This document shows, piece after piece, positions 1 to 64,000 of a stretch of DNA of 64,000 nt (position 1 is its first letter; every line of letters starts with the position of its first letter). The translations under genes were made by a program, and so were the position numbers. The notes below the pieces were generated by a model. The model saw nothing but the letters and a program-made list of their open reading frames with translations, was not told where the DNA came from and did no database searches. This DNA comes from Stigmatella erecta. GTDB taxonomy: Bacteria > Myxococcota > Myxococcia > Myxococcales > Myxococcaceae. Location of the stretch: assembly GCF_900111745.1 (NCBI RefSeq), contig NZ_FOIJ01000006.1:186001-250000 (forward strand). The letters are read 5' to 3'.

Positions 1-339
1 TGCATTGGCTTCAGTGCGTTCGAGACCTGGGAGGCCGAGGGGGTGAGGTCTCGAATCGATCCGGTCCTGACCGTGAATGACCTCGAGCTCGCGTGCGAGG
101 CGGCGATCGCCGGGGTGGGCATTGCGCGCGTCCCGGCCATCCTCTGCCAGGACGCCGTCCGCGACGGCCGGTTGAAGGTCCTCTTCGGGTCCAGGCCCGC
201 GATGCGCAGGCCCATCCACGCCATCTACCCGAGCCGGGTGAGTCTTCCCTCAAAGGTCCGGCTCTTCGTGGATGCCCTGGCCACGCTGACCGAGCCGCGG
301 GGGAAGCTGCCCAGTGGCTCGCGGCGAAAGCGCTCGTGA
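1..339 (+). CDS. LysR-type transcriptional regulator, C-terminal part (5' end outside window)
   Basis: The frame is open from base 1, so the gene begins outside the window. The roughly 112 residues seen resemble the end of a LysR-family substrate-binding domain: 'ACEAAIAGVGIARVP' is the usual stretch before the last beta strand and helix, and 'VRLFVDALA' is the typical C-terminal helix. The DNA-binding HTH is not in the window, so target genes and effector cannot be named. It points away from its neighbour and ends about 190 bp before the end of the opposing operon. That 190-bp stretch holds no gene, only a G/C palindrome next to the operon end. Confidence 0.75.
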   Translation, partial: CIGFSAFETWEAEGVRSRIDPVLTVNDLELACEAAIAGVGIARVPAILCQDAVRDGRLKVLFGSRPAMRRPIHAIYPSRVSLPSKVRLFVDALATLTEPRGKLPSGSRRKRS

Positions 340-507
340 TGGGGGGCCCCCTTCCCAGAGGAAGCAGCAGGCGGAAATGGCTCATCTACCGCTCGCCCTC
401 AAGCGTCAGAGCCCACGGGCTTCGACGCTCGCCATCTACCGATGGCCATGGACTTCTCCTTGTTTGTTTCAAGACTCAAAATAGAGACCAGACACAGAAA
501 CGCGTAT

Positions 508-524
508 CCCCCTTTGGGGGGGGG
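508..524. repeat. CCCCC/GGGGG palindrome at the 3' end of the HerA operon
   Basis: Five C, TTT, then nine G, lying 6 nt beyond the stop codon of the last operon gene (minus strand). Read on the minus strand it is AACTC-run, AAA, G-run, AT. This matches the context of the copy at 2889-2907 and resembles the one at 8169-8181. It could form a short hairpin in the transcript, but no U-run follows, so it is not a standard intrinsic terminator. Confidence 0.6.
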
Positions 525-530
525 AGTTGC

Positions 531-1208
531 TCACTCCGCCTCGAAGAGCAACGTCTCTGGCTGGCCCCCCACGTACTCCTCGACGCGAAGTACGAAGTCC
601 CGGATGTCCGGCACAGCATGAGTGACGGTCAACTCGGCCACCGGATGCCTGCGGTTACGCTTCTGGTCCCAGAATGAGAACGGGTACCGCGCCATCGGCA
701 GGAACGTGTCCGGTCCACGTCGCGCGGGGAACGGCTTCGTCGCCCCACTGTTGATGGGGGACAGCAGAACGCGCGCCTCGTGGCGCGCCAGCAACCGCGC
801 GGTGTCCACCGTCAACACCGTCTGCCGCTTGCCACGGTACGCCCGGGCATGGAGAAGTTTCGCGAGCCGCTCGTGGCTGACCCAGAAGAACACCCGGGCG
901 TTGAGGAGCTGGTACCAGTCCGCCGGAGACAGCCCCCCTTCTAGACTCCGCAGAAGCCCTGCGTCATTCATGGGCTTCTGGTCTCGAACAACCGCCGTCC
1001 CGTGCCGGGGATGCTGAAGCAGGACGGACTCGGGCCGATGCCGTGCTTCCAATGCCATCCGCTGCTCGCCCCGCACCTCGAAAAGATCCAGGAGCGCCGA
1101 GGTGCTCAGCAGTCCATGACGCTGGATACCCGGCCAGCTCCCTGCCTCCGCCATGTGGAAGAGGCGGGGAAAGCGCTCAGAGAAGGCCTCCGCGCGGATG
1201 CCCGTCAC
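531..1208 (-). CDS. DUF7002-like protein, last gene of the HerA/PurZ-like operon
   Basis: Protein of about 225 residues. The start chosen is a GTG whose bases overlap the TGA stop of the synthetase gene (GTGA), with GGAGG 5 nt upstream; a GTG at 1244 is also possible. The N-terminal segment 'FHMAEAGSWPGIQRHGLLST' matches what I recall of DUF7002 proteins. Its layout (His-Gly-Leu-Leu-Ser-Thr, a VFFW strand, a later TVLTVDT strand) is reminiscent of DarT/RES-type ADP-ribosyltransferase folds, but this is a resemblance only. Translational coupling to the synthetase suggests the two act together. Function is unknown; a toxin, NAD-dependent modifier or sensor is conceivable. Confidence 0.7.
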   Translation of the reverse strand: MTGIRAEAFSERFPRLFHMAEAGSWPGIQRHGLLSTSALLDLFEVRGEQRMALEARHRPESVLLQHPRHGTAVVRDQKPMNDAGLLRSLEGGLSPADWYQLLNARVFFWVSHERLAKLLHARAYRGKRQTVLTVDTARLLARHEARVLLSPINSGATKPFPARRGPDTFLPMARYPFSFWDQKRNRRHPVAELTVTHAVPDIRDFVLRVEEYVGGQPETLLFEAE

Positions 1209-2839
1209 CACACCCTCCTGTCGAGGATGTACCGGCTCCCCCACCCCGTGGACAGGAGCGACACCGGGGCCTGAGCGGCCCGCTCGATGCCTTCAATGAG
1301 GCGGTGTGCCTCGGGGGTCAATTGCGCGAAGCGCCGGGCGGACCGGTTGCTCGCGGCGAGATAGTCCACGAAGGACAACACCACGTCCGTAGGGGCGTTG
1401 AGCAAGGCGGCCTTGCGCAGCAGGACCCAGTCGAACTCGGAGACTCTCCGCTGACGGTTCGTCGTCGAGGTCCGCTCCTGCTTCAGCAGCTCGTCCAGCG
1501 GCAAGCCCGAGCGCCGGGCGATCTCCTCCCAAGAGAGCTCTCCCACCATGGGGCCCGAGGTGCCATTGCCTCCGTCGGGGTTCTGCACCCGAATGGGATA
1601 AGTGCGGCACACCAGGAGCGTCTTCCGCACCCGTCCTGGAGCAATGCCGGCCTCCGCCAGGCATCCGCTCGCCGTCGTGTCCCGCGAAGTCACATACGGA
1701 TAATCCCCATGGTGCAAGCTCAAGCCCGCCCCCTGGGTCCCCTCCACGAGGATCCTGCCCCCCCGCGCATAGGTGTCCTCCAGCACCTCCCGCGTGGGAG
1801 CGAGAAAAGGCTTGAGCTCCTCAAGATCCTTCGCCAGCCGGACCGGGGGGTGCGCCGCCGTCCGCAGCACCTTGCGCGCCGTCGCGGCCCCCACACCGCG
1901 TGCCGTCGACGCAATCTGATTCCGCAGGGACCCTTCCTCGAACGTGACGTCCGAGGACTCGATGACGAGCGCCTGGGAATCAATGAAGAGCCTCCCCGGC
2001 TCAAGCCGGCAGTCGGCGATCTCCTGATGAAGCGCCGTTAGCGAGAGCGTGGCGCCGGGCCCCAACACCACCCGCGCCCGAGGCGCCGCCCGCGTTCCCG
2101 ACGGAAGCTGGTGAAAGGTATAGGGCACTTCCTCCTCGTACACGCGGTGCCCGGCATTGGGGCCCCCCACACGGACCAGGACGCTGTATTCGGGCGCGAG
2201 GAAGGAGGCGATCTGCCCCTTGCCCTCACTTCCGTACTGGCCTCCGACCAGCACATCGACGAGCCGCTCCACATCCCGGCCGTACAACCCGAGCAGGCAT
2301 GCGGTCTGGATCCGCACGGCCTCGGGGGGGTGACGCTGGGTGTTCAACACCAGGTCCGCAGCATTCGCGAGCCCTTCCACCCCGCGCTCCGTAGTATCGG
2401 CGCGGGCCTCGTCGAACGAGGCGCGCTCGGGATCCGAGACCGCGTGCGAGCGCCGTTGATTGTACCGCGCCTCTAGTTCCTGCTCTGGCGCGGATAAATG
2501 CACATGCATCACCCGGGACCCCAGGGCCTTTCGCAGCGCCTCGACCTGAGATGCGACGCGGACGGAGTCCACGATGAGTAGACGGGGAGGCCCGTCCTGC
2601 CGCCCAAGAAACTCCTTCACGCTGTCCGCCACCCAGCGCCCATCCGTTTCGCGATCCAGCGCCGCGCCCGCTTCCTGGAGCGAGCGCCGGTCCCCGCCGC
2701 GCCCCCCCAAACGCGCGAGCAACAGCTCGCGGGTACTGACACGAAGTGCTCCGTGGCGCTCGACGAGTCCCTGGGCGAGCGTGGTCTTGCCTGCCCCCAT
2801 CGGACCCGAGATGACCAGAACCCGCGCTCCCGCTGACAT
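1205..2839 (-). CDS. Nucleotide kinase-like domain fused to a PurZ/archaeal-type adenylosuccinate synthetase
   Basis: 544 residues from an ATG with GGGGAGG 5 nt upstream. Residues 1-190 form an adenylate-kinase/AAA_17-like P-loop domain with Walker A GPMGAGKTT at 12-20. Residues 195-544 form an adenylosuccinate synthetase domain of the short (about 350-residue) archaeal/phage class rather than the 430-residue bacterial PurA. The GTP-binding motif reads GGQYGSEGKG at 199-208, so Ser204 stands where PurA has its catalytic Asp. The His of the NAGH motif (about 231) is kept, as are the VTSRDTTASG and TTNRQRR segments. PurA joins IMP and aspartate; phage PurZ acts on dGMP. The substrate here is unknown. 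Its place in a HerA/NurA-like operon argues against housekeeping purine synthesis. Confidence 0.85.
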   Translation of the reverse strand: MSAGARVLVISGPMGAGKTTLAQGLVERHGALRVSTRELLLARLGGRGGDRRSLQEAGAALDRETDGRWVADSVKEFLGRQDGPPRLLIVDSVRVASQVEALRKALGSRVMHVHLSAPEQELEARYNQRRSHAVSDPERASFDEARADTTERGVEGLANAADLVLNTQRHPPEAVRIQTACLLGLYGRDVERLVDVLVGGQYGSEGKGQIASFLAPEYSVLVRVGGPNAGHRVYEEEVPYTFHQLPSGTRAAPRARVVLGPGATLSLTALHQEIADCRLEPGRLFIDSQALVIESSDVTFEEGSLRNQIASTARGVGAATARKVLRTAAHPPVRLAKDLEELKPFLAPTREVLEDTYARGGRILVEGTQGAGLSLHHGDYPYVTSRDTTASGCLAEAGIAPGRVRKTLLVCRTYPIRVQNPDGGNGTSGPMVGELSWEEIARRSGLPLDELLKQERTSTTNRQRRVSEFDWVLLRKAALLNAPTDVVLSFVDYLAASNRSARRFAQLTPEAHRLIEGIERAAQAPVSLLSTGWGSRYILDRRVW

Positions 2840-2888
2840 TCGCACCTCCCCGTGACCAGCAAACTAGGGAAGGCGTCACCGAGGGCCC

Positions 2889-2907
2889 ATCCCCCTTTCG
2901 GGGGAGT
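2889..2907. repeat. CCCCC/GGGGG palindrome between the herA and kinase/synthetase genes
   Basis: On the minus strand it reads AACTCCCCC-GAAA-GGGGGAT and begins 5 nt after the stop of the HerA gene. As RNA it is a five-pair C/G stem closed by a GNRA-type GAAA loop. It lies in the only sizeable gap inside the operon (73 nt). No U-run follows. It is one of three related copies. Confidence 0.6.
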
Positions 2908-2912
2908 TCCTT

Positions 2913-5126
2913 TCAGTCCACGAGCAGCCGCTTCACGGGGGCAGGATCCACGTTGATCATCAGCGGCCGCTTGAAGGAGCTGAACGAGGCGATGGCTTGG
3001 CCGGGGGCAAGCCGGGGGACGCGGTTCCAGAGGCTCTCGTCGATGCCGCCCATGGACTTCTGCATCCGGGAGATGACGGTGCTGTCGCTCATCTTGTGGA
3101 TGATGAAGTTGTTGAGCAGACCGAGCACCTCGTTGGGCAGGTGCTGGGGCAACTGGGTGACGAAGACGAGCCCCAGCCAACGCTTGCGGCCGCGCTTGGC
3201 GATGCGGGCCACCTGCTCGAAGAGCACCGGCATCTGAGCGATGCGGCTGGCCGAGAGGAACTCGTGGGCCTCCTCGATGATGATGAGCGCCGGATCGACA
3301 GGGCGGTTCTGCTCCTGGGCCCGCTGGTAGCGCTCCTCTTGCCGCTCCTGGAGCCCCCGGAGGATCTCCGCGATGACGAGGTTGTTGATCTGGGGAGAGT
3401 CCGTGTCCGACAGATCGATCACCGACACCCGCCCCGGGGTCAGCATGGAGTCGTAATCCACCCCCTGAGCGCTCCCCACGTCGAAGATCTTGAGGCGCCG
3501 CAGGCGCAGGAGCCTGCCAAACAAGGCCTTCCAGCTCACCTCGTTCCGGCTGCTCTGCTCATGAACCCGGCTGAGCACCCGGGACGCCTGCTCCTTGAAC
3601 TCACTGTAGAGCTGAGGGCCTTGGGAGGGCGCCACCTCGGGGACCGGCTCCTCGATGCCTTCCACGGGCAGTTGGGCTTGCCGGGAGCTTCCCCTGGCTT
3701 TGGCCTTGCTCTCCGCCCTGCCCTCGCTGCCGAGGACATAGATGTATGTGCTCACGACATCCAGGAGATGCTGGAGGGTCATGCGGGGATAGCCCGTGGA
3801 GAGCTCATCGAGCTCCAGCAACTGCCGCTGCTCGTCGGGAGTCTTCGGGAAGATCTTGAAGTCCTCCAACAACAGCTTGGTGACCTCGTAGGCCTTGTGG
3901 AAGCGCTCCTGCTGCGCGTCCGTCATCTCGAGAATCTCCGCGATGGCATGCGGGGAGAGGTTCGAGAAGTTCAACGCGAAAGCATGCCGGTGCTTGTGAC
4001 GGCGGTTGCGGGTGTCACGGCCGGTCAGGTGATGGATGTGCAGGTCCTTCACCCCCTCGGGCCGCTGCTTCCTGCGCGCGAGGGCCGCGAGCATCGTCGG
4101 CGCGTCGGTGGCCTGGTCCACATGGGTGTATTCACCCTCCACATCGAAGACGATGGTGGCGACCCCCGAAGACTGAGTCCGGTGGATGAGCGTCGCGACG
4201 GTGGTGGACTTGCCCGCGCCGGTGGTGCCGATGATACCCGTGTGGCGGGGCAACACGGACTTGTCCAGGGCATCGATCCGCGCCTCCATGTGCGCGTAGC
4301 CCACGACCATTCCGAAACACAGCTCCCCTTTCATCCCCAGGACGTGCTCGCTCTCCTCGTCATCCAGCAGGAAGACCGGGCTCTTGGGGCGGGGACGGTG
4401 ACCGGGGGGAATCAGCTTGCCGTCGCTCTCCTCCCCGAGGATCTCAAGCTCGGCCCGGCCGTGGTAGTCGAAGGTATAGGAGAGCTTCTTGCCCTGGACG
4501 ACCACCCCCACGGCGATGCTGGAGTTGGCGGCCACGGCATCCGGCTCGGAGAAGGGGCCACGGACGATCACGCCCAGGTAGGAGCGCTTGTCCTCCAGGG
4601 ACTTCACCCGCACGAGCGTCTGTGAGGGCAACTTGTGCAAATCCTCCCGGGTCATCAGCACGGTGATGAGGTTGTCCTCGCTCGACGCGCTGTCGAAATG
4701 GGTGAACCCCACCGCCTTCTCGAGCTCGGGGTCCAATTCCGCCGCGGCCTCATCCGCCTGGGCGCGCAGTTCGGTGAAGGTATCGAGGTCTTCCTCGGAA
4801 AATTGCCGGCGGACCTCGTTGGGGTTGCTGTTCGGCTGCGGCGGCTGCCGGGCCACCGCAGGCGGTGCCGGACGGGGAGGAGGAACGGGCTGCCGGGCAG
4901 GAGGGGGAGGCGCCTGGCGTATTCCAGCGGCCGGAGGGGTGGCCGGGCCGGGTGGCTTGCCCTCCCTCATGGCCCCTGCCGCAGCGGCCGGGCGCGGCGT
5001 TCTTTCAGGCAGGACGCCCCCCTCGGCGGAGTGAGGCACCTGCCGGGGATCCCCGCCCACGGCCCGCGAGGACCTGTGGCCCTGAGTGGCCACCGGGTAC
5101 TTCGGAAAATTGCCATCCGTCGTCAT
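2913..5126 (-). CDS. herA: HerA-type DNA-translocating ATPase (DUF87/HAS-barrel family)
   Basis: 737 residues. A Pro-rich, probably disordered N-terminus (1-110) precedes a HAS-barrel-like region (about 140-230) and a RecA-like ATPase core. Walker A is GTTGAGKST near residue 300, followed by the DVEGEYTHVD strand typical of HerA. Walker B is LIIIEEAH near 610, with a nearby FVTQLP sensor segment and a C-terminal strand ending in MINVDP. HerA forms hexameric DNA pumps that work with NurA nucleases in archaeal end resection and with Sir2, DUF4297 or NurA partners in bacterial defence. Start: ATG with GGGAG about 9 nt upstream. It lies 3 nt after the NurA-like gene, as expected for a physical partner. 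The long N-terminal tail is unusual. Confidence 0.9.
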   Translation of the reverse strand: MTTDGNFPKYPVATQGHRSSRAVGGDPRQVPHSAEGGVLPERTPRPAAAAGAMREGKPPGPATPPAAGIRQAPPPPARQPVPPPRPAPPAVARQPPQPNSNPNEVRRQFSEEDLDTFTELRAQADEAAAELDPELEKAVGFTHFDSASSEDNLITVLMTREDLHKLPSQTLVRVKSLEDKRSYLGVIVRGPFSEPDAVAANSSIAVGVVVQGKKLSYTFDYHGRAELEILGEESDGKLIPPGHRPRPKSPVFLLDDEESEHVLGMKGELCFGMVVGYAHMEARIDALDKSVLPRHTGIIGTTGAGKSTTVATLIHRTQSSGVATIVFDVEGEYTHVDQATDAPTMLAALARRKQRPEGVKDLHIHHLTGRDTRNRRHKHRHAFALNFSNLSPHAIAEILEMTDAQQERFHKAYEVTKLLLEDFKIFPKTPDEQRQLLELDELSTGYPRMTLQHLLDVVSTYIYVLGSEGRAESKAKARGSSRQAQLPVEGIEEPVPEVAPSQGPQLYSEFKEQASRVLSRVHEQSSRNEVSWKALFGRLLRLRRLKIFDVGSAQGVDYDSMLTPGRVSVIDLSDTDSPQINNLVIAEILRGLQERQEERYQRAQEQNRPVDPALIIIEEAHEFLSASRIAQMPVLFEQVARIAKRGRKRWLGLVFVTQLPQHLPNEVLGLLNNFIIHKMSDSTVISRMQKSMGGIDESLWNRVPRLAPGQAIASFSSFKRPLMINVDPAPVKRLLVD

Positions 5127-5129
5127 GTT

Positions 5130-6320
5130 TTACCGCTCCCGCTGCCGCCCGTGGCGCTCGTTGAGGTACTGGTACTTGCCCCCCGCGCGTGTGTAGGCGT
5201 CCTGGACAAGCCCCTGGAAGGAGTCCGTGCCGAACACGCCCCGGCACGAGGAATCCGCGACATCGAGCAGCATGGGAAAGCCCCGCCTGGGGTGGATGAG
5301 GCTGTCGGCCATCACGATGTGGGCCGCGACGTGCACATGCTCGCGGTGCGCGAAGAAGAGGGAGGGGGGCGCGTTCGCGGAGGACCGGAAGAGGCCAATG
5401 AGGATGTCCCGGCAATAGCTCCTCACGAAATCGAGGACCTCGCTCCGGATCTCCTCGCTGGGATAGCTCCACCGCTCGACGAAGTAGGCGCTGTCGGACT
5501 CCAGCGTCTGGATGATGGCGTATTCCCCTGCCTGGAGCGCGTGTCCGAGCGTCAGGTAGCCCCGCTCCTCCATGGCATGAGGAACGAAGACGAACTTCTT
5601 GTGCTCCCCAATGAGCCTGCGCAGCATCTTGAGCGAGGCCTTCAGCAGCCGGGGATAGCCAGAGCCCGAGAGCAGCTCCCGGGAGCAGGGGTTTCCCTGG
5701 CCGACGCGCCACTCCGCCTGGGCCTTGTCCAAGAGGATGGCCCGCTCGGCGTAATCCCGCAGTCCCCGGCGCGCCAGCATGGACAGGTTGTCGCGGCGCC
5801 CCATGCCGGAGCGCTCATGACGCTCTTTCATGCACTCCATGGCCGCCCGGACCGGATCCTCGTCCCCCGTGGACAGCTCCTTGCGGAAAAGACGCTGGGA
5901 GAACGTGCCGGACGTCCCCCCATAGCCCACGACGGCCACCCCCAGCTGGGTGATTCCCAGGGGCAAGCTGTCATGCGAGGCCACGATGCTGGTCACGGCC
6001 TCGACCCGTCCCGGGAACAACAACGCCTCGAAGACCGTCCGCAGCCGTTCCTCGCTGGCCGGGTAGACCCCCGCCACGTCGAGCTTCGTGTGCTCCTTGA
6101 GCTTACGAAGGATCCCCGTGCGGACCGTCGCCTGGATGGTCTCCTCGGCGGCCGCCGAACCGGAGACCTGGGCCTGGATGTCGGCAATCAGTTTTTCAAT
6201 GTCGAGCCCGACCGACCAGGTGTCGAGATCGAGCGTGGATTCCAAATCCTCATTGAAGCCCGACCGGTAATCATCGTCTCCGATGAAGCGCCCCTGCCCC
6301 GCTGTGCCACCACGCGCCAT
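5130..6320 (-). CDS. NurA-like nuclease candidate, HerA partner
   Basis: 396 residues, 2 nt after the protease gene and 3 nt before herA. The link to NurA rests on position and on weak similarity. Residues 111-135 contain an acidic 'SHDS' (Asp117) followed by an 'LGVAVVGYGG' strand, like the NurA first metal-binding motif and its strand. The C-terminus has 'RRGFPMLLDVADSS', placed like the NurA segment with the second acidic/His motif. NurA is a 5'-3' nuclease regulated by HerA. An alternative is a non-catalytic HerA adaptor. No signal peptide or membrane segment is visible. Confidence 0.5.
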   Translation of the reverse strand: MARGGTAGQGRFIGDDDYRSGFNEDLESTLDLDTWSVGLDIEKLIADIQAQVSGSAAAEETIQATVRTGILRKLKEHTKLDVAGVYPASEERLRTVFEALLFPGRVEAVTSIVASHDSLPLGITQLGVAVVGYGGTSGTFSQRLFRKELSTGDEDPVRAAMECMKERHERSGMGRRDNLSMLARRGLRDYAERAILLDKAQAEWRVGQGNPCSRELLSGSGYPRLLKASLKMLRRLIGEHKKFVFVPHAMEERGYLTLGHALQAGEYAIIQTLESDSAYFVERWSYPSEEIRSEVLDFVRSYCRDILIGLFRSSANAPPSLFFAHREHVHVAAHIVMADSLIHPRRGFPMLLDVADSSCRGVFGTDSFQGLVQDAYTRAGGKYQYLNERHGRQRER

Positions 6321-6322
6321 GC

Positions 6323-7057
6323 TCAGTCACGCTCCTCATCATGAGGTACACACGTCAGGAAGGGCCGCCGGGAAGGCTGCTCCAACAACAGCCACCGCGC
6401 ATAGGTCCGCGCTTCCTTCGCCGGCAGTCCAAAGCGGGAGATCAGGCTGGCCTCCAGCGCCTCCTTCCCCCCGTGACTGAGCAGCGGGAGGAGCTCCTGC
6501 CGGGGCGCCAACAATTCGAAGGCGAGCCGGTCCGCGCGCTGCTCCGACTCCATCACCTGCCCCGTGCGGGGTTTTCCCTCGCCGTTGCGGTCCATGAAGT
6601 TGGCGGGGACGCTGTAGGGAATGCGCTCGAACACAGAGAAGAACTGTTCAGAGACGGAGGGCGCCTTGTCACCGTCCAGCACCGGGCGGAGGCTCTCCCC
6701 CCACGCCCTCTCCGCCCGCAGCCGGGGTTGAAGATGGTCGAGGACGAAGTGGGCCACCTCGTGCGCCAACGTGAAACGCTGCTCGTCGGCCGGGTCCGTG
6801 CTGTTCAGGAAGAGCACGGCCACCCCGGATTGGGCCACCGTGAACCCATGCTTGAGACCATTCGTCCCCACGAGCTTCCCGAACTTGCACTCGTGCGACA
6901 CCAGCCACTCCAGCCCCTTCCGGGCGGTGAGGCTCGGCAGGGGCACCACGGTGATCGGCAACGCCAGAGGAATGTCCTCCGCCAGGTCCCTGGGAAAGAC
7001 GGTGGAGGCAGGCAGGCCGCAATCCTTCACGGCTTCTTGCAGCCAGCCCTCACTCAT
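6323..7057 (-). CDS. ImmA/IrrE-family zinc metallopeptidase
   Basis: 244 residues. The zinc motif HEVAH is at 99-103 inside 'FTLAHEVAHFVLDH'. The following 'ESEQRADRLAFELLAP' stretch matches the family's third-ligand helix and FA-x-LL-P signature. Family members (ImmA of ICEBs1, IrrE of Deinococcus) cleave XRE-type repressors after DNA damage or phage cues. Its start overlaps the stop of the upstream HTH gene by 4 nt (ATGA), so the HTH protein is the obvious candidate substrate or partner. It could release expression of the downstream HerA/NurA-like/synthetase genes. Confidence 0.88.
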   Translation of the reverse strand: MSEGWLQEAVKDCGLPASTVFPRDLAEDIPLALPITVVPLPSLTARKGLEWLVSHECKFGKLVGTNGLKHGFTVAQSGVAVLFLNSTDPADEQRFTLAHEVAHFVLDHLQPRLRAERAWGESLRPVLDGDKAPSVSEQFFSVFERIPYSVPANFMDRNGEGKPRTGQVMESEQRADRLAFELLAPRQELLPLLSHGGKEALEASLISRFGLPAKEARTYARWLLLEQPSRRPFLTCVPHDEERD

Positions 7058-7431
7058 GTGTCCGTCCCGTCATCCTGGGAGTGGTCTCGCGCCGCCAGCA
7101 GATAGGAGTCATCACGCACGGAGGTCCGTCCATTCCCGGCCGAGGGGAGCCTGTCCAATACCTCGACCCGCCTGAGCACCGCCGCGAGCCGGCGCGGATC
7201 CACGGAGAAACGCTCCCCGATCATACGCAAATGTTCGGCGAAGCGCTCCTGCCCGGGACGGCGGCACAGGCAGAGTTCATCGAGCACCGTCAGGGAGCAG
7301 CCCAGCATCGCGGCAAGCTCCTCGGCGGATTTGCCCTCGTGCTTGCGGTATTGCGCGAAGATGTAGGCAAGCGACGCGGGGTCCTCCGCGCTGCGTTCAG
7401 CCGCGGCCTTGAGCCAATCAGGCGCCGTCAT
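7054..7431 (-). CDS. Small HTH-like (XRE-type) protein paired with the ImmA/IrrE peptidase
   Basis: 125 residues. An N-terminal helical segment is followed by 'KSAEELAAMLGCSLTVLDEL' (about 34-53), which has the spacing of an HTH with a turn at Gly-Cys-Ser. The match to known XRE domains is loose: the first half resembles a small antitoxin-like HTH and the last 50 residues look flexible. It overlaps the sigma factor gene by 14 nt and the protease gene by 4 nt, so the three should be translated together. Likely role (inference): repressor or anti-sigma-like partner removed by the peptidase. Confidence 0.6.
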   Translation of the reverse strand: MTAPDWLKAAAERSAEDPASLAYIFAQYRKHEGKSAEELAAMLGCSLTVLDELCLCRRPGQERFAEHLRMIGERFSVDPRRLAAVLRRVEVLDRLPSAGNGRTSVRDDSYLLAARDHSQDDGTDT

Positions 7432-8026
7432 CTGAGTCCTCCTTTCCGAAGAAACGTTCCAACAGCTTCATGAGGCGATCCCGGTGCCGCTTCACCTCTA
7501 ACTGGCGGTCTTCCTTGGACATCGGGGGCAACCGCAAGGCCTTCGCCAGCTCCTCGGTCGAGCTCTCCCCCGTCAGCACCAGCCGGAGCAGGGCCTGGTC
7601 CTGCTCACTCAGAACCTTCCCCTTCTCCAGCAATTCCAAGATTTGACGCACCCGCGCAGAGGTTTCCATCCTCTCCATGGGATCGTTCGGAGTCCTCAGC
7701 AGGAGTTCGACATCGCCCTGTTTTTTTTCTCGCCGGGCCCCCGCCTCGACGGAGCGCCACCGGTCCGCCGCCTTATGTTTGGCCACCCCCATGATGTAGG
7801 TGAAAGGGTGAACCTTCCGGGGGTCATAGCGCTCTGGCTGTTTGCGGTAAGCCAGGACCGCCTCGAGGGCGGCATCGCGGGCGACATCGATGTCGTAGCC
7901 AAGCCCCTCCAGCTTCTTCGCGAGCCGCTCCATGTACATCGGGAAAACGTCGTAATAGGCCAGCGGATCGCCCTCCAGCAGCCGCTGGTGCAAGACCATT
8001 TCTGCTTCCGGTGATGGATTGCGCAT
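7418..8026 (-). CDS. ECF-like RNA polymerase sigma factor, first gene of the HerA operon
   Basis: 202 residues from the ATG at 8026, chosen because GAGGAGGAGG ends 4 nt upstream; the longer frame up to 8071 lacks such a site. A sigma-2-like region (about 10-90, with 'HPFTYIMGVAKHKAADRWR') is followed by a sigma-4-like region (about 130-190, 'LSEQDQALLRLVLTGESSTEELAKAL'). The sigma-4 helix spacing is looser than in standard ECF factors, so this may be a diverged group. A sigma factor heading a HerA module suggests the operon controls its own expression. The 250 bp upstream contain the third G/C palindrome. Confidence 0.72.
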   Translation of the reverse strand: MRNPSPEAEMVLHQRLLEGDPLAYYDVFPMYMERLAKKLEGLGYDIDVARDAALEAVLAYRKQPERYDPRKVHPFTYIMGVAKHKAADRWRSVEAGARREKKQGDVELLLRTPNDPMERMETSARVRQILELLEKGKVLSEQDQALLRLVLTGESSTEELAKALRLPPMSKEDRQLEVKRHRDRLMKLLERFFGKEDSDDGA

Positions 8027-8168
8027 CCCCTCCTCCTCGCCAGGACGTGGCCGCTCATGCATCCGATGCATCTCACCCGGTTCTTCGATGCAGCGCCGTG
8101 GAGTTCGACAAGCGCATGGCGCGTGACATGACGCTCAAGGTTGGCTCAGCTCGCCCTCTGTTTCCTCT

Positions 8169-8181
8169 CCCCCTTTGGGGG
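8169..8181. repeat. CCCCC/GGGGG palindrome upstream of the sigma factor gene
   Basis: Five C, TTT, five G, about 143 bp upstream of the sigma factor start and 97 bp upstream of the divergent acyltransferase gene. It is the third copy of the motif at 508-524 and 2889-2907. On the plus strand a TTGACA-like hexamer (8184-8189) follows directly, but I see no good -10 element. It could be an operator serving the divergent pair. Confidence 0.5.
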
Positions 8182-8277
8182 TATTGACAACCGCACGCCC
8201 TCCCATCCAGCCGGATCAAAGCGAGGGCCGCGGCGAACTCGGGCTTCTGGCCACGAACCTTTTCCTGAAGGCACGGC

Positions 8278-9108
8278 ATGACGCCGGGCCATCCCGAGGG
8301 GTTCATGACGACATTGCGCTGCCACATCGCCACCACCCAGCAGCAGCTCGACGATGCACTGCGCGTGCGCTGGGAGGTCTTCGGCAAGGAGCTGGAGCTG
8401 CTCGAGCGCACGGCCCACGCCGTGCCCCGGGAGAACAATGGCTTCGACACCCTGGCGACCACCGCCCACGTCCTCGTCTACGCGGATGACGTGCCCGTGG
8501 CCACCGCCCGCCTGTTGCTGCCCAACCCCGAGGTGGCCCGCGCCACGGGGAGCCGGCTGGGCATCGATCTGGAGACCAAGGTGGACCTGTCAGAGCTGGG
8601 AGGCCCGGGCCTGGTGTTCGCCGAGACCACCCGCTTCTGCATCCTCAAGGACTGGCGCCACTCCGCGGTCCTCATGTGGCTGTACGCCGGGCTCCATCAG
8701 GAGAGCCGCCGCCGGGGGGTGACGCACTGGATCGCCTCCGCGAACACGGAGACGGACTCGGCCGAGGACGCGCACATCCTCTTCCAGGTGGCCGCCTACC
8801 AAGGTCTGCTCAGCAGCCGGTGGCGCGCGCGGACGCTCGCCTGCCCCAGGTCCCCGGAGGCGCCGGCCGCGCCCTTCTATACTCCCGAGCAGAGAGCACA
8901 CGCCCGGCAGGGGCGGTTCGACGGCTTGGGCCTTCCCCCCGTGTTGTCCCTTTTCTCCGGCAAGTTGGGCGCGCGGTTCATCGCTGGACCCCTCTACGAC
9001 GCGCGTTTCCGCCGCTTCTCCCTTCCGCTCGTCTCGGCGCTCCAGGATGTTCCCGCCAGCACGCAGAAGTTCTTCGACAAGATGACCGCCCGCGCCTCAC
9101 GCGGTTGA
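8278..9108 (+). CDS. LuxI/FeeM-fold N-acyltransferase
   Basis: 276 residues. The pattern follows the autoinducer-synthase fold: R31-W32-E33-V34-F35 near the N-terminus, acidic residues in 'ENNGFDTLATT' (52-62), an Arg in 'VATARLL' (about 78), and 'ETTRF' at 116-120, corresponding to the E-x-x-R of LuxI-type enzymes. FeeM-type members make long-chain N-acyl amino acids from acyl-ACP; LuxI makes acyl-homoserine lactones. The substrate cannot be decided from sequence. Start: ATG 8278 has GAAGG 6 nt upstream; ATG 8305 (GAGGGG 3 nt upstream) is the alternative. The oxidase gene follows 89 nt downstream. Confidence 0.75.
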   Translation: MTPGHPEGFMTTLRCHIATTQQQLDDALRVRWEVFGKELELLERTAHAVPRENNGFDTLATTAHVLVYADDVPVATARLLLPNPEVARATGSRLGIDLETKVDLSELGGPGLVFAETTRFCILKDWRHSAVLMWLYAGLHQESRRRGVTHWIASANTETDSAEDAHILFQVAAYQGLLSSRWRARTLACPRSPEAPAAPFYTPEQRAHARQGRFDGLGLPPVLSLFSGKLGARFIAGPLYDARFRRFSLPLVSALQDVPASTQKFFDKMTARASRG

Positions 9109-9197
9109 ACCGCGCCGCTCGCGCCCGAGTCCCCCTTCCCACCCACTTCCCCTTCACACCCACGGTCCCCCTCCCGGGGCCCGAACAGGAGACGTCC

Positions 9198-9908
9198 ATG
9201 AACCCTCACACCGAATCCCCCTCCACGATGAACTGGATCACCACCCTGGAGCACGAGGCACGCACGCTGCTTGGGGAGCTGGACGCGCACCCCGAGGCGC
9301 GGCGGCTCTTCGACGGCAGCATCGACAAGGACCGCTACGTCCACTACCTCATCCAGACGTACCACTACGCGCGCTGGACCACGCCCCTCCTGGCCGAGGC
9401 GGGCCGGCGCATGAAGCGCCTGGGCCTGCACCCCCGGCTGGGGGAGCTGCTCCTGCAAAAGGCCGCCGAGGAGCACGGGCATGAGCGCTGGCTGCTGGCG
9501 GACCTGAAGAACCTGGGCTGGCCAGCCGAGCGTGTCGAGCGGCAGACGCCCACCCCCGCGGTCGCCGCCTATGTCGCCTGGAACCGCTTCACCTCGCGCT
9601 GCGGCCGGCCCGAGGCGTTCCTGGGCACGGCCTATGTGCTGGAGTACCTGTCCGTGCACCGCGCCAGCCAGTCCGTGAAGCGGATGCTCGCGGCCAACAC
9701 CATTCCCAACATCCGCAAGGCCGTCACCTTCCTGAAGGCGCACGGCACCGCGGATGAGGGGCACGTGGAGGAGCTGACGTCGCTGCTGAGTCCCCTGACG
9801 GACCGGGAGGAGCAGGCCGCGCTGCTGCTGTCCGCACGCACCACCCGTGTTCTCTACCTGGGCCTCTTCACGGAGGGGGACCTCAAGAACGCGGCGCACC
9901 CCTCCTGA
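9198..9908 (+). CDS. Heme-oxygenase-like iron-dependent oxidase (HDO/TenA fold)
   Basis: 237 residues, all-helical. The acidic/His ligand pattern of iron-containing redox enzymes is visible: 'EEHGHERW' at 91-98 and 'DEGHVEEL' at 186-193, with 'YVLEYLSVH' between. The family includes diiron N-oxygenases and fatty-acid decarboxylases such as UndA. Position directly after the acyltransferase suggests it oxidises the acyl product or its precursor (inference). Start: ATG after CAGGAGACGTCC. It ends about 100 nt before a convergent LuxR-type gene, with a large inverted repeat between them. Confidence 0.7.
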   Translation: MNPHTESPSTMNWITTLEHEARTLLGELDAHPEARRLFDGSIDKDRYVHYLIQTYHYARWTTPLLAEAGRRMKRLGLHPRLGELLLQKAAEEHGHERWLLADLKNLGWPAERVERQTPTPAVAAYVAWNRFTSRCGRPEAFLGTAYVLEYLSVHRASQSVKRMLAANTIPNIRKAVTFLKAHGTADEGHVEELTSLLSPLTDREEQAALLLSARTTRVLYLGLFTEGDLKNAAHPS

Positions 9909-9942
9909 GGAGCACAGACCTCCGTCATTCGCCGTCCCCACC

Positions 9943-9995
9943 GCGCCAGAGGGCGCCGGGGCGGGTCCTTCCGCGCGAAGGGCCCGCTCTGGCGC
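9943..9995. terminator. Inverted repeat between convergent genes, likely bidirectional terminator
   Basis: Outer arms GCGCCAGAG (9943-9951) and CTCTGGCGC (9987-9995) are perfectly complementary and enclose a second GC-rich hairpin built on CCTTC/GAAGG. It sits between the oxidase stop and the stop of the convergent regulator. Only short A/T runs flank it. Confidence 0.55.
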
Positions 9996-10004
9996 CGAAA
10001 GGGC

Positions 10005-11054
10005 TCAAGCGTTCTTGGCCAGAGCGATGAGTTCAGCCCGGCTCGACACACCCAATCTCCTGAAGGCCGCGTGGACGTGGTCCTTCGCCGTATCATTGGT
10101 GATCCGGAGCTTGTCGGCGATCTGCTTATCCGTCAGCCCTTGCACGACCAGGACCGCCGCCTCGAACTGTCTGGGCGTCAGTATCTGCCGCCACTTTTCT
10201 GGCACCAGATGGACCTCCTTCAGCCGTAACTCCCACAGGTCACGGCCATCGATGCGCGGCAGCCGGGTGAAGCACACCTCCAGGGCGCTCATCTCCCCCT
10301 TCTCCCGCCACGCGTGAGGGGTGGAATCGAGGGCCGCCATGGACGTGGCCAGCCGATCGCTCCAGGCCCAAGGGATTCCCTGCGCATCCCGATCAGAGCG
10401 GAAGGGGAACCATGTCTCCAGCAAGGACGTGACGGCCCCCGTCCGGAAGATTTCCTGCCGCCGGGCATCCCACACGATGGCATTGGCCCCCTCCTGGCGA
10501 AGCATCTCCTCCAGCAGTTGGCTGTGAGAGAACAGCGCGCCGAATCGCGCGATGTTCTGGAACGCCCCCGACAGGACGGGGGTGAGACTTTGCAACAAGC
10601 GCCGGTTCTCCGCGGAGAAAGGTCTGACGCGCTCGCTGTACAGCGCGATCGCACCGCCGCTCATCTGGCCCCCGGGGGCCAGCAAGACCGCGAGGACATG
10701 TCTCAAGTTCAGGTGCGACTCCCGGCTGCGCCGGTGCGTCTCTGTCTCCACGAGCTTCTGGCCCCGAAGCATCTCCGTATCGCTCCAAGCGGTGTTGGGG
10801 CGCTGCGAGAGCCAGCGAAAGACGAAGTCCTCCTGGTACCACTGGTAATAGCTCTGAAGGAAATGTCCCGTCGTGCTCGCTTTCCAATCGAACCCCGTGG
10901 GTAATTCCGGATTCATCCGGCAAAACGCCACATGGTCCGCTTGAAAGAGCTTCGACAGAAGCGACTCCGTGCGCTCCTGCAACTGCGCGAGGCTCTGGGA
11001 TTCGAGCAGCCCGCACGTCAAGTCGAGAAACGTCCGCTGCGGCAACCGGCTCAT
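10005..11054 (-). CDS. LuxR-type transcriptional regulator with GAF-like sensor domain
   Basis: 349 residues from the ATG at 11054; a TTG at 11126 would add 24 residues. Residues about 10-180 look like a GAF-type or divergent autoinducer-binding sensor domain ('SLAQLQERTESLLSKLFQAD', a YYQWYQEDFVF region). The C-terminus (about 285-345) is a LuxR/FixJ HTH: 'LTPRQFEAAVLVVQGLTDKQ' followed by 'TAKDHVHAAFRRLGV'. It converges on the LuxI-fold acyltransferase and oxidase genes, so it is a candidate receiver or controller of their product. The sensor is not an obvious LuxR acyl-homoserine-lactone domain, so ligand binding is a guess. Confidence 0.8.
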   Translation of the reverse strand: MSRLPQRTFLDLTCGLLESQSLAQLQERTESLLSKLFQADHVAFCRMNPELPTGFDWKASTTGHFLQSYYQWYQEDFVFRWLSQRPNTAWSDTEMLRGQKLVETETHRRSRESHLNLRHVLAVLLAPGGQMSGGAIALYSERVRPFSAENRRLLQSLTPVLSGAFQNIARFGALFSHSQLLEEMLRQEGANAIVWDARRQEIFRTGAVTSLLETWFPFRSDRDAQGIPWAWSDRLATSMAALDSTPHAWREKGEMSALEVCFTRLPRIDGRDLWELRLKEVHLVPEKWRQILTPRQFEAAVLVVQGLTDKQIADKLRITNDTAKDHVHAAFRRLGVSSRAELIALAKNA

Positions 11055-11193
11055 GGCCACGGTTTCTCCATCGCCCGAGGCGTGAGACCCCCATGTCTCG
11101 CCTGGCCTTCCGAGGATACCGCGCAAGGCTTCAGAGGTGGAAGACCCCGGGCCTCGTGATCGATCCGGACGGGAATGTATGGTTAGACACGAA

Positions 11194-13281
11194 TTACCGG
11201 GGGATGGAGATGTCCAGTACCCTCCCCTGACGGCGGATCTTCAGGCGGAGCAGGGTCCCTGTGTTCCCGGCGACGCGTTCCTCCCACTCCACGGGGGAGC
11301 CCCCCTTCGTCGGGGTGCCGTCGATCTCAAGGATCTCGTCGCCTTGGCGCAGTGCAGCGGCCCAAACGGGGGCGCCGTCTTCGAACGCGACAACCGGGAG
11401 CCCCGCCTCGTTGGACCAGGAGGCGATGAAGTCATCCGCCAGCACTTCACTGGTGGGCTCCGGAACGGGCTCGAGCAGGAAGGTCCCGAGGTCCACGTCT
11501 CCCTGGACATCGATGTTGAAGAAGTGTCCCTGGAAGCCGGTCTCGGTCATCGCCACACGCACGTTGCCTCCCAGCACCCCGCAGAGGGCAGCCTCGCCCT
11601 GCTCGTCCGCCGCGGCGTATTTCCATTCGAGGCGCGCTCCGTCCCGAAGTACGGGGGCCGCCAGGTGCGCGCGGGCCACGGGCTGCCGGGTGCCGGCGTG
11701 GAGGAGCTTCGCGCGCACGCAGTTCCGGCGTGTGATGGGAACGGTGAGCTTCTGCTTCGAGCCAGGGGTGACCTCCACCTCGGCCTCACCGCCCCCCTCC
11801 GCGACACGGAATGTGAGGCGGTAGCGCCCAGCGGGCAGCCGGGAGAAGAAGCTGGGGACTCCCCGGTTGAGCACGCGCGTCCCACGGGGAGCGAGCGGCT
11901 CCAGGAGCCAGACGGACTCAGGGGAGGAACGGTAGGAAATGCCCTCCACGCGCGCCTCGATTTCCGCCGAGGGAAACACCCAGCGCGCAGGGCCGGGGGG
12001 AGTGACCCGGAAGGTGCCAGCCTGAGGCCAGTCGGGGAGGGAGAGCGTGCAGGGCCTGAGAGGGACCTGCCCGAACACCGCCACCCCATTCGTGTTCGTC
12101 GTGGCCAGCCGCTCTTCTCCGCCCTCTCCTTCACAGGTGGCCAGGACAAACCTCTGATTGAGGGGCTGTCCCGCATCGTCCACGACGGTGACGGTCAGGG
12201 TGGAGGACTCGAGGGAGAAGTCCACGCGCCCGGTTTTGCCTTCCTCCACGTGGACGGTGCGAGACCTCACCGGCCCCTTGCCCTGCTGGAGTTCCACCGT
12301 CACCTCTCCGCCCGTGAGCCCCTCGAAGAGGGCCGTGCCACGCTCATCCAGCGACAGGGTCTGCTCCGGTCCATCCTGGGAGACGCGGAGGGTGGTGTCA
12401 CCCCACTGCTCCTGCGAGCCACGGACCTTGACGAGCAGCGCCGCAGCGGGAAGGAGCACCAGCCCCGTGTTGTCCACATTCACGGTCGACAGGGCGATGC
12501 GACGCTCGACTGGGCCGTATCCAGGGGCCGACGCAAACAGGACGTAGTCGTCACAGTCGATGCGCTCCAGGGTGAAGTTCCCCTCGGGGGTGAGTGGGAG
12601 CTCGACACCTGGCGCTTCCGGCTCGTCCTCCATGTCCGTGTCGTCCGCAGGAGGTGCTGGCAGGCCGAAGGTGCGTTCGAGGACATCGTACTCCGGACCT
12701 GAAATCCAGAGCCTGGCTCCCCGGGGAACCTTGCCCTGGGGGTCAATGAGTCTCCCGCGAATCTCGCAGGCCTGGGAGATGTACAGCGACTCCTCCTTCG
12801 AGGTGGCATGCACGTGTACGGAGCGCTTCATGCGGTCCCAGTCGGGATGATCCAGGGAGACCGCATAGGTAGCGAGCCGCAGTTCCTCGAAGAGGGCAAT
12901 GCCCTGGCCATTGGTGAAGGCCTCCTTCCGGAAGCCCTCACGCTCGAGGATGACCCGGATTCCACTGAGCAGAGGAGACTCCTGCCAGGTCTTCTGGGGG
13001 AGAGGCTCCAGCTTCACCCTCAGGGTGGCGCGCGCTTGCCGGGGCAGGGGCGCCTCTTCCTCCTCCGGAGCAGGCTCGGCCGGGAAGGGCGCTGGGGCGG
13101 AGGTGTCCGCGCCGAGGGGAGCGGGTTCGGTGCTGGGGGCGAGGTGGGAGGAGGACACACTCGGGGGGGAGGGGCGCGGCCCTGCGGGGGCAGGAGGAGG
13201 CTTCGTCAGGGCCACTCCCCAGGCCCAGACGCCCATCGCGGCCAGGAGGAGCCCCAGGGCTGAGAAGAGTTTCCATCGCAT
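11194..13281 (-). CDS. Membrane-anchored protein with carboxypeptidase-regulatory-like repeats and C-terminal PDZ domain
   Basis: 695 residues from the ATG at 13281 (a TTG at 13293 is less likely). One N-terminal membrane or signal segment (about 5-25, 'LFSALGLLLAAMGVWAWGVAL') precedes a Pro/Ala/Glu-rich linker to about residue 80. Several beta-sandwich repeats of the carboxypeptidase-D regulatory type follow, with recurring patterns of 'G.ALFEEL.', '.G.V.F..' and 'LPAGRYRLTF'. The C-terminus (about 600-695, 'AALRQGDEILEIDG') is PDZ-like. Probably periplasmic or outer-surface and protein-binding; no catalytic motif is seen. Its 5' side faces the island's left repeat. Confidence 0.7.
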   Translation of the reverse strand: MRWKLFSALGLLLAAMGVWAWGVALTKPPPAPAGPRPSPPSVSSSHLAPSTEPAPLGADTSAPAPFPAEPAPEEEEAPLPRQARATLRVKLEPLPQKTWQESPLLSGIRVILEREGFRKEAFTNGQGIALFEELRLATYAVSLDHPDWDRMKRSVHVHATSKEESLYISQACEIRGRLIDPQGKVPRGARLWISGPEYDVLERTFGLPAPPADDTDMEDEPEAPGVELPLTPEGNFTLERIDCDDYVLFASAPGYGPVERRIALSTVNVDNTGLVLLPAAALLVKVRGSQEQWGDTTLRVSQDGPEQTLSLDERGTALFEGLTGGEVTVELQQGKGPVRSRTVHVEEGKTGRVDFSLESSTLTVTVVDDAGQPLNQRFVLATCEGEGGEERLATTNTNGVAVFGQVPLRPCTLSLPDWPQAGTFRVTPPGPARWVFPSAEIEARVEGISYRSSPESVWLLEPLAPRGTRVLNRGVPSFFSRLPAGRYRLTFRVAEGGGEAEVEVTPGSKQKLTVPITRRNCVRAKLLHAGTRQPVARAHLAAPVLRDGARLEWKYAAADEQGEAALCGVLGGNVRVAMTETGFQGHFFNIDVQGDVDLGTFLLEPVPEPTSEVLADDFIASWSNEAGLPVVAFEDGAPVWAAALRQGDEILEIDGTPTKGGSPVEWEERVAGNTGTLLRLKIRRQGRVLDISIPR

Positions 13282-13400
13282 CGGGCCCTTCAACGCAGAA
13301 GGGGCTCAGTTCGGTCTATTCGGTACTCGCCGCCCACGGGCTTGTCGTGCGCCCTCGACGTGGGGCCACTCGCGTTCGTGAGCGGATTGCCCCTGCGGAG

Positions 13401-13567
13401 CCGTATGTGCCCCCAGTTTGCCCCTCCGGTGGCGATTCAAACGGGCCGAGGCGGGACGGAGCAGGGAACGCTCCGATGTGAACTCAAGGCGTGAGCCGGT
13501 CACAGCGCAGCCTGCTTGGGGTTTTTTGCTTTCGCCTTGCCGCGGGTTCGATTCACGCCGCCTCCCC
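13401..13567. repeat. Left island boundary: attachment-site-like direct repeat with tRNA/tmRNA-like 3' end
   Basis: About 167 bp imperfectly repeated at 26198-26362 in the same orientation. The shared 3' end has the exact 13-mer GCGGGTTCGATTC (13542-13554), which looks like a T-arm and is followed by a CGCCGCCTCCC acceptor-like end. In this copy the T-stem has one mismatch (CACGC). No complete tRNA cloverleaf precedes it. The integrase gene ends 90 bp to the right, as expected for an attachment site. A further short piece of the repeat start (ATGTGCCC...) recurs at about 13626. Confidence 0.6.
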
Positions 13568-13656
13568 CCAGAGAAGCCCAGCAATCTTATAGGGTTGCTG
13601 GGTTTTTCTTTGTCCTCGTTTTCATCATGTGCCCTCGGTGTGCCCCTCTGGCGTCT

Positions 13657-14844
13657 CTAGCCCAGAGCGGCGCGTGGCTGGGGGATGGGCCGATCCAGTT
13701 CCTGCACCGCGCTCTCCCGCGCCTCGGGCGACAGGTGCGCATACCTCATGGTCATCTCGATGGTCGCATGGCCCATCAACTCCTGGATGACCTTGAGCGC
13801 AACGCCCCGCATCGCAAGGTGGCTGCCGTAGGTGTGGCGGAGGTCGTGCCAGCCAATGGAACCCTCCGGGCGGCTGACTCCTGCCCTACGCAGCGCTCGC
13901 AGGAGCGGGTGCTTGGTCATCCCAGCGGTGAGCGGGCGACCATCCGTCTGGCAGAACACGTAAGGGCCGCACAGGTGGCGGTGTGCCTTGAGGGCTTCCA
14001 CCGCCGACGTGGGCAGGTCCACGGTCCTTTCCCGTCCACCCTTGGGCAGTCCCACCACGCCGCGCCAAATGGTTCGGCGCACGTGGAGTTTGCCGCGCTG
14101 CAAGTCCAGGTCTGCCCACTGCAGCCCGATCAACTCTCCAAGCCGCAGCCCCGTCTTGAGCGCCACGAGGATCAACGTCCGCCACTCCGGCTCAGCGGCG
14201 TTGATCATGCGCTCGGCTTCCTCGAAGGAGAGGAAGTCAAAGGCGGGCTTGTCCGTCTTGAACAGCTTCACGCGCGGGACGTGTTGGAGCACGCCCTGTT
14301 CCTGGGCCAGTGCCAGCAACCTGTGCAGGACCGTCAGAACGTTGTTGATCGACTTGAGGGAGAGCAGCTTCACCGCACCGGAGCCCTTGCGCTTGAGGAG
14401 GGCCGCCCGCGTGGGAGCTTCCTTCCGTGCGCGCGCCCCCGAGGGCTTCTTACGCATGGCCGCCTTGAAGTCTTCGATCTCCGCTGGACCGATGGCATCA
14501 AGGGGCATGTTGCCGAACGCGGGGAGCAGGTGATCATCCAGGATCTGCCGCTTGGTGACCACGCTGGAGTGCTTATTGTTGTTCTCGCTGTACGTCAGGA
14601 AGCGCGGGACGAACTCCCCGAGGGTGAAAACCCGACCCGCGCCGTTCTCCTTTCCGAAGGTTCCGGTGAGAAGCGCATGGCGTATCTGACGCTCGTACTC
14701 TTCAGCCCCCCGGCGGGTGTTGATGGGCGAGGCCTTGCGGATCTGCTCCACCCTGCCGCTGGGGTGCTGGTACTTGACGTCCACCCACCACGCCTCTTGC
14801 ACCTTGCCCTCCTGGGTCTTCCACTGCCGCAGTCTGACGCTCAT
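13657..14844 (-). CDS. int: Tyrosine recombinase/integrase of the genomic island
   Basis: 395 residues. An N-terminal AP2-like arm-binding region leads into a SAM-like core-binding domain and a catalytic domain. It has Arg in 'TGLRLGELIGLQW' (about 220), 'HDLRHTYGSHLA' (His about 334, Arg about 337) and 'GHATIEMTMRYAH' (nucleophile Tyr about 368). The R-H-x-x-R-H-Y set appears intact, so it is probably active. Its 3' end faces the left repeat. Start overlaps the excisionase-like stop by 4 nt (ATGA). Confidence 0.93.
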   Translation of the reverse strand: MSVRLRQWKTQEGKVQEAWWVDVKYQHPSGRVEQIRKASPINTRRGAEEYERQIRHALLTGTFGKENGAGRVFTLGEFVPRFLTYSENNNKHSSVVTKRQILDDHLLPAFGNMPLDAIGPAEIEDFKAAMRKKPSGARARKEAPTRAALLKRKGSGAVKLLSLKSINNVLTVLHRLLALAQEQGVLQHVPRVKLFKTDKPAFDFLSFEEAERMINAAEPEWRTLILVALKTGLRLGELIGLQWADLDLQRGKLHVRRTIWRGVVGLPKGGRERTVDLPTSAVEALKAHRHLCGPYVFCQTDGRPLTAGMTKHPLLRALRRAGVSRPEGSIGWHDLRHTYGSHLAMRGVALKVIQELMGHATIEMTMRYAHLSPEARESAVQELDRPIPQPRAALG

Positions 14845-15065
14845 GACTTCGTGTCTCCGAGCGCAGGTCTGCTGTTACCGGGGCTCCACGTTAGCAGCGT
14901 GTCCCGGTGGATGCGGAGGATTCGCCCGAGCCGAGCAACGCCGGGCACCTGTTCGAGCCGAATCGCCTCGTAGAGGGTTTTCCGGTTCACCCGCAGAAGT
15001 TCGGCGGCTTCCTCCACGGTGAGAAACGCGGGCGCGGTGTTCGCAGCCAGCGGGGGCGCGCTCAT
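14841..15065 (-). CDS. Excisionase-like HTH protein (MerR/HTH_17 type)
   Basis: 74 residues. 'FLTVEEAAELLRVNRKTLYE' is the winged-HTH of the excisionase (HTH_17) family, followed by 'IPxxRLGRILRI'-type strands. Such proteins bind arm sites and bias integrase toward excision, or act as small regulators. The four-base overlap with the integrase gene supports co-expression. Confidence 0.82.
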   Translation of the reverse strand: MSAPPLAANTAPAFLTVEEAAELLRVNRKTLYEAIRLEQVPGVARLGRILRIHRDTLLTWSPGNSRPALGDTKS

Positions 15066-15238
15066 GGCCGTTCCCCCTCCTGCGGCGTCGCCTGGAGTGA
15101 CCAGCGACGCGCCCTGGCGTTGCTGCTGGCGTTCCCAGCGTTGCCACCGGAGTTTCTGCCTGTGCTCTCGCCGGTGTTCTCGGCGTTTCTGCCGGTGGTG
15201 TCACCAGTCAGCCAACGGCGCACGACTGCGCCGTACAT
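15062..15238 (-). CDS. Possible small protein upstream of the excisionase-like gene
   Basis: 58 residues from the ATG at 15238 (GGAGGGG 10 nt upstream); a longer start at 15274 exists. Its stop overlaps the excisionase-like start (ATGA), the same coupling seen at the next junction, which is the main reason to include it. The composition is low-complexity (Gly, Asn, Thr, Ser, Arg) and no family is recognised. It could be a by-product of the repetitive, GC-rich DNA here. Confidence 0.35.
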   Translation of the reverse strand: MYGAVVRRWLTGDTTGRNAENTGESTGRNSGGNAGNASSNARARRWSLQATPQEGERP

Positions 15239-15550
15239 GAAGGGTTGCCCCTCCAGGGAGTTGATCCCACCCATCGCCCTGCCCGCCCTTCACAAACTCG
15301 CCACCTGCCCAGATTTACCCAGAACTACCCAAAGCAGAAGTGACACGGCGCAAGGGCTTGTGTCCAGACACGGGGCAAGGCGCGAGCGAGGATCGGCAAG
15401 CGTGCAACCGGGCAACCAAGGGCCAATGCGGGCGGGCGGATGGAGGGTGCGAGGTGCAGAGCGGCGCGGTTGGACCGTGGCGGACGCGGAACGGTGACGG
15501 GACTTCTACGGGGTGCAGCACGGTGCCACGACCGGTGCCACGACCGGCGC

Positions 15551-15726
15551 CACCGCAGCCAACGCCCGGCACCACCGCAGCCAACGCCCGGCGCCACCGC
15601 AGCCAACGCCCGGCACCACCGCAGCCAACGCCTGGCACCACCGCAGCCAACGCCTGGCACCACCGCAGCCAACGCCCGGCACCACCGCAGCCAACGCCCG
15701 GCGCCACCGCAGCCCATCAACGGCCC
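15551..15726. repeat. Eight tandem 22-bp iterons
   Basis: The unit CACCGCAGCCAACGCCYGGC plus two variable bases starts at 15551, 15573, 15595, 15617, 15639, 15661, 15683 and 15705: eight copies with an exact 22-bp period and few substitutions. Because 22 is not a multiple of three, all frames cycle and no coding role is likely. About 30 bp before it lies a shorter 12-bp tandem (GTGCCACGACCG). The roughly 1-kb stretch 15239-16234 holds no convincing gene. Iterons of this size occur at replication origins and at recombinase or partition binding sites. Confidence 0.85.
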
Positions 15727-16234
15727 CACGCCCGGCGCCACCATGCGCGCATTGGAGCGGGCCTGTGCGATCTTAGAAACCGCACGCACCGGATGGGAGA
15801 GGCTGTACCCGGAGAGGCTGTACCCATGGAGGCCTCGCACGTCCAAACCCGCCTGCTGTGGCTGGTGGGGCCTCCCCTGTCCAAGTTCGCCTGCTAGGAG
15901 TGTGTTGCAGTAACGGGAAAAATGAGCTTCGACCTACGAGCAGTAGTACCGGCTCCGGAGTCGAAGCCCATCAGGTAGTAGGTCATCGGATTACCGCAAC
16001 AGGCTCCTAGGCATGAGGAGCCTTCGCACGTCGGACACGCGGGAACACCAAACAGGTAGAGCCGGGCCGGTAAGGTGCGCCCCTGTGAGACAAGGGGCGC
16101 ACACGTGTCAGGCAGGTGAGAAGTTGGCCTGTAGGAACCGATCCGCTGTGGCCGTAGAGTTCCCTGCCTTCCTCGGGGGGGAGACTCGGGCTTTCCGAGC
16201 GTCCACACCGCAGGTTTGGAGCGGAGAAGCGACC

Positions 16235-17626
16235 ATGCAGAAGATTGCTGCGTACCTCTTGGAACGCCGAGAAGGGATGGACTCGCCACAAGCCCGAGCG
16301 GAGGAAGCAACTCGACTGAGAGCCACCATTTCCGAGTGGTTGCACTCGAAGGGGGCGAAGGAGACCACTCCGTCAGGCACCTACAATGCCGAAGACGGCA
16401 GCCACGCGACGTTCACCATCGAGGAGGCTGTTGATGGGGATCGAAGTTGGTGGATGCTGCGCTTGGAAGAACTCACCGACCAAGGAAGACGATTCGTCAC
16501 GGCAGTGTCGGTAACCAACGGTAGCGAGATTGTCGCCGTGTACGCCACCATGGAGGTTGGCTCAGACTCGACCTCGATTGACCGCGTGCGTGCCGACCCC
16601 CGCTGCCCAAAAGTCGTTCGAGCGTTGCTTAACGGCCCGGATCGTTGGTTCCAGGGCAAGTGTGAACTCTACCGCCTTCGTAGCATTGAGGGGTTCGACG
16701 CTGGTGAGGACCTTGTGGCCGAGCTCAAGAGGCCAGACCGCACGGTTCCGATCATCGTCGTGAGCGAAGATGCGCAGGGAGTGGCGCTTACCGATCTGCA
16801 CAAGATCTTGGCGTACGACCTGGCTGGAATCGCAAACGTTGTCATGGTGGACGCTCTTGCCGCGTGGGCGCTAACCGACGGGCTTGGCAAAAGCCTCTCC
16901 TGCTACAACGGCGCGGTCCGCCTGTATTGGCCCAGGCTCTCAATCGAAGATGACCCCTTCCGGCATCCACTCTGGACCCGCCAGCGACTCGCGAGTGGTG
17001 GTGAGCCCAGCGATGTCACCGAACGGTTCAGACGGCAGCTTCGAGGGGTAATTATGCATGCTGCTGCGCTCGGAGTCGTGAGGCCGCAAGAGATTGACAG
17101 TATTCGAGCGGCCTCAAGCACTCGGGCGTTTGCAGAAATGAAGGCGAAAGCTACGTCGCTAGCGGACTACGCCGAGTTGGCTGACTCATACGCCAACGAG
17201 AACGGTCAGCTCCGTAAGACGAACGAGGAGCGCCAGCAGCAAGTAGAGCAGCTTCAAGCCCGAATCGCCGGTTTGGAGGAAGAACGTGCCGCGCTACTGG
17301 TTCGTGTGGAGAATGCCGAAGTCCAGCTGAAATACCGTGAACCCGAGGCACTCGAAAAAGAGATTCCTCCAGATCCCGCCCCCACCCAAGATGATTCAGG
17401 TCCTCAGCCAGACGAGACTAGGTTTTACAAGAAGGTCCACTCGACACCGAAGTACGACATGATGGAACGTGTTGGAGGTTGCGACCACACTTCATGGCAG
17501 GGCGCGCACACGGCAGACAAGGCCAAGAAAGGCATTGCCAAGTTGGAGAAGGGACGAACAGACTGGAAGCAGATACAGCACTGCGGCACGTGCACAGGTG
17601 GAGGGATGTGGCGTGTGAAGTGGTGA
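16235..17626 (+). CDS. Unknown island protein with coiled coil and C-terminal Cys/His segment
   Basis: 463 residues from the ATG at 16235 (GGAGCGGAGAAG upstream). I do not recognise the family. Visible parts are an N-terminal mixed alpha/beta region (1-120), then an alpha/beta domain with 'VPIIVVSEDAQGVALTDLHK' and 'GAVRLYWPRL' (about 165-250). A helical segment with a strong coiled coil follows (about 315-365), then an acidic/Pro linker. The C-terminus (about 400-463) contains 'GGCDHTSWQGAHTADKAKKG' and 'HCGTCTGG', a possible zinc site. It stands alone in the island between the iterons and a broken gene. A role in defence or DNA metabolism would be pure inference. Confidence 0.7.
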   Translation: MQKIAAYLLERREGMDSPQARAEEATRLRATISEWLHSKGAKETTPSGTYNAEDGSHATFTIEEAVDGDRSWWMLRLEELTDQGRRFVTAVSVTNGSEIVAVYATMEVGSDSTSIDRVRADPRCPKVVRALLNGPDRWFQGKCELYRLRSIEGFDAGEDLVAELKRPDRTVPIIVVSEDAQGVALTDLHKILAYDLAGIANVVMVDALAAWALTDGLGKSLSCYNGAVRLYWPRLSIEDDPFRHPLWTRQRLASGGEPSDVTERFRRQLRGVIMHAAALGVVRPQEIDSIRAASSTRAFAEMKAKATSLADYAELADSYANENGQLRKTNEERQQQVEQLQARIAGLEEERAALLVRVENAEVQLKYREPEALEKEIPPDPAPTQDDSGPQPDETRFYKKVHSTPKYDMMERVGGCDHTSWQGAHTADKAKKGIAKLEKGRTDWKQIQHCGTCTGGGMWRVKW

Positions 17627-17912
17627 GGCCGGGTGTGGTTCTCTTCCTGGGCAGGGGCAGTGACTTCGCAGGCTTGCGAACTGAGTCAACCGCCTTCGTG
17701 CTTGTAGTCCGTTGACTTTCCTGTGGCTGCTCAGGATTGGATGCAGACCCAGGAACAGGGTGATCTGTCATGGAAACAATCGCCTGTCCCTGATCTGCCA
17801 AAGAAGACCGTTTGAACAAGGCCGCCCTCATCCTTTTTCACAAACCAACGAATGATACGGTGGCAGCCTACATACCAGGAAAACCCTTTGCAGACGCGCT
17901 ACTGAAAGAATT

Positions 17913-19061
17913 ATGGAACCCTACAATGAAGACACGATCCAACAGCTTCTGCTGGCAGCTCTGTTGGGCATTTATGTCGACGACTGGGAGACATTAGAGA
18001 GTTTTGCGGAGCGCGAGATCCTTGGCAGGCATGATTTTTCGGCTAAAACCCGTGCGGCGTTCAAAGAAGTGTTTCTTGAGGCAAGTCAACGCGCGAAAGA
18101 CAAGAGCCCCAAATTCTTGCGTGACATGAAGGAGACTCTTCTTTTGAGGGAGTCCTTTCACGCATGGAAGAACGAGGTTGAGAATCTAAGAGAGTTGGTA
18201 GATCGCACATTAAATGAGACGCACCGTGAGCGAAGCGATTTTTACGCAGGACTAAGAAGTATAAAATACGGAAGCGAACGGCATCTAAGCCCAACTCTCG
18301 AGCAATCTGGAGGGTCTTCAGGCGGAGCAGCAACGACTAGCGTCGCATATCCACGGCCTCCAAGAACAGATCAACAACAGTTTGCAAGCCCACGAACGCG
18401 CCCTGACACAGCAAGCGCTAGTTCTTTGGTTTGCTGAGAGCGGAAAATGGCAAGACTCTCTTCATCTGCCATTGATTCGAGCAATCCCCGTTCGAATCTT
18501 CATAGACGACCCCGTTCCGCCTCGCCCTGATCTAGAAAAAATCCTCGAGGCAGTTACGGGTTTGTAAATGGCCTTGGCTTTCAAGTTGTTGTCGAACTAC
18601 CAGAGGAGAATGGCTCCTGGTGGAAGAAACTATTCTTCCGGACAAGATATTTTTTGACAAGCCAAGAAGTGCAAAGCCGCACAGCAGCGGCCGAGGCAGC
18701 GATTAAAGTACACATGTTAGATAAGCCTCAAGCCGAAGCCAATAAAGCCCAAGCTGAAGGGGCATCCGCACTTATTTCCTCCCTCGCAAACGTAAGAAAT
18801 GCATGCATTCAGGCTGGCACGCTCTTGATTATCAAGCGAACACTGCCAGATGGTGAATCTTTCATACTGACACGCACATTGACGATCGGTGAGGTAAAGG
18901 CTCTGGAGGAGAACCAAGGCATGCTGGGCAGGCCAGACAGGATTCTTGAATGGCTGCAAAGCATTTGCCTGGAAGGGGCCCATTCAAAACCAAGCGCAAC
19001 AGATAGTGGATCGGGAACCCTTCGGAGAGTAACCGGTGGGAACCGCGATAATGATCCATAG
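17913..19061 (+). pseudogene. Coiled-coil protein gene broken by two compensating frameshifts
   Basis: Three overlapping reading frames join into one protein of about 380 residues. The first frame runs from 17913 to about 18285. The product then continues in the next frame (…QLSSNLEGLQAEQQRLASH…) to about 18555, and returns to the first frame (…GFVNGLGFQVVVELPEENGS…) until 19061. One extra and one missing base (net zero) explain it. The middle is a coiled coil rich in Gln/Glu/Leu; the C-terminal part is alpha/beta. The DNA is clearly AT-richer than its surroundings, indicating transfer. Family not recognised. Either true decay or assembly errors could explain the shifts. Confidence 0.55.
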
Positions 19062-19065
19062 TGCA

Positions 19066-19190
19066 GCCCGCGTTGGACACTCCGGCGCCCTGCTCAGGCA
19101 GTCTTTCCCCCTGGCGCTGGCCAGGGCCGCAGCAGCGCTCACCGTGGATCACCGCGCGCGTCGGCCGCTCGGCCGCCCTGCTCAAGTAGT
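19066..19190. repeat. Island intergenic repeat, copies 1-2
   Basis: The gap between the broken gene and the DUF2381 gene holds CACTC followed by GCCCTGCTCAGGC (hairpin core about 19086-19100) and CCAGGGCCGCAGCAG. A second, weaker unit with GCCGCCCTGCTCAAG is at about 19172-19186. The same elements recur at 22130-22400 and 24600-24770. Confidence 0.45.
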
Positions 19191-19321
19191 ACGACCCATG
19201 TACCATGTAGCGCGTCCGAGAGAGAGAGCCGGGCGAACCAGGCACCCCGCGAGTGAGTGCAGCCCACGCGCGCAGCACTGCGGGAAGCTGCTACGGTGCC
19301 CACCTGGGAGGTCATGCACCT

Positions 19322-20197
19322 TTGCTCCAACCCTCTACCTTGGCCCTTGTGCTCCTACTGCTTGGGGCAGTGGCGCGGGCGCAACCCGCGCCAAGCCGCG
19401 CTCACCGCCAGCGTTCGATCACTGTCACCGGCTACCCTACTGCTCCGCTGCCCGAGGTACGTGGCGCAAAGGGCATCGGAATCACGTTCCACTTTGACGG
19501 GCTGATCCGTGAAGACTCCATCAAGGTGGACGAGTCCCGCATCCGCATCGTGGATGTGGGCAGGAAATCTCTGCTGGTCGAACCCGTCACAGAGCCAAGG
19601 GCGGATCAGCCCTCGGAAGTGTCGGTCACGTTCGCGGATGGAGAGCAGGAGCGCGCCGCGTTCAGGATCGTTCCCCACCCCTCCGAGGTGGACATGTGGA
19701 TCGAGGTGATGCGGCAGACGGAGCAACCCAGCGCAGTTTGTCAGGCGCGGATTGATGAACTGCGCGCCCGTTGTGGCGCTCAGAGTCCCACCACGTTCCG
19801 GCGCTCGGGACTCCTCCCAAACAGGGGCATCCTGGCGCGAACGTTTGAGAGGTACGCCGATACTGCGGGCGGCCTCGTGTCAGAGGGAGGCGCGTCCTTC
19901 CGGGGCGGTGATTGGGTGCTGTTGGACATGGAGATCCGCAATGTGAGTGGACAGCCTTGGGCGCCGCGCGTGGCGACGTTCAAGGGCAAAGACGGAACGC
20001 TCGTGACGGTGCGCCTCGTGACTGCCGAAACGGAGGAGATTGCACCCGGCGAGTCGCGGCGCGTGTGGGTGGAAACGGACGATCCGCACGCCGGGGCGGG
20101 GGTATTCTTCACCCTCGAAGTGAGCGGCGCGGATGGCCGTTTCCTGCGGGTGGGGAACGTGGAACTTGCGCCACGCATGCGGGAGGGCAAGCAGTGA
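19322..20197 (+). CDS. DUF2381-family secreted protein (myxobacterial)
   Basis: About 291 residues from TTG 19322, chosen because GGGAGG ends 10 nt upstream and the protein then begins with a clean signal peptide ('STLALVLLLLGAVARAQ'). GTG 19253 would add 23 odd residues. The rest is beta-rich, with an N-terminal domain (to about 150), a helical 'QARIDELRARCG' linker and a C-terminal sandwich ('DWVLLDMEIRNVSGQPW'). These are hallmarks of DUF2381, a paralogous family expanded in Myxococcus and relatives. Its stop overlaps the start of the kinase gene, the arrangement usual for this family. Likely periplasmic; function unknown, perhaps a sensor partner of the kinase. Confidence 0.82.
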   Translation: MLQPSTLALVLLLLGAVARAQPAPSRAHRQRSITVTGYPTAPLPEVRGAKGIGITFHFDGLIREDSIKVDESRIRIVDVGRKSLLVEPVTEPRADQPSEVSVTFADGEQERAAFRIVPHPSEVDMWIEVMRQTEQPSAVCQARIDELRARCGAQSPTTFRRSGLLPNRGILARTFERYADTAGGLVSEGGASFRGGDWVLLDMEIRNVSGQPWAPRVATFKGKDGTLVTVRLVTAETEEIAPGESRRVWVETDDPHAGAGVFFTLEVSGADGRFLRVGNVELAPRMREGKQ

Positions 20198-22119
20198 TCG
20201 CGCTCATGAGAAGCAAGGGACTCCCAGCGGGCACCATGATTGACGGCTGGAAGGTCGTGCGGGCGCTGGGCGGTGGGGGCTTTGGAGCCGTCCTGCTGGT
20301 GGAGAAGGACGGCAAGCTGTTCGCTCTTAAATTCGCCCTTCACCGGGAAGCTAGCCGCGACGATAAGCGGACGCACGCCCGCACTCTGCGCGAGTTGGCG
20401 ATTTTGCTGACGGTGGTTCATCCCAACATCATCAAGCCGCATGGCTACGGCAAGTATCCCGACGCGCGCAAAGGCAACGTCTTCGTTGTCCTGGACTACG
20501 TGGAGGGCTGGACGCTGGCCCAATGGGTGGAGCGTAAGCACCCCACCGCGAAAGAGATCATCCGCGTGTTTCGGAAGATCGCCGCCGCTCTGGCATACCT
20601 GCACGCGCGCGGCATCCTTCACCGAGACTTGAAACTGTCCAATGTGCTGATCCGCAAGAGCGACGGGGAGCCGATCATCATCGACTTTGGGTGCGCGATT
20701 CACGCTCACGCGGAGGAGCTAACGGATTTCCCTATCCCCCCAGGCACTCCGCGCTACCACCCGCCTCAGGTGTTCCGGTTCGCGCGGGAGAACAAGAACA
20801 AGCCCGGCGCCCGGTACCCGTTCCAGGTGGCTGACGAACTCTTTGCACTGGGGGTGATGTTCTACGAGGTACTCACGGAGCCGCGCCCCACGGAGGAGGA
20901 CGGGAAACCCGTGCTCAACAGTCTGCGGGAGGTGCCAGCGTCTCCGCGGGTGAAAAACTCCCGAGTGCCCGAAGCTCTTAGCGCTCTGGTAATGGACCTG
21001 TTAGAGCGCGAGCCCGAAAACCGGCCAGAGAGTGCCGAAGCCGTGGAACGTGAACTAGCGGAACTGGAGGAGCACAAGGGGCAGGAGTACGCCGCGCCTG
21101 TCCACTCTCCCTCGGAGCAGAGAGCCCCCCCGGAAGACGCGGACCTGATCCAACTCCCCAAGACGGAGCGGCGCGGCATGGCTGCCCGGCTAGCTCTCCA
21201 CGTGGGCGCGCTCACTGCGCGCGTGCTCCGCTCGCGCAAGGAACTGGCCATGGGGGGCGCGGTGGCTGCCGCCGTGCTGACTGCCGCGCTGGCCCTCTGG
21301 CTCTCCCCAAGGGAACAGCGCACGCCCCCACCTGAGACGCACGCCCCCCTTGTCGCGTCCGCTCCAAGCGCGAGTCCCACCGCGCCGCCCGCGTCACCAG
21401 TTGGCACTGACGCTCAAGGCATGAAGGCTCCAGCCGAATCGACGCCCCCAACGGGGCAAGTGGTGGACCCAGAGCCCGCCGCTCCTGCCGCCGAACAGAA
21501 GGAAGGATCAACCGTGACGACCGAGAAGCCTGACGCCTTCAAGCAAGCGCCCACCGCACGCGCACAGAAGCAGCAGCGCAGCGCGCCCACCGCCGAGTTT
21601 CTCGCGTGGTGCAAGTCCTTTGCGATTGTGGGCACCGTGGCAGCCGTTGCCGCCGCGTGCCCTGGTGCACAGGTGCGGCCTGAGCCCTTCGAGTGCCCCG
21701 CAGGCGCGTGGGAGTTGATGGACAAGGAATGGAAGTGGAGCGACTTGGGGGTCCGCGTGCTCCTCGACGACAGGTTCAAGGAAGTAGGAGACGCTTGGTT
21801 GCAGTCCGGGCCCGTTGTTGGCGTGTCACTCCAGGACACCCAAGAGACGCGTTCCAAGAAGCCTGTTCCCGTGGGCACGCGGTTTATTGGGCACCTGTGG
21901 GTTGTGCCCGAGCCATCCCGGAGCGGCAAGCCTGGGCATGTTGTCGTGAGGTATGATCGGGTGGAATTCCCCAACGGGGACAAGGCGCCCGTGTGCCTGC
22001 TCGCAGGTGGGGACCGTACCTTGCCCGTGGAAGAGCTGAAGGACGGCACTGGGAGAGTCACGGGCATGGTCGGCCGCGCCCGTCCTGTGGAGCGCTGGAA
22101 GCCCGAGCGGCCCGAGTAG
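20194..22119 (+). CDS. Membrane Ser/Thr protein kinase, partner of the DUF2381 protein
   Basis: 641 residues from GTG 20194, which overlaps the upstream TGA, with GGGAGG 7 nt before it. The kinase domain (about 15-290) has 'GGGGFGAVLLVEKDGK', 'FALKFAL', 'ILHRDLKLSNVLI' and 'IIDFGCA'; catalytic residues look complete. The activation-segment end is 'PGTPRYHPPQVF'. One membrane helix lies at about 352-370 ('MGGAVAAAVLTAALALWL'), followed by a Pro/Ala linker and a C-terminal domain (about 470-640) outside the cytoplasm, containing 'VPVGTRFIGHLWVVPEPSRS'. Co-translated with the secreted DUF2381 protein, suggesting signalling across the membrane. Confidence 0.88.
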   Translation: MIALMRSKGLPAGTMIDGWKVVRALGGGGFGAVLLVEKDGKLFALKFALHREASRDDKRTHARTLRELAILLTVVHPNIIKPHGYGKYPDARKGNVFVVLDYVEGWTLAQWVERKHPTAKEIIRVFRKIAAALAYLHARGILHRDLKLSNVLIRKSDGEPIIIDFGCAIHAHAEELTDFPIPPGTPRYHPPQVFRFARENKNKPGARYPFQVADELFALGVMFYEVLTEPRPTEEDGKPVLNSLREVPASPRVKNSRVPEALSALVMDLLEREPENRPESAEAVERELAELEEHKGQEYAAPVHSPSEQRAPPEDADLIQLPKTERRGMAARLALHVGALTARVLRSRKELAMGGAVAAAVLTAALALWLSPREQRTPPPETHAPLVASAPSASPTAPPASPVGTDAQGMKAPAESTPPTGQVVDPEPAAPAAEQKEGSTVTTEKPDAFKQAPTARAQKQQRSAPTAEFLAWCKSFAIVGTVAAVAAACPGAQVRPEPFECPAGAWELMDKEWKWSDLGVRVLLDDRFKEVGDAWLQSGPVVGVSLQDTQETRSKKPVPVGTRFIGHLWVVPEPSRSGKPGHVVVRYDRVEFPNGDKAPVCLLAGGDRTLPVEELKDGTGRVTGMVGRARPVERWKPERPE

Positions 22120-22129
22120 TGCCCATGTC

Positions 22130-22400
22130 CAACACTCGCAGCGGCGCACGGGCGCCGCAGTTTCCCGGCCCCGGTGGAGCATGCGCCAGGAGCCCCAGCG
22201 TGGCTTATGCCGACGCGGTGCATTAAAGACTCGCGGTGCCCTGCGTGGGCAGCGCGGCCCATGGAGCACGAGCTAGAGGCGGCAGCGGGGATCTCTCTGA
22301 CGCCGCGCGTCGGAGGCATGGCCGCTCTCGGGCCACTACGGCCCGTGGGGCACGCGCCAGGGCTGCAGCGCTTACCGTGGAGCACCCGCGTCGCTCAACA
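22130..22400. repeat. Island intergenic repeat, copies 3-5
   Basis: The 509-bp gap after the kinase contains GTGGAGCATGCGCCAGG (22174-22190), a perfect hairpin TGCCC-TGCGT-GGGCA (22237-22251) preceded by GACTCGCGG, and GTGGGGCACGCGCCAGGGC (22345-22363). These are degenerate copies of one unit shared with the gaps at 19066-19190 and 24600-24770. No gene is seen. From about 22440 the sequence turns AT-richer ahead of the FRG gene. Confidence 0.6.
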
Positions 22401-22628
22401 ACACGGAGTCAGTGCGCGCACCAGCCGAATAGGCGCTCACGCCGGGTGCGTCAAAAAACCACTATTGCCGCAGACGTGGTTATTTTGTCCTTGAGCAAGA
22501 AGGTTGCCTTGGGGCCTAATCATCCCCCCTACGCTAGGCTAGAAGCCGCAACCAGCGTGCGCAACGTACCCTATGATGGCTTGAGCCAAAGAACTTCTCC
22601 CCCCTGGTTGGCTTAGAATGAGCGAGCA

Positions 22629-23390
22629 ATGATTCACGAAGCCACTGTTAATAATACTGCCGAACTTCTGGAGGGGTTGTCGGAACTCACCAAGAAAACC
22701 GGTCCGGATGAGATTGTCTGGTTTCGTGGCCACGTCAACGAAAAATTCAAACTGCTTCCATCGATTGCTCGACACCCCAAAGGGCTTGAGCGTGAAGCAT
22801 TGCTGGCAAAGCGATTCAAGCAGAACGCGTACTCCTTCCGCAATCTGCCGCCCCAAGGTGAATGGGAATGGCTGTTTCTGATGCAGCACTTTGGAGTGCC
22901 TACGCGGTTGCTCGATTGGACGGAGAGCCCTTTGGTGGGACTATACTTCGCTGTCCATGATGACGACCCAAGTCATGACAGCGCGAACGGCCACCTCTGG
23001 GCATTGTTGCCTGCAAAGTTCAATTACGAGGTACCCCGTCTTCGTCCCAATGTCGCGATAGACATACCAAGCTTTGGCGTTGACCCTATTCTTGACGATT
23101 ACAGCCCCGACAAGATTGGCTTAGAAACAATGAGCAGCAGGTTACCTGTCGCCGCGATCGCCCACAGGCAAAACGAACGAATCATGGCACAACTGGGCGT
23201 ATTTACGATCATGCACCGCGACAAAACGCCATTGGAGGATTTGGCAGACAAATATCTTGCCAAATTCACCATTCCCGCTACGGCAAAGCCAAGATTCAAA
23301 GCAGAGCTATCTAATCTCCGGATCACGCGGATGACAATGTTCCCTGAGTTGGCGAGTGTCGCGGCGGTTGCCAAAGAGGTGCTGAAATGA
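22629..23390 (+). CDS. FRG-domain protein
   Basis: 253 residues. The FRG signature is clear: 'WFRGHVNEKFKLLPSIAR' (about 31-48) and 'MQHFGVPTRLLDWTESPL' (about 85-102), followed by 'GLYFAV'. FRG domains occur in toxin, defence and nucleic-acid-associated proteins; their biochemical activity is not settled. The stop overlaps the DUF262 start by 4 nt (ATGA), so the two form a unit. GC content is lower than in flanking genes, as for recently acquired cargo. Confidence 0.9.
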   Translation: MIHEATVNNTAELLEGLSELTKKTGPDEIVWFRGHVNEKFKLLPSIARHPKGLEREALLAKRFKQNAYSFRNLPPQGEWEWLFLMQHFGVPTRLLDWTESPLVGLYFAVHDDDPSHDSANGHLWALLPAKFNYEVPRLRPNVAIDIPSFGVDPILDDYSPDKIGLETMSSRLPVAAIAHRQNERIMAQLGVFTIMHRDKTPLEDLADKYLAKFTIPATAKPRFKAELSNLRITRMTMFPELASVAAVAKEVLK

Positions 23391-24490
23391 GCGATTTTCG
23401 TCTGGGGACTGTCCCAAGCAGCTCAATTCTCTATGTCTACTCCATGAGGGACACTATCTGGCCAGCGCCCGCTTATCAAAGAACAAGCGATGTGTGGCCA
23501 CCCGAGAAACGACAACTGCTCATTGACTCCATCATCAACGGGTACGACGTACCCAAGCTGTACTTTCATGAATTCTTTCCAGCCAAGGATGTAGATGGAA
23601 AGCGCTATAAGTACGCGATTGTAGACGGGAAGCAACGCATACAAAGCATCTTCGAGTTTATTGAGGGCGAGTTTGGTCTCGCCCAAGACACCGAATACAT
23701 CCATGATCCCTCCGTCAAAATCGGTGGGCTCAAGTATAAAGAATTGGCAAGGGAGTATCCCGATCTAAAGAACAGGTTCGACGGGTTTGTTCTGCCTATT
23801 ATAACTATACAGACCCAAGATGTCGAACTGATTGAAGACATGTTTTCCCGGCTAAACGAAGCTGTTCCGCTCAATGCTGCCGAGAAGCGCAATGCCTTTG
23901 GAGGCCCGATCCCCCCGATTGTTCGAGACCATGCCTCTCTTGCATTCTTCAAGAAGAAGCTTCCGTTCAACAATGCCCGATATCGGCATTTTGACCTAGT
24001 GACGAAGTTTCTTTATGTTCAACATAGAAATGCCTTGGTTGACACCAAGAAGGCATACCTGGATGAATTTGTCCGTAGCTTCAGAAGCGACAAGAAGGAA
24101 GAAACGGCTTCGCTGGAGAAGGAGGCTGCACTATTAGGCCAAAAGAGCAAGGTGGTTGTGGATGCCATGAACAAGGTTTTTGTAGATGGCGACCTGCTGC
24201 TTCGCTCCGTTGGAATGGTTCTGCTCTATTACTGGTTATTCCGCGAAGCTCTCAGTGCTGGGTGGGCCAATAAACTCGGTAGGAGTGCTCTGCTTGATTT
24301 CGAGGAGGAGCGAAGGGTTAATCGCGTTAAAGCAGAGAAAGATGTGACTGAGGCCAAGTACCATCTGCTTGAGTTCGACCGCTTAACCCAGAGCCCGAAT
24401 GATTCGGTTGCTTTGCGTTACAGGTATGCGGTCTTACGACATTACGTTGGCCCTGCAAAGGGCCGTCCACAGATCCCCGGCGAGGAATAA
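23387..24490 (+). CDS. DUF262-domain protein (GmrS/ParB-like N-terminal domain)
   Basis: 367 residues. The DUF262 core is visible: 'PAYQRTSDVWPPEKRQLLID' (about 28-47), 'VPKLYFHEF', and the nucleotide-binding 'AIVDGKQRIQSIFEF' (about 77-91; usually DGQQR). DUF262 domains are found in the GmrSD modification-dependent restriction enzymes and other defence proteins, where they act as nucleotide-dependent sensors. There is no HNH (DUF1524) nuclease domain here, so an effector function might come from the FRG partner. AT-richer than neighbours. Confidence 0.9.
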   Translation: MSDFRLGTVPSSSILYVYSMRDTIWPAPAYQRTSDVWPPEKRQLLIDSIINGYDVPKLYFHEFFPAKDVDGKRYKYAIVDGKQRIQSIFEFIEGEFGLAQDTEYIHDPSVKIGGLKYKELAREYPDLKNRFDGFVLPIITIQTQDVELIEDMFSRLNEAVPLNAAEKRNAFGGPIPPIVRDHASLAFFKKKLPFNNARYRHFDLVTKFLYVQHRNALVDTKKAYLDEFVRSFRSDKKEETASLEKEAALLGQKSKVVVDAMNKVFVDGDLLLRSVGMVLLYYWLFREALSAGWANKLGRSALLDFEEERRVNRVKAEKDVTEAKYHLLEFDRLTQSPNDSVALRYRYAVLRHYVGPAKGRPQIPGEE

Positions 24491-24599
24491 TGCAAGGGGA
24501 TAGAAGCAAGCAGTAAATACTTGCAGTCCTCTATAAACAGCCAGTTTCGCTAGAGCCCCAGACAGTTCCTTTGTCAGCGGGGGCACCGACTGATGCGCC

Positions 24600-24770
24600 A
24601 CCGGACCACAGCAGCGATGCCCGCCGTGGGGCACACGCGCGTCTGACACTCGCGGTGCTTTGCTTGGCCAGCCCGCCGCCGCTGAAGCACGCGCGGGTCT
24701 GGCACTCGCACTGCCCTACTCGGGCAACCCGGTCCTGTGGAGCACGCGCCAGGGCCGCAGCAAAGTTCAC
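24600..24770. repeat. Island intergenic repeat, copies 6-7 (tandem)
   Basis: The 461-bp gap after the DUF262 gene holds two head-to-tail units. Each begins with (G)CACTCGC, has a hairpin core (24656-24670 degenerate; 24712-24726 perfect TGCCC-TACTC-GGGCA) and ends in an AGCACGCGC box. The second ends in GTGGAGCACGCGCCAGGGC (24737-24755). The remainder up to the kinase gene is AT-rich with no gene seen. Confidence 0.6.
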
Positions 24771-24951
24771 CCTCGCGCGCGGCTGCCCGGCTCTTTGCTG
24801 CTACCTCATAGGTAGGCAGGCAAATTTTGCCGCGCCCCGCACACTTTTTTCTTACCTATTGAGTCCTTCACTTCCGACCCGCTCTCTGGGGTAGTCTCAG
24901 ACATATGTCGCGTGGCGATTGCGCCCCGCGAGTTCAAGGAGAGTCCCGCAC

Positions 24952-26076
24952 ATGCAGGCTACGGAATTTCACATCCCAACGGGGGCCATCCTCTTTTCAG
25001 AGGGTGGGGTGTCCTACGAGTTCCGCAAGCACTTGGGAGAGGCCAATCACGGGCTGAGTCTGTTTCTGGCGCGCAAGCGCACCGCAGAGGGTCCCGGGGG
25101 GCGCGTTCTCCTCAAAGCCGTTGGACTACCAAGCGGGCGGGCGGGCGCACGAGCCTTCAAAGCCCGCTCGAAGCTGGCGGAAGAGGTAGCGCTCTCAGCG
25201 GCCCTGGATCACCCGGGCATTCTCCGTGTCTTCGGGATGCACAAGGGGGAGGGGGCTTGGTACGTCATCACCGAGCATCCCGAAGCCAATCCCCTGGCTG
25301 ACCTTCTGACTCTCGTTATGGAGGGGGACGGGTACTTCTCGCCCTCCTTCGTGCTCTACGTGGGCGCACAGGTCGCGGACATTCTGCACCACGCCCACAC
25401 CCGCACGGACACGAGCGGGCACCCGCTGGGCATCGTTCACCGGGCGATCAACCCCGCAACCATCTTCATGGACTGGCGCGGAGGCGTGAAACTGGCGGAC
25501 TTCGGTCTTGCGCTCTCCACCCTGCCCGGCCGTGTGGTGTCCACGGTGCGGCGCCCCCAGGGGGACGCCTATTACTCCTCGCCGGAGATGCTCATGGGCT
25601 TCAAGCCCGATGCCCGCTCGGATCTGTTCTCGCTCGGGCTGGTGATGCTGGAGATCGCCACCGGAAAGAACCTGCTCTATGCGCCTGACGGTGTACCGGA
25701 GAAGGTTAAAGCCACGCTCTCCCGCAGCAAGCGTGCACGCGTGGAGCGAGCGATCAGGCGGGCGGAAAAAGCGGGCTGCTCTGACGAGGTGGAGGGCATG
25801 ATCTGGCGGGCAGCGACCTACACGCCCGAGGATCTTGACGCGCTGACCCAGAATCTCCCGCAGGCATTGAAGGTGCCCCTGTGCAAACTGCTGGCGCGTT
25901 CACGCTCGGAACGCTTCCAGACGGCCGAAGAGGTGGCGAACGCTCTGCGGGGCTGGCTCGGGTCTTCGTTCGGCGCGCGGCAAGCGGCGGACGAACTGGT
26001 GAAGGTTGCAGAGGAGGGAGCGGACAGGCTGACGGAACTCGACGTGCCCCGGAGCAAGACTGCACGGAGCGCGTAA
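24952..26076 (+). CDS. Protein kinase-like protein, probable pseudokinase
   Basis: 374 residues from ATG 24952 (AAGGAGAG upstream). The kinase fold is recognisable: 'VLLKAVGL' with the Lys, 'GIVHRAINPATIFMD', 'VKLADFGLAL', and 'DAYYSSPEML'. However, the HRD Asp is Ala165 and the following Lys position is Asn167, and the Gly-rich loop is reduced to 'LGEANHGLSLFLA'. It therefore probably lacks phosphotransfer and may act as a scaffold. No membrane segment. It is the last island gene, 120 bp before the right repeat. Confidence 0.82.
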   Translation: MQATEFHIPTGAILFSEGGVSYEFRKHLGEANHGLSLFLARKRTAEGPGGRVLLKAVGLPSGRAGARAFKARSKLAEEVALSAALDHPGILRVFGMHKGEGAWYVITEHPEANPLADLLTLVMEGDGYFSPSFVLYVGAQVADILHHAHTRTDTSGHPLGIVHRAINPATIFMDWRGGVKLADFGLALSTLPGRVVSTVRRPQGDAYYSSPEMLMGFKPDARSDLFSLGLVMLEIATGKNLLYAPDGVPEKVKATLSRSKRARVERAIRRAEKAGCSDEVEGMIWRAATYTPEDLDALTQNLPQALKVPLCKLLARSRSERFQTAEEVANALRGWLGSSFGARQAADELVKVAEEGADRLTELDVPRSKTARSA

Positions 26077-26083
26077 GCGCTCC
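26066..26083 (+). terminator. Perfect 7-bp hairpin enclosing the pseudokinase stop codon
   Basis: GGAGCGC-GTAA-GCGCTCC, with the TAA stop in the loop. It lacks a U-run, so it could be a Rho-independent-like pause, an mRNA-end stabiliser or simply a palindrome. Confidence 0.35.
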
Positions 26084-26197
26084 CGAGGGGGGCCGCGCGT
26101 CCGACGCGGGCGCGCTTTGCCGCCGCTCCCATGTGTCGGCGCGCCCTTCGACGCGCGGCGGGCCGTTGTGGACGCCCCCCCGTTGGAGGGTTGGGGG

Positions 26198-26362
26198 CCG
26201 CATGTGCCCCCAGTGTGACCCTCCAGCAGGGAATTGAACGGGACGAGACGGGACGGAGCGGGGGAACGATCCGGTGTGAGATCAAGGCGTTAGCCGGTAA
26301 CAGCGCGACCTGCTTAGGGTTTTGCTTCCGCCTTGTTGCGGGTTCGATTCCCGCTGCCTCCC
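26198..26362. repeat. Right island boundary: attachment-site-like direct repeat
   Basis: 165 bp, an imperfect direct repeat of 13401-13567. It shares an ATGTGCCCCCAGT start, a CAAGGCGT-AGCCGGT-ACAGCGC middle and GCGGGTTCGATTC near the end (26338-26350). In this copy the T-stem GCGGG/CCCGC pairs perfectly and is followed by TGCCTCCC. No full tRNA or tmRNA could be built around it. With the left copy it defines an element of about 12.8 kb. The surrounding 344-bp gap (26077-26420) has no gene. Confidence 0.6.
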
Positions 26363-26420
26363 GCATCGCGGCGTGGGTGCGGCAAAGACCGTACCACCGG
26401 ACGGCCTTCTTGCAGCGCGT

Positions 26421-26801
26421 TCATTTGAGCGTGCGATGAGCACTGACACTCTTCCTCGGCTTCGTGCTGGAGGGCTCGCTCTTCTTGGCTTGGGGGCGCT
26501 TGGGGGCCGTGGCGGGTTTCGCCCGCGGCGTCACGTCGTCAAACTCGTAGAAGCGCCTGCGGACGAAATACATCGCATTCATCAATGCGTCCACAGGACC
26601 CACCCCCATGGCATAGTCAATACCTCGGGTGACGTGCTCGAAGAACATCGGGCAGTACCAATTCGTCCCATCCGCGAGCAATGCAGGCCGTCCGATGGTG
26701 ACTCGCGAGGTTCGCTTGGCGCCATCCTCGGTTCGGTACGACCAATAGTCGTCCGCGATGGGGTCATTGATCTCAGTCAGTTTCGGGCGCCAGTCTTTCA
26801 T
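26421..26801 (-). CDS. DUF6968-like hypothetical protein
   Basis: 126 residues from ATG 26801 (a GTG at 26816 is poorly placed). The core 'VTIGRPALLADGTNWYCPMF' followed by 'GVGPVDALMNAMYFVRRRFY' resembles the small family I know as DUF6968 (a substrate-binding-like alpha/beta fold of unknown function). The C-terminal 35 residues are Lys/Pro/Ser-rich and probably disordered. It lies just outside the right repeat. Confidence 0.6.
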   Translation of the reverse strand: MKDWRPKLTEINDPIADDYWSYRTEDGAKRTSRVTIGRPALLADGTNWYCPMFFEHVTRGIDYAMGVGPVDALMNAMYFVRRRFYEFDDVTPRAKPATAPKRPQAKKSEPSSTKPRKSVSAHRTLK

Positions 26802-26844
26802 GGTTGCTCTTTTCACCCCTCAGTGAAGTGGACTGGGTGAATCA

Positions 26845-27201
26845 TCATGGGTAAATAGCGTGGCACATCCCTATGCACGCAGCCTTGGAGCCCTTCGTAG
26901 CGCCCCAGCACAATGCCTGCTTCCTGGGGGTACGAAGCCGTCTGCAGAAATTCTCAAGTGCCTCACCGCCCGCTTCGCAGGCATCGAGACATGCACTTTT
27001 GTGCGCTGGAGACTCCAGGTCTTGCTCCGGTTTCTGAGCGGGTGGCGCCACCAGCGGGGGACAGCCCTCGGGATTCAACGCGCAGAAACTACCAGGCCTG
27101 CGGTCGTAACCGTCCATGAAGACGGGGGCGCCTCCTGACTGCATACCTGCACATGCCCACAGGCAAGACAGCAGGCTCCACCACATGAAGCGGGGGTGCA
27201 T
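26845..27201 (-). CDS. Small Cys-rich lipoprotein
   Basis: 118 residues from ATG 27201, preferred because GGAGTGGAGG lies just upstream and a signal peptide follows ('FMWWSLLSCLWACAG', lipobox-like LWAC). The mature part has about eight Cys and a 'CLDACEAGGEALENFCRRL' helix, like other small secreted myxobacterial proteins. The reading frame continues upstream without a stop into the remnant synthetase fragment, so an old fusion cannot be excluded. Confidence 0.65.
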   Translation of the reverse strand: MHPRFMWWSLLSCLWACAGMQSGGAPVFMDGYDRRPGSFCALNPEGCPPLVAPPAQKPEQDLESPAHKSACLDACEAGGEALENFCRRLRTPRKQALCWGATKGSKAACIGMCHAIYP

Positions 27202-27249
27202 CTCAACCTCCACTCCCAAGATACCACGCGCGCTGGCGCTCCCCCACTT

Positions 27250-27474
27250 CGGATCGGAGGGAACGTGCCCCCTTTGTCGAGAGGAATCACTCGCAAGCCG
27301 GACCGGCGGCCGCGCCTCAATACGCAGCACATCCGGCACCGTCGCATTCCGCAAGGACTCTTCCTCGAACGTGACGTCCGAGGGCTCGATGAGGAGCGCT
27401 TGGGGAGCACTGAAGAGCCTCCCCGGCTCAATTCGGCAGTCGGCGATCTCCTGCTGAATCGAAGTCAGCGAGAG
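27250..27474 (-). pseudogene. Fragment of a second kinase/PurZ-type synthetase gene
   Basis: The minus-strand translation gives 'LSLTSIQQEIADCRIEPGRL', then 'PSDVTFEEESLRNATV' and 'RPPVRLASDS'. It aligns with residues about 265-338 of the synthetase encoded at 1205-2839 ('LSLTALHQEIADCRLEPGRL', 'SSDVTFEEGSLRN', 'HPPVRLAKD'), with a deletion in the middle. DNA identity is obvious over about 120 bp. Neither the N-terminal kinase nor the rest of the synthetase is present. It overlaps the 5' flank of the small lipoprotein gene. It is probably what remains of a deleted or partly duplicated copy. Confidence 0.8.
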
Positions 27475-27475
27475 A

Positions 27476-28030
27476 TCAGCTTCGCCGCGTGAGGGTTTCC
27501 GGATCCGGCAGTCCGAGCCGGATCTGGGCCTCTTGCATCATCTGATGCCGCTTCGCCTCGTCCATCTCCGTGCTCACGCTCTCGCCCTTCCCGCCCACGT
27601 CCTCCGCGAGGCCACTGCCCCGCCAGCTCTCCGCGGGGCCTCCCTTCACGTCCAGGTTCTCCGGCAGCGACATCCGCCGGATCCGGGGCGCGCTCGCCGC
27701 GTAGATGTCGATCAGGGTGATGCCCAGCACCGCCACCGTCGATGCGGCCCGCCAGACCGCAGCCGACGTGCTGGGGCGGCTCAGCGTGGTCCCCAGGAGC
27801 GACAGGTCGAGGGCATCCCCCGCCACGCGCGCCCAGAGCCAGGGACGGCGCTCGGGCTGCGACAGGAGGCCGATGCCCGTGAGGAGCTCCCGCGCCCCCA
27901 GGGCGCGCACCACCCCGGCGTGGCCTCTGAGCTTCAGGAGCTTGCAGATTCCTTCCGCGAAGGTGAGCTCGGTCAGCCCCAGCCCCACGCTCAACCACCC
28001 CAAACCTCTCGGCAAACGATGCGCATCCAT
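27476..28030 (-). CDS. Four-helix membrane protein (SRPBCC/cyclase-associated type)
   Basis: 184 residues from ATG 28030 (GGGAGG 9 nt upstream). Segments 'GWLSVGLGLTELTFAEGICK', 'ALGARELLTGIGLL' and 'WLWARVAGDALDLSLLG', plus one near 'AVLGITLIDIYAAS', match the small integral membrane domain often fused to or next to SRPBCC cyclase/dehydrase proteins. The C-terminal 60 residues are hydrophilic. No SRPBCC gene is adjacent. Divergent from the dehydrogenase gene. Confidence 0.6.
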   Translation of the reverse strand: MDAHRLPRGLGWLSVGLGLTELTFAEGICKLLKLRGHAGVVRALGARELLTGIGLLSQPERRPWLWARVAGDALDLSLLGTTLSRPSTSAAVWRAASTVAVLGITLIDIYAASAPRIRRMSLPENLDVKGGPAESWRGSGLAEDVGGKGESVSTEMDEAKRHQMMQEAQIRLGLPDPETLTRRS

Positions 28031-28161
28031 GCGGTATGCCTCCCTGGCCTGGAAGGTGGGAGCGGCCCCAGGGAGCGCCAACCCGGAAGCCCAGGGCCGT
28101 CCCCCTGCTCTGCCGCCAGGTGGCCTGGGACAGGCGTCTCCCGGGCGCTTACGCTCCTGCC

Positions 28162-29130
28162 ATGCGTATTGCCTTCACGAGCCGGACCCCCGATTACCGC
28201 CCCTTCGCGGAGCAACTCGCGGCTCGTCTGCCTGCTCACCCGGTGCTCTTCCTGGCAAATCCGCCACCTCCCGACGCCGGGTCCTTCGATGCCGTCGTGA
28301 CGATGGGGGGGCGCGTCTCCCGGGAGGTCCTGCTGCGTTCGTCCGTGGGGTTCGTCCAGACAGTGGGCACCGGCTTCGACACCGTGGACATCCCGGCCGC
28401 CACGGAGCTGGGCGTGTGGGTCGCTCACATGCGCGCCTCCGCCACGGGCAACGCCGAGTCGGTCGCCGAGCACGCGATTCTCCTCCTCCTCGCGCTCTCC
28501 CGGCAGCTCCGGACCGCCGAGTTGGGGCTGCGCGCAGGGCAATGGGCCCGGCCCCAGGGCTCGGCCCTGCTCGGCAAGGTGGCCTGCATCGTCGGACTGG
28601 GCGATATCGGGACCGCCCTGGCCGTGCGTCTCCAAGCGTTCGGGATGCACGTCCTCGGGGTCCGCCAGGATGCCTCCAAGGGCGGCCCCGAAGGGGTTCG
28701 CGTCTTCGGCACCGATGCGCTCCCTCAGGCCCTGGGGCAGGCGGACTGTGTCCTCCTCGCGGTCCGTGCCAGCGCTCAGACGGAGAACCTCCTGGATGAG
28801 GCCGCGCTGGCGGCCATGAAGCCCGGGGCCCTCCTCATCAACATCGCGCGGGGCAGCCTGGTGAAGCCGGAGGCGTTGCTCGCAGCGCTGCGCTCGGGCC
28901 ACCTCGCCGGGGCCGGGCTGGATGTCTTCTGGGAAGAGCCGGTGGACCCCACCCATCCGCTCCTGCAACTTCCGCAGGTCATCGCCACCCCGCACATCGC
29001 CGGCGTCACCGACGTCAACATGTCGCGGAGCCTGGAGCGCATTGCCCTCAACCTGGAAGCGTATGCCCGGGGAGCGAAGCCGGAGTTCCTGCTCAATGCT
29101 CCCCCACAGCCGCGAAAGCCCCTCGCCTGA
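28162..29130 (+). CDS. D-isomer-specific 2-hydroxyacid dehydrogenase
   Basis: 322 residues from ATG 28162. The NAD-binding motif is 'VGLGDIGTALAVRL' (about 150-163). Catalytic segments are 'NIARGSLVKPEALLAAL' (Arg near 237), 'GLDVFWEEPVD' (Glu) and 'ATPHIAGVTDVN' (His). 'STGNAESVAEHAILLLLALS'-type sequence precedes the Rossmann domain. The enzyme reduces or oxidises a 2-keto/2-hydroxy acid with NAD(P); the specific substrate is not evident. Confidence 0.9.
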   Translation: MRIAFTSRTPDYRPFAEQLAARLPAHPVLFLANPPPPDAGSFDAVVTMGGRVSREVLLRSSVGFVQTVGTGFDTVDIPAATELGVWVAHMRASATGNAESVAEHAILLLLALSRQLRTAELGLRAGQWARPQGSALLGKVACIVGLGDIGTALAVRLQAFGMHVLGVRQDASKGGPEGVRVFGTDALPQALGQADCVLLAVRASAQTENLLDEAALAAMKPGALLINIARGSLVKPEALLAALRSGHLAGAGLDVFWEEPVDPTHPLLQLPQVIATPHIAGVTDVNMSRSLERIALNLEAYARGAKPEFLLNAPPQPRKPLA

Positions 29131-29280
29131 CCCGGCGCCCCGGGAACGACTAGACTGACGGCCTCCGCCCGCATGAGCAAACCATGAGGAAGAGATGAGA
29201 CAGCCTGGAGGCTTCCCCGCCCCCCGGGTGCGACGTTACCGGTCGTTCCGGCCGCTCCTGGCCGGCCGCACGGAGATGCC

Positions 29281-30984
29281 ATGTCCTTGAAGCTCCAGAA
29301 GGTCGCGCTCGCCACACTCGCGGTGTTCGGGGTGATGGTCCTGAGCCCTGGCTGTGCCCTCACGCCCCCGTCCCAGCGCCCTCCCGGAGACACCAGCTAC
29401 GAAGAATCCGTCACCGAGACCATCGCCGTCTCCGGCCGGACTGAGCCCTCGGGGTCCCGTCCCCCGCCCCGCCCTCCCCCCAAGAAGGAGAAGTCCTCGG
29501 AGTTCTCCCGCGTGGCCGTCGTCAACGGCAAGCCGTTCGCGGACATGTACTTCAAGCACTACGGCGTCAACCCCACCATCGACACCGAGGAGGAGAACAT
29601 CTCCACCTTCTCCGTGGATGTGGACACCGCCTCCTACTCCCTGGCCCGCGCTTACCTCTCGCGCAACGTGCTGCCCGCCGAGGAGGCCATCCGCGTGGAG
29701 GAGTTCATCAATGCCTTCCGCTATGGCTACCGCGACCCGGGCGAGGAGCCCTTCGGCGTGCAGGTGGAGGCCTTCCCCTCTCCCAACCGCCGCGGCTACC
29801 ACCTGCTGCACGTGGGCCTCCAGGGCCAGAAGGTCAGCGCCGCCCAGCGGCTGCCCGCCCACCTCGTCTTCACCATCGACGTGTCGGGCTCCATGGACAT
29901 CGAGAACCGTCTGGGGCTGGTGAAGCGCTCCCTGGCGATGCTGGTGGATCAGCTCGATGCGCGCGACACGCTGGCCATCGTCGTGTACGGCTCGACGGCC
30001 CGCACGGTGCTCGAGCCCACCCGTCTCCAGGACCGCGAGCACATCCTGGAGGCCATCAACGCCCTGCACCCCGAGGGCTCCACCCACGTGCAGGCCGGTC
30101 TGGAGATGGCCTACGCCATCGCCGCCCGCCAGGTGCGCCAGGGCACCACCACCCGCATCATCCTCTGCTCGGATGGCGTGGCCAACAACGGCATCACCCA
30201 GGCGGACGCCATCTTCCAGTCCGTGAAGGAATACGCGCGCAAGGGCGTGCGGCTCACCACCGTGGGCTTCGGCATGGGCAACTACAATGACGAGCTGATG
30301 GAGCGGCTGTCCCAGGTGGGCGATGGGCAGTATGCCTACGTGGACGCGCTGCCCGAGGCGCGGCGCCTCTTCGTCGAGCAGTTCACCGGCACGCTCCAGC
30401 TCATCGCCCGGGACGTGAAGGTGCAGGTGGAGTTCGATCCTTCCCGCGTGGTGCGCTACCGGCTCATCGGCTTCGAGAACCGTCTCCTCCAGAAGGAGGA
30501 CTTCGCCAATGACCGCGTGGACGCGGGAGACATCGGCGCGGGCCACACCGTCACCGCCCTCTACGAGGTGAAGTTCCACGAGGGCCAGGCCCACGGCACC
30601 TCCCCCTTCGCCACGCTGCGCATCCGCTACAAGGACCCCGCCACCCGCCTGGAGGAGGGCCAGTCCCGCGAAATCACCGAGCCGCTGTCCCCCTCGCTCG
30701 TCCGCCACAGCCTGGAGGCCGCCTCGGGCCCCGCCCAGCTCTCGGCCGTGGTGGCGCTGTTCGCCGAGAAGCTGCGCGGCTCGTACTGGGTGCGCAACCT
30801 CTCCTACCACCACCTGATGCGCCTGTGGCAGCAGCTCCCGGAGCCCGTGCGCGCCCGCGACGAGGTGAGCGAGCTGCGGCAGCTCATCCAGCAGGCCCGC
30901 GCCCTGGATGGACGCGGGGACAAGTTCGAGAAGGAAGCCCCCGTGGCCACCATGGATTTCGATCACATCCCCGTGGTGCGCTGA
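29281..30984 (+). CDS. VWA-domain lipoprotein (YfbK-like)
   Basis: 567 residues. Lipoprotein signal 'VMVLSPGCAL' (Cys about 25). A Pro-rich linker leads to the YfbK-type N-terminal domain ('STFSVDVDTASYSLARAYL'), then a von Willebrand A domain with MIDAS 'FTIDVSGSMD' (about 198), Thr in 'GSTHVQAGLEMA' and 'CSDGVANNG'. The C-terminal 170 residues are DUF3520-like. The metal site is intact, so it should bind a ligand or partner in the envelope. It lies 3 nt before a histidine kinase gene, suggesting it feeds or is controlled by that pathway. Confidence 0.9.
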   Translation: MSLKLQKVALATLAVFGVMVLSPGCALTPPSQRPPGDTSYEESVTETIAVSGRTEPSGSRPPPRPPPKKEKSSEFSRVAVVNGKPFADMYFKHYGVNPTIDTEEENISTFSVDVDTASYSLARAYLSRNVLPAEEAIRVEEFINAFRYGYRDPGEEPFGVQVEAFPSPNRRGYHLLHVGLQGQKVSAAQRLPAHLVFTIDVSGSMDIENRLGLVKRSLAMLVDQLDARDTLAIVVYGSTARTVLEPTRLQDREHILEAINALHPEGSTHVQAGLEMAYAIAARQVRQGTTTRIILCSDGVANNGITQADAIFQSVKEYARKGVRLTTVGFGMGNYNDELMERLSQVGDGQYAYVDALPEARRLFVEQFTGTLQLIARDVKVQVEFDPSRVVRYRLIGFENRLLQKEDFANDRVDAGDIGAGHTVTALYEVKFHEGQAHGTSPFATLRIRYKDPATRLEEGQSREITEPLSPSLVRHSLEAASGPAQLSAVVALFAEKLRGSYWVRNLSYHHLMRLWQQLPEPVRARDEVSELRQLIQQARALDGRGDKFEKEAPVATMDFDHIPVVR

Positions 30985-30987
30985 TCC

Positions 30988-32826
30988 ATGTGGCGCAAGC
31001 GCCTTCCCACGCTCGGAGCCCTGGGCATCGGGCTCGCGGTGCTCACCGCGGGCCTGCTGTTCCTGCATGGCATCTTCCTGCGCGAGCGGGAGGGCGGCCT
31101 CCGGGCCCTGGAGGACCAGCGGCGGGCGCTGGAGCAGTATGCCCGGCAGGCGTTGACGGACTCGCTGCGGCGGGCACTGGAGGAGGCCCGCCCGCGCATC
31201 GAGCAGGCCGAGGCGGATCCACTCCTGATGGACACCGAGGTGGTGCTGTTCCGCGCGGGCCAGCAGCGCCTGCCCCGCACCGCCGCGCCCCGGGGCGATG
31301 ACGCCACCCCGGCCCGGACGCTCCATGCCGCCCTGGAGGCCCAGGGGCCCCGGGCGTTGGCCTCCCAGGAAGCGCCGGACAGTGCGTGGGCGGAGCGGCT
31401 GCGGCTCATGGACCGCTTTCTCGTGGCCCAGCGGGCAGGCCGGCGCCCGGACATCGAGCACGCCTTCCGGGAGTGGCTCACCCACCGCTCAAGCTTCGTG
31501 CTGCCCGTGGTGAAGGAGACCACCGGCGCCCTGTGGCTCCTGGAGCGGTTCCAGGCCGAGGGGCAGCCTGACCCCGCGTTGATGCAGGCCCTGCTGCGCG
31601 AGGGGCTCCAGGGGCGGAGCGGCTCCCGGCTCGAAGGCCTCCAGCGCCTGCTCCTGGAGCGGCAGGAGTCCTTCGGGCGCTCCGACTTCGCCTTCCTCCG
31701 CGAGCGCGTGGCCCGGCTGGCCGAGCGGACCCATGTGGCCTTCGCCGATTTCAACGCCCGCGTGGAAGCGGGCCCCGGCGCGCGGGTGGCCCTGGCCCTG
31801 CCGCTGGAGGCCCCTCAGCTCCAGGCGGAGGGCTGGTATGTCGAGCCCTCGGGCCCGGAAGGGGCTCGCGGCGTGCGGATCCGCCTGGGCGGGCTCGTCG
31901 AGGCGGTCCGGCAGGAGATGCGCGAGCGGGGGCTCCTGCAGGAGGACGACGCCCTGACGGTGTCCCAGACGGATAGGCCCCTGCCGGTGCCGCGCCTGGC
32001 GGTGTCCCTGGCGTCGCCCCGCATGGCCGGGGCCGCCTCGGCGCTGGAGTCCGGGTACCGCCTCAAGGCCGTGCTGCTCGCGTGGAGTGGCGCGCTCGTG
32101 CTGGCGCTCACGGGGCTCGCGGTGCTGGCGCATGAGCGCAAGCTCCGGTTCCTCGCGCTGCGCTCGGAGTTCATCTCCACCGTGTCTCACGAGCTGCGCA
32201 CGCCGCTGTCCGCCATCCGGGTCATGGCCGAGACGCTGGAGCGCCGCGTGGGCGGCACCCCCGGCGCGGGCAACTACCCCTCGCGCATCATCTCCGAGGC
32301 GGATGCGCTCGGCCGGCTCGTGGAGAACATCCTCACCTACAACCGGCTGGAGAAGGGACGCTGGGAGGCCCGGCGCGAGCGGGTGCCCCTGGAGGACCTG
32401 GTGCAGCGCACCGTGGAGGACACGGCCCGCCTGCACGCCACCGCCGTGGACTTGCAGACCGTGGGGCTGTCTGGGATTGCGCTCCCGGGAGACCCCGAGC
32501 TCTTGCGCATGCTCTTCTCCAACCTGGTCTCCAATGCCTGCCGTTACACCGCCCGCTCGCCGGTGGTGCTGCGCGTGGAGGCGCGCCAGGAGGGCGCCAC
32601 GGTGGTGCGCGTGGGGGACAATGGCGTGGGCATTCCCCCCGAGAGCTGGGAGGCCGTCTTCGAGGACTTCCGCCGGCTCCGGCAGGAGGGGCTTCCCGCG
32701 CGCGGGGGCAGTGGCCTGGGGCTGGCCATCTGCCGGAGAATCCTGTCGCTTCATGGCGGCACCGTCCGCATCGCCACCTCGGGTCCCGAGGGCACCACGT
32801 TCGAGCTCACCTTCCCCTCCGCATGA
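30988..32826 (+). CDS. Membrane sensor histidine kinase
   Basis: 612 residues. Two membrane helices (about 8-30 and 355-378) enclose a 320-residue periplasmic sensor with no recognised domain. The kinase core follows: H-box 'STVSHELRTPLSAIRVMAET' (His about 401), N-box 'SNLVSNACRY', 'VGDNGVGIP' and 'SGLGLAICRRI'. No HAMP domain is apparent. The stop overlaps the response regulator start by 4 nt (ATGA). Confidence 0.93.
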   Translation: MWRKRLPTLGALGIGLAVLTAGLLFLHGIFLREREGGLRALEDQRRALEQYARQALTDSLRRALEEARPRIEQAEADPLLMDTEVVLFRAGQQRLPRTAAPRGDDATPARTLHAALEAQGPRALASQEAPDSAWAERLRLMDRFLVAQRAGRRPDIEHAFREWLTHRSSFVLPVVKETTGALWLLERFQAEGQPDPALMQALLREGLQGRSGSRLEGLQRLLLERQESFGRSDFAFLRERVARLAERTHVAFADFNARVEAGPGARVALALPLEAPQLQAEGWYVEPSGPEGARGVRIRLGGLVEAVRQEMRERGLLQEDDALTVSQTDRPLPVPRLAVSLASPRMAGAASALESGYRLKAVLLAWSGALVLALTGLAVLAHERKLRFLALRSEFISTVSHELRTPLSAIRVMAETLERRVGGTPGAGNYPSRIISEADALGRLVENILTYNRLEKGRWEARRERVPLEDLVQRTVEDTARLHATAVDLQTVGLSGIALPGDPELLRMLFSNLVSNACRYTARSPVVLRVEARQEGATVVRVGDNGVGIPPESWEAVFEDFRRLRQEGLPARGGSGLGLAICRRILSLHGGTVRIATSGPEGTTFELTFPSA

Positions 32827-33524
32827 ACCCTCCCGTTTCCCGCGTCCTCGTGGTCGAAGATGACCTGAACCTCCGGCTCACCCTGGTGGACAACCTCGAA
32901 GAGGAGGGCTACGCGGTGACGGCCGCCAGCACCCTGGCCGAGGCCCGCGCCCAGGTGAAGGGCGCAGGCTTCGACGTGGTGGTGCTCGACCTCATGCTCC
33001 CGGATGGCGATGGGTACAGCCTGTGCCGGGAGCTGCGCCAGGCGAACACCTCCAGCCGGGTGCTCATGCTCACCGCGCGATCCCTGGAGGATGACGTGGT
33101 GAAGGGGTTCGAGGTGGGGGCGGACGACTACGTGCCCAAGCCGTACCGCTTGCGTGAGTTGCTCGCGCGGATCCGGGCCCTGGCGCGCCGGGGGGCCAGT
33201 GCCCCCGCCGCCTCCCCGGTGATGGCCTTTGACCGCTTCCGGGTGGACCTGGCCTCCCGGCGCGTGCTGAACGCGGAGGGCCAGGCGCTGGAGCTGACCC
33301 GCACCGAGTTCGACTTGCTTGTCTATCTTTTGCGCCACGCGGGCACGGCGCTCACGCGGGACCAAATCCTCTCTTCCGTGTGGGGAGAGGAGACCGTCGT
33401 GGATGGGCATACCGTGGACAACTTCATCTCCAACCTTCGCAAGAAGCTCGAGTGGACGCGCCACTCCCGGTTCGAGATCCGGTCCGTCCGGGGCGTGGGC
33501 TACCGCCTGGACCTGCCCGGGTAG
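32823..33524 (+). CDS. OmpR/PhoB-type response regulator
   Basis: 233 residues. The receiver domain (about 1-120) has 'VVEDD' and the phospho-acceptor in 'VVVLDLMLPDGDGYSL' (Asp about 55), a Thr in 'VLMLTARS' and a Lys in 'YVPKPYRL'. The C-terminal winged helix (about 135-230) includes 'LTRTEFDLLVYLLRHAG' and 'FEIRSVRGVGYRLDLPG'. It is translationally coupled to the kinase gene. Its stop lies 1 nt from the convergent ECF sigma gene. Confidence 0.95.
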   Translation: MNPPVSRVLVVEDDLNLRLTLVDNLEEEGYAVTAASTLAEARAQVKGAGFDVVVLDLMLPDGDGYSLCRELRQANTSSRVLMLTARSLEDDVVKGFEVGADDYVPKPYRLRELLARIRALARRGASAPAASPVMAFDRFRVDLASRRVLNAEGQALELTRTEFDLLVYLLRHAGTALTRDQILSSVWGEETVVDGHTVDNFISNLRKKLEWTRHSRFEIRSVRGVGYRLDLPG

Positions 33525-33525
33525 C

Positions 33526-34122
33526 TCAAGCCCAGACATCCGTGTCCGGGGCCCCCGGCACCTGGGGCTCCAGGAGCTGCCGCAGCCGGCGGCGCGCCCG
33601 GTTGAGCCGCGTGCCCACGGTGGCCTTGGGGATTCCGAGCTTCTGGGCAATCTCGATATAGGAGCAGCCCTCCAGCGCATGCAGCTGGTAGATGGCCCGG
33701 AAGGTCTCCGGAAGGTGGCTCAGGGCGGCGCGCAGTTCATCGAGGCTGATGGAGGCCCAGCGTGGGAGCGATTCCTGCTCGGCGGCGCAGAGGCGCTCTT
33801 CCACCAGGTCCACCGGAATGTCCCGCTTCAAGTGCTGTGCCTTCACGCGGCACCGGTCGATGAACAGCCGGCGCAGGATGGTCATCAGCCAGGCCCGCGC
33901 ATCCGTGCCGGGCGTGTACCGGTCCAGGTGGCGCAGCCCCCGCTCCAGCGTGTCCTGAACGAGATCCCTCGCGTCCGCTGGGTTCTGGCACAGGCGCAGC
34001 GCCACCGCGTGCAGCTCGGACACGTGCGCCCGGACGACGGTGTCATACTCCTGAACCCCCAGACAGCCCGATGCGGTTTCCAACTGTTTGAGATTGCAAG
34101 AAGAGAACTCTACCGTGTGCAT
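33526..34122 (-). CDS. ECF-type RNA polymerase sigma factor
   Basis: 198 residues. The sigma-2 region has 'NPADARDLVQDTLERGLRHL' and 'DARAWLMTILRRLFIDRCR'. The sigma-4 region has 'LPETFRAIYQLHALEGCSYI' and 'GIPKATVGTRLNRARRRL'. An N-terminal extension of about 25 residues precedes sigma-2. No anti-sigma gene is adjacent; the downstream convergent gene is a response regulator. ATG start, GAGAAG a few bases upstream. Confidence 0.93.
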   Translation of the reverse strand: MHTVEFSSCNLKQLETASGCLGVQEYDTVVRAHVSELHAVALRLCQNPADARDLVQDTLERGLRHLDRYTPGTDARAWLMTILRRLFIDRCRVKAQHLKRDIPVDLVEERLCAAEQESLPRWASISLDELRAALSHLPETFRAIYQLHALEGCSYIEIAQKLGIPKATVGTRLNRARRRLRQLLEPQVPGAPDTDVWA

Positions 34123-34328
34123 GTCTTCTCACCTGAAGCGAGCGGTTCCGGCCCGGCGGGCAGGGGCCATTGCAAGCGGCGCACCCTGCTTCCGGACGCA
34201 CGCGGGGAGCCTCCCGGAGGAGGGGGGGCCGCCCGGGGGGACGCAGGGCAGGCAAACTTTGCGCGCAACCCTTGCCTGCAACGATTGCCCGCCCGGTGGC
34301 GGTGGGGAAGGGTGGTACGCTCCGCCGC

Positions 34329-35756
34329 ATGCGCGGTGAGGATCAAACGTGGAGCCATGACCAGGTGCGCATGGGCGAGCGTCCCGGGCAGTACCGCCTG
34401 CTCGTGGTGGAGGGGACGACGTCGTCCCTGGTGGACCTGCCCCCCCAGGGCATCTTGCTCGTCGGCCGGGCCCCCGAGGCGGACATCCCCCTGACGGACC
34501 GCTCCGCCTCCCGCCGCCACGCCCGGCTCTTCGTCGAGGGGGGCGGGGTGCGCGTGGCGGACCTGGAGAGCCACAACGGCGTGCGCGTCAACGGTCAGGC
34601 CGTGTCGCAGGTCCACCCCCTTCAGCCCGGTGACGTGGTGTCCCTGGGGGAGGTGCAGCTCGTGCTCTATGCCGGGGCCGGCGGCGCGGCCCGCGCCCCT
34701 TCCGTCAGCGGGGGGAGCCCGGCGCAGGCAGAGGAGCTGGTGCTCGGCGAGCGCGTCATCGTGGTGGCCGACCCCGCGCTCCACCGGCTGTATGGGCTCA
34801 TCCGCAGGCTCGCCGCCAGCGAGCTGCCCGTGCTCATCCTGGGCGAGACGGGCGCCGGCAAGGAGAACGCCGCCTTCTCCCTGCACCACTGGTCCCGCCG
34901 CTCCGCCAAGCCCTTCGTGGCCATCAACTGCGCCACCATCGCCGAGTCCCTGGCCGAGAGTGAGCTGTTCGGCCACGAGAAGGGGGCCTTCACCGGCGCC
35001 TCCGCCGCCAAGCCGGGCCTGCTGGAGACCGCGAACGGGGGCACGGTGTTCCTGGACGAGGTGGGCGAGCTGCCCCTGGCCTCCCAGGCCAAGCTGCTCC
35101 GGGCCCTGGAGACGCGGCGCATCCTCCGCGTGGGCAGCACCCAGGAGCGGGAGATCGACATCCGGATTGTCGCGGCCACCCACCGCCACCTGGAGAACGA
35201 GGTGGAGGCGGGGCGCTTCCGGAAGGACCTCTTCTTCCGGCTGGGGGCGGCCAGCGTGGTGCTGCCGCCGCTGAGGGACCGGCCCGGGGAGGTGGAGGTG
35301 CTTGCCCGGCGGTTCCTCGCCGAGGCCTGTGGCGCCCAGGCGCGGCCGGCCCCCGCCCTGTCCGCGGCCTGCCTGGAGGCGCTGAGCCGCTATGACTGGC
35401 CGGGCAACGTGCGCGAGCTGAAGAACGCCATGGGCTATGTGGCGGCCACGGTGGCCGAGGCGACGGTGGAGCCCGCGCACCTGCCCGAGCGCATCCTCAC
35501 CGCGCTCCAGGCCCCGGCCCGCACGGGGGCCGCGCCGCCCACGCCGCCCGCGCCGGTGCCCGGCCCCTCCGCGGGGGCCTCCCCTTCCGCCCCGGGCCCC
35601 CGCTTCGCCCCCCTGGCCGAGGAGCTGCGCGCGCTGGAGCGGGAGCGCATGGCCGAGGCCTTGCGCGCCACGGGCGGCGTGAAGGTGCGTGCCGCCGAGC
35701 TGCTCGGCATGCCCCTGCGGACCTTCACCCTCAAGTGCAAGCAGTACGGCCTCTGA
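34329..35756 (+). CDS. FHA-domain sigma-54-dependent activator (NtrC family)
   Basis: 475 residues from ATG 34329; an internal ATG at 34371 also fits. The N-terminal FHA domain (about 35-105) has 'LVGRAPEADIPL', 'SRRHARLF' and 'SHNGVRVNG', a phosphothreonine reader. The AAA domain (about 150-390) has Walker A 'GETGAGKEN', 'GAFTGA' for sigma-54 contact and 'TVFLDEVGELPL'. The Fis-type HTH is at the C-terminus ('KVRAAELLGMPLRTFTLKCK'). The FHA domain suggests activation by a Ser/Thr kinase, and the kinase gene starts 12 nt downstream in the same direction. Confidence 0.95.
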   Translation: MRGEDQTWSHDQVRMGERPGQYRLLVVEGTTSSLVDLPPQGILLVGRAPEADIPLTDRSASRRHARLFVEGGGVRVADLESHNGVRVNGQAVSQVHPLQPGDVVSLGEVQLVLYAGAGGAARAPSVSGGSPAQAEELVLGERVIVVADPALHRLYGLIRRLAASELPVLILGETGAGKENAAFSLHHWSRRSAKPFVAINCATIAESLAESELFGHEKGAFTGASAAKPGLLETANGGTVFLDEVGELPLASQAKLLRALETRRILRVGSTQEREIDIRIVAATHRHLENEVEAGRFRKDLFFRLGAASVVLPPLRDRPGEVEVLARRFLAEACGAQARPAPALSAACLEALSRYDWPGNVRELKNAMGYVAATVAEATVEPAHLPERILTALQAPARTGAAPPTPPAPVPGPSAGASPSAPGPRFAPLAEELRALERERMAEALRATGGVKVRAAELLGMPLRTFTLKCKQYGL

Positions 35757-35768
35757 GGCGCCCCCGCT

Positions 35769-38700
35769 GTGTCCGCCTGGGAGCCCCCTCCATCCTTCGA
35801 GGAGTACCGGCTCATCCGCCTGCTGGGGCAGGGGGCCATGGGCCAGGTGTACCTGGCGCAGGACACGCTCCTGGACCGCCCCGTCGCCGTGAAGTTCCTC
35901 TCGGGCGTGGCCCCGGACGAGGGCCAGCGCGAGCGCTTCCGCACCGAGGCCCGCGCGGTGGCCCGGCTCCAGCACCCCAACATCGTCTCCATCCACCGGG
36001 TGGGCGAGGTGCTGCGCCGCCCCTACCTCATCTCGGAGTTCATCCGGGGCCAGAGCCTCGACACCCTGCGCTGGCCCGCCCCCTGGGAGCGGGCGCGCGA
36101 GATTGGCACGGGCCTGGCCCGGGGGCTGGCGGCCGCCCACCGGCGCGGCGTGCTGCACCGGGACATCAAGCCCGCCAACGCCATGCTCACCGAGGACGGG
36201 GAGGTGAAGCTGCTGGACTTCGGCCTCGCCAAGTTCCTGGATGCCGCCCTGGAGGGCACCGGCGGCGGGCGCGAGCCGGTCCCCTCCGCCCTCTCGGAGA
36301 AGGCGCTGGCCATGGCGGACACGCTGCCCCCGGGGCAGGCGGCGCTCCAGCCCCGGGCGGCCCTGGAGGAGACCACGGGAGGGCCCCCGGCCCCGGAGCC
36401 CCGTCCGGCCGCCGCGCTGACCGTCACGGGGGCCTGGGTGGGCACGCCCCGCTACATGGCGCCGGAGCTCTGGCGCGGCGAGCCGGCCTCCCCTCGCAGT
36501 GACGTGTACTCGCTCGGGGCCCTCCTCTTCGAGCTGTGTGTGGGACGGGCGCCCCTGCACGGCCTGGGGCTCGCCGAGCTGCAGGTGGCCGTGCAGCTGC
36601 CCCTTCCCCCCGTGGCCTCCCGGGCCCCCGGCGTCGAGCCGCGCTTCGCGGCGCTCATCGACCGCTGCCTCTCGCTCCAGCCCGCCCAGCGCTTCGCCTC
36701 GGCGGAGGAGCTGCGCGAGGCGCTGGAGTCCCTGGGCGAGGAGGTCCGCGGCCCCCAGGCCCCCGCGGCCCGGCCCTACCCGGGCCTGCATGCCTTCTCC
36801 CCCGGTGAGCGCGCGGTGTTCTTCGGCCGGGGAGCCGAGGTGCGCGCGCTGCTGGACCGGCTGCGCGCGGAGCCCTTCCTCCTGCTGGCGGGAGACTCGG
36901 GGGTGGGCAAGTCCTCGCTCTGCCACGCCGGATTGTTGCCCCGCGTCGCCGAGGGGGCCCTGGGCGGCGCCTGGCGGGTGCTGTCGCTGGTTCCAGGCCG
37001 GCGCCCGCTCGCGGCCCTGGCCGCCACGCTCGCCCCGCACCTGGGCAGCCCCGAGGCGCAGGTGCAGGAAGAGCTGCGCACGGGCCCCTTCGCGCTGGCG
37101 CGGCGGCTCCGGGCCCTGGCCCCCCAGCAGAGCCTCCTGCTCTTCGTGGACCAGCTGGAGGAGTTGCTCACCCTGTCCGAGCCCGAGGAGGCCGCCCTCG
37201 TGAGCGAGCTGCTGGGGTGCCTGGCCGAGGGCATTCCCGGCGTCCGGCTGCTGGCCACCGTGCGCGGGGACTTCCTCACGCGGCTGGCGGCCCTGCCCGG
37301 CCTGGGGGATGGGCTCTCCGGCGCGCTGTTCCTGCTGCGGCCCCTGTCGGAGGCCGGGCTCCGGGAGGCCATCACCGAGCCGGCCCGCGCCCAGGGCGTC
37401 ACCTTCGAGTCCGAAGCCCTGGTCGAGTCCCTGATGGCCGCGGGGCGCACCGAGGGCGGGCTGCCCCTGCTCCAGTTCGCCCTCTCCGAGCTGTGGGAGA
37501 CGCGCGACGTGGAGCGCCGCGTCATCCCCGCCGCGGCCCTGGAGGCGCTGGGGGGCGTGGCGGGCGCGCTGGCGCGGCATGCCGATGGCGTGATCCACCG
37601 GCTGCTGCCCGCGCAGCAGGAGACCACCCGGCACCTGCTCCTGCGGCTCGTCACCCCCGAGGGCACCCGCGCCCGGCGCACGCGCGAGGAGCTGCTGGGC
37701 CACGGCCCGGACCAGGAGGAGGCCCGGGGGGTGCTCGAGGCGCTGGTGCGCGGGCGCCTGCTGGTGGCGCGCGAGACGGAAGGGGAGCCCACCTACGAGG
37801 TGGCCCACGAGGCGCTGCTCACGGGCTGGGACCAGCTCCGGGGCTGGCTTGCGGGCAATGCCGAGCGCCGGGCGGCCCTCCAGCGCCTGGAGCGGGCCGC
37901 CGCCGAGTGGCACCGCCTGGGCCGCGCCCGCGACGCGCTGGGGGGAGCCCGGCTGCTCTCCGAGGTGGAGGCCCTGGACCTGGGGCAGCTGGAGCCCCGG
38001 GAGGCCGCGTTCCTCGCCGCCTCGCGCCGGGCGGTGCGCCGGAGCCGGTGGCTGCGCGTGGGGGCCACGCTCGCCCTGCCCCTGGTGGCCGCGTGCCTCT
38101 ACGGCGGCAACCTGCTGCTCCTGCGCCTGAAGACGGACCGGGAGGTGAAGGCGCACGTGGAGACCGCGCAGCGCGTGCTCGCGTGGGCGCGGACGCAGAA
38201 CACCGCCGTCGAGACGCTCCGGACGCAGGCCTTCGCCGCCTTCGACCGCCGCCGGTTCACGGAGGCCGAGGCCCTGTGGGCCCAGGTCACCCAGCTCACC
38301 CAGCAGATGCACGCGCGGGGCTATGACCTGGCCCGCCAGGAATTCGAGAAGGCCGTCCTGAGGGCCCCCCAGCGCCGCGACACGCGCTCCCTGCTCGCGG
38401 GAGCCCTCTACGAGCGGCTGGTGCTGGCGGAGCGCGACCGGCAGGACGTGCTGGGGGACCAGCTCGCCTACCAGCTCGAGCTCTATGACGAGGCGGGCGA
38501 GTACCGCCGCCGGCTCCGGGCACCGGCCCGGGTGGCCCTCGACACGCTGCCCTCGGGCGCCACGGTCGCGGTGCAGCGCTATGCGGCCGAAGGCGGCCGG
38601 CGCACGCTCTCCGCCGAGCAGCCCCTGGGCACGGTGCCCCTGGCCCCCGTTCCGCTGGAGCCCGGCTCGTACCGCCTCGTCTTCCGGCTGCCCGGACGTC

Positions 38701-39614
38701 CACCCGTGCTCTACCCGCTGCGCGTGGAGCGGGGGGAGATGCTGCGCCTGCGCATCCCCGTGCCCAGCGCCGTCCCCGAAGGGTACGTCTACCTCCCCCC
38801 GGGCCGCTTCCTCTTCGGCAGCCACGACGAGGAGCTGGTGCGGCGCAACTTCCTCCAGGCGCAGCCGGTCCACCCGCTCTCCACGGGGGGCTTCCTCATG
38901 GCGCGCCACGAGGTGACCTACGGCGGCTGGCTCGAGTTCCTGCGCGCCCTGCCCCCCGCGGAGCGGGCCCAGCGCCTGCCCCAGGCGGCCAGCATCGGCG
39001 GCAGCTCGTCCGTCGGCATCCAGGAGCTGCCTTCAGGGGCCTGGCAGTTCACCTTCCGCCTGCGGGAGCACGCCTACGTGGCGCGGGAGGGGCAGCCACT
39101 CACGTACCTGGAGCGCACCCACCGCTCCGAGCAGGACTGGCTGCACTTCCCCGTGTCCGGCATCTCCTGGGAGGACGCCCGCGCCTACGCGGCCTGGCTC
39201 GGCCAGTCCGGCCGCCTGCCCGGCGCGCGGCTGTGCGACGTGTACGAGTGGGAGCGGGCCGCCCGGGGCGCCGACACGCGCATCTACCCCCACGGGGACG
39301 TGCTGGAGCCGGACGACGCCAACTTCGACATCACCTACGGGCAGAAGACGCTCGCCTTCGGGCCGGACACGGTGGGCAGCCACCCGGCCTCGGACAGCCC
39401 TTTTGGCATCGCCGATCTGGCAGGCAACGTGTGGGAGTGGACCACCGTCGCCGCCGAGCCCACGGCGGCCCTCTACTCGGGGGGCAGCTTCTACCAGAGC
39501 CTGGTGGCCGCCCGGAGCAGCAACCACGCCCGGGGCGAGCCCGCGCAGCGCACACCGCACATCGGCCTGCGCATCTGTGCGCCGCCCCCCGTGCCGGACC
39601 CGCCCCCGGGGTGA
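35769..39614 (+). CDS. Multidomain Ser/Thr kinase with nSTAND-type NTPase, PEGA-like and FGE-sulfatase (SUMF1) domains
   Basis: 1281 residues, GTG start. Kinase domain about 15-300: 'LGQGAMGQVYLAQ', 'VAVKFL', 'VLHRDIKPANAML', 'LLDFGLAKFL', with an inserted Pro/Ala segment before 'GTPRYMAPELW'. NTPase about 335-700: 'GLHAFSPGERAVFFGRGAEV', Walker A 'GDSGVGKSS', Walker B-like 'LLLFVDQLEELL'. Membrane helix near 757-780. A PEGA-like beta domain (about 915-1000) is followed by a formylglycine-generating-enzyme fold (about 1003-1280, 'GYVYLPPGRFLFGS', 'LAGNVWEWT', 'YSGGSFYQS'). The SUMF1 part would be outside the cytoplasm, perhaps ligand-binding rather than catalytic. Likely acts with the FHA activator upstream. 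Confidence 0.93.
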   Translation: MSAWEPPPSFEEYRLIRLLGQGAMGQVYLAQDTLLDRPVAVKFLSGVAPDEGQRERFRTEARAVARLQHPNIVSIHRVGEVLRRPYLISEFIRGQSLDTLRWPAPWERAREIGTGLARGLAAAHRRGVLHRDIKPANAMLTEDGEVKLLDFGLAKFLDAALEGTGGGREPVPSALSEKALAMADTLPPGQAALQPRAALEETTGGPPAPEPRPAAALTVTGAWVGTPRYMAPELWRGEPASPRSDVYSLGALLFELCVGRAPLHGLGLAELQVAVQLPLPPVASRAPGVEPRFAALIDRCLSLQPAQRFASAEELREALESLGEEVRGPQAPAARPYPGLHAFSPGERAVFFGRGAEVRALLDRLRAEPFLLLAGDSGVGKSSLCHAGLLPRVAEGALGGAWRVLSLVPGRRPLAALAATLAPHLGSPEAQVQEELRTGPFALARRLRALAPQQSLLLFVDQLEELLTLSEPEEAALVSELLGCLAEGIPGVRLLATVRGDFLTRLAALPGLGDGLSGALFLLRPLSEAGLREAITEPARAQGVTFESEALVESLMAAGRTEGGLPLLQFALSELWETRDVERRVIPAAALEALGGVAGALARHADGVIHRLLPAQQETTRHLLLRLVTPEGTRARRTREELLGHGPDQEEARGVLEALVRGRLLVARETEGEPTYEVAHEALLTGWDQLRGWLAGNAERRAALQRLERAAAEWHRLGRARDALGGARLLSEVEALDLGQLEPREAAFLAASRRAVRRSRWLRVGATLALPLVAACLYGGNLLLLRLKTDREVKAHVETAQRVLAWARTQNTAVETLRTQAFAAFDRRRFTEAEALWAQVTQLTQQMHARGYDLARQEFEKAVLRAPQRRDTRSLLAGALYERLVLAERDRQDVLGDQLAYQLELYDEAGEYRRRLRAPARVALDTLPSGATVAVQRYAAEGGRRTLSAEQPLGTVPLAPVPLEPGSYRLVFRLPGRPPVLYPLRVERGEMLRLRIPVPSAVPEGYVYLPPGRFLFGSHDEELVRRNFLQAQPVHPLSTGGFLMARHEVTYGGWLEFLRALPPAERAQRLPQAASIGGSSSVGIQELPSGAWQFTFRLREHAYVAREGQPLTYLERTHRSEQDWLHFPVSGISWEDARAYAAWLGQSGRLPGARLCDVYEWERAARGADTRIYPHGDVLEPDDANFDITYGQKTLAFGPDTVGSHPASDSPFGIADLAGNVWEWTTVAAEPTAALYSGGSFYQSLVAARSSNHARGEPAQRTPHIGLRICAPPPVPDPPPG

Positions 39615-39692
39615 CACCCGCCGGTGGCAAGGTGATTGCAAAGCCTGTCCACGGGCCGCGCGAACCCCCCGACCGGCCAGGAGACCCACCGC

Positions 39693-41381
39693 ATGAATCG
39701 CAAGGACACGAGTCATTGGTTGAACCGGGTGCTGCTCACCGCCATGGGCGGTCTCATGGCCGCGGCGCCCCAGGCCCTGGCCGAGGGCAACGTTCCCGAC
39801 CAGGGGCGGCGGCTGCACGGCACCGCGCGCGAGCGGCTCGAGCGGACCAACCTCAGCCTCTCGTCCGCCCTTCAGGGGAATGTCTTCCTGAGCGGGGTGA
39901 CGTTGGAGCATGGGCAGCTCCGGGCCCAGGGCATGTCTGGCAATGCCTTCGTCAACGTGAAGTTCACCCAGACCATCGCCAACGAGCTGGTGACGTTCCG
40001 CATCACCGCCGCGCAACGCCACAAGAACCGGTACGGCAGTCCCATCGCCCTGCCCTCTCCCTATACGTGGGAGTACAAGGTGGAGTACTCCTCCCCCAGC
40101 CTGGGCACGGGCCCGCTGTGCCCTGGAGCCGCGGAGGACCGGTGGGCCCTGGCCATCCCGGGCAATTGGGTAGGCGGCGACCACACGAAGACCTCATACC
40201 GGTTTGCCTTCGCGTGCCTGCCCCGGGTGGCGGCGCCCACGCTCGGGGGCGTGGCCGCCAAGTGCGTGGAGCTGGGCTATCCGCCCTGGCAGAACAACGA
40301 TCCGCGGATCGACGGCACCTCGCTGCCCCTCACACAGGAGGACGCGCTCCGCCACCACGTGGTCTGCACGTCGCTGGCCTCCGCGGACTACTGCGGCGAG
40401 GCCACCCCCAACACCCTCAATGGCACCCCCATCAAGCTATTCCACACCGGGAACGTGCCGGTGGAGACAGACACCTCCGGACAGGTCCGCATCGGCGCGG
40501 GCCCCGTCCACCAGGACTACCTCTTCGAGGCGGCCTGGGCGCTCGTGGATGTGAAGACGGGCCAGTTCATCCCCTCCTCGAGTTCGCAGGCGGAGCTGGT
40601 CCGCGCGCAGGCGGTGTGTCTGACCAAGAAGCGCTGGTCCTCCCTTCCGCTCCGGGGCACCTGCATCGCCGACACGGACGATGACGAGTTGACCAGCCGC
40701 TTGCCGGATCCGCGGCTTCCCGACAGCGGCAAGTACTGCGAGGATTACACCCGCGACGAGCTGGTCCAGCTGGGGGCCGTGCTGTTTTCCTATTCCAAGT
40801 TCCTGGACGTGGGCCTCTACCGCTTCAAACACACCCCCACCCAGCAATACCTCACCACATCGCACATCATCCTCAACCCGGGCCTGACGGGGACCGAGCC
40901 CCTCGAGGAGCGCTACCAGCGCCTCTACCAGCCGGATCCCGCCATCTTCCCGGATGCCGGAAACTACCAGCTCGCGGACAAGGGTTTGCCCGACAGCTAC
41001 GAGGGCCCTCTGTTCAGACCTTCGGCGCCCCTGCACATCTTCGAGGGGACGAATGTGAGCCGCCTGCTGCGCTACCGCAAGGCCGGAAGCGGCGTGGACG
41101 GTCCTGCGAGCTTCTTCACCGCCGTGGAAGGCAACAGCGTGGCGATTCCCGCGGACTTCATCCTGGATGGTATCGAGGGCTACCTGTACACCGCGGTGAC
41201 GCCCCCTGCCTCGGGCCCGGGGCTCCTCCTTTTCCAGAACAGCGCGCAGGGTTCTTTCCTGACGACTGGAAACAAAGACCTCGTCCCCGAGACGCCGTCT
41301 GAATTCTACGCCCCCCTCACCCAGGACCCCATGGGCTACCTGCCGTCTCTGGAGTTCTACGCCGCGCCGGTGCCCTACTAG
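39693..41381 (+). CDS. ADYC-domain secreted protein
   Basis: 562 residues from ATG 39693 (AGGAGA upstream). A signal peptide ('NRVLLTAMGGLMAAAPQALA') is followed by a domain of beta strands with paired Cys. It contains 'SADYCGEATPNTLNGTPIKL' (about 230-250), the motif that names the ADYC family in myxobacteria. The C-terminal 200 residues include a beta-trefoil-like region ('VGLYRFKHTPTQQYLTTS', 'GLLLFQNSAQGSFLTTG'), perhaps sugar-binding. Exported; role unknown. Confidence 0.75.
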   Translation: MNRKDTSHWLNRVLLTAMGGLMAAAPQALAEGNVPDQGRRLHGTARERLERTNLSLSSALQGNVFLSGVTLEHGQLRAQGMSGNAFVNVKFTQTIANELVTFRITAAQRHKNRYGSPIALPSPYTWEYKVEYSSPSLGTGPLCPGAAEDRWALAIPGNWVGGDHTKTSYRFAFACLPRVAAPTLGGVAAKCVELGYPPWQNNDPRIDGTSLPLTQEDALRHHVVCTSLASADYCGEATPNTLNGTPIKLFHTGNVPVETDTSGQVRIGAGPVHQDYLFEAAWALVDVKTGQFIPSSSSQAELVRAQAVCLTKKRWSSLPLRGTCIADTDDDELTSRLPDPRLPDSGKYCEDYTRDELVQLGAVLFSYSKFLDVGLYRFKHTPTQQYLTTSHIILNPGLTGTEPLEERYQRLYQPDPAIFPDAGNYQLADKGLPDSYEGPLFRPSAPLHIFEGTNVSRLLRYRKAGSGVDGPASFFTAVEGNSVAIPADFILDGIEGYLYTAVTPPASGPGLLLFQNSAQGSFLTTGNKDLVPETPSEFYAPLTQDPMGYLPSLEFYAAPVPY

Positions 41382-41618
41382 CGCAAGGCCTGGTGGTGGT
41401 CGTCGGGCATCCAGTCAGGGGAAGGCCGGGGGGGAGGGTAACCGCCTGGAATCGCTCTCGGATGCTCGTGGCCATGGTGCCGTCCAGATGTGTGACGATG
41501 TACGTCAACGCAAGCTGCGTCCCACGTCTTCCTTTCCGGTGGGCGCGAAGCGGCTTGATTCCAGGGCACCCGGTGGATCCAAGCTCCCCGCCCCTCAACG
41601 CGAAAGAGAGCTGCCACC

Positions 41619-43685
41619 ATGTTCCCGCGGTGTCTCCTGCTTCTACTCCGTGCGAGTCCCGTCCTGTGCCTGCTGCTGAGCGTGTCCTGCCGGGACACCA
41701 CCGAGCCGCCCCCGCCGCCCGAAGGCGAGGTGCTGGCGTTCGACCTCACGGAGGCCAACGTCCGTAACTACTTCTTCCGCCAGGGCCCCGTGGCCGCGCA
41801 CCAGCTCACCACCTCGGGGCTGGCCCCGCGCGTCGTCTGGGGCTTTCCCGCCGAGAACACGGGCATTGGCGTCTGGTTCTATCCCCCCGCTCAGCCCACC
41901 GAGCTGGTGGTGGAAGGCGCGATGGAGCCCGTGCAGCTCGCCGATGGCCTGTGGGGCGTTCGCTCCGTGCTGACGAGCGATGCGCCGCTGCTGCGCATCA
42001 AGAAGGCCGTCCTCGGCAACGTGCGCAACGTCCGGGACTACTTCTACGGGGCCACCCTCCCCCCTGAGTTCGATTACACGCTCCAGCAGGCCGCACGCGC
42101 CAGCACCCTCTCGTTCAACGCGCTCGATGGGAAGCACCACATCCAGCTCCGGCTGGAGTACCTGGACGGCACCACTGGCGCCGTGGAGGGCAGCCAGCTC
42201 GTCTTCCGCGCGGGCCCCAGCGGGAAGATCCGCCTGCGCACCACGGCCCTGATTGACTACACCCCGCTGACGCCCATTCCGCGGGATGAGCTGGTCACTG
42301 CCCAGGCCGCGAACAACCCCGAGGCCCTGAACGCGCTCGCCTTCCTGTCCTACCGGGAGAAGCTCCTGGCGGGTTCCTGGCGCTTCCTCACCTACTTCGG
42401 GCGCGACACCCTGCTGTCCCTGCGCATGCTCATGCCCGTGCTCCAGCCCGCCGTCATGGAGGCGGGCCTGGGCGCGGTGATTGACCGGCTCGGGCCCGAG
42501 GGCGCCGTGGCCCACGAGGAGGCGCTCGGGGACTACGCCTGGGTGGTCCGCACCGGCAACCAGGAGCCGCCGCCCCCACCGCCCGGGGACATGTTCTCGC
42601 CCTGGCTCGACTACAAGATGGTCGACAGCGACTTCATCCTCCCCGCCGTGCTCGCCGCCTATGCCGCGAGCCCCGCGGGCCAGGGGCACATCCAGGAGTT
42701 CCTCGCCCGGAAGACCCCCTCCGGCGAGAGCTACCAGAGCGCCGTGGAGCGCAACATCGCGCTGGTGGTCCGCAAGGCCCGGCCCTTCAGCCAGAACCCC
42801 ATCGCCGCCCACCTGGTGGCCATCACCCACCCCGAGGTCGGCAACTGGCGCGACTCGGGCGCGGGCCTGGGCTTCGGCACGTACCCCTTCGATGTGAACG
42901 CCTCGCTCGTCCCCGCGGCGCTGCGGGGCGCCGCGAGCCTGTACGCGGCGGGGCTGCTCGGCGGGGGCACGGAGCGCGCCGCGGCGCTCAACGCCATGGC
43001 GGAGGTCTGGGAGACGCACGCCGCCGGCTTCTTCCAGGTGGACGTGGACCTGCCCACGGCCCAGGAGCGCGTGCGCAGCTACGCCACACGCGTGGGGCTG
43101 GAGGCCGCGCCCGCGCTGGCCTCGCTCACCGGGCCCGTCACGTACCGGGCCGTGTCGCTCGACCGGTTGGGCAACCCGGTGCCCGTGATGAACACGGATG
43201 ATGGCTTCCTGATGCTCTTCAACACCCCGCCCGAGGCGTTCCTCACGGAGGCAGCGGGGCGCGTCCTCCGGCCGTTCCCCGCGGGGCTGCGCACCGGCTC
43301 GGGCATCGTCGTGGCCAGCACGGCGCTCGCGGAGCCGGGCTCCTCGCTGCACAGCACCTTCACCCGGGGCGACTACCACGGCACCGTCATCTGGTCCTGG
43401 CAGCAGGCCATGCTGGCCGCCGGGCTGGAGCGGCAGCTCACGCGCACGGACCTGTCGCCCGGCACCGTCACCACGCTCCGGGCCGCGCAGACGGCCCTGT
43501 GGCAGGTGATTCAGTCCGCCTCCGCGCTCAACACCGGGGAGCTGTGGAGCTGGGTGCCCCGGAATGGCCAGGCGCAGTACGCCTCGTTCGCCGAGGCGGC
43601 CATCGCGGAGGACCGCTTCGTGGATGAGTCCAACGCCGCGCAGCTCTGGAGCACGGTGTACCTGGCGGTGCAGCCGCCCCGGTAG
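41619..43685 (+). CDS. Lipoprotein with six-hairpin glycosidase-like (amylo-1,6-glucosidase-type) fold
   Basis: 688 residues. Lipobox 'LLLSVSC' (Cys about 24). An N-terminal beta domain (about 40-220) is followed by an alpha/alpha-barrel region starting with 'FLTYFGRDTLLSLRMLMPVL' (about 260-280), as in glycogen-debranching and related glycosidases. Acidic candidates are in 'HEEALGDYAWV' and 'YKMVDSDFILP', and 'TVIWSWQQAML' lies near the end. It probably acts on an oligosaccharide at the cell surface; the substrate is not evident. The 237 bp before it contain no gene. Confidence 0.7.
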   Translation: MFPRCLLLLLRASPVLCLLLSVSCRDTTEPPPPPEGEVLAFDLTEANVRNYFFRQGPVAAHQLTTSGLAPRVVWGFPAENTGIGVWFYPPAQPTELVVEGAMEPVQLADGLWGVRSVLTSDAPLLRIKKAVLGNVRNVRDYFYGATLPPEFDYTLQQAARASTLSFNALDGKHHIQLRLEYLDGTTGAVEGSQLVFRAGPSGKIRLRTTALIDYTPLTPIPRDELVTAQAANNPEALNALAFLSYREKLLAGSWRFLTYFGRDTLLSLRMLMPVLQPAVMEAGLGAVIDRLGPEGAVAHEEALGDYAWVVRTGNQEPPPPPPGDMFSPWLDYKMVDSDFILPAVLAAYAASPAGQGHIQEFLARKTPSGESYQSAVERNIALVVRKARPFSQNPIAAHLVAITHPEVGNWRDSGAGLGFGTYPFDVNASLVPAALRGAASLYAAGLLGGGTERAAALNAMAEVWETHAAGFFQVDVDLPTAQERVRSYATRVGLEAAPALASLTGPVTYRAVSLDRLGNPVPVMNTDDGFLMLFNTPPEAFLTEAAGRVLRPFPAGLRTGSGIVVASTALAEPGSSLHSTFTRGDYHGTVIWSWQQAMLAAGLERQLTRTDLSPGTVTTLRAAQTALWQVIQSASALNTGELWSWVPRNGQAQYASFAEAAIAEDRFVDESNAAQLWSTVYLAVQPPR

Positions 43686-43750
43686 CCGCCGGTCCGCACG
43701 GGCCAGTAGGTGGGGCCGGGGAGTTCAGGCCAAGATGGCTCCCCTGCCCC

Positions 43751-45601
43751 ATGGCCTCCTCGCCGTCCCCTTCCCCTGCGCCCCCCCCCGCGTCGCTGAC
43801 GGTGCTGCGCATTCCCGGAGCCACGCCGGAGGAGGCGGACGCGTACTGGCTCCGGGAGGTGTACCAGGGGGACCGGCTGCCGCAGCTCACCCTGCGCGCG
43901 GTGCTGCTGGGCAGCGGGCTGGGCGCCATCCTGTGCGCCACCAACCTGTACGCGGGCCTGAAGGTGGGGCCCTCCTTCGGGGTGGCCGTCACCGCGGGGC
44001 TGCTGGCGTTCGCGACGCACGGCGCCCTGCGCAGGCTCGCCCCCCGGCTCGCGGGAGGGCCGCTCTCCCCGCTGGAGCTGTGCTGCGCCCAGGCGGTGGC
44101 CTCCGCCGCGGGCTATGCCACCGGGGGCGCCCTGGTGTCCGTGCAGGGCGCGTACCTGCTCACCACCGGCCACCACCCGCCCGCGTGGGTGCTGTTGCCG
44201 TGGACGTTCGTGCTGTCCGCGCTGGGCGTCCTGTTCGCCGTGCCCTTCAAGCGCCAGTTCGTGGACCGGGAGCAGCTGCCCTTCCCCACGGGCACCGCCG
44301 CCGCCGTCACCGTGCGCTCGCTGCACGCCACCGGGCACGAGGCGCGGCCCCGCCTGCGCGCGCTGGGCCTGGGCGGGCTGGTGTCGGGCGCCGTCACGCT
44401 GGGGCGCGATGCGCTGGAGCGCCTTCCGTATGCATGGGCCTTCCCGGGCGCCCTGGGAGGCGTGCCGCTGGAGCGGCTGGGCTTCGCGCTGGAGACGAGC
44501 CTCTTGCCCGTGGGGGCCGGGGCCCTGCTGGGGCTGCGCATCACCGCCTCGCTGTGCCTGGGGGCGCTGCTCATGCATGGGCTCGTGGGGCCGCGCGTGT
44601 TCGCCTCGGGCCTCCTTCCTGCCGGGGGCGGCCTGCAAGACTTGCTCACCTGGAGCCTCTGGCCGGGCGCCGCGGCGCTCACCACGAGCTCGCTGCTGCG
44701 CTTTGCCCTTCAGGCCCGGGCGCTGAAGCGGGCGTGGCAGGGATTGCTATCGCTCCGGGCCTCGGCGCCGCAGCCGGTGGATGCCTTGCAGGTACCCCGC
44801 CGCTGGCTGGTGGGCGGCATCGCCGTGCTCGCACCCGCCGCCGTGTGGCTGGCCTTCACGGGGTTTGGCGTTCCGGTGCCCCATGCCGCGCTCGCGGTGG
44901 CGCTCTCCTTCTTCCTGTGCCTCATCTCGTGCCGGGTGACGGGGGAGACGGATGCCACCCCGGTGGGCTCATTGGGGCAGGTAACCCAGCTCACCTATGG
45001 CGCCCTGCTGCCGCGCAACGTCGTGGCCAATTTGGTGACCGCGGGCATCACCGTCAACACCGCCTCCTCCGCGGCGGACCTGCTGAGCGATCTCAAGACG
45101 GGGCACCTGCTGGGGGCGAATCCCCGGCGCCAATTCCTCGCACAGTTGCTGGGCACGGGGGTGGGCGCCGTGGCGGCCGTGCCCCTCTTCTACCTGCTGG
45201 TGCCGGATCGCTCCGCGCTGGGAGGCCCGCACTTCCCCGCCGCCGCCGCCTTCACCACGGCGAGCCTGTCCGAGGTGCTCTCCTCGGGTGTGAGCGGCCT
45301 GGCCCCGGACTTGCGCCTGGCCGGAGCGTGGGCGGCTTTCGGCGCGGCGGTGCTCACGCTCGCGGAGCACCTGCTGCCGGAGCGTGTCCGGCGCTGGGTG
45401 CCTTCCCCGCTGGGCCTGGGGCTGGCGTGCCTGCTGCCCGCCTCGACCTCGTTCGGACTCTTCCTGGGAGGACTGGCCGCGGAGGCCGTCCGGCGCCTGC
45501 GGCCCTCCGCCGTGGAGGGCCGCGTGCTGCCCCTCGCCGCAGGGCTCATCGCCGGAGAAGGGCTCGTCGGCGTGGCCATCGTGGGGCTGCAGTCGCTCTG
45601 A
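43751..45601 (+). CDS. OPT-family oligopeptide/metal-chelate transporter
   Basis: 616 residues, polytopic with roughly 14-16 membrane segments. Family signatures are 'NLYAGLKVGPSFGVAVTAGL' near the start, 'REQLPFPTGTAAAVTVRSLH' and 'GETDATPVGSLGQVTQLTYG'. OPT proteins import peptides or metal-siderophore complexes with protons. The substrate is undecided. A strong terminator follows 2 nt after the stop. Confidence 0.9.
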   Translation: MASSPSPSPAPPPASLTVLRIPGATPEEADAYWLREVYQGDRLPQLTLRAVLLGSGLGAILCATNLYAGLKVGPSFGVAVTAGLLAFATHGALRRLAPRLAGGPLSPLELCCAQAVASAAGYATGGALVSVQGAYLLTTGHHPPAWVLLPWTFVLSALGVLFAVPFKRQFVDREQLPFPTGTAAAVTVRSLHATGHEARPRLRALGLGGLVSGAVTLGRDALERLPYAWAFPGALGGVPLERLGFALETSLLPVGAGALLGLRITASLCLGALLMHGLVGPRVFASGLLPAGGGLQDLLTWSLWPGAAALTTSSLLRFALQARALKRAWQGLLSLRASAPQPVDALQVPRRWLVGGIAVLAPAAVWLAFTGFGVPVPHAALAVALSFFLCLISCRVTGETDATPVGSLGQVTQLTYGALLPRNVVANLVTAGITVNTASSAADLLSDLKTGHLLGANPRRQFLAQLLGTGVGAVAAVPLFYLLVPDRSALGGPHFPAAAAFTTASLSEVLSSGVSGLAPDLRLAGAWAAFGAAVLTLAEHLLPERVRRWVPSPLGLGLACLLPASTSFGLFLGGLAAEAVRRLRPSAVEGRVLPLAAGLIAGEGLVGVAIVGLQSL

Positions 45602-45603
45602 GA

Positions 45604-45647
45604 GGCGCCCGCCAATCCTTCACAGGGCTGGCGGGCGCCGGTTTTAT
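45604..45647. terminator. Bidirectional Rho-independent terminator
   Basis: Perfect 11-bp inverted repeat GGCGCCCGCCA (45604-45614) / TGGCGGGCGCC (45629-45639) with a 14-nt loop, followed by GTTTTATT on the plus strand. It serves the OPT gene and lies just beyond the stop of the opposing small gene. Confidence 0.85.
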
Positions 45648-45651
45648 TCAC

Positions 45652-45780
45652 TTACTTGGGCTTGGGCGGATTGTTTCCCCGGCCCCCACCCGACGGCTGT
45701 CCCGTGGTGCTGGGACCGTTGGGGGGCGGCTTGCTTCCACCGCTGCTTCCCTGATTTCCACCACTATTGCCTTTGCCCAT
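45652..45780 (-). CDS. Small Gly/Pro/Asn-rich protein
   Basis: 42 residues, starting 'MGKGNSGGNQGSSGGSKPPP' and ending 'NNPPKPK'. A good ribosome site (GGAGAG, 4 nt before ATG) and a terminator directly after the stop support it as a real short gene. No hydrophobic segment. It resembles the small, disordered, strongly expressed proteins often seen in myxobacteria; function unknown. Confidence 0.6.
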   Translation of the reverse strand: MGKGNSGGNQGSSGGSKPPPNGPSTTGQPSGGGRGNNPPKPK

Positions 45781-45925
45781 CACACTCTCCTTGAGCCGGT
45801 CACTGCCACGTCAGCTTGGTGTGGCCACCCAAAAGAGACAACGGGCCCTCCCCCTGGAATTCATCCCGGCGCCCGCCCACTGTCCAAATCCAGACGCGGA
45901 ATTCCTTGGACCTCCCACGGCCGTC

Positions 45926-46135
45926 TCAAGAGCGGCGGCCCACCAGCCGGGTGAGGATGGCCTGGAATTCAGCCTGGCTCAGGTTGAGCTGCTCGACGAC
46001 ATGTCCATAGAGCATGGCCGTGGGAACAGAGCGGCCGGAGCGCTCTTGCTCCAAGCGGTGGAGCGTCACGAGGATGATGCGCTCGGCGCGCGTGAGGCCG
46101 TCTCGCACGTCGGGAATGTGGTCCGCAGGGTTCAC
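45926..46135 (-). CDS. Small HTH-like protein
   Basis: 69 residues from GTG 46135 (CAGGAG 7 nt upstream); a longer upstream start would run into the neighbouring gene. The core 'LTRAERIILVTLHRLEQERS' plus 'YGHVVEQLNLSQAEFQAILT' looks like a small winged-helix fold with no further domain. Possibly a regulator; no target evident. Confidence 0.55.
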   Translation of the reverse strand: MNPADHIPDVRDGLTRAERIILVTLHRLEQERSGRSVPTAMLYGHVVEQLNLSQAEFQAILTRLVGRRS

Positions 46136-46175
46136 GGGGGGCTCCTGGCTGGACCGAACCACATTCCCTCCGGGA

Positions 46176-47057
46176 CTACCAGTCCGGCACACATCGCCAC
46201 GGAGAGTCCTCGCGGTGTTGAATGCACCGGAAGCCCTCGCCGCAAGCCCCAGGGGCGTCAGGCTGACACGAGGGCTCGCAGGCATACCCCAAGCAGACAT
46301 GGCCCGCCGGACACACTGCGCCCGGCCCTTGACAGGACGTGGTGCAGGCCAGCCACACCGCAGCTGGGCTCACTCGAAAATCCCGGACCCGGCACTCCTG
46401 ATTCGGGGGGCAAGAAGACTGCTGACAGTTGTGGCCGTGGACCTCCGCGCAGGCGGAAACACCGTCGTCATAACGAATGCACTGCTGACCCTCGGGACAG
46501 CCCGTCTGCTCGCAAGTTGGCAGGCAGAGAGGTTCGGGGCGCACGTCTGCGCAGAAAAAGCCCCTGGGGCATGTTTCCTCTTCTTGAAGGGAGCAGGGAC
46601 TGCCGCACCACCCTTGGCGTCCACCACATCTCAGTTCCTCCCTGCAGGCAACACCACCACGGCGGGAGAGAGGACTGCACCGCTCTCCCTGGCGGCGCGG
46701 CCCGATGGGCAGGCAGAAATTCACAACCGGGCCTTCGCCTACCGTTTCGATCCCCCTACAGACAAGTCCATCTGGACATTGAGTGTCCGCCATACATTGA
46801 CTGTCAATGCAGTAAAGAATTCCGTGACGGCCATCCGCCAAACACCCCAGAGGGGACTCACAATCAGAGCTGGCCCGGCATCGCCGCTTATAGGTTGAGA
46901 GCCGAGTGCGTTCTTCAACGTTCAACACCGGGCTGATTCGTGAGCCATGTCCAGACGGCCCTTGCTCCACGGTCCACGAAGAGAGCATGAATAACAGAAT
47001 CAGCGGCATCGGCAGGCAGATTGCCGCGAGAACTCCTGGAAGAGCGTGCCGTTTCAT
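46176..47057 (-). CDS. Secreted or membrane-anchored Cys-rich repeat protein
   Basis: 293 residues. An N-terminal hydrophobic segment ('LAAICLPMPLILLFMLSSW') is followed by about 24 Cys in repeating patterns such as 'C.....C..GL.C', 'CMADTQCPDGLVCRG' and 'CPAGHVCLGYACEPSCQP'. These resemble the disulfide-rich modules of myxobacterial surface proteins. Its ATG overlaps the TAA of the small lipoprotein gene (TAATG). No enzymatic motif; likely extracellular binding or structural. Confidence 0.7.
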   Translation of the reverse strand: MKRHALPGVLAAICLPMPLILLFMLSSWTVEQGPSGHGSRISPVLNVEERTRLSTYKRRCRASSDCESPLGCLADGRHGILYCIDSQCMADTQCPDGLVCRGIETVGEGPVVNFCLPIGPRRQGERCSPLSRRGGVACREELRCGGRQGWCGSPCSLQEEETCPRGFFCADVRPEPLCLPTCEQTGCPEGQQCIRYDDGVSACAEVHGHNCQQSSCPPNQECRVRDFRVSPAAVWLACTTSCQGPGAVCPAGHVCLGYACEPSCQPDAPGACGEGFRCIQHREDSPWRCVPDW

Positions 47058-47263
47058 TAGTCACAGATCTCCGCGCACTCCTCAGGGCTCTTTCCTTTGC
47101 AGACGCGTATACGCTCCTCGTCGGTGCAGCCTGCTTCGTACAACTCTAGCGTGTCCTTGTGGATGGCCCTGTCGACCGTACCGCCACGGCCGAACGAGTG
47201 AGGACAGTTGGTTGTCCCGATCAGCGCCAGAATGGCCAAGCCCGCTTTCTGCCAACGCATCAT
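47057..47263 (-). CDS. Small lipoprotein
   Basis: 68 residues. Signal peptide 'MMRWQKAGLAILALIGTTNC' with a possible lipobox Cys at 20, then a short helical Cys-containing tail ('CTDEERIRVCKGKSPEECAE'). Translationally coupled to the Cys-rich gene, suggesting a shared envelope role. Confidence 0.65.
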   Translation of the reverse strand: MMRWQKAGLAILALIGTTNCPHSFGRGGTVDRAIHKDTLELYEAGCTDEERIRVCKGKSPEECAEICD

Positions 47264-47332
47264 TTCCCCCCCTCAAGCCTGCGGAGACAAGGCTAACACA
47301 CGAGGGCTTCGTGGGCTCACACTGGAGCCCCC

Positions 47333-48406
47333 ATGACGCGCGTCCTCTTCATCGGCAACAGCTACACCTCGGTCAATGACCTCCCGGGAATGCTCGCGGC
47401 CTTCGTGGAGCACCTGATGCCCGGCCTCCCGTTCAGCACCGAGGCCATTGCCCCTGGAGGGGCGACCTTGCGGTCTCACCTGCGGCAGGGCGTGGCGTCC
47501 CAGCGCATCCGTGACGGAGGCTGGCAGTACGTGGTGCTCCAGGAGCAAAGCCAGCTCGGCGGCATGCACATCGACGGCGAGGCCTTCCTGGGTCCTCCCG
47601 AGGCGATCTTCTACCCTGCGGCACGTCAGCTCGTGGCCCAGGCCATGGCCGCCGGCGCGAAGCCTCTCCTTTACATGACCTGGTCTCGCCGGGAGAACCT
47701 GTCCGCGCAAAGACTGCTCACCCATGCCTATGCGAGCATGGCCTCCGAGCTGGGCGCGGGCCTGGCCCCCGTGGGCGTTGCTTGGGAGCGCGTGCGGCGT
47801 GAGCGCCCCGCTCTTGAGCTGTACGCGGAGGACGGAAGCCACCCCGCTCCCGCGGGCACCTACCTGTCCGCCTGCGTGATGTTCTCCTCTCTCTTTCGCC
47901 AGCCGTGTCTGGGCGCACCGGGGACCTTCGCCCCCCTGCCGGAACCCCTCGCGCGATACCTGCAACAGGTGGGCTCCGAGGTGGCGCTCGCGGAGCCGTT
48001 GCCTGAACGCACCGCGCCCCCGCCCCCCACGCTTCCGAGTCTCCCCCCGGGCGAGCCCCTCGTGCCCGCGCGGCTCGCGGGCCGGTGGAGCGGGACCTTG
48101 AGCCTCTACCCGAGGGAGCAGGGCATGTCCCCGGCCCTCTTGAGCCTCTCCTTGTCGCCCCAGGGCTCCGGGGCGGTGGGCCACGCGCGGCTCACGATGC
48201 GCGGCCGATCCGCCGAGGCTCCCATCCATGTTCGCCTGGAGGGCGACACCGCCTCCTTTTCCATCCACGATGGGTCTTTCCTGGAAGCCCAGGTGGAATT
48301 CCGCGCCACCTGGAGGGCCGGGGCACTCCGGGGTGTGGCCTTCGCCGAGGACCCTCAGGGCAGCCCGTGGCACGGCTCGTGGAGCGTTTGTCCGGATGCT
48401 CCTTGA
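47333..48406 (+). CDS. SGNH/GDSL-type hydrolase-like protein
   Basis: 357 residues. Block I is 'VLFIGNSYTSVNDLP' (Ser10 as nucleophile candidate), the middle has 'VVLQEQSQLGG', and the catalytic dyad is in 'YAEDGSHPAPAGTYL' (Asp/His about 167-171). It resembles the DUF4886-type SGNH esterases. The C-terminal 120 residues form a separate beta domain ('LAGRWSGTLSLYP', 'GSWSVCP'). No signal peptide, so probably cytosolic. Confidence 0.78.
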   Translation: MTRVLFIGNSYTSVNDLPGMLAAFVEHLMPGLPFSTEAIAPGGATLRSHLRQGVASQRIRDGGWQYVVLQEQSQLGGMHIDGEAFLGPPEAIFYPAARQLVAQAMAAGAKPLLYMTWSRRENLSAQRLLTHAYASMASELGAGLAPVGVAWERVRRERPALELYAEDGSHPAPAGTYLSACVMFSSLFRQPCLGAPGTFAPLPEPLARYLQQVGSEVALAEPLPERTAPPPPTLPSLPPGEPLVPARLAGRWSGTLSLYPREQGMSPALLSLSLSPQGSGAVGHARLTMRGRSAEAPIHVRLEGDTASFSIHDGSFLEAQVEFRATWRAGALRGVAFAEDPQGSPWHGSWSVCPDAP

Positions 48407-48502
48407 GGGGCCCTGAATGCGCCGGGCGCCCGAGCAGGGGCTCCCCGGCTCCCCCGGGAGCATCGCCGGACCGGCTTCTGTCTGGTACCCTCTCCGGGCC
48501 CC

Positions 48503-51500
48503 ATGCGTTGCCCTGCTTGTCACCGCCGCCTCGCCTCCGGCGCGGTGTGTCCCGTGCACGGCGGGCATCCCCAGCCCGCCCCCCTCCCCGAGCCCCTGCC
48601 CTTGCCCGCCGTTCCCGGGCTGCGGGGCGCGAGCCTGCTGGGCACCGGGGGCTTCTCCCGCGTCTTCACCGCCTACCGCGAGGAGGATGGGCGCGAGGTG
48701 GCCGTGAAGATGGGCCTGGCCCCCCACCCCGGGCTCTTCGCGCACGAGGCCGCCGCCCTGCGCCGGGTGGGCCCGCCCACCGCCCCCGAGCTGCTCCAGC
48801 ACGGCACGGCCGGAGGGCACCCCTTCCTCGTGCTGGAGGCCCTGCGCGGCCAGACCCTCGCCGCCTGGATGGGCGCGCTTCCGGGCACCGGCGCCGCCCG
48901 GCTGCCGCAGGTCCGCGAGCTGCTCGCGGGGCTGTGCGCCGCCCTGGAGCGGGTCCACGCCGTGGGCCTCGCCCACCGCGACCTCAAGCCCGAGAACATC
49001 TTCCTCCGCGAAGGCGGCACGCTCAGCCTCCTCGACTTCGGGCTCGCGCGCTTCCTCAAGGGTCCGGACAGCGAGGCCTCGGCCCCGGACGTCCGCTCCG
49101 TGCAGCGGCTGGGCACCCCGCTCTACATGGCCCCCGAGCAGTGCCTCGATGCCCGCGAGGCGGGCACCGCCGCCGACCTCTACGCGCTCGGCATCCTGCT
49201 CTTCGAGTTGCTGACCGGCGCCCCGCCCTTCACCGGGAGCGTGGAGGAGATCCGCCACGGCCACGTCAGCCTGCGCCCCCCGTCCGTCTCCGCCCACGCC
49301 GGGGTACCCGCGGGCCTCGACGAAGTGCTGCGCCGGTGTCTCGCCAAGAACCCCGCCGAGCGCTTCGCCCGGGCCTCCCACGTGCTCGACGCCTTCGAGG
49401 CCGCGTGCCAACTCACGGCCCTCCTGGGCACCGTCCCGCCTCCGGCTTCCGGTGAGGAAGCGCCTCCCCGCGAGGGGCTCCGGCGGCTCGCCGTCCTGGG
49501 CCTCCAGACGGAGGCGCCCGTGGACGCCGTCCTCACCGTCCTCGAAGCCCACGGGGGGCTCCTGGTCCGGAGCGGCGCCTGGGGCTACCTCGCCGTCTTC
49601 CCCGAGCGGCTCTCCGCGGAAGCGGGCCTGCGGGCAGGAGCGCTCGCGGCGCGCAAGCTCACCGAGGAGGGCCCGGCCACCGCCGTCCTCCACCTCGCCG
49701 AGCTGTACGTGCGCCCCGGCGTCAGCACCGCGCGCGTGGCCGGCACGGCCCTGTCCTCGCCCGGGCACTGGTGGACAGGCGCCGGTCCGCCCGGAGAGGT
49801 CCGCGTCACCGCCGAGGCCCGCGCCCGGCTCGGCCCCGGCGCCACCCACGCAGGGCCCGGCGGCGAGCACCTGCTGGCACGCGAGGCCGTATCGCTGCCG
49901 CTGAGCCCCGAGCCCGCGCCGCTGGTTGGCCGCGAGGCGCTGCTGGACGGACTGTGCGCGGAGGCCCTTGGCTGCCTGGAGGCGCAAACCCCCGGCCTGT
50001 GTGTCCTCACCGGCGACACGGGCCATGGCAAGACGCGCCTGCTGGAGGCGCTCGCCACGCGGCTGGAAGCCCTGGGGCGGATCCGCGTGCTGCGGCTGCG
50101 GGCGCTGCCTCCCGACACCCCCTCGCCCGAGGCCCTGCAACAGGCCCTCTGGGACGCCGCCGCGATGCGCCCCCGGGGAACCCCCGGCCCGGCGGCCTCC
50201 TCCGGCGCCCAGCGCCACATCACCGCGCGCGCCCTCGCCGAGGGCCTGCGCCAGAGCGCCCGCGAGACACCGTGCGTGGTGCTGCTGGACGACGCGCACC
50301 TGGCGGACCCCACCAGCCTGGACACGCTGGAGATGGCCACGCTCACGGGGACGCACGCCCCGCTGTGGATCCTCCTCGCCGCCCGCCCCTCCCTCCGGGG
50401 CCTGCGCCCCCACTTCGGCGAGCGCAGCGCCCACGCCTCCCACGCCGCCCTGCCGCCGCTGCCCCCCGAGGCGAGCCGCGCGCTGCTGCTGCACCTGCTC
50501 CGCCCCGTGGAGCTCATTCCCGAGCCCGTCCTGGCGCGGCTGGAGCACCTCGCCCAGGGGGTGCCCCTGTCCCTGGTGGAGCTCACCGGGGCCCTGCGGA
50601 TGGCGGGGGCCCTGCGCGCCTCGCCCGGCGGGGGCTGGTATGTCGCCCCGGATGCGCTGCTGGATGTCTCGGCCACGCCCCTCTTCGAGCGGCTCGCCGC
50701 GCGCGCGCTCGCCGGGCTTCCCGAGGTCCACCAGGTGCTGGCGCGGCTGTGCGCGGTGATGGGCCACGAGGTGGAGGTGCGCCGGATGGACGCGGCGATG
50801 CGCCACCTGGAGGCCCGGCGGGACACAGGGCCCATGGCCGCGTGGGATGCGGGCGCGGGGCTGGAGCGGCTGGTCCGCGCCGGGCTGATGCAGCCCGCGG
50901 GCCCGGGCCGCTTCGCCTTCCGCCACCCCTTGCTGCGGGAAGCGCTGGAGGCGGCGGTGCCCCCGGCCTCCCGGCGCGCCCTGCATGCCGCCGCCCTGCA
51001 CGCCCTGTCCGGCACCGGCACCGCCACCCAGCGCCGGCGCGCGCACCACGCCGCGGGGTGCGGCGCGCACGAGGAGGCCGCGCGGGCGTTTCTCGCGCTG
51101 GCGGAGGAGGCCCGCACGGCCCACCTCCTGGTGGAGGCCGAGCAGCACTACACGCGCGCGCTCGCGCTGCTGTCCGAGGGCGAGGAGGAGCCCCGCGCCC
51201 AGGCGCTGGCGGGCCGGGGCCGGGTGCGCCACCGGCTCCAGCTCTTCCGCGAGGGGCTCGCCGACCTGGCCGCCGCGCGCGCCCTGGCCGAGGCCCGGCG
51301 GGACGAGCCCCGGGTGGTGGACCTGCTCCTGGAGGAGGCCACCGCGCGGGACTGGATGGAGGACGTGGAGGGCTCGTCGGCCTGCGCGCGCGAGGCGCTG
51401 GAGCGCATCGAGCGCCTGGATGATCCCCGCCTCTCGCTGCGCTGCACCCTGGCGCGAGGCCGGCTGCACGTGCGCCTGGGCGAGTGGGAGGCCGCGGCGA

Positions 51501-52300
51501 GGGCCCTCCGCTCGGCGGCGGAAGGGGCCGAGTGGGCCCGGGACCACGAAACGCACGTGGTGGCCCTGGCGATGCTGGGCTCCGCCCTGACGTTCCTGGA
51601 CGAAACCGCCGAGGCCGCGCGCTGCTTCGAGGAGGCCCTGGCGCGCTGCGAGCGCGCGGGCGACACGCTGCAGCGCGCGGCCACGTGCACGGCCCGGGTG
51701 CTGCTGTGGCTCAAGCGCGGGGACGTGCCGCGCATGGAGGAGGACCTGCGCCACGCCCTGTCGCTGGGGCGGGAGCTGGGCCATGCCCAGGTGGAGCGCT
51801 GGGCCACCTTCAACCTGGCCGAGGTGCTGTACATGCAGGGCCGTGCCCACGAGGCCCTGCCGCTGGCCCTGCGCGCGCACGCGCTGGGCGTGCGCTTCTT
51901 CCAGGAGCACCCGGTGCCGCTCGATGCCCTGCTCGTGGCGCGCATCCAGCTGGCCCTGGGAGACCTGGCGGAGGCGGCCCGGCAGCTGCGGTGGATCGAA
52001 GCGCACTGTGCCCCGGAGTCCCTGCCGCCCACCGCCATCATGCGCCGCATGGTGCAGCTGACGGTGGAGCAGGCCCCCCAGGGGGACGCCTGGCAGCGCC
52101 TGGTGGAGGAGGCCCGCACGTGCGCCTCGGCCGACGAGATGATGGAGCTGCTGCTCCAGGCCACCCAGCGTGCCCGGCAGCGGGGCCAGGAGGCCGAGGC
52201 CCACCAGTGGCTGGAGCAGGCCCACCAGGCCGTGGAGGGCGCCCCCCTGTGGCGCGCGCGCCTGGAGGCCCTGCGTCAGGCCCTGGGCGCCCCGCTGTAG
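48503..52300 (+). CDS. Large Ser/Thr kinase with AAA_16 ATPase and TPR-like repeats
   Basis: 1265 residues. An N-terminal zinc-ribbon-like 'CPACHRRLASGAVCPVHGG' precedes the kinase domain (about 37-300; 'LLGTGGFSRVFTAYREEDGR', 'VAVKMGL', 'LAHRDLKPENIFL', 'LLDFGLARFL'). Then comes a degenerate nucleotide-cyclase-like region (about 330-460). The ATPase (about 475-800) has 'LVGREALLDGLC', Walker A 'TGDTGHGKTR' and 'VVLLDDAHLADP'. The last 400 residues are TPR-like helical hairpins. It belongs to the kinase/STAND-ATPase/TPR sensors typical of myxobacteria. No membrane helix. Confidence 0.9.
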   Translation: MRCPACHRRLASGAVCPVHGGHPQPAPLPEPLPLPAVPGLRGASLLGTGGFSRVFTAYREEDGREVAVKMGLAPHPGLFAHEAAALRRVGPPTAPELLQHGTAGGHPFLVLEALRGQTLAAWMGALPGTGAARLPQVRELLAGLCAALERVHAVGLAHRDLKPENIFLREGGTLSLLDFGLARFLKGPDSEASAPDVRSVQRLGTPLYMAPEQCLDAREAGTAADLYALGILLFELLTGAPPFTGSVEEIRHGHVSLRPPSVSAHAGVPAGLDEVLRRCLAKNPAERFARASHVLDAFEAACQLTALLGTVPPPASGEEAPPREGLRRLAVLGLQTEAPVDAVLTVLEAHGGLLVRSGAWGYLAVFPERLSAEAGLRAGALAARKLTEEGPATAVLHLAELYVRPGVSTARVAGTALSSPGHWWTGAGPPGEVRVTAEARARLGPGATHAGPGGEHLLAREAVSLPLSPEPAPLVGREALLDGLCAEALGCLEAQTPGLCVLTGDTGHGKTRLLEALATRLEALGRIRVLRLRALPPDTPSPEALQQALWDAAAMRPRGTPGPAASSGAQRHITARALAEGLRQSARETPCVVLLDDAHLADPTSLDTLEMATLTGTHAPLWILLAARPSLRGLRPHFGERSAHASHAALPPLPPEASRALLLHLLRPVELIPEPVLARLEHLAQGVPLSLVELTGALRMAGALRASPGGGWYVAPDALLDVSATPLFERLAARALAGLPEVHQVLARLCAVMGHEVEVRRMDAAMRHLEARRDTGPMAAWDAGAGLERLVRAGLMQPAGPGRFAFRHPLLREALEAAVPPASRRALHAAALHALSGTGTATQRRRAHHAAGCGAHEEAARAFLALAEEARTAHLLVEAEQHYTRALALLSEGEEEPRAQALAGRGRVRHRLQLFREGLADLAAARALAEARRDEPRVVDLLLEEATARDWMEDVEGSSACAREALERIERLDDPRLSLRCTLARGRLHVRLGEWEAAARALRSAAEGAEWARDHETHVVALAMLGSALTFLDETAEAARCFEEALARCERAGDTLQRAATCTARVLLWLKRGDVPRMEEDLRHALSLGRELGHAQVERWATFNLAEVLYMQGRAHEALPLALRAHALGVRFFQEHPVPLDALLVARIQLALGDLAEAARQLRWIEAHCAPESLPPTAIMRRMVQLTVEQAPQGDAWQRLVEEARTCASADEMMELLLQATQRARQRGQEAEAHQWLEQAHQAVEGAPLWRARLEALRQALGAPL

Positions 52301-52307
52301 CGCCCCG

Positions 52308-52347
52308 GGTTACAGCTTCCCGGAGAGCTGTAACCGAACCGGTTACA
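52308..52347. promoter_or_regulatory. Triple GGTTACA/TGTAACC palindrome upstream of a lipoprotein gene
   Basis: GGTTACAGCT (52308-52317) pairs perfectly with AGCTGTAACC (52326-52335). The latter overlaps a second perfect palindrome, TGTAACCG-AAC-CGGTTACA (52329-52347), with the geometry of a TetR-type operator. It lies 110-150 bp before the next start codon and just after the kinase stop. The hairpin could also end the kinase transcript, though no U-run follows. Confidence 0.5.
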
Positions 52348-52456
52348 CCGCTTGCCCTGCCTGAGGGGGTAGCAGGCACCCCAGGGTGTCCCCACGTTGG
52401 CCCGCTCCATGCTTTGCTAGATTCACAACGCTGGCTGTTTTGTCGGAGGAAGCCTC

Positions 52457-53923
52457 ATGAGGGATGGTTGCCGCTTTTGGCGTCCCGCTGTCCACGGACT
52501 GTGGCTCTGCCTGCTGGCGGGACTGGGCGGCTGTGGACCGGCCTTCCTGGAGGAGCCCGAGGCGTGGGCCCGCCGCGAGGCGCCCATCCGGATTCCCAAC
52601 TCCCTGTCCACGCAGGCGCTCGTCTTCAACGCCCTGTCCACCAACAAGATCGCCAACCAGCTGCTGGGCACCAACGCGCTCGCGGCCCTGTTCTCGCCCC
52701 CGGGCCACCCCACCATCCTCAACCAGCTTCAGGATCCGGCCGCGCGCCAGTTCATGGGCTACCTGGTGAGCTGCGCCCTGGCCAACGGCCAGAACCTGAC
52801 GTGGGTGGACCCGTCCACGGGAGGAACCCAGACCTGGCAGGGCAAGCTGGGCATCTGCCCCGCGTGGAAGACCCAGGCGCCCACCCAGGCCTGCTTGCAG
52901 CAGGTGTCCTCGTGCCTGCTGGCGCGCAACAACGCCTTCGGCCTGCGCGTGGAGCTGTCGCTGCGCGGCGAGCACCCCACCACCCCCAGCGTCTTCGGGC
53001 TGGAGACGGTGACGCCCCCGTCCGAGTACGTGCCGCTCTCCCCCCAGCGGCTGGCGAGCTTCGAGCCGTGCACCGGCACCCCGGTGGGCGCCGCGCGCGA
53101 CTGTGGCTGGCGGGGCGATGCCGTCGGCGCGTGCCAGCCGGACACCCGGGTGGTGCTGGGCGCGGGCGGCGCGGATCCCGACACCTGCACGGGGGCGGCG
53201 CTGGGCACCAGCAGCGGCGCCCGGATGGTGCTCCGGGTGTGCGAGGGCATCCACGGCTGCGACCATGGGAGCGCGCTGCCGTGGCTGGGCGAGAGCGCGG
53301 GCAGCTGCGGCACCGTGGCGCCCGCGGTGGCGTTCACCTGCCCGGCCGGGGGCCACTTCAGCGTGATGACGGCGCCCTACACCCACGGCCAGCTGGGAAC
53401 GGCCACGGTGCAGACGGCCCCGTCCTCCGTGCAGTACCGGCTGCCGGAGGCCTCGGTCTTCCGCGTGCGGGAGGGGGCCTTCTACGGCACCGTGTTCGAC
53501 CCGGAGGCGCTGGCGGCCGAGGTCTTCGTGCGCGACGGCCGGGTCATCCTCCCGGAGCAGCCGGTGAAGGGCTCCGTCTACCGGCGGATGTACTCCTGCT
53601 ACGACTCGAACTGGAGCGACGGCGTGGCCAACGCCACCCACCGCGTGTGCGCGCTGCCCTCCACGAGCTCCAACTGCGCCGCCCAGGTGACGGGCGTGTG
53701 CGTGAACCCGGCCTACCGCGCCTACCCCTCCTCCATGTGCGCCACCGACGACGGCTCCCAGGTGGCGGGGGATGGGGACTACGAGAAGTGCCGGGACCAC
53801 CACTCCACCACCCAGTGGAACTACCCCGTCACCAGCTACATCCACTCGGCGTGCGACGTGCTGGGCGACTACGGCAAGCCCGAGCTGTGCACCCGGCCGC
53901 GGCAGACGCCCAAGCTTCCATGA
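52457..53923 (+). CDS. Lipoprotein of unknown function
   Basis: 488 residues with GGAGG upstream of the ATG. Lipobox 'LAGLGGCGPA' (Cys about 26). The mature protein has about 20 Cys, probably in disulfides, and beta-rich modules with 'DTCTGAALGTSSGARMVLRV' and 'YSCYDSNWSDGVANATHRVC'. It is distantly like the ADYC-type surface protein at 39693-41381 but without that motif. Its stop overlaps the next kinase start (ATGA), so the two are co-translated: a possible envelope sensor for that kinase. Confidence 0.65.
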   Translation: MRDGCRFWRPAVHGLWLCLLAGLGGCGPAFLEEPEAWARREAPIRIPNSLSTQALVFNALSTNKIANQLLGTNALAALFSPPGHPTILNQLQDPAARQFMGYLVSCALANGQNLTWVDPSTGGTQTWQGKLGICPAWKTQAPTQACLQQVSSCLLARNNAFGLRVELSLRGEHPTTPSVFGLETVTPPSEYVPLSPQRLASFEPCTGTPVGAARDCGWRGDAVGACQPDTRVVLGAGGADPDTCTGAALGTSSGARMVLRVCEGIHGCDHGSALPWLGESAGSCGTVAPAVAFTCPAGGHFSVMTAPYTHGQLGTATVQTAPSSVQYRLPEASVFRVREGAFYGTVFDPEALAAEVFVRDGRVILPEQPVKGSVYRRMYSCYDSNWSDGVANATHRVCALPSTSSNCAAQVTGVCVNPAYRAYPSSMCATDDGSQVAGDGDYEKCRDHHSTTQWNYPVTSYIHSACDVLGDYGKPELCTRPRQTPKLP

Positions 53924-55326
53924 GCCCCGGGGCCGAGGAGGCGCTCTACGGCGAGGAGCTGTCCCCCGGGGCCCTGGTGGGCCGCTGGGTGGTGGAGCAC
54001 GTCCACTACCGGGGCCCGGTCTCCCTGCTCTACCGCGCGCGGGACCCGCAGACGGGGGCCGCCTCGGCCCTGAAAGTCATGCACTCGCGCTTCACCGCGG
54101 CCCACACCGCGCTGCGCCGCTTCCGCCAGGAGGCCACCACGCTCCAGCGGCTGCACCACCCGCACATCGTCGAGGTGCTGGGCCACGGGGAGCTGCCCGA
54201 CGGCAGGCCCTTCATCGCCATGGAGTGGCTGCCAGGAAGGGACTTGGCCGCCGAGCTGGCCGCGCGCGGGCCCCTCTCCCCGCGCGAGGCGCTGGAAATC
54301 CTGGAGCAGGTGGGCGCCGCGCTCGAGGCGGCGCACGCGGCCGGCGTGGTGCACCGGGACCTGAAGGCGCACAACGTGGTGTGCCTGCGCGGGGGCGCCG
54401 AGGCCGTGCGCGTGAAGCTGGTGGACTTCGGGGTGGCCAAGGACCTGTCGCCGCGCACGCCGGGCACCTCCTCGCTCACGCAGACCGGCGCGGTGCTCGG
54501 CACCCCGCTGTTCATGGCCCCCGAGCAGATCCGCGGCGAGCCGCCCGACGCGCGCACGGACCTGTATGCCCTGGGCCTCCTGCTGTTCCACCTGGTGACG
54601 GGCACGCCGCCCTTCCTGGGCGCCACGCCGCACGAGGTGGAGGAGCAGCACCTGCACGCGCCCCCGCCGCGGCCCAGCGAGCGCGCGCCGGTGCCCGCGG
54701 CCCTGGACGCGGTGGTGCACCGCTGCCTGCAGAAGCGGCGCGAGGAGCGCTACCCCACCGTGGGGGCCATGCTGGAGGCGCTGCGGCGCGCGGTGCACGG
54801 GGGCGCGGGCACGCTCTCTGCCGAGCGCACCCTGGCGCTGTACGCCGAGGCGTGCGTGGAGGGCGAGCCGGACGGCGCCGCGCTGGAGCGGATGGACACC
54901 CTGCTGGAGAGCGCGAGCGCCATGGCGCGCGAGGCGGGGCTCACCGTGCGCGTGGAGGGCGCCGGCTGCATGCTGGCGGTGGCGGTGCTCCCGGAGGGGG
55001 CGCGCGAGGAGCGCGAGGCGCGCGCCCGGCTGCTGGCCTCGGCGCTGGCCCTGGTGCGCATCGCCCAGGCGCTGCCGAGCCCGCCCCGCGTCACGCTGAA
55101 CGTCACCCTGCACGTGGATGCGGCGCGGCGGTGGCGGGAGAAGGCCTGTGGCACGCCCTCGGGCACGGGCGGCCTGCTGTGCCTGGCCGGCTGGGCGGTG
55201 GCCGCGCCCGGCCATGCGCTCATCGCCACCGAGGCGGCGCTCCAGGGGCTGGAGGCGGACTTCCTCGCCGAGCCCCTGCGGGAGCAGGCCCGGCTGGGCC
55301 ACCGCCGCGTCCTCGGCCTGCGGTGA
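53920..55326 (+). CDS. Ser/Thr kinase-like protein with degenerate cyclase-like C-terminus
   Basis: 468 residues. Kinase domain about 18-280: 'ALKVMHSRF', 'VVHRDLKAHNVV', 'VKLVDFGVAKDL' and 'GTPLFMAPEQI' are intact, but the Gly-rich loop is 'VHYRGPVSLLYRA', lacking the usual G-x-G. Residues 320-468 resemble the cyclase-like region of the kinase at 48503-52300 ('GGLLCLAGWAVAAPGHALIA'), without metal-binding Asp pairs. Ends 3 nt from the convergent sigma-54 activator. Confidence 0.85.
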   Translation: MSPGAEEALYGEELSPGALVGRWVVEHVHYRGPVSLLYRARDPQTGAASALKVMHSRFTAAHTALRRFRQEATTLQRLHHPHIVEVLGHGELPDGRPFIAMEWLPGRDLAAELAARGPLSPREALEILEQVGAALEAAHAAGVVHRDLKAHNVVCLRGGAEAVRVKLVDFGVAKDLSPRTPGTSSLTQTGAVLGTPLFMAPEQIRGEPPDARTDLYALGLLLFHLVTGTPPFLGATPHEVEEQHLHAPPPRPSERAPVPAALDAVVHRCLQKRREERYPTVGAMLEALRRAVHGGAGTLSAERTLALYAEACVEGEPDGAALERMDTLLESASAMAREAGLTVRVEGAGCMLAVAVLPEGAREEREARARLLASALALVRIAQALPSPPRVTLNVTLHVDAARRWREKACGTPSGTGGLLCLAGWAVAAPGHALIATEAALQGLEADFLAEPLREQARLGHRRVLGLR

Positions 55327-55329
55327 GGC

Positions 55330-56739
<1,410 letters not shown>

Positions 56740-56792
56740 GGGGGACAAAGTACACCATTCGCCGCGGAGGTTCCCGCGCCGCGCCGGGGCAC

Positions 56793-57260
56793 TCAGCGCC
56801 CGAGCTGGGCCGCCAGCGCCAGCCGCGCGGCCACCGCCATGGCGTCCGCGCGCTCGTTCTCCACGTGCCCGGAGTGGCCCCGGACCCAGTTCCACGTCAC
56901 CTGGTGGACCTGGGTCTGCGCCAGCAGGGCCTGCCACAAGTCCGCGTTCTGCACCGGCTGCTTGGCCGCCGTCTTCCACCCGGTGCGCTGCCACCTCTCC
57001 AGCCACTTCTCCTGGAAGGCGTTGCGCACGTACTGCGAATCCGTGAAGAGCTGCACCTGGCAGGGGGCCTTCAGCGCGCGCAGGGCCATCAGCGCCGCGG
57101 TCAGCTCCATGCGGTTGTTGGTCGTCTCCGGCTCGGCCCCGCTCAGCTCCCGGCGCGCGTGGCCATGCGCCGGGGAGACGAGGATGGAGCCCCACCCGCC
57201 AATGCCGGGGTTGGGTGAACAGGCACCGTCACAATAGATATGGACCAGGGGCAACGCCAT
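56793..57260 (-). CDS. rnhA: Ribonuclease HI
   Basis: 155 residues, usual length. The catalytic set Asp11 ('[11 protein letters not shown]'), Glu52 ('[10 protein letters not shown]'), Asp74 ('TDSQYV') and Asp139 ('NERADAMA') is complete, and '[12 protein letters not shown]' carries the conserved His. It cleaves the RNA strand of RNA-DNA hybrids. Its ATG lies 16 bp from the start chosen for the divergent pseudouridine synthase gene, so the two share a very short promoter region. Confidence 0.97.
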
Positions 57261-57276
57261 GCGCGGGGGGCATTCT

Positions 57277-58995
57277 ATGCGAGACCCGGTTTCGTGCTAC
57301 CGAAGGGGGGTGAGACCGTGGGTCACGCCATTGGAGCCCCCTCCCGCCCCCGAGGAGCTGCCGCCCGCCTTCCCCAGCCCCTTCGACGCGCGGGGCCCCC
57401 ACGCGCTGGCCGAGCGGGCCGCGCGGCGGCTCCAGGCGGAGCTGCGGACAGGCACGGTGGCGCCCGGTGTGCCCACCTCGCTGCTGGAGGCCCCCGAGGG
57501 GGGCAAGATGTTCGGCGTGCTGGCCGTCCAGACGCCCGAGGGCCGCATCGGCTTTCTCCGCGCCTTCTCCGGCATGCTGGCGGGCCAGTGGGAGCTCGAC
57601 GGCTTCGTCCCCCCGCTCTTCGACCGGCAGGCCTGGCAGGCCCTGGAGCCCCGGGGGGAGGCCACCGTGAAGGCCCTGCTCTCCCGCGCCGAGGCGCTGC
57701 GCACCTCCCCGGAGCGCGCCCAGCTCCAGGCGGCCCAGGCGGCCCGGCACGAGCGCCACGCGCGGGAGCGGGCGGAGCTGAAGGCCCGGCACGAGGCCCG
57801 GCGCCACCAGCGCCACGCGCGGCGCCAGGCGCTGATGGCCGCCTCTCCCCTGACGGAGGAGGAGCGGCGCCAGGCGCTCCACGCGCTCGACCAGGAGAGC
57901 CGCGGCGACAAGGCGGAGCGCCGCAAGCTGGAGGCGGCCCAGGAGCACGCGCACCGCGCGGAGGCGCAGGCCCTGGCCCGGCTGGAGCGGCGGCTCGGGG
58001 CGCTGGAGCGCTTGCGGCGCATCGTCAGCCGGGCGCTCATGAAGCAGCTTCACGGCACCTACGCCCTGCGCAACGCGCGGGGGGTGCTCCGCCCCTTGCG
58101 GGAGGTGTTCGCCCCCGGCGAGCCGCCCTCGGGGGCCGCCGACTGCGCCGCCCCCAAGCTCCTCGCCTTCGCCTTCGCCCAGGGGCTGCGCCCGCTGGCG
58201 CTCGCCGAGTTCTGGTGGGGCGCGCCGCCCTCCACGGGGGGCCGCGTCTCCGGCGCGTTCTACGGGGCCTGCCGCGAGAAGTGCGGCCCGCTGCTCCCCT
58301 TCCTGCTGGAGGGCCTCCCAGTCTCCGCCCCCCGCGCCTTCGTGCCCCCGGTGGCCCCGGTCCCCGCCGGTGCGCTCTCCGTCGTCTTCGAGGATGCGTG
58401 GCTCGTGGTGCTCGACAAGCCCTGGGGGCTGCTGTCCGTGCCGGGAAAGGGCGAGGCGCTGCGGGACTCGGTGCTCACCCGGCTCCAGGCCCGCTACCCC
58501 CACGCGCAGGGGCCCCTGCTCGTGCACCGGCTGGACCTGGACACCTCGGGCCTGCTCGTGGCGGCCCTGGACTCGCGCACCCACGCCGCGCTGCAACGGC
58601 AGTTCCTCCACCGGGAGGTGCACAAGCGCTACGTGGCCTGGCTCGATGGCCCTGTGCGCGGGGAGCACGGCACCATCGCCCTGCCCCTGCGCGTGGACCT
58701 GCACGACCGGCCCCGGCAGATTCATGACCCCGTGCACGGCAAGCCCGCGCTCACGGAGTGGCACGTGCTGGAGCGGCGGGAAGCGCGCACCCGGGTGGCC
58801 CTCACGCCCCACACCGGCCGGACGCACCAGCTGCGCGTGCACGCGGCCCACCCGCTCGGCCTCGGGGCCCCCATCGTGGGCGACCGCCTCTATGGACACG
58901 AGGACGTGCGCCTGCTGCTGCACGCCGAGGCGCTCGCGTTCCGGCACCCGGCCACGGGCCAGCGCGTCGCCTTCGAGCGGCCCGCGCCCTTCTGA
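57277..58995 (+). CDS. RluA-family pseudouridine synthase with N-terminal coiled-coil extension
   Basis: 572 residues from ATG 57277 (G-rich site 6 nt upstream); ATG 57259 is possible. The catalytic domain (about 370-570) has the RluA signature '[15 protein letters not shown]' with the nucleophile Asp. It also has '[15 protein letters not shown]' and '[15 protein letters not shown]'. The first 350 residues contain a domain with '[20 protein letters not shown]' and a long Arg/Glu/Ala-rich coiled coil (about 145-250), as in the long RluA subgroup. It isomerises uridines in rRNA or tRNA; the target is not determined. Confidence 0.9.
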
Positions 58996-59024
58996 CTTCC
59001 CCGCAGCCCCAGGAGCCTCCGCCG

Positions 59025-59429
59025 ATGCCCCGTGAACTCGTGAACCCGCCGAACCTCTACAACAGCGTTCAGTATGGCTTCTCCCACGCGGCCCTCCAGC
59101 ACGGAGGCCGGACGCTGCACCTGGCGGGGCAGGTGGCCTGGAACGCCCAGGGGGACCTCGTGGGCGCGGGGGACCTGGCCCGGCAGACGCGCCAGGTGCT
59201 GGAGAACCTCAAGGGGGTGCTCACCGCCGTGGGCGCGCGGCCCACGGACCTCGTGCGCCTGCGCACCTACGTGGTGAAGCACACGCCGGACAAGCTGGGC
59301 GTCGTGCTCGGTGAAATCAAAGCCTTCTACGAGGGCGCGGAGCCGGCCCCCAACACCTATCTCGGCGTCGAGGCGCTCGCCCTGCCCGAGCTGCTCGTCG
59401 AGATCGAGGCGATCGCCGTCATTCCCTGA
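59025..59429 (+). CDS. RidA/YjgF/UK114-family protein
   Basis: 134 residues, AGGAG upstream. Trimeric chorismate-mutase-like fold signatures are 'YNSVQYGFSHAALQHGGRTL', 'LAGQVAWNAQGDLVGAGDL', 'VRLRTYVV' and 'NTYLGVEALALPELLVEIEA'. The Arg of the 'RLRTYV' strand, needed for enamine/imine deamination, is present, but the C-terminal '(V/L)EIE.(I/V)A' replaces the longer motif of canonical RidA. Likely removes reactive enamines or belongs to a non-deaminating subgroup. Confidence 0.88.
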   Translation: MPRELVNPPNLYNSVQYGFSHAALQHGGRTLHLAGQVAWNAQGDLVGAGDLARQTRQVLENLKGVLTAVGARPTDLVRLRTYVVKHTPDKLGVVLGEIKAFYEGAEPAPNTYLGVEALALPELLVEIEAIAVIP

Positions 59430-59577
59430 CGCCCCCACGGCCCAGGACGGCCCCCTGGCGGACAGGCATCCGGAGGTGCTGGAGATTCCGGGAGGAAGGG
59501 TTCCGGCCCTCGCCCTCCCGGACAGGCAGGTTCCCGCGTGGGCCGGGGCTCCCTACTTTCCTTCAGGAGCCCTCGCG

Positions 59578-60345
59578 ATGATGAACGCCCTCTTCACCGT
59601 CCTGAACTGGCTGCCAGAGCGCCCTCGCCGTGCCGCGGTGCGGCGGGTGATTGACGCGGTCTGGACCCGCTACGCCGACTTGCAGGTGACGGGGCGCGAA
59701 CACCTGCCCCTGGGCCCCGCCCTCTACGTGTGCAACCACCTGTCCAACGCGGACGGGCTCACCCTGCAGCGGGCCCTCCAGCCCCTGCGGGTGTGGTTCG
59801 TGGCGGGGGTGAAGCTGCAGAGCACGGTGATGACGCGCCTGGCCGCCGAGGCCGTGGACACCATCTTCATCCGCCCCGGCTCGCCGGACGTGGAGGCCCT
59901 GCGCTGCGCGGTCACCGCGCTCCAGCAGGGCCGCTCCGTGCTCGTCTTCCCGGAGGGCGGGCGCAGCAGGACGGGCGCCCTGCTCCGGGCCAAGCGGGGC
60001 GTGAGCCTCATCGCCCGCCGGGCCGGCGTGCCCGTGGTGCCCGTGGCCCTCACGGGCACCGAGCGGATGATGCCCATCGACGAGCGGAACATGGGGGGCG
60101 AGCGGCTGCACCGCGCCCGCATCACCGTGCGCATCGGCGCCCCGTTCCGCGTGGAGGACCTTCACGAGGAGGTGGAGGGCGCCCGGGACTCCCGCCAGGC
60201 CCTGGCCGACGCCATCATGGGCCGCGTGGCGGCCCTGCTGCCCCCCGGCTACCAGGGGGAATACGCGCGGCGGCACGGGGCCGCAGTGCCGGAGGGCCTG
60301 CGGCCGGGGGCCTCCGCCGGGGAGGAGCGGCCGCTGCCGCACTGA
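59578..60345 (+). CDS. 1-acyl-sn-glycerol-3-phosphate acyltransferase (PlsC family)
   Basis: 255 residues from the first of two ATGs (AGGAG upstream). Acyltransferase motifs: NH-x4-D as 'VCNHLSNADG' (about 55), 'FIRPGSPDV', 'VFPEGGRSRTG' (about 125) and 'VPVVPVALTG'. Adds an acyl chain to lysophosphatidate or a similar acceptor in membrane lipid synthesis. Not in an obvious lipid operon. Confidence 0.9.
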   Translation: MMNALFTVLNWLPERPRRAAVRRVIDAVWTRYADLQVTGREHLPLGPALYVCNHLSNADGLTLQRALQPLRVWFVAGVKLQSTVMTRLAAEAVDTIFIRPGSPDVEALRCAVTALQQGRSVLVFPEGGRSRTGALLRAKRGVSLIARRAGVPVVPVALTGTERMMPIDERNMGGERLHRARITVRIGAPFRVEDLHEEVEGARDSRQALADAIMGRVAALLPPGYQGEYARRHGAAVPEGLRPGASAGEERPLPH

Positions 60346-60346
60346 C

Positions 60347-61960
60347 TCACTCGGAGACGTCGAAGGCGAAGCCGTTCTGCTTCATCTCGCCCACGGCCTC
60401 GTGGATATGCTTCACCGCGAAGTTCAGGTCCTCCTGGGTGTGGCCATCGCCCGTGTAGAAGTAGGGCACGCCGTGGTAGTACAGCCCCTTGCGGCGCAGC
60501 AGCAGCGCCAGCACGACGTTGGCCGCGGGGTACGTGGCCTGGATGAAGTCGCGCGTGCTGTTCATCGGCGCCCCGTTGCGCATGAAGGACATGTAGCCGA
60601 AGAACTCGCCCCAGCCCGGCAGCTGCAGCGACACCTCGTCATTCACCTTCATCTCGGAGATGGCGCCGCGCAGGAACTGCGCCTTCTGGCGCGTGCGCGT
60701 GTAGAAGCCCTCGCCCTTCTGCTTGAGCAGCGACAGCGAGGCGTACGAGGCGGCCAGGGACAGGTGGTTGTTGATGTGCGTGGTGGCCAAGAGCGTCTTC
60801 TGCCCGTAGTCGTGGATGGCCTGGCCGCTGGAGGCCGCCCGCTCCAGGATGTCCGAGCGCCCGCCAATCGCGCTCAGCGGCAGCCCCAGCGCGGTGATGA
60901 CCTTGCCGTAGGTGACCAGGTCCGCGTGCAGGTTGGCCGCCCCCGTCACGCCGCTGGGGCCATACCGGAAGCCAGAGTGGACCTCGTCGAGCACGAGCAG
61001 CACGCCGGACTTGCGGCACACCTCGCCCAGCTCCTTCACGAACGGAATGGCCTTGTCCGGGAAGGGGAACGCCGTGGGGATGGGCTCGGTGAGCACGCAC
61101 GCGATCTCGTTCTTGCGCTTCTTGATGATGTCCAGCGACGCCGGATCATTGAACGTCAGGATGAGCAGGTCCTCCTTGCCCAGCACCTGCGCCCCCCGGT
61201 TGAAGGAGCGCAGCGGCACCATGGGGCCCTTCGCCTTGGGGTAGGGCATCAGCGGGTGGCCGTAGAAAGCGGCGTGCGAGTTGTAGGACACCACGTCGTA
61301 CTGGCCGTTGATGCTGCCCTCGAAGCGCACCACGAGCCTCCGCCCCGAGTGCGCGCGCGCCAGGCGGATGGCCGCCGAGGTGGCGTCGCTGCCGGAGTTC
61401 TGGAAGGCGAACCGCTCCCGGTGCGGCATGAACTCCTTGAGCAGCTTCACGTACTCCAGCTCGAGCGACGAGGCGTACGCGTTGCCCACGCTCTTGCCCA
61501 GGAGCCCCTTCACCGCCTGGACGACGGGCTCCGGGTTGTGGCCATGGAGGCTCTGCGCGCCAAAGCCCAGGAAGCAATCCAGGTACTCGTTGCCGTCAAT
61601 GTCATACAGCCGCCCGCCCTCGGCGCGCTCGATGCACAGCGGCATGAAGATGGAGAAGAACGGCCAGAAGCCCGCGTTCGTCACCGAGTGCTTGCGCAGC
61701 TCCGCCATGCGCGCGTTGGACTTCGGCTGGCGCCGCATCAGGTCCGCGGTCAGGTCCTGCATCCACGGCTGCGTGAAGAGCGACTTGAAGTAGGCCTCCA
61801 CCACGGCCGCCCGGCGCTCCCCGGCCGCGGGGGCCTTGGACTTCACCGGCTTGCGCGGGGCGGGCGCCGGCGCCCGCCGGCCCACCACCCGCGCCGAGGC
61901 CTTCTGCGTGGAACGGGGGGGGTTCTTCAGGGCCTGCGTCCGCGTGCGCTCTGGTTTCAT
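60347..61960 (-). CDS. Class III PLP-dependent aminotransferase / glutamate-1-semialdehyde aminomutase-like
   Basis: 537 residues from ATG 61960 (AAGGAC 7 nt upstream). A basic Ala/Pro/Lys-rich tail (1-50) precedes the fold-type I PLP domain. 'NSGSDATSAAIRLARAHSGR' binds cofactor, 'LVLDEVHSGFRYG' carries the PLP-contacting Asp, and the Schiff-base Lys is in 'TYGKVITALGLPLSAIGG' (about 340). It resembles HemL-like and secondary-metabolism aminotransferases more than ornithine-type ones. The N-terminal tail is unusual. Divergent from the aldo/keto reductase gene. Confidence 0.85.
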   Translation of the reverse strand: MKPERTRTQALKNPPRSTQKASARVVGRRAPAPAPRKPVKSKAPAAGERRAAVVEAYFKSLFTQPWMQDLTADLMRRQPKSNARMAELRKHSVTNAGFWPFFSIFMPLCIERAEGGRLYDIDGNEYLDCFLGFGAQSLHGHNPEPVVQAVKGLLGKSVGNAYASSLELEYVKLLKEFMPHRERFAFQNSGSDATSAAIRLARAHSGRRLVVRFEGSINGQYDVVSYNSHAAFYGHPLMPYPKAKGPMVPLRSFNRGAQVLGKEDLLILTFNDPASLDIIKKRKNEIACVLTEPIPTAFPFPDKAIPFVKELGEVCRKSGVLLVLDEVHSGFRYGPSGVTGAANLHADLVTYGKVITALGLPLSAIGGRSDILERAASSGQAIHDYGQKTLLATTHINNHLSLAASYASLSLLKQKGEGFYTRTRQKAQFLRGAISEMKVNDEVSLQLPGWGEFFGYMSFMRNGAPMNSTRDFIQATYPAANVVLALLLRRKGLYYHGVPYFYTGDGHTQEDLNFAVKHIHEAVGEMKQNGFAFDVSE

Positions 61961-61980
61961 AACTTTGTCCTTAAAACGTG

Positions 61981-61993
61981 TATTCATTGAATA
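61981..61993. promoter_or_regulatory. AT-rich palindrome in the divergent aminotransferase / aldo-keto reductase intergenic region
   Basis: TATTCA-T-TGAATA, 21 bp upstream of the aminotransferase start, inside the AT-richest part of the 198-bp divergent region (61961-62158). A candidate operator or promoter element for one or both genes. No clear -10/-35 pair was found. Confidence 0.35.
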
Positions 61994-62158
61994 TACGGGA
62001 TATACCTTAGGCGGAGAATTCTTTCCATGACCCCGCGCGCGCATTCCTTTTTGAGCCGCGCTGTGCATCGCTCAGCCGTCCACAATCAGCGCCCAAAACC
62101 CTTGTTCCCCTGCACCGGCACCGGAGACTCACGCCCGCGTACACAGGGAGGCGCACGC

Positions 62159-63115
62159 ATGGAGACACGGCAGCTGGGCAATTCAGACCTACACCTCACC
62201 CCGATTGGCTTTGGCGCCTGGGCCATCGGCGGCTCGGGCTATGCGTTCGCCTGGGGCCCGCAGGACGACGCGCAATCCGTGCGCGCCCTCCACCGTGCCC
62301 TGGACCGGGGCATCAACTGGATTGACACCGCGGCGGTGTATGGACTGGGCCACTCGGAGGAAGTCGTCGCCCGGGCCCTCAGGGGCCGCGCGAACCGGCC
62401 CTTTGTCTTCACCAAGTGCGGGCTTGTCTGGGATGCCAGGGGCCAGGTGTCCAACGAGCTGAGCGCGGACTCCATCCGCCGCGAGTGTGAGGCCAGCCTG
62501 CGCCGGCTCCAGACCGACACCATCGACTTGTATCAGGTGCACTGGCCGCTGGAGGGCGGCTCGCTCAAGGGCATCGAGGAGGGCTGGAAGGCGCTGGCGG
62601 AGCTGAAGCGCCAGGGCAAGGTGCGCTGGATTGGCGTCTCCAACTTCGATGAGAAGCAGCTGGCGTTCGCGCACTCGATTTCGCCCATCACCTCGCTCCA
62701 GCCGCCCTACTCGCTCATCCAGCGCGAGATTGAGAAGACCCTCCTGCCCTTCTGCGAGCGCCACCAGATGGGCGTCATCGTCTACTCACCCATGGCCTCG
62801 GGGCTGCTGACGGGCGCCATGACGCGCGAGCGCGCCGCGAAGCTCCCCAAGGACGACTGGCGGCGCAGCAGCCGGGACTTCCAGGAGCCTCTGCTGTCCA
62901 AGCACCTGGCGCGGGTGGACCGGCTGCGCGAGGTGGCCGCCAAGCACGGCCGCTCCCCGGCCGAGGCCGCCATCGCCTGGACGCTGCGCAAGCCCGCCAT
63001 CACCGCCGCCATCGTGGGCGCCCGGAGCGCCGAGCAGGTGGACGGCTTCATCGGCGCCATGGACTTCCGGCTCTCGGAGGCCGAGGTGGCCCAGGCCGAG
63101 GACGGCCTGCGCTAG
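62159..63115 (+). CDS. Aldo/keto reductase
   Basis: 318 residues from ATG 62159 (AGGGAGG upstream). The catalytic tetrad is present: Asp and Tyr in 'WIDTAAVYGLGHSE', Lys in 'FVFTKCGL', and His in 'DLYQVHWP'. The NADPH-binding end 'AIVGARSAEQVDGFIGAMDF' is typical. Resembles the YajO/Tas branch of bacterial AKRs; substrate unknown. Confidence 0.93.
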   Translation: METRQLGNSDLHLTPIGFGAWAIGGSGYAFAWGPQDDAQSVRALHRALDRGINWIDTAAVYGLGHSEEVVARALRGRANRPFVFTKCGLVWDARGQVSNELSADSIRRECEASLRRLQTDTIDLYQVHWPLEGGSLKGIEEGWKALAELKRQGKVRWIGVSNFDEKQLAFAHSISPITSLQPPYSLIQREIEKTLLPFCERHQMGVIVYSPMASGLLTGAMTRERAAKLPKDDWRRSSRDFQEPLLSKHLARVDRLREVAAKHGRSPAEAAIAWTLRKPAITAAIVGARSAEQVDGFIGAMDFRLSEAEVAQAEDGLR

Positions 63116-63131
63116 GCGCGGCCGGGCCGCC

Positions 63132-63587
63132 TCAGGGGGCGGGCGGGAAGGCGCGCCCCTCCAGCGCCTCGATGGCGGCGCGGACCTCCGCGGGCACGGG
63201 GATCTTCTCGTAGGCGGGGTAGCGGAGGGTGACGATGACGCTGCCGCCGCGCGCGTACAGGGTACCCGTGTCCGCGTCCGCCACCGCGTGCTCCAGGGTG
63301 AGGCTGGTGCGGCCCACGCGGGCCACGCGGGCGCCGGCCACGAGCGAGGCCGGGTAGACGACGGGCTTGAGGTAGTCCGCGCTCGTGGTGGCCAGGATGG
63401 GGCCCACCCCGGAGTGGCCCGCGCTCACCAGGCCGATGCGGGCCAGGTAGGCGATGCGCGCCGACTCGAACCAGACGAAGAAGCGCGCGTTGTTGACGTG
63501 GCCGTACGCATCCATCTCGCTCCAGTGCACCGGGAAGGGGGGCGTGACGAGGGCAAAGTCCTTCAGCGTCTCAGGCATGGCGGCCAT
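63132..63587 (-). CDS. Acyl-CoA thioesterase (4HBT hot-dog fold)
   Basis: 151 residues from ATG 63587; ATG 63578 is equally possible, as neither has a clear ribosome site. 'VHWSEMDAYGHVNNARFFVW' is the 4-hydroxybenzoyl-CoA thioesterase signature with the catalytic Asp. 'ADYLKPVVYPASLVAGARV' continues the fold. Hydrolyses short or aromatic acyl-CoA thioesters. Ends 16 nt from the convergent reductase stop. Confidence 0.9.
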   Translation of the reverse strand: MAAMPETLKDFALVTPPFPVHWSEMDAYGHVNNARFFVWFESARIAYLARIGLVSAGHSGVGPILATTSADYLKPVVYPASLVAGARVARVGRTSLTLEHAVADADTGTLYARGGSVIVTLRYPAYEKIPVPAEVRAAIEALEGRAFPPAP

Positions 63588-63673
63588 GCTGGTCCAGACG
63601 CGGCCGCCTGGGAACGGGCATTCCCACCCAGGGGTTGACCCGGGGGGGCAGGCTGGGTGACGGTGAACGGATT

Positions 63674-64000
63674 GTGACACCTCCGGAGAGCGGTACCGCC
63701 ACGAACCCCCAGCGCCGCGCGGACATGGTGCGCTGGCTGCACCCCGCGCAGTTCATCCGCGCCAGCCTGGACGCCATCGTCGCGGCCGTGTTCGGGACCC
63801 GGGCCGACCAGCGGCTCGTGGAGGCGATGGTCCGCCCCCAGGAGCCCTACTTCGACTACTCCAACCTCGAGGACGGCCAGGACGCCTTCTGGCTGGACTA
63901 CGTCGCGGACACCGGCGACGGGTGGAACTCCACCTACTGCATCGCCCGGCTGCTGGCGCTGGCCGAGCTGACGCTCCAGACGCCCGAGGGGGCCGGGCAC
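63674..64000 (+). CDS. Probable metallophosphoesterase-family protein, N-terminal part (runs off the window)
   Basis: Open from GTG 63674 to the last base (109 codons), so the C-terminus is missing. The segment 'FWLDYVADTGDGWNSTY' resembles the start of the large metallophosphoesterase-like membrane proteins of actinobacteria and myxobacteria, where an Asp-rich 'D(Y/L)(V/M)AD.GDG..STY' motif precedes the phosphoesterase. The catalytic part is outside the window. The GTG start is chosen because nothing upstream in frame is better placed. Confidence 0.55.
   Translation, partial: MTPPESGTATNPQRRADMVRWLHPAQFIRASLDAIVAAVFGTRADQRLVEAMVRPQEPYFDYSNLEDGQDAFWLDYVADTGDGWNSTYCIARLLALAELTLQTPEGAGH

Follow-up and report, generated by a model that had tools for sequence, protein, structure and literature searches.

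Introduction

The synthases of LuxI/LuxR quorum sensing carry nine conserved residues (R24, F28, W34, E43, D45, D48, R68, E97 and R100), and the lux box is a 20-bp element. Quorum-sensing control of immune genes is also known in Serratia. For Pseudomonas and Vibrio, such control of CRISPR and CBASS is described in extracts of PMC12988980; as far as these go, density-linked regulators on immune genes would be common to the three genera and the locus described here, but their circuits are general ones, whereas here one palindrome marks LuxR genes together with several unrelated defence systems. Among related myxobacteria, extracts of PMC7862692 describe LuxI-fold AHL synthases, AgpI of Archangium gephyra and VitI of Vitiosangium, which are functional, so that the statement of the initial annotation that myxobacteria are not known for classic AHL signalling was too general. 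According to the same extracts these synthases differ from the present one in being rare and in having no receptor adjoining, the AgpI genome being without any receptor. A complete LuxR/LuxI system has not been documented in a myxobacterium according to extracts of a 2026 preprint (PMC12919014).

The window, by which the whole 64 kb stretch of DNA analysed here, from a predatory soil bacterium, is meant, contains an acyltransferase, an oxidase and a convergent LuxR-type regulator. Tentatively, and with rather more doubt than confidence, this trio is read here as a non-AHL, LuxI/LuxR-like small-molecule signalling cassette feeding an antiviral defence regulon, which may tell a population when to arm against viruses.

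The acyltransferase

The GNAT acyltransferase, a member of the FeeM/LuxI structural group by profiles, alignment and fold and a putative synthase of a signal or N-acyl product, is encoded at 8305-9108 on the plus strand. Its ORF spans 8278-9108; the start at 8305 (267 aa) fits the relatives in the alignment, with 8278 as an alternative start. The protein scored over the cut-off of Pfam Acetyltransf_5 (E 7e-8) and just under that of the FeeM profile PF21926 (E 1e-5, 25.5 bits, cut-off 27), which several relatives exceeded, for example with 36.3 bits in G019:C314. Among 21 aligned sequences R22, D48, R69, E107 and R110 were invariant and F26 was conserved in at least 90% of them; the N-terminal Arg and the E-x-x-R from which a LuxI/FeeM fold had been proposed in the initial annotation are thus real. 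With hhalign the motif residues fell on those of two true LuxI proteins (probability 87%). Seven of the nine LuxI residues have equivalents (R22, F26, E43, D48, R69, E107 and R110, E43 not being found in all relatives), and those of W34 and D45 were absent in both the alignment and hhalign. PF00765 (LuxI) gave no match to the protein up to E 1 and none in the window genome at E 0.001, and the identity of a canonical AHL synthase was rejected on the lack of this match. Members of PF00765 over the cut-off occurred in two of the 96 genomes of the family, the window genome not being one of them.

Five structure models were computed (best pLDDT 89, the others 61-88), and in structure comparison the predicted fold was closest to FeeM (PDB 2G0B; VIA Z 16.7, rmsd 2.8 over 172/184 residues, 12% identity), followed by a generic GNAT (Z 15.3), RpaI (14.8), BjaI (14.6) and LasI (13.8). 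The family sequence profile retrieved generic GNAT structures (1Q2Y, SACOL1063), not FeeM or LuxI. In the phylogeny against LuxI and FeeM that had been suggested earlier, with row L236 (cut to 19 residues) left out, the acyltransferase formed a clade of its own (support 100/99), separate from the rows of FeeM, LuxI and Ols. FeeM is the closest structure and a weak profile match, but it differs in the low identity, in the profile score just under the Pfam cut-off, in the longer C-terminal part of the window protein, in its separate clade and in the regular presence of a partner oxidase and regulator. From fold and motifs the enzyme would, like FeeM, acylate an amine with a fatty-acyl group, the amine probably being an amino acid, and an N-acyl compound is its predicted product.

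Membership of a PEP-CTERM or ornithine-lipid family had been named as the identity that would speak against a small-molecule product. The PEP-CTERM acyltransferase profile (TIGR03694) scored the protein at 32.2 bits, the cut-off being 111.95, and none of the 195 genomes searched in the phylum was over this cut-off, and OlsB (NF052554) gave 27.2 bits against 350 and lies in a separate clade; both were rejected. That the enzyme makes a membrane aminolipid resembling ornithine lipid, hydroxylated by the oxidase, is very improbable. The Acetyltransf_5 match, the distant OlsB similarity and the C-terminal 'GP-YD--F' region, which we take to be OlsB-like, would agree with such a lipid, but OlsB-like and OlsF-like proteins from the same bacterial family score 202.5 (the best OlsB-like one tested) and 366.8 bits (under their cut-offs of 350 and 620) and fall in another clade, and no lipid O-acyltransferase was present among the ten window genes scanned.

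The oxidase

As the initial annotation had stated, a heme-oxygenase-like oxidase follows the acyltransferase. The gene at 9198-9908 on the plus strand encodes 236 aa with a match to Haem_oxygenas_2 (PF14518, E 1.5e-17), and E92, H95, E149, H182, D186 and H189, at positions aligned to UndA, were invariant in 26 sequences; they correspond to the six ligand positions of a diiron site. The predicted fold matched 3DDE (Z 22.7), TenA (20.6) and CADD (20.5), a fold that by itself does not set the oxidase apart from TenA or heme oxygenase. The nearest structure, 3DDE, is an uncharacterised Shewanella protein. The protein shares fold and full six-residue ligand set with the diiron oxidases UndA and CADD and with BesC and PolF as given in extracts of PMC12614342, and differs from them in having no assigned substrate. 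With fold, PF14518 and the full ligand set present, iron binding and O2 activation are predicted. The oxidase probably modifies the signal made by the acyltransferase; it would oxidise the acyltransferase product or its precursor to a non-AHL signal, an oxidised N-acyl amino acid being the putative product named in the initial annotation. That a fold of autoinducer synthases is paired here with a diiron-type oxidase suggests new signal chemistry.

An acyltransferase together with a heme-oxygenase-like diiron oxidase is also a biosynthetic pairing, and the trio might be an ordinary specialised-metabolite cassette whose product, an oxidised N-acyl amine, serves as antibiotic, surfactant or effector and whose LuxR is pathway-specific, the defence link arising through other LuxR-family members. 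In keeping with this, at 11 of 43 loci the trio is followed by an NRPS-like gene (judged by eye), and a second LuxI/FeeM-like GNAT and HDO pair is found with DUF3419 and Asp-hydroxylase genes in three related genomes. However, the trio is present in most core-genus genomes with a tight co-inheritance that is unusual for a niche metabolite, and beyond the trio and a divergent five-gene operon no neighbour gene recurs in more than 11 of the 43 loci. A cassette of this kind is considered improbable.

The LuxR-type regulator and conservation of the trio

The regulator is encoded at 10005-11054 on the minus strand (possible longer start TTG at 11126), convergent with the acyltransferase-oxidase pair. 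Both the LuxR-HTH and the GAF-like sensor of the initial annotation were recovered, the former by GerE (E 3e-11), a domain found in 31/31 members of the regulator family, the latter as a weak N-terminal match under the cut-off (E 0.004), with GAF_2 matched by 15 of the 31 members at E up to 1. Autoind_bind (PF03472) had no match up to E 1 in the window regulator, was absent among the matches listed (25 of 32 families) for the 31 members, and hhalign of the sensor against true AHL receptors gave a probability of 10%. The identity of a canonical AHL receptor was rejected since PF03472 had no match. W57, Y69 and D76 of the sensor resemble, by our assumption, residues of the AHL pocket; against three PF03472 proteins hhalign was collinear and not significant, and the candidate was dropped. 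In the signalling reading the regulator would sense the oxidised product through the GAF-like domain.

The trio is like LuxI/LuxR systems in the GNAT fold, most catalytic motif residues, the adjacent LuxR-HTH gene and a palindrome at LuxR-family promoters, and unlike them in having no PF00765, no W34 and D45 equivalents and no Autoind_bind, in having a partner iron oxidase, and in that its palindrome is 26 bp long and dissimilar to the lux box.

The three genes are a conserved, co-inherited cassette. The acyltransferase and the close oxidase were found in the same 61 of the 96 family genomes; 32 of the 35 genomes without the acyltransferase had no oxidase match and three had weak, distant ones. 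An intact trio was present in at least 51 of the 61, and the genes are therefore neighbours elsewhere, which the initial annotation had made a point against its reading if absent. Among 103 acyltransferase matches (110 listed minus seven short fragments left out by hand, weak oxidase matches being dropped too), 87 had the oxidase downstream and at least 68 also the convergent LuxR. In the comparison of 43 acyltransferase-oxidase pairs, where one locus is counted twice (L109 = L118), which also affects the first palindrome count, a convergent LuxR partner was found at 38. The distance matrices of the three proteins correlate (Spearman 0.91, 0.76 and 0.82 across 37 unique trios), and no correlation as high came up in 2000 permutations. 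Outside the family the trio occurs in Polyangium and, with one intervening gene, in Sorangium. M. xanthus is among the carriers (L125). For chemical density sensing in social predatory myxobacteria the trio offers a candidate that can be tested in many species, this one included. None of the papers listed by literature searches concerned the trio, and a literature lead on another GNAT cluster gave nothing.

A 26-bp palindrome and the divergent operon

Three observations go beyond the initial annotation, namely a palindrome, a divergent five-gene operon and an association with defence genes. The rows of a test for CCCC-N3/4-GGGG upstream of the acyltransferase, a candidate that was itself rejected (2/43 against 1.6 expected, no enrichment), led on inspection to the extended palindrome.

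Matches to the palindrome GTC-N2-TACCHC-N4-GDGGTA-N2-GAC lie at 66 places, spread over 42 of the 96 genomes. All 42 belong to the 61 with the acyltransferase and none to the 35 without it, and a reversed-pattern control gave five places in five genomes. The first consensus was picked after the sites had been seen, so counts from it are partly circular; the 66-place scan is a cleaner test with a consensus still derived from the same clade. The genomes in the palindrome and cassette counts are related, and these counts are therefore not independent. The places divide into 28 upstream of the five-gene operon, of which nine stand upstream of the acyltransferase as well; 18 upstream of LuxR-family genes, unlinked ones included; six just 3' of the acyltransferase or oxidase; and 14 elsewhere. 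As 19 of the 28 operon sites are more than 400 bp away from the acyltransferase and no site stands at the acyltransferase alone, there is little sign of control of the synthase itself; the latter finding agrees with the metabolite cassette considered above.

In the window a degenerate copy, the only match with up to three mismatches in the 64 kb (mean 0.07 in shuffles), was found by pattern scan at 8163-8188 as a candidate operator, with three mismatches and a perfect right half. It lies 117 bp from the acyltransferase ATG and 92 bp from the start of the sigma-like gene of the operon, a spacing similar to that in L315, L318 and L319 (91-93 bp). The window luxR promoter has no palindrome site, aligning the regions upstream of luxR in the window clade revealed no clear common palindrome, and genome G000 had no match at one mismatch.

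The operon is encoded at 2913-8071 on the minus strand. Its genes are a sigma-70-like protein at 7418-8071 (NCBIfam sigma70-ECF, E 5e-8, under the cut-off), a small HTH protein occupying the place of CapH at 7054-7431 (HTH_31/HTH_3 weak, E 0.007-0.015, under the cut-off), a CapP-like M78 (ImmA/IrrE-like) peptidase at 6323-7057 (PF06114, E 2.6e-12; PADLOC capP, E 1e-8 along a short segment), a 396-aa protein at 5130-6320 and a HerA/DUF87 ATPase at 2913-5126 (PF01935, E 5e-22; PADLOC HerA, E 9e-30). The 396-aa protein, without assigned function, matched nothing in Pfam, NCBIfam, PADLOC or PHROGs and nothing credible in the PDB. As operon marker it was present in 56 of the 96 genomes, all within the 61 with the acyltransferase, and in 42 of the 56 the operon is divergent to the acyltransferase. 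In G077 roughly 3 Mb separate the operon from the acyltransferase, and the only palindrome match of that genome stands at the operon promoter. The operon would have a role in defence.

The operon's own HTH/protease pair is the main rival as binder of the palindrome. As with CapH+CapP, an ATPase-containing operon has an HTH gene and an M78-type peptidase gene close to its head, both profile matches being weak, and in extracts of PMC13373217 CapH+CapP govern neighbouring immune operons after ssDNA binding. By analogy the small HTH protein would bind the palindrome and be cut by the M78 peptidase on DNA damage or phage attack, giving a damage-responsive defence regulon with LuxR genes among its targets and a separate trio product. 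All 42 palindrome genomes have the operon, and the five acyltransferase genomes without it (G002, G039, G042, G073 and G079) have no match at one mismatch (hypergeometric p 0.002, genomes treated as if independent); nine loci from these genomes, consisting of unlinked LuxR only for G002 and G079, had no palindrome at three mismatches. This fits an operon-encoded binder as well as or better than LuxR, and the 19 sites at the operon only argue in the same direction. On the other hand the 18 sites upstream of LuxR-family genes, unlinked ones included, are typical of autoregulation, the HTH protein matches HTH models weakly, and, as set against the CapH+CapP of those extracts, the palindrome occurs at scattered places in the genome, LuxR promoters among them. 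The palindrome core also partly resembles GerE/NarL-type heptamers. NarL-type operators are inverted heptamers with a spacing of 2. The heptamer is TACYYMT (extracts of PMC4886647), and among 53 distinct sites seven are strict NarL 7-2-7 pairs and 29 have at least one half. Binding by the HTH protein is on balance regarded as unlikely.

In the signalling reading the LuxR-HTH protein would bind the palindrome. Its presence at LuxR-family promoters suggests autoregulation, and at the promoter of the sigma/HTH/M78/unknown/HerA operon it would provide control of that operon, with a sign of regulation that is, like the ligand, a matter of proposal.

Defence genes next to the palindrome

Of the 14 places elsewhere, nine, in several relatives, adjoin PADLOC defence genes, a share for which ten neighbour genes are the only control. 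The nine are cas3 of type I-C (four), PD-Lambda-1 (two), JukA, a ZorD-like helicase and Vsr. None of the ten controls, four of which stand beside LuxR-gene sites, had a match as strong; the MotB-type match of one of them (E 3e-12) is generic. For three of the nine defence places the palindrome falls within the longest ORF, at its 5' end, and some sites have a second, divergent gene beside them that might be the actual target.

With the proposed signalling, a population would adjust its collective immunity to cell density or in response to an alarm molecule that is released. In its fullest form, which is possible but doubtful, core myxobacteria including M. xanthus would have a dedicated non-AHL quorum or alarm channel, in which an oxidised N-acyl signal, made by the LuxI/FeeM-fold synthase and the diiron oxidase and read by the GAF-type LuxR, would, through one 26-bp operator, switch on a collective anti-phage regulon (the HerA/CapP-like operon in most species; CRISPR I-C, Juk, PD-Lambda-1 and a Zorya-like gene where present). 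If this is true, no complete synthase-receptor pair would have been described for a myxobacterium before, and the main known targets of this one would be immune systems. With the palindrome linked to anti-phage systems, one could test directly whether immunity is under social control in a multicellular bacterium. Beside two of the palindrome-marked cas3 loci, repeat arrays of at least 51 and at least 25 copies were found.

Genes and protein families of the trio

The acyltransferase, oxidase and LuxR-type regulator reported in the initial annotation are all present at the sequence level, on contig C6 of a 9.2 Mb genome. The acyltransferase has its best start at 8305 (+ strand, 267 aa), the oxidase lies at 9198-9908 on the same strand, and the LuxR-HTH regulator occupies 10005-11054 on the minus strand. 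In Pfam the acyltransferase was over the cut-off for Acetyltransf_5 and slightly below that for FeeM (25.5 bits, cut-off 27). It was the sole Acetyltransf_5 match in its genome, where a profile search with E up to 0.001 gave no LuxI match. For the PEP-CTERM and ornithine-lipid (OlsB) families, named in that annotation as assignments that would speak against a small-molecule product, the NCBIfam scores were far under the cut-offs.

An AlphaFold2 model of the acyltransferase made from 21 sequences (best pLDDT 89) was closest to FeeM (Z 16.7), followed by a generic GNAT (15.3) and then RpaI, BjaI, TofI and LasI (14.8 to 13.8) with other GNATs interspersed. The sequence profile of the family retrieved generic GNAT structures only and none of FeeM or LuxI. 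R22, D48, R69, E107 and R110 are invariant among the 21 sequences and F26 is conserved in at least 90% of them, and in hhalign the conserved residues fall on the catalytic pattern of two LuxI proteins of this bacterial family. In a maximum-likelihood phylogeny with 39 rows, one further row having been dropped, the family formed a single clade (support 100/99) to which no FeeM, LuxI or Ols row belonged; several of the rows are long, and resolution is lacking at the deep branches. The best structural match of the oxidase model (pLDDT 90) was Shewanella 3DDE, with TenA, CADD and heme oxygenase next, so that the fold by itself does not decide the class of oxidase. The six residues expected of a heme-oxygenase-like diiron oxidase do not vary among the 26 oxidase sequences and align with UndA.

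Conservation of the trio and of the divergent operon

The acyltransferase was found in 61 of the 96 family genomes. The oxidase matched in 64, the matches in G004, G010 and G083 being weak and distant only, and the remaining 61 are the same genomes that hold the acyltransferase. Counting 103 acyltransferase matches (7 short fragments were dropped from the 110 listed), the oxidase is downstream in 87 and the whole trio is present in at least 68. At least one adjacent acyltransferase-oxidase pair occurs in 59 of the 61 genomes. Neighbourhood of the three genes in other genomes, which the initial annotation had named as a check on its reading, was seen as at least one trio in 51 of the 61. A second set of 49 loci (the window, 42 loci on named contigs and 6 fetched regions, one place being included twice) held 43 pairs, 38 of them with a convergent LuxR gene, and the distances of the three proteins correlate across 37 unique trios. 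The trio is kept in Polyangium and also in Sorangium, where a single gene separates the LuxR gene from the oxidase. The acyltransferase of G038 and one copy in G036 are solitary, with oxidase and LuxR located elsewhere. By eye, an NRPS-like gene (11 of 43 loci) and a hydrolase-like gene (10 of 43) come after the trio, for example in L128 and L137 of Corallococcus. Fragmentary acyltransferase remnants (G072:C1:6349329, G069:C1:6421110, G056:C816, G076:C8 and G078:C324), some of them adjoining the divergent operon and with another copy persisting elsewhere in the genome, represent repeated decay of one copy.

Next to the trio and divergent from it lies a conserved five-gene operon (2913-8071, minus strand) encoding a sigma-like protein, a small HTH protein, a CapP-like M78 peptidase, a 396-aa protein and a HerA ATPase. 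From the HerA and CapP-like matches a defence role may be guessed, making this a candidate anti-phage or stress operon. The 396-aa protein occurs in 56 of the 96 genomes, every one among the 61 with the acyltransferase, and 42 of its 61 matches, in 42 genomes, lie less than 10 kb from the acyltransferase, all 42 divergently.

A palindrome shared by LuxR-family, operon and defence genes

A long palindrome was first suggested by inspection of upstream regions. With a consensus chosen after some of the scored sites had been seen, 32 of 38 luxR upstream regions scored at least 13 of 18 (shuffles 11/190) and 26 at least 14 (1/190); of 43 upstream regions of the acyltransferase, 13 reached at least 13 (8/215) and 7 at least 15 (0/215), and in the coding controls the counts were 0 and 1 of 43. 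Because of this choice of consensus, the palindrome was tested on whole genomes. Allowing one mismatch, GTCNNTACCHCNNNNGDGGTANNGAC was found at 66 places in 42 of the 96 genomes and in none of the 35 genomes lacking the acyltransferase, and the reversed pattern, used as control, gave 5 hits, spread over 5 genomes. At this threshold the genome of the window is without a match. With three mismatches allowed, the 64 kb of the window contain a single match (shuffles mean 0.07), a candidate site at 8163-8188 that precedes the sigma-like gene by 92 bp and the acyltransferase by 117 bp. Upstream scoring gave no palindrome at the window luxR promoter; elsewhere in this genome an unlinked LuxR gene (C6:54445-55491) is preceded, at 77 bp, by a copy that has four mismatches and an intact core.

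The 66 sites lie upstream of the five-gene operon only (19), of both operon and acyltransferase (9), of LuxR-family genes, linked and unlinked (18), directly 3' of acyltransferase or oxidase (6) and at other places (14). Eight loci have the operon away from the acyltransferase, and there the site precedes the sigma-like gene by 91-375 bp; in five promoters of this type, two islands are conserved within diverged flanks. Two of the six 3' sites are followed by a small DUF3892-like gene, the profile match being to a relative in locus L100, and in G058 a DUF6119 gene lies 60 bp beyond the site. In some species (loci L119, L120 and L341) the small DUF3892-like gene that comes after the oxidase has a palindrome copy to itself, with 1 to 2 mismatches, and in L120 the next gene resembles by eye the DUF6119 gene of G058.

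Nine of the 14 other sites have beside them a defence gene recognised by PADLOC and oriented away from the site: type I-C cas3 in G057, G058, G061 and G064 (E 3.3e-193 or better), JukA in G005, PD-Lambda-1 in G037 and G058, a ZorD-like helicase in G068 and Vsr in G055. These nine are not independent, since G057 and G058 seem to be related species, as do G061 and G064. Ten further neighbour genes yielded no match of such strength; one of them hit a generic MotB-type family. For the G057 cas3, G068 and G055 genes the longest ORF includes the site at its 5' end, and their true starts are probably later; at G058:C26, G058:C2 and G061 the divergent gene across the site could be an alternative target. 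In G061 and G058 the cas3 locus is accompanied by repeat arrays, with at least 51 copies in the former and at least 25 in the latter, and the other cas genes there were recognised by eye only. The remaining five sites are at an Rrf2 regulator, a lipoxygenase, a DUF4258 gene, a 171-aa unknown and one place without a recognisable gene.

Candidate binder of the palindrome

The palindrome core resembles inverted NarL-type heptamers (TACYYMT; PMC4886647), as would be expected of a GerE/NarL HTH, but the fit is strict in only 7 of 53 distinct sites. From their positions, the sites at LuxR-family promoters suggest autoregulation. By analogy with CapH+CapP (PMC13373217), the palindrome could instead be bound by the operon's own HTH/M78 pair. 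Against LuxR, the five acyltransferase genomes without the operon are also without the palindrome (p 0.002, phylogeny not corrected). The partly NarL-like core and the sites at LuxR-family promoters argue against that pair, and LuxR is the more likely binder, though not proven.

Related LuxR genes and a second GNAT-oxidase pairing

Functional AHL synthases are reported from two myxobacteria: AgpI, whose genome encodes no receptor, and VitI, which has none adjacent to it (PMC7862692). A complete LuxR/LuxI system is stated not to be documented in a myxobacterium in a 2026 preprint (PMC12919014). Elsewhere, CRISPR and CBASS are known to be under quorum control (PMC12988980); on the trio, or on quorum-linked defence in myxobacteria, nothing was found in literature mostly outside subscription journals. 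Although the cited papers describe few AHL-receptor and LuxI genes in myxobacteria, proteins of two genus g19 genomes match the AHL-receptor domain strongly (PF03472, E 1e-32 in L264 = G057:C6 and 5e-32 in L265 = G058:C1), and G036:C2 (L224) has a LuxI (PF00765, E 2e-30). An unlinked LuxR (L107, G063:C1:7546348), 68% identical to the window regulator and with no acyltransferase or oxidase in the fetched 6.5 kb, is possibly an eavesdropping solo.

The pairing of a LuxI/FeeM fold with such an oxidase is not unique to the trio, since a distant second pair, a LuxI/FeeM-like GNAT followed by a heme-oxygenase-like oxidase, is present in three genomes from genus g6, presumably Corallococcus (L221 = G017:C94, L222 = G022:C10 and L223 = G019:C301). 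The start of the oxidase overlaps in L222 and L223. Downstream are DUF3419, an Asp/Asn-hydroxylase-like gene and another GNAT, and the three loci look like an uncharacterised biosynthetic cluster.
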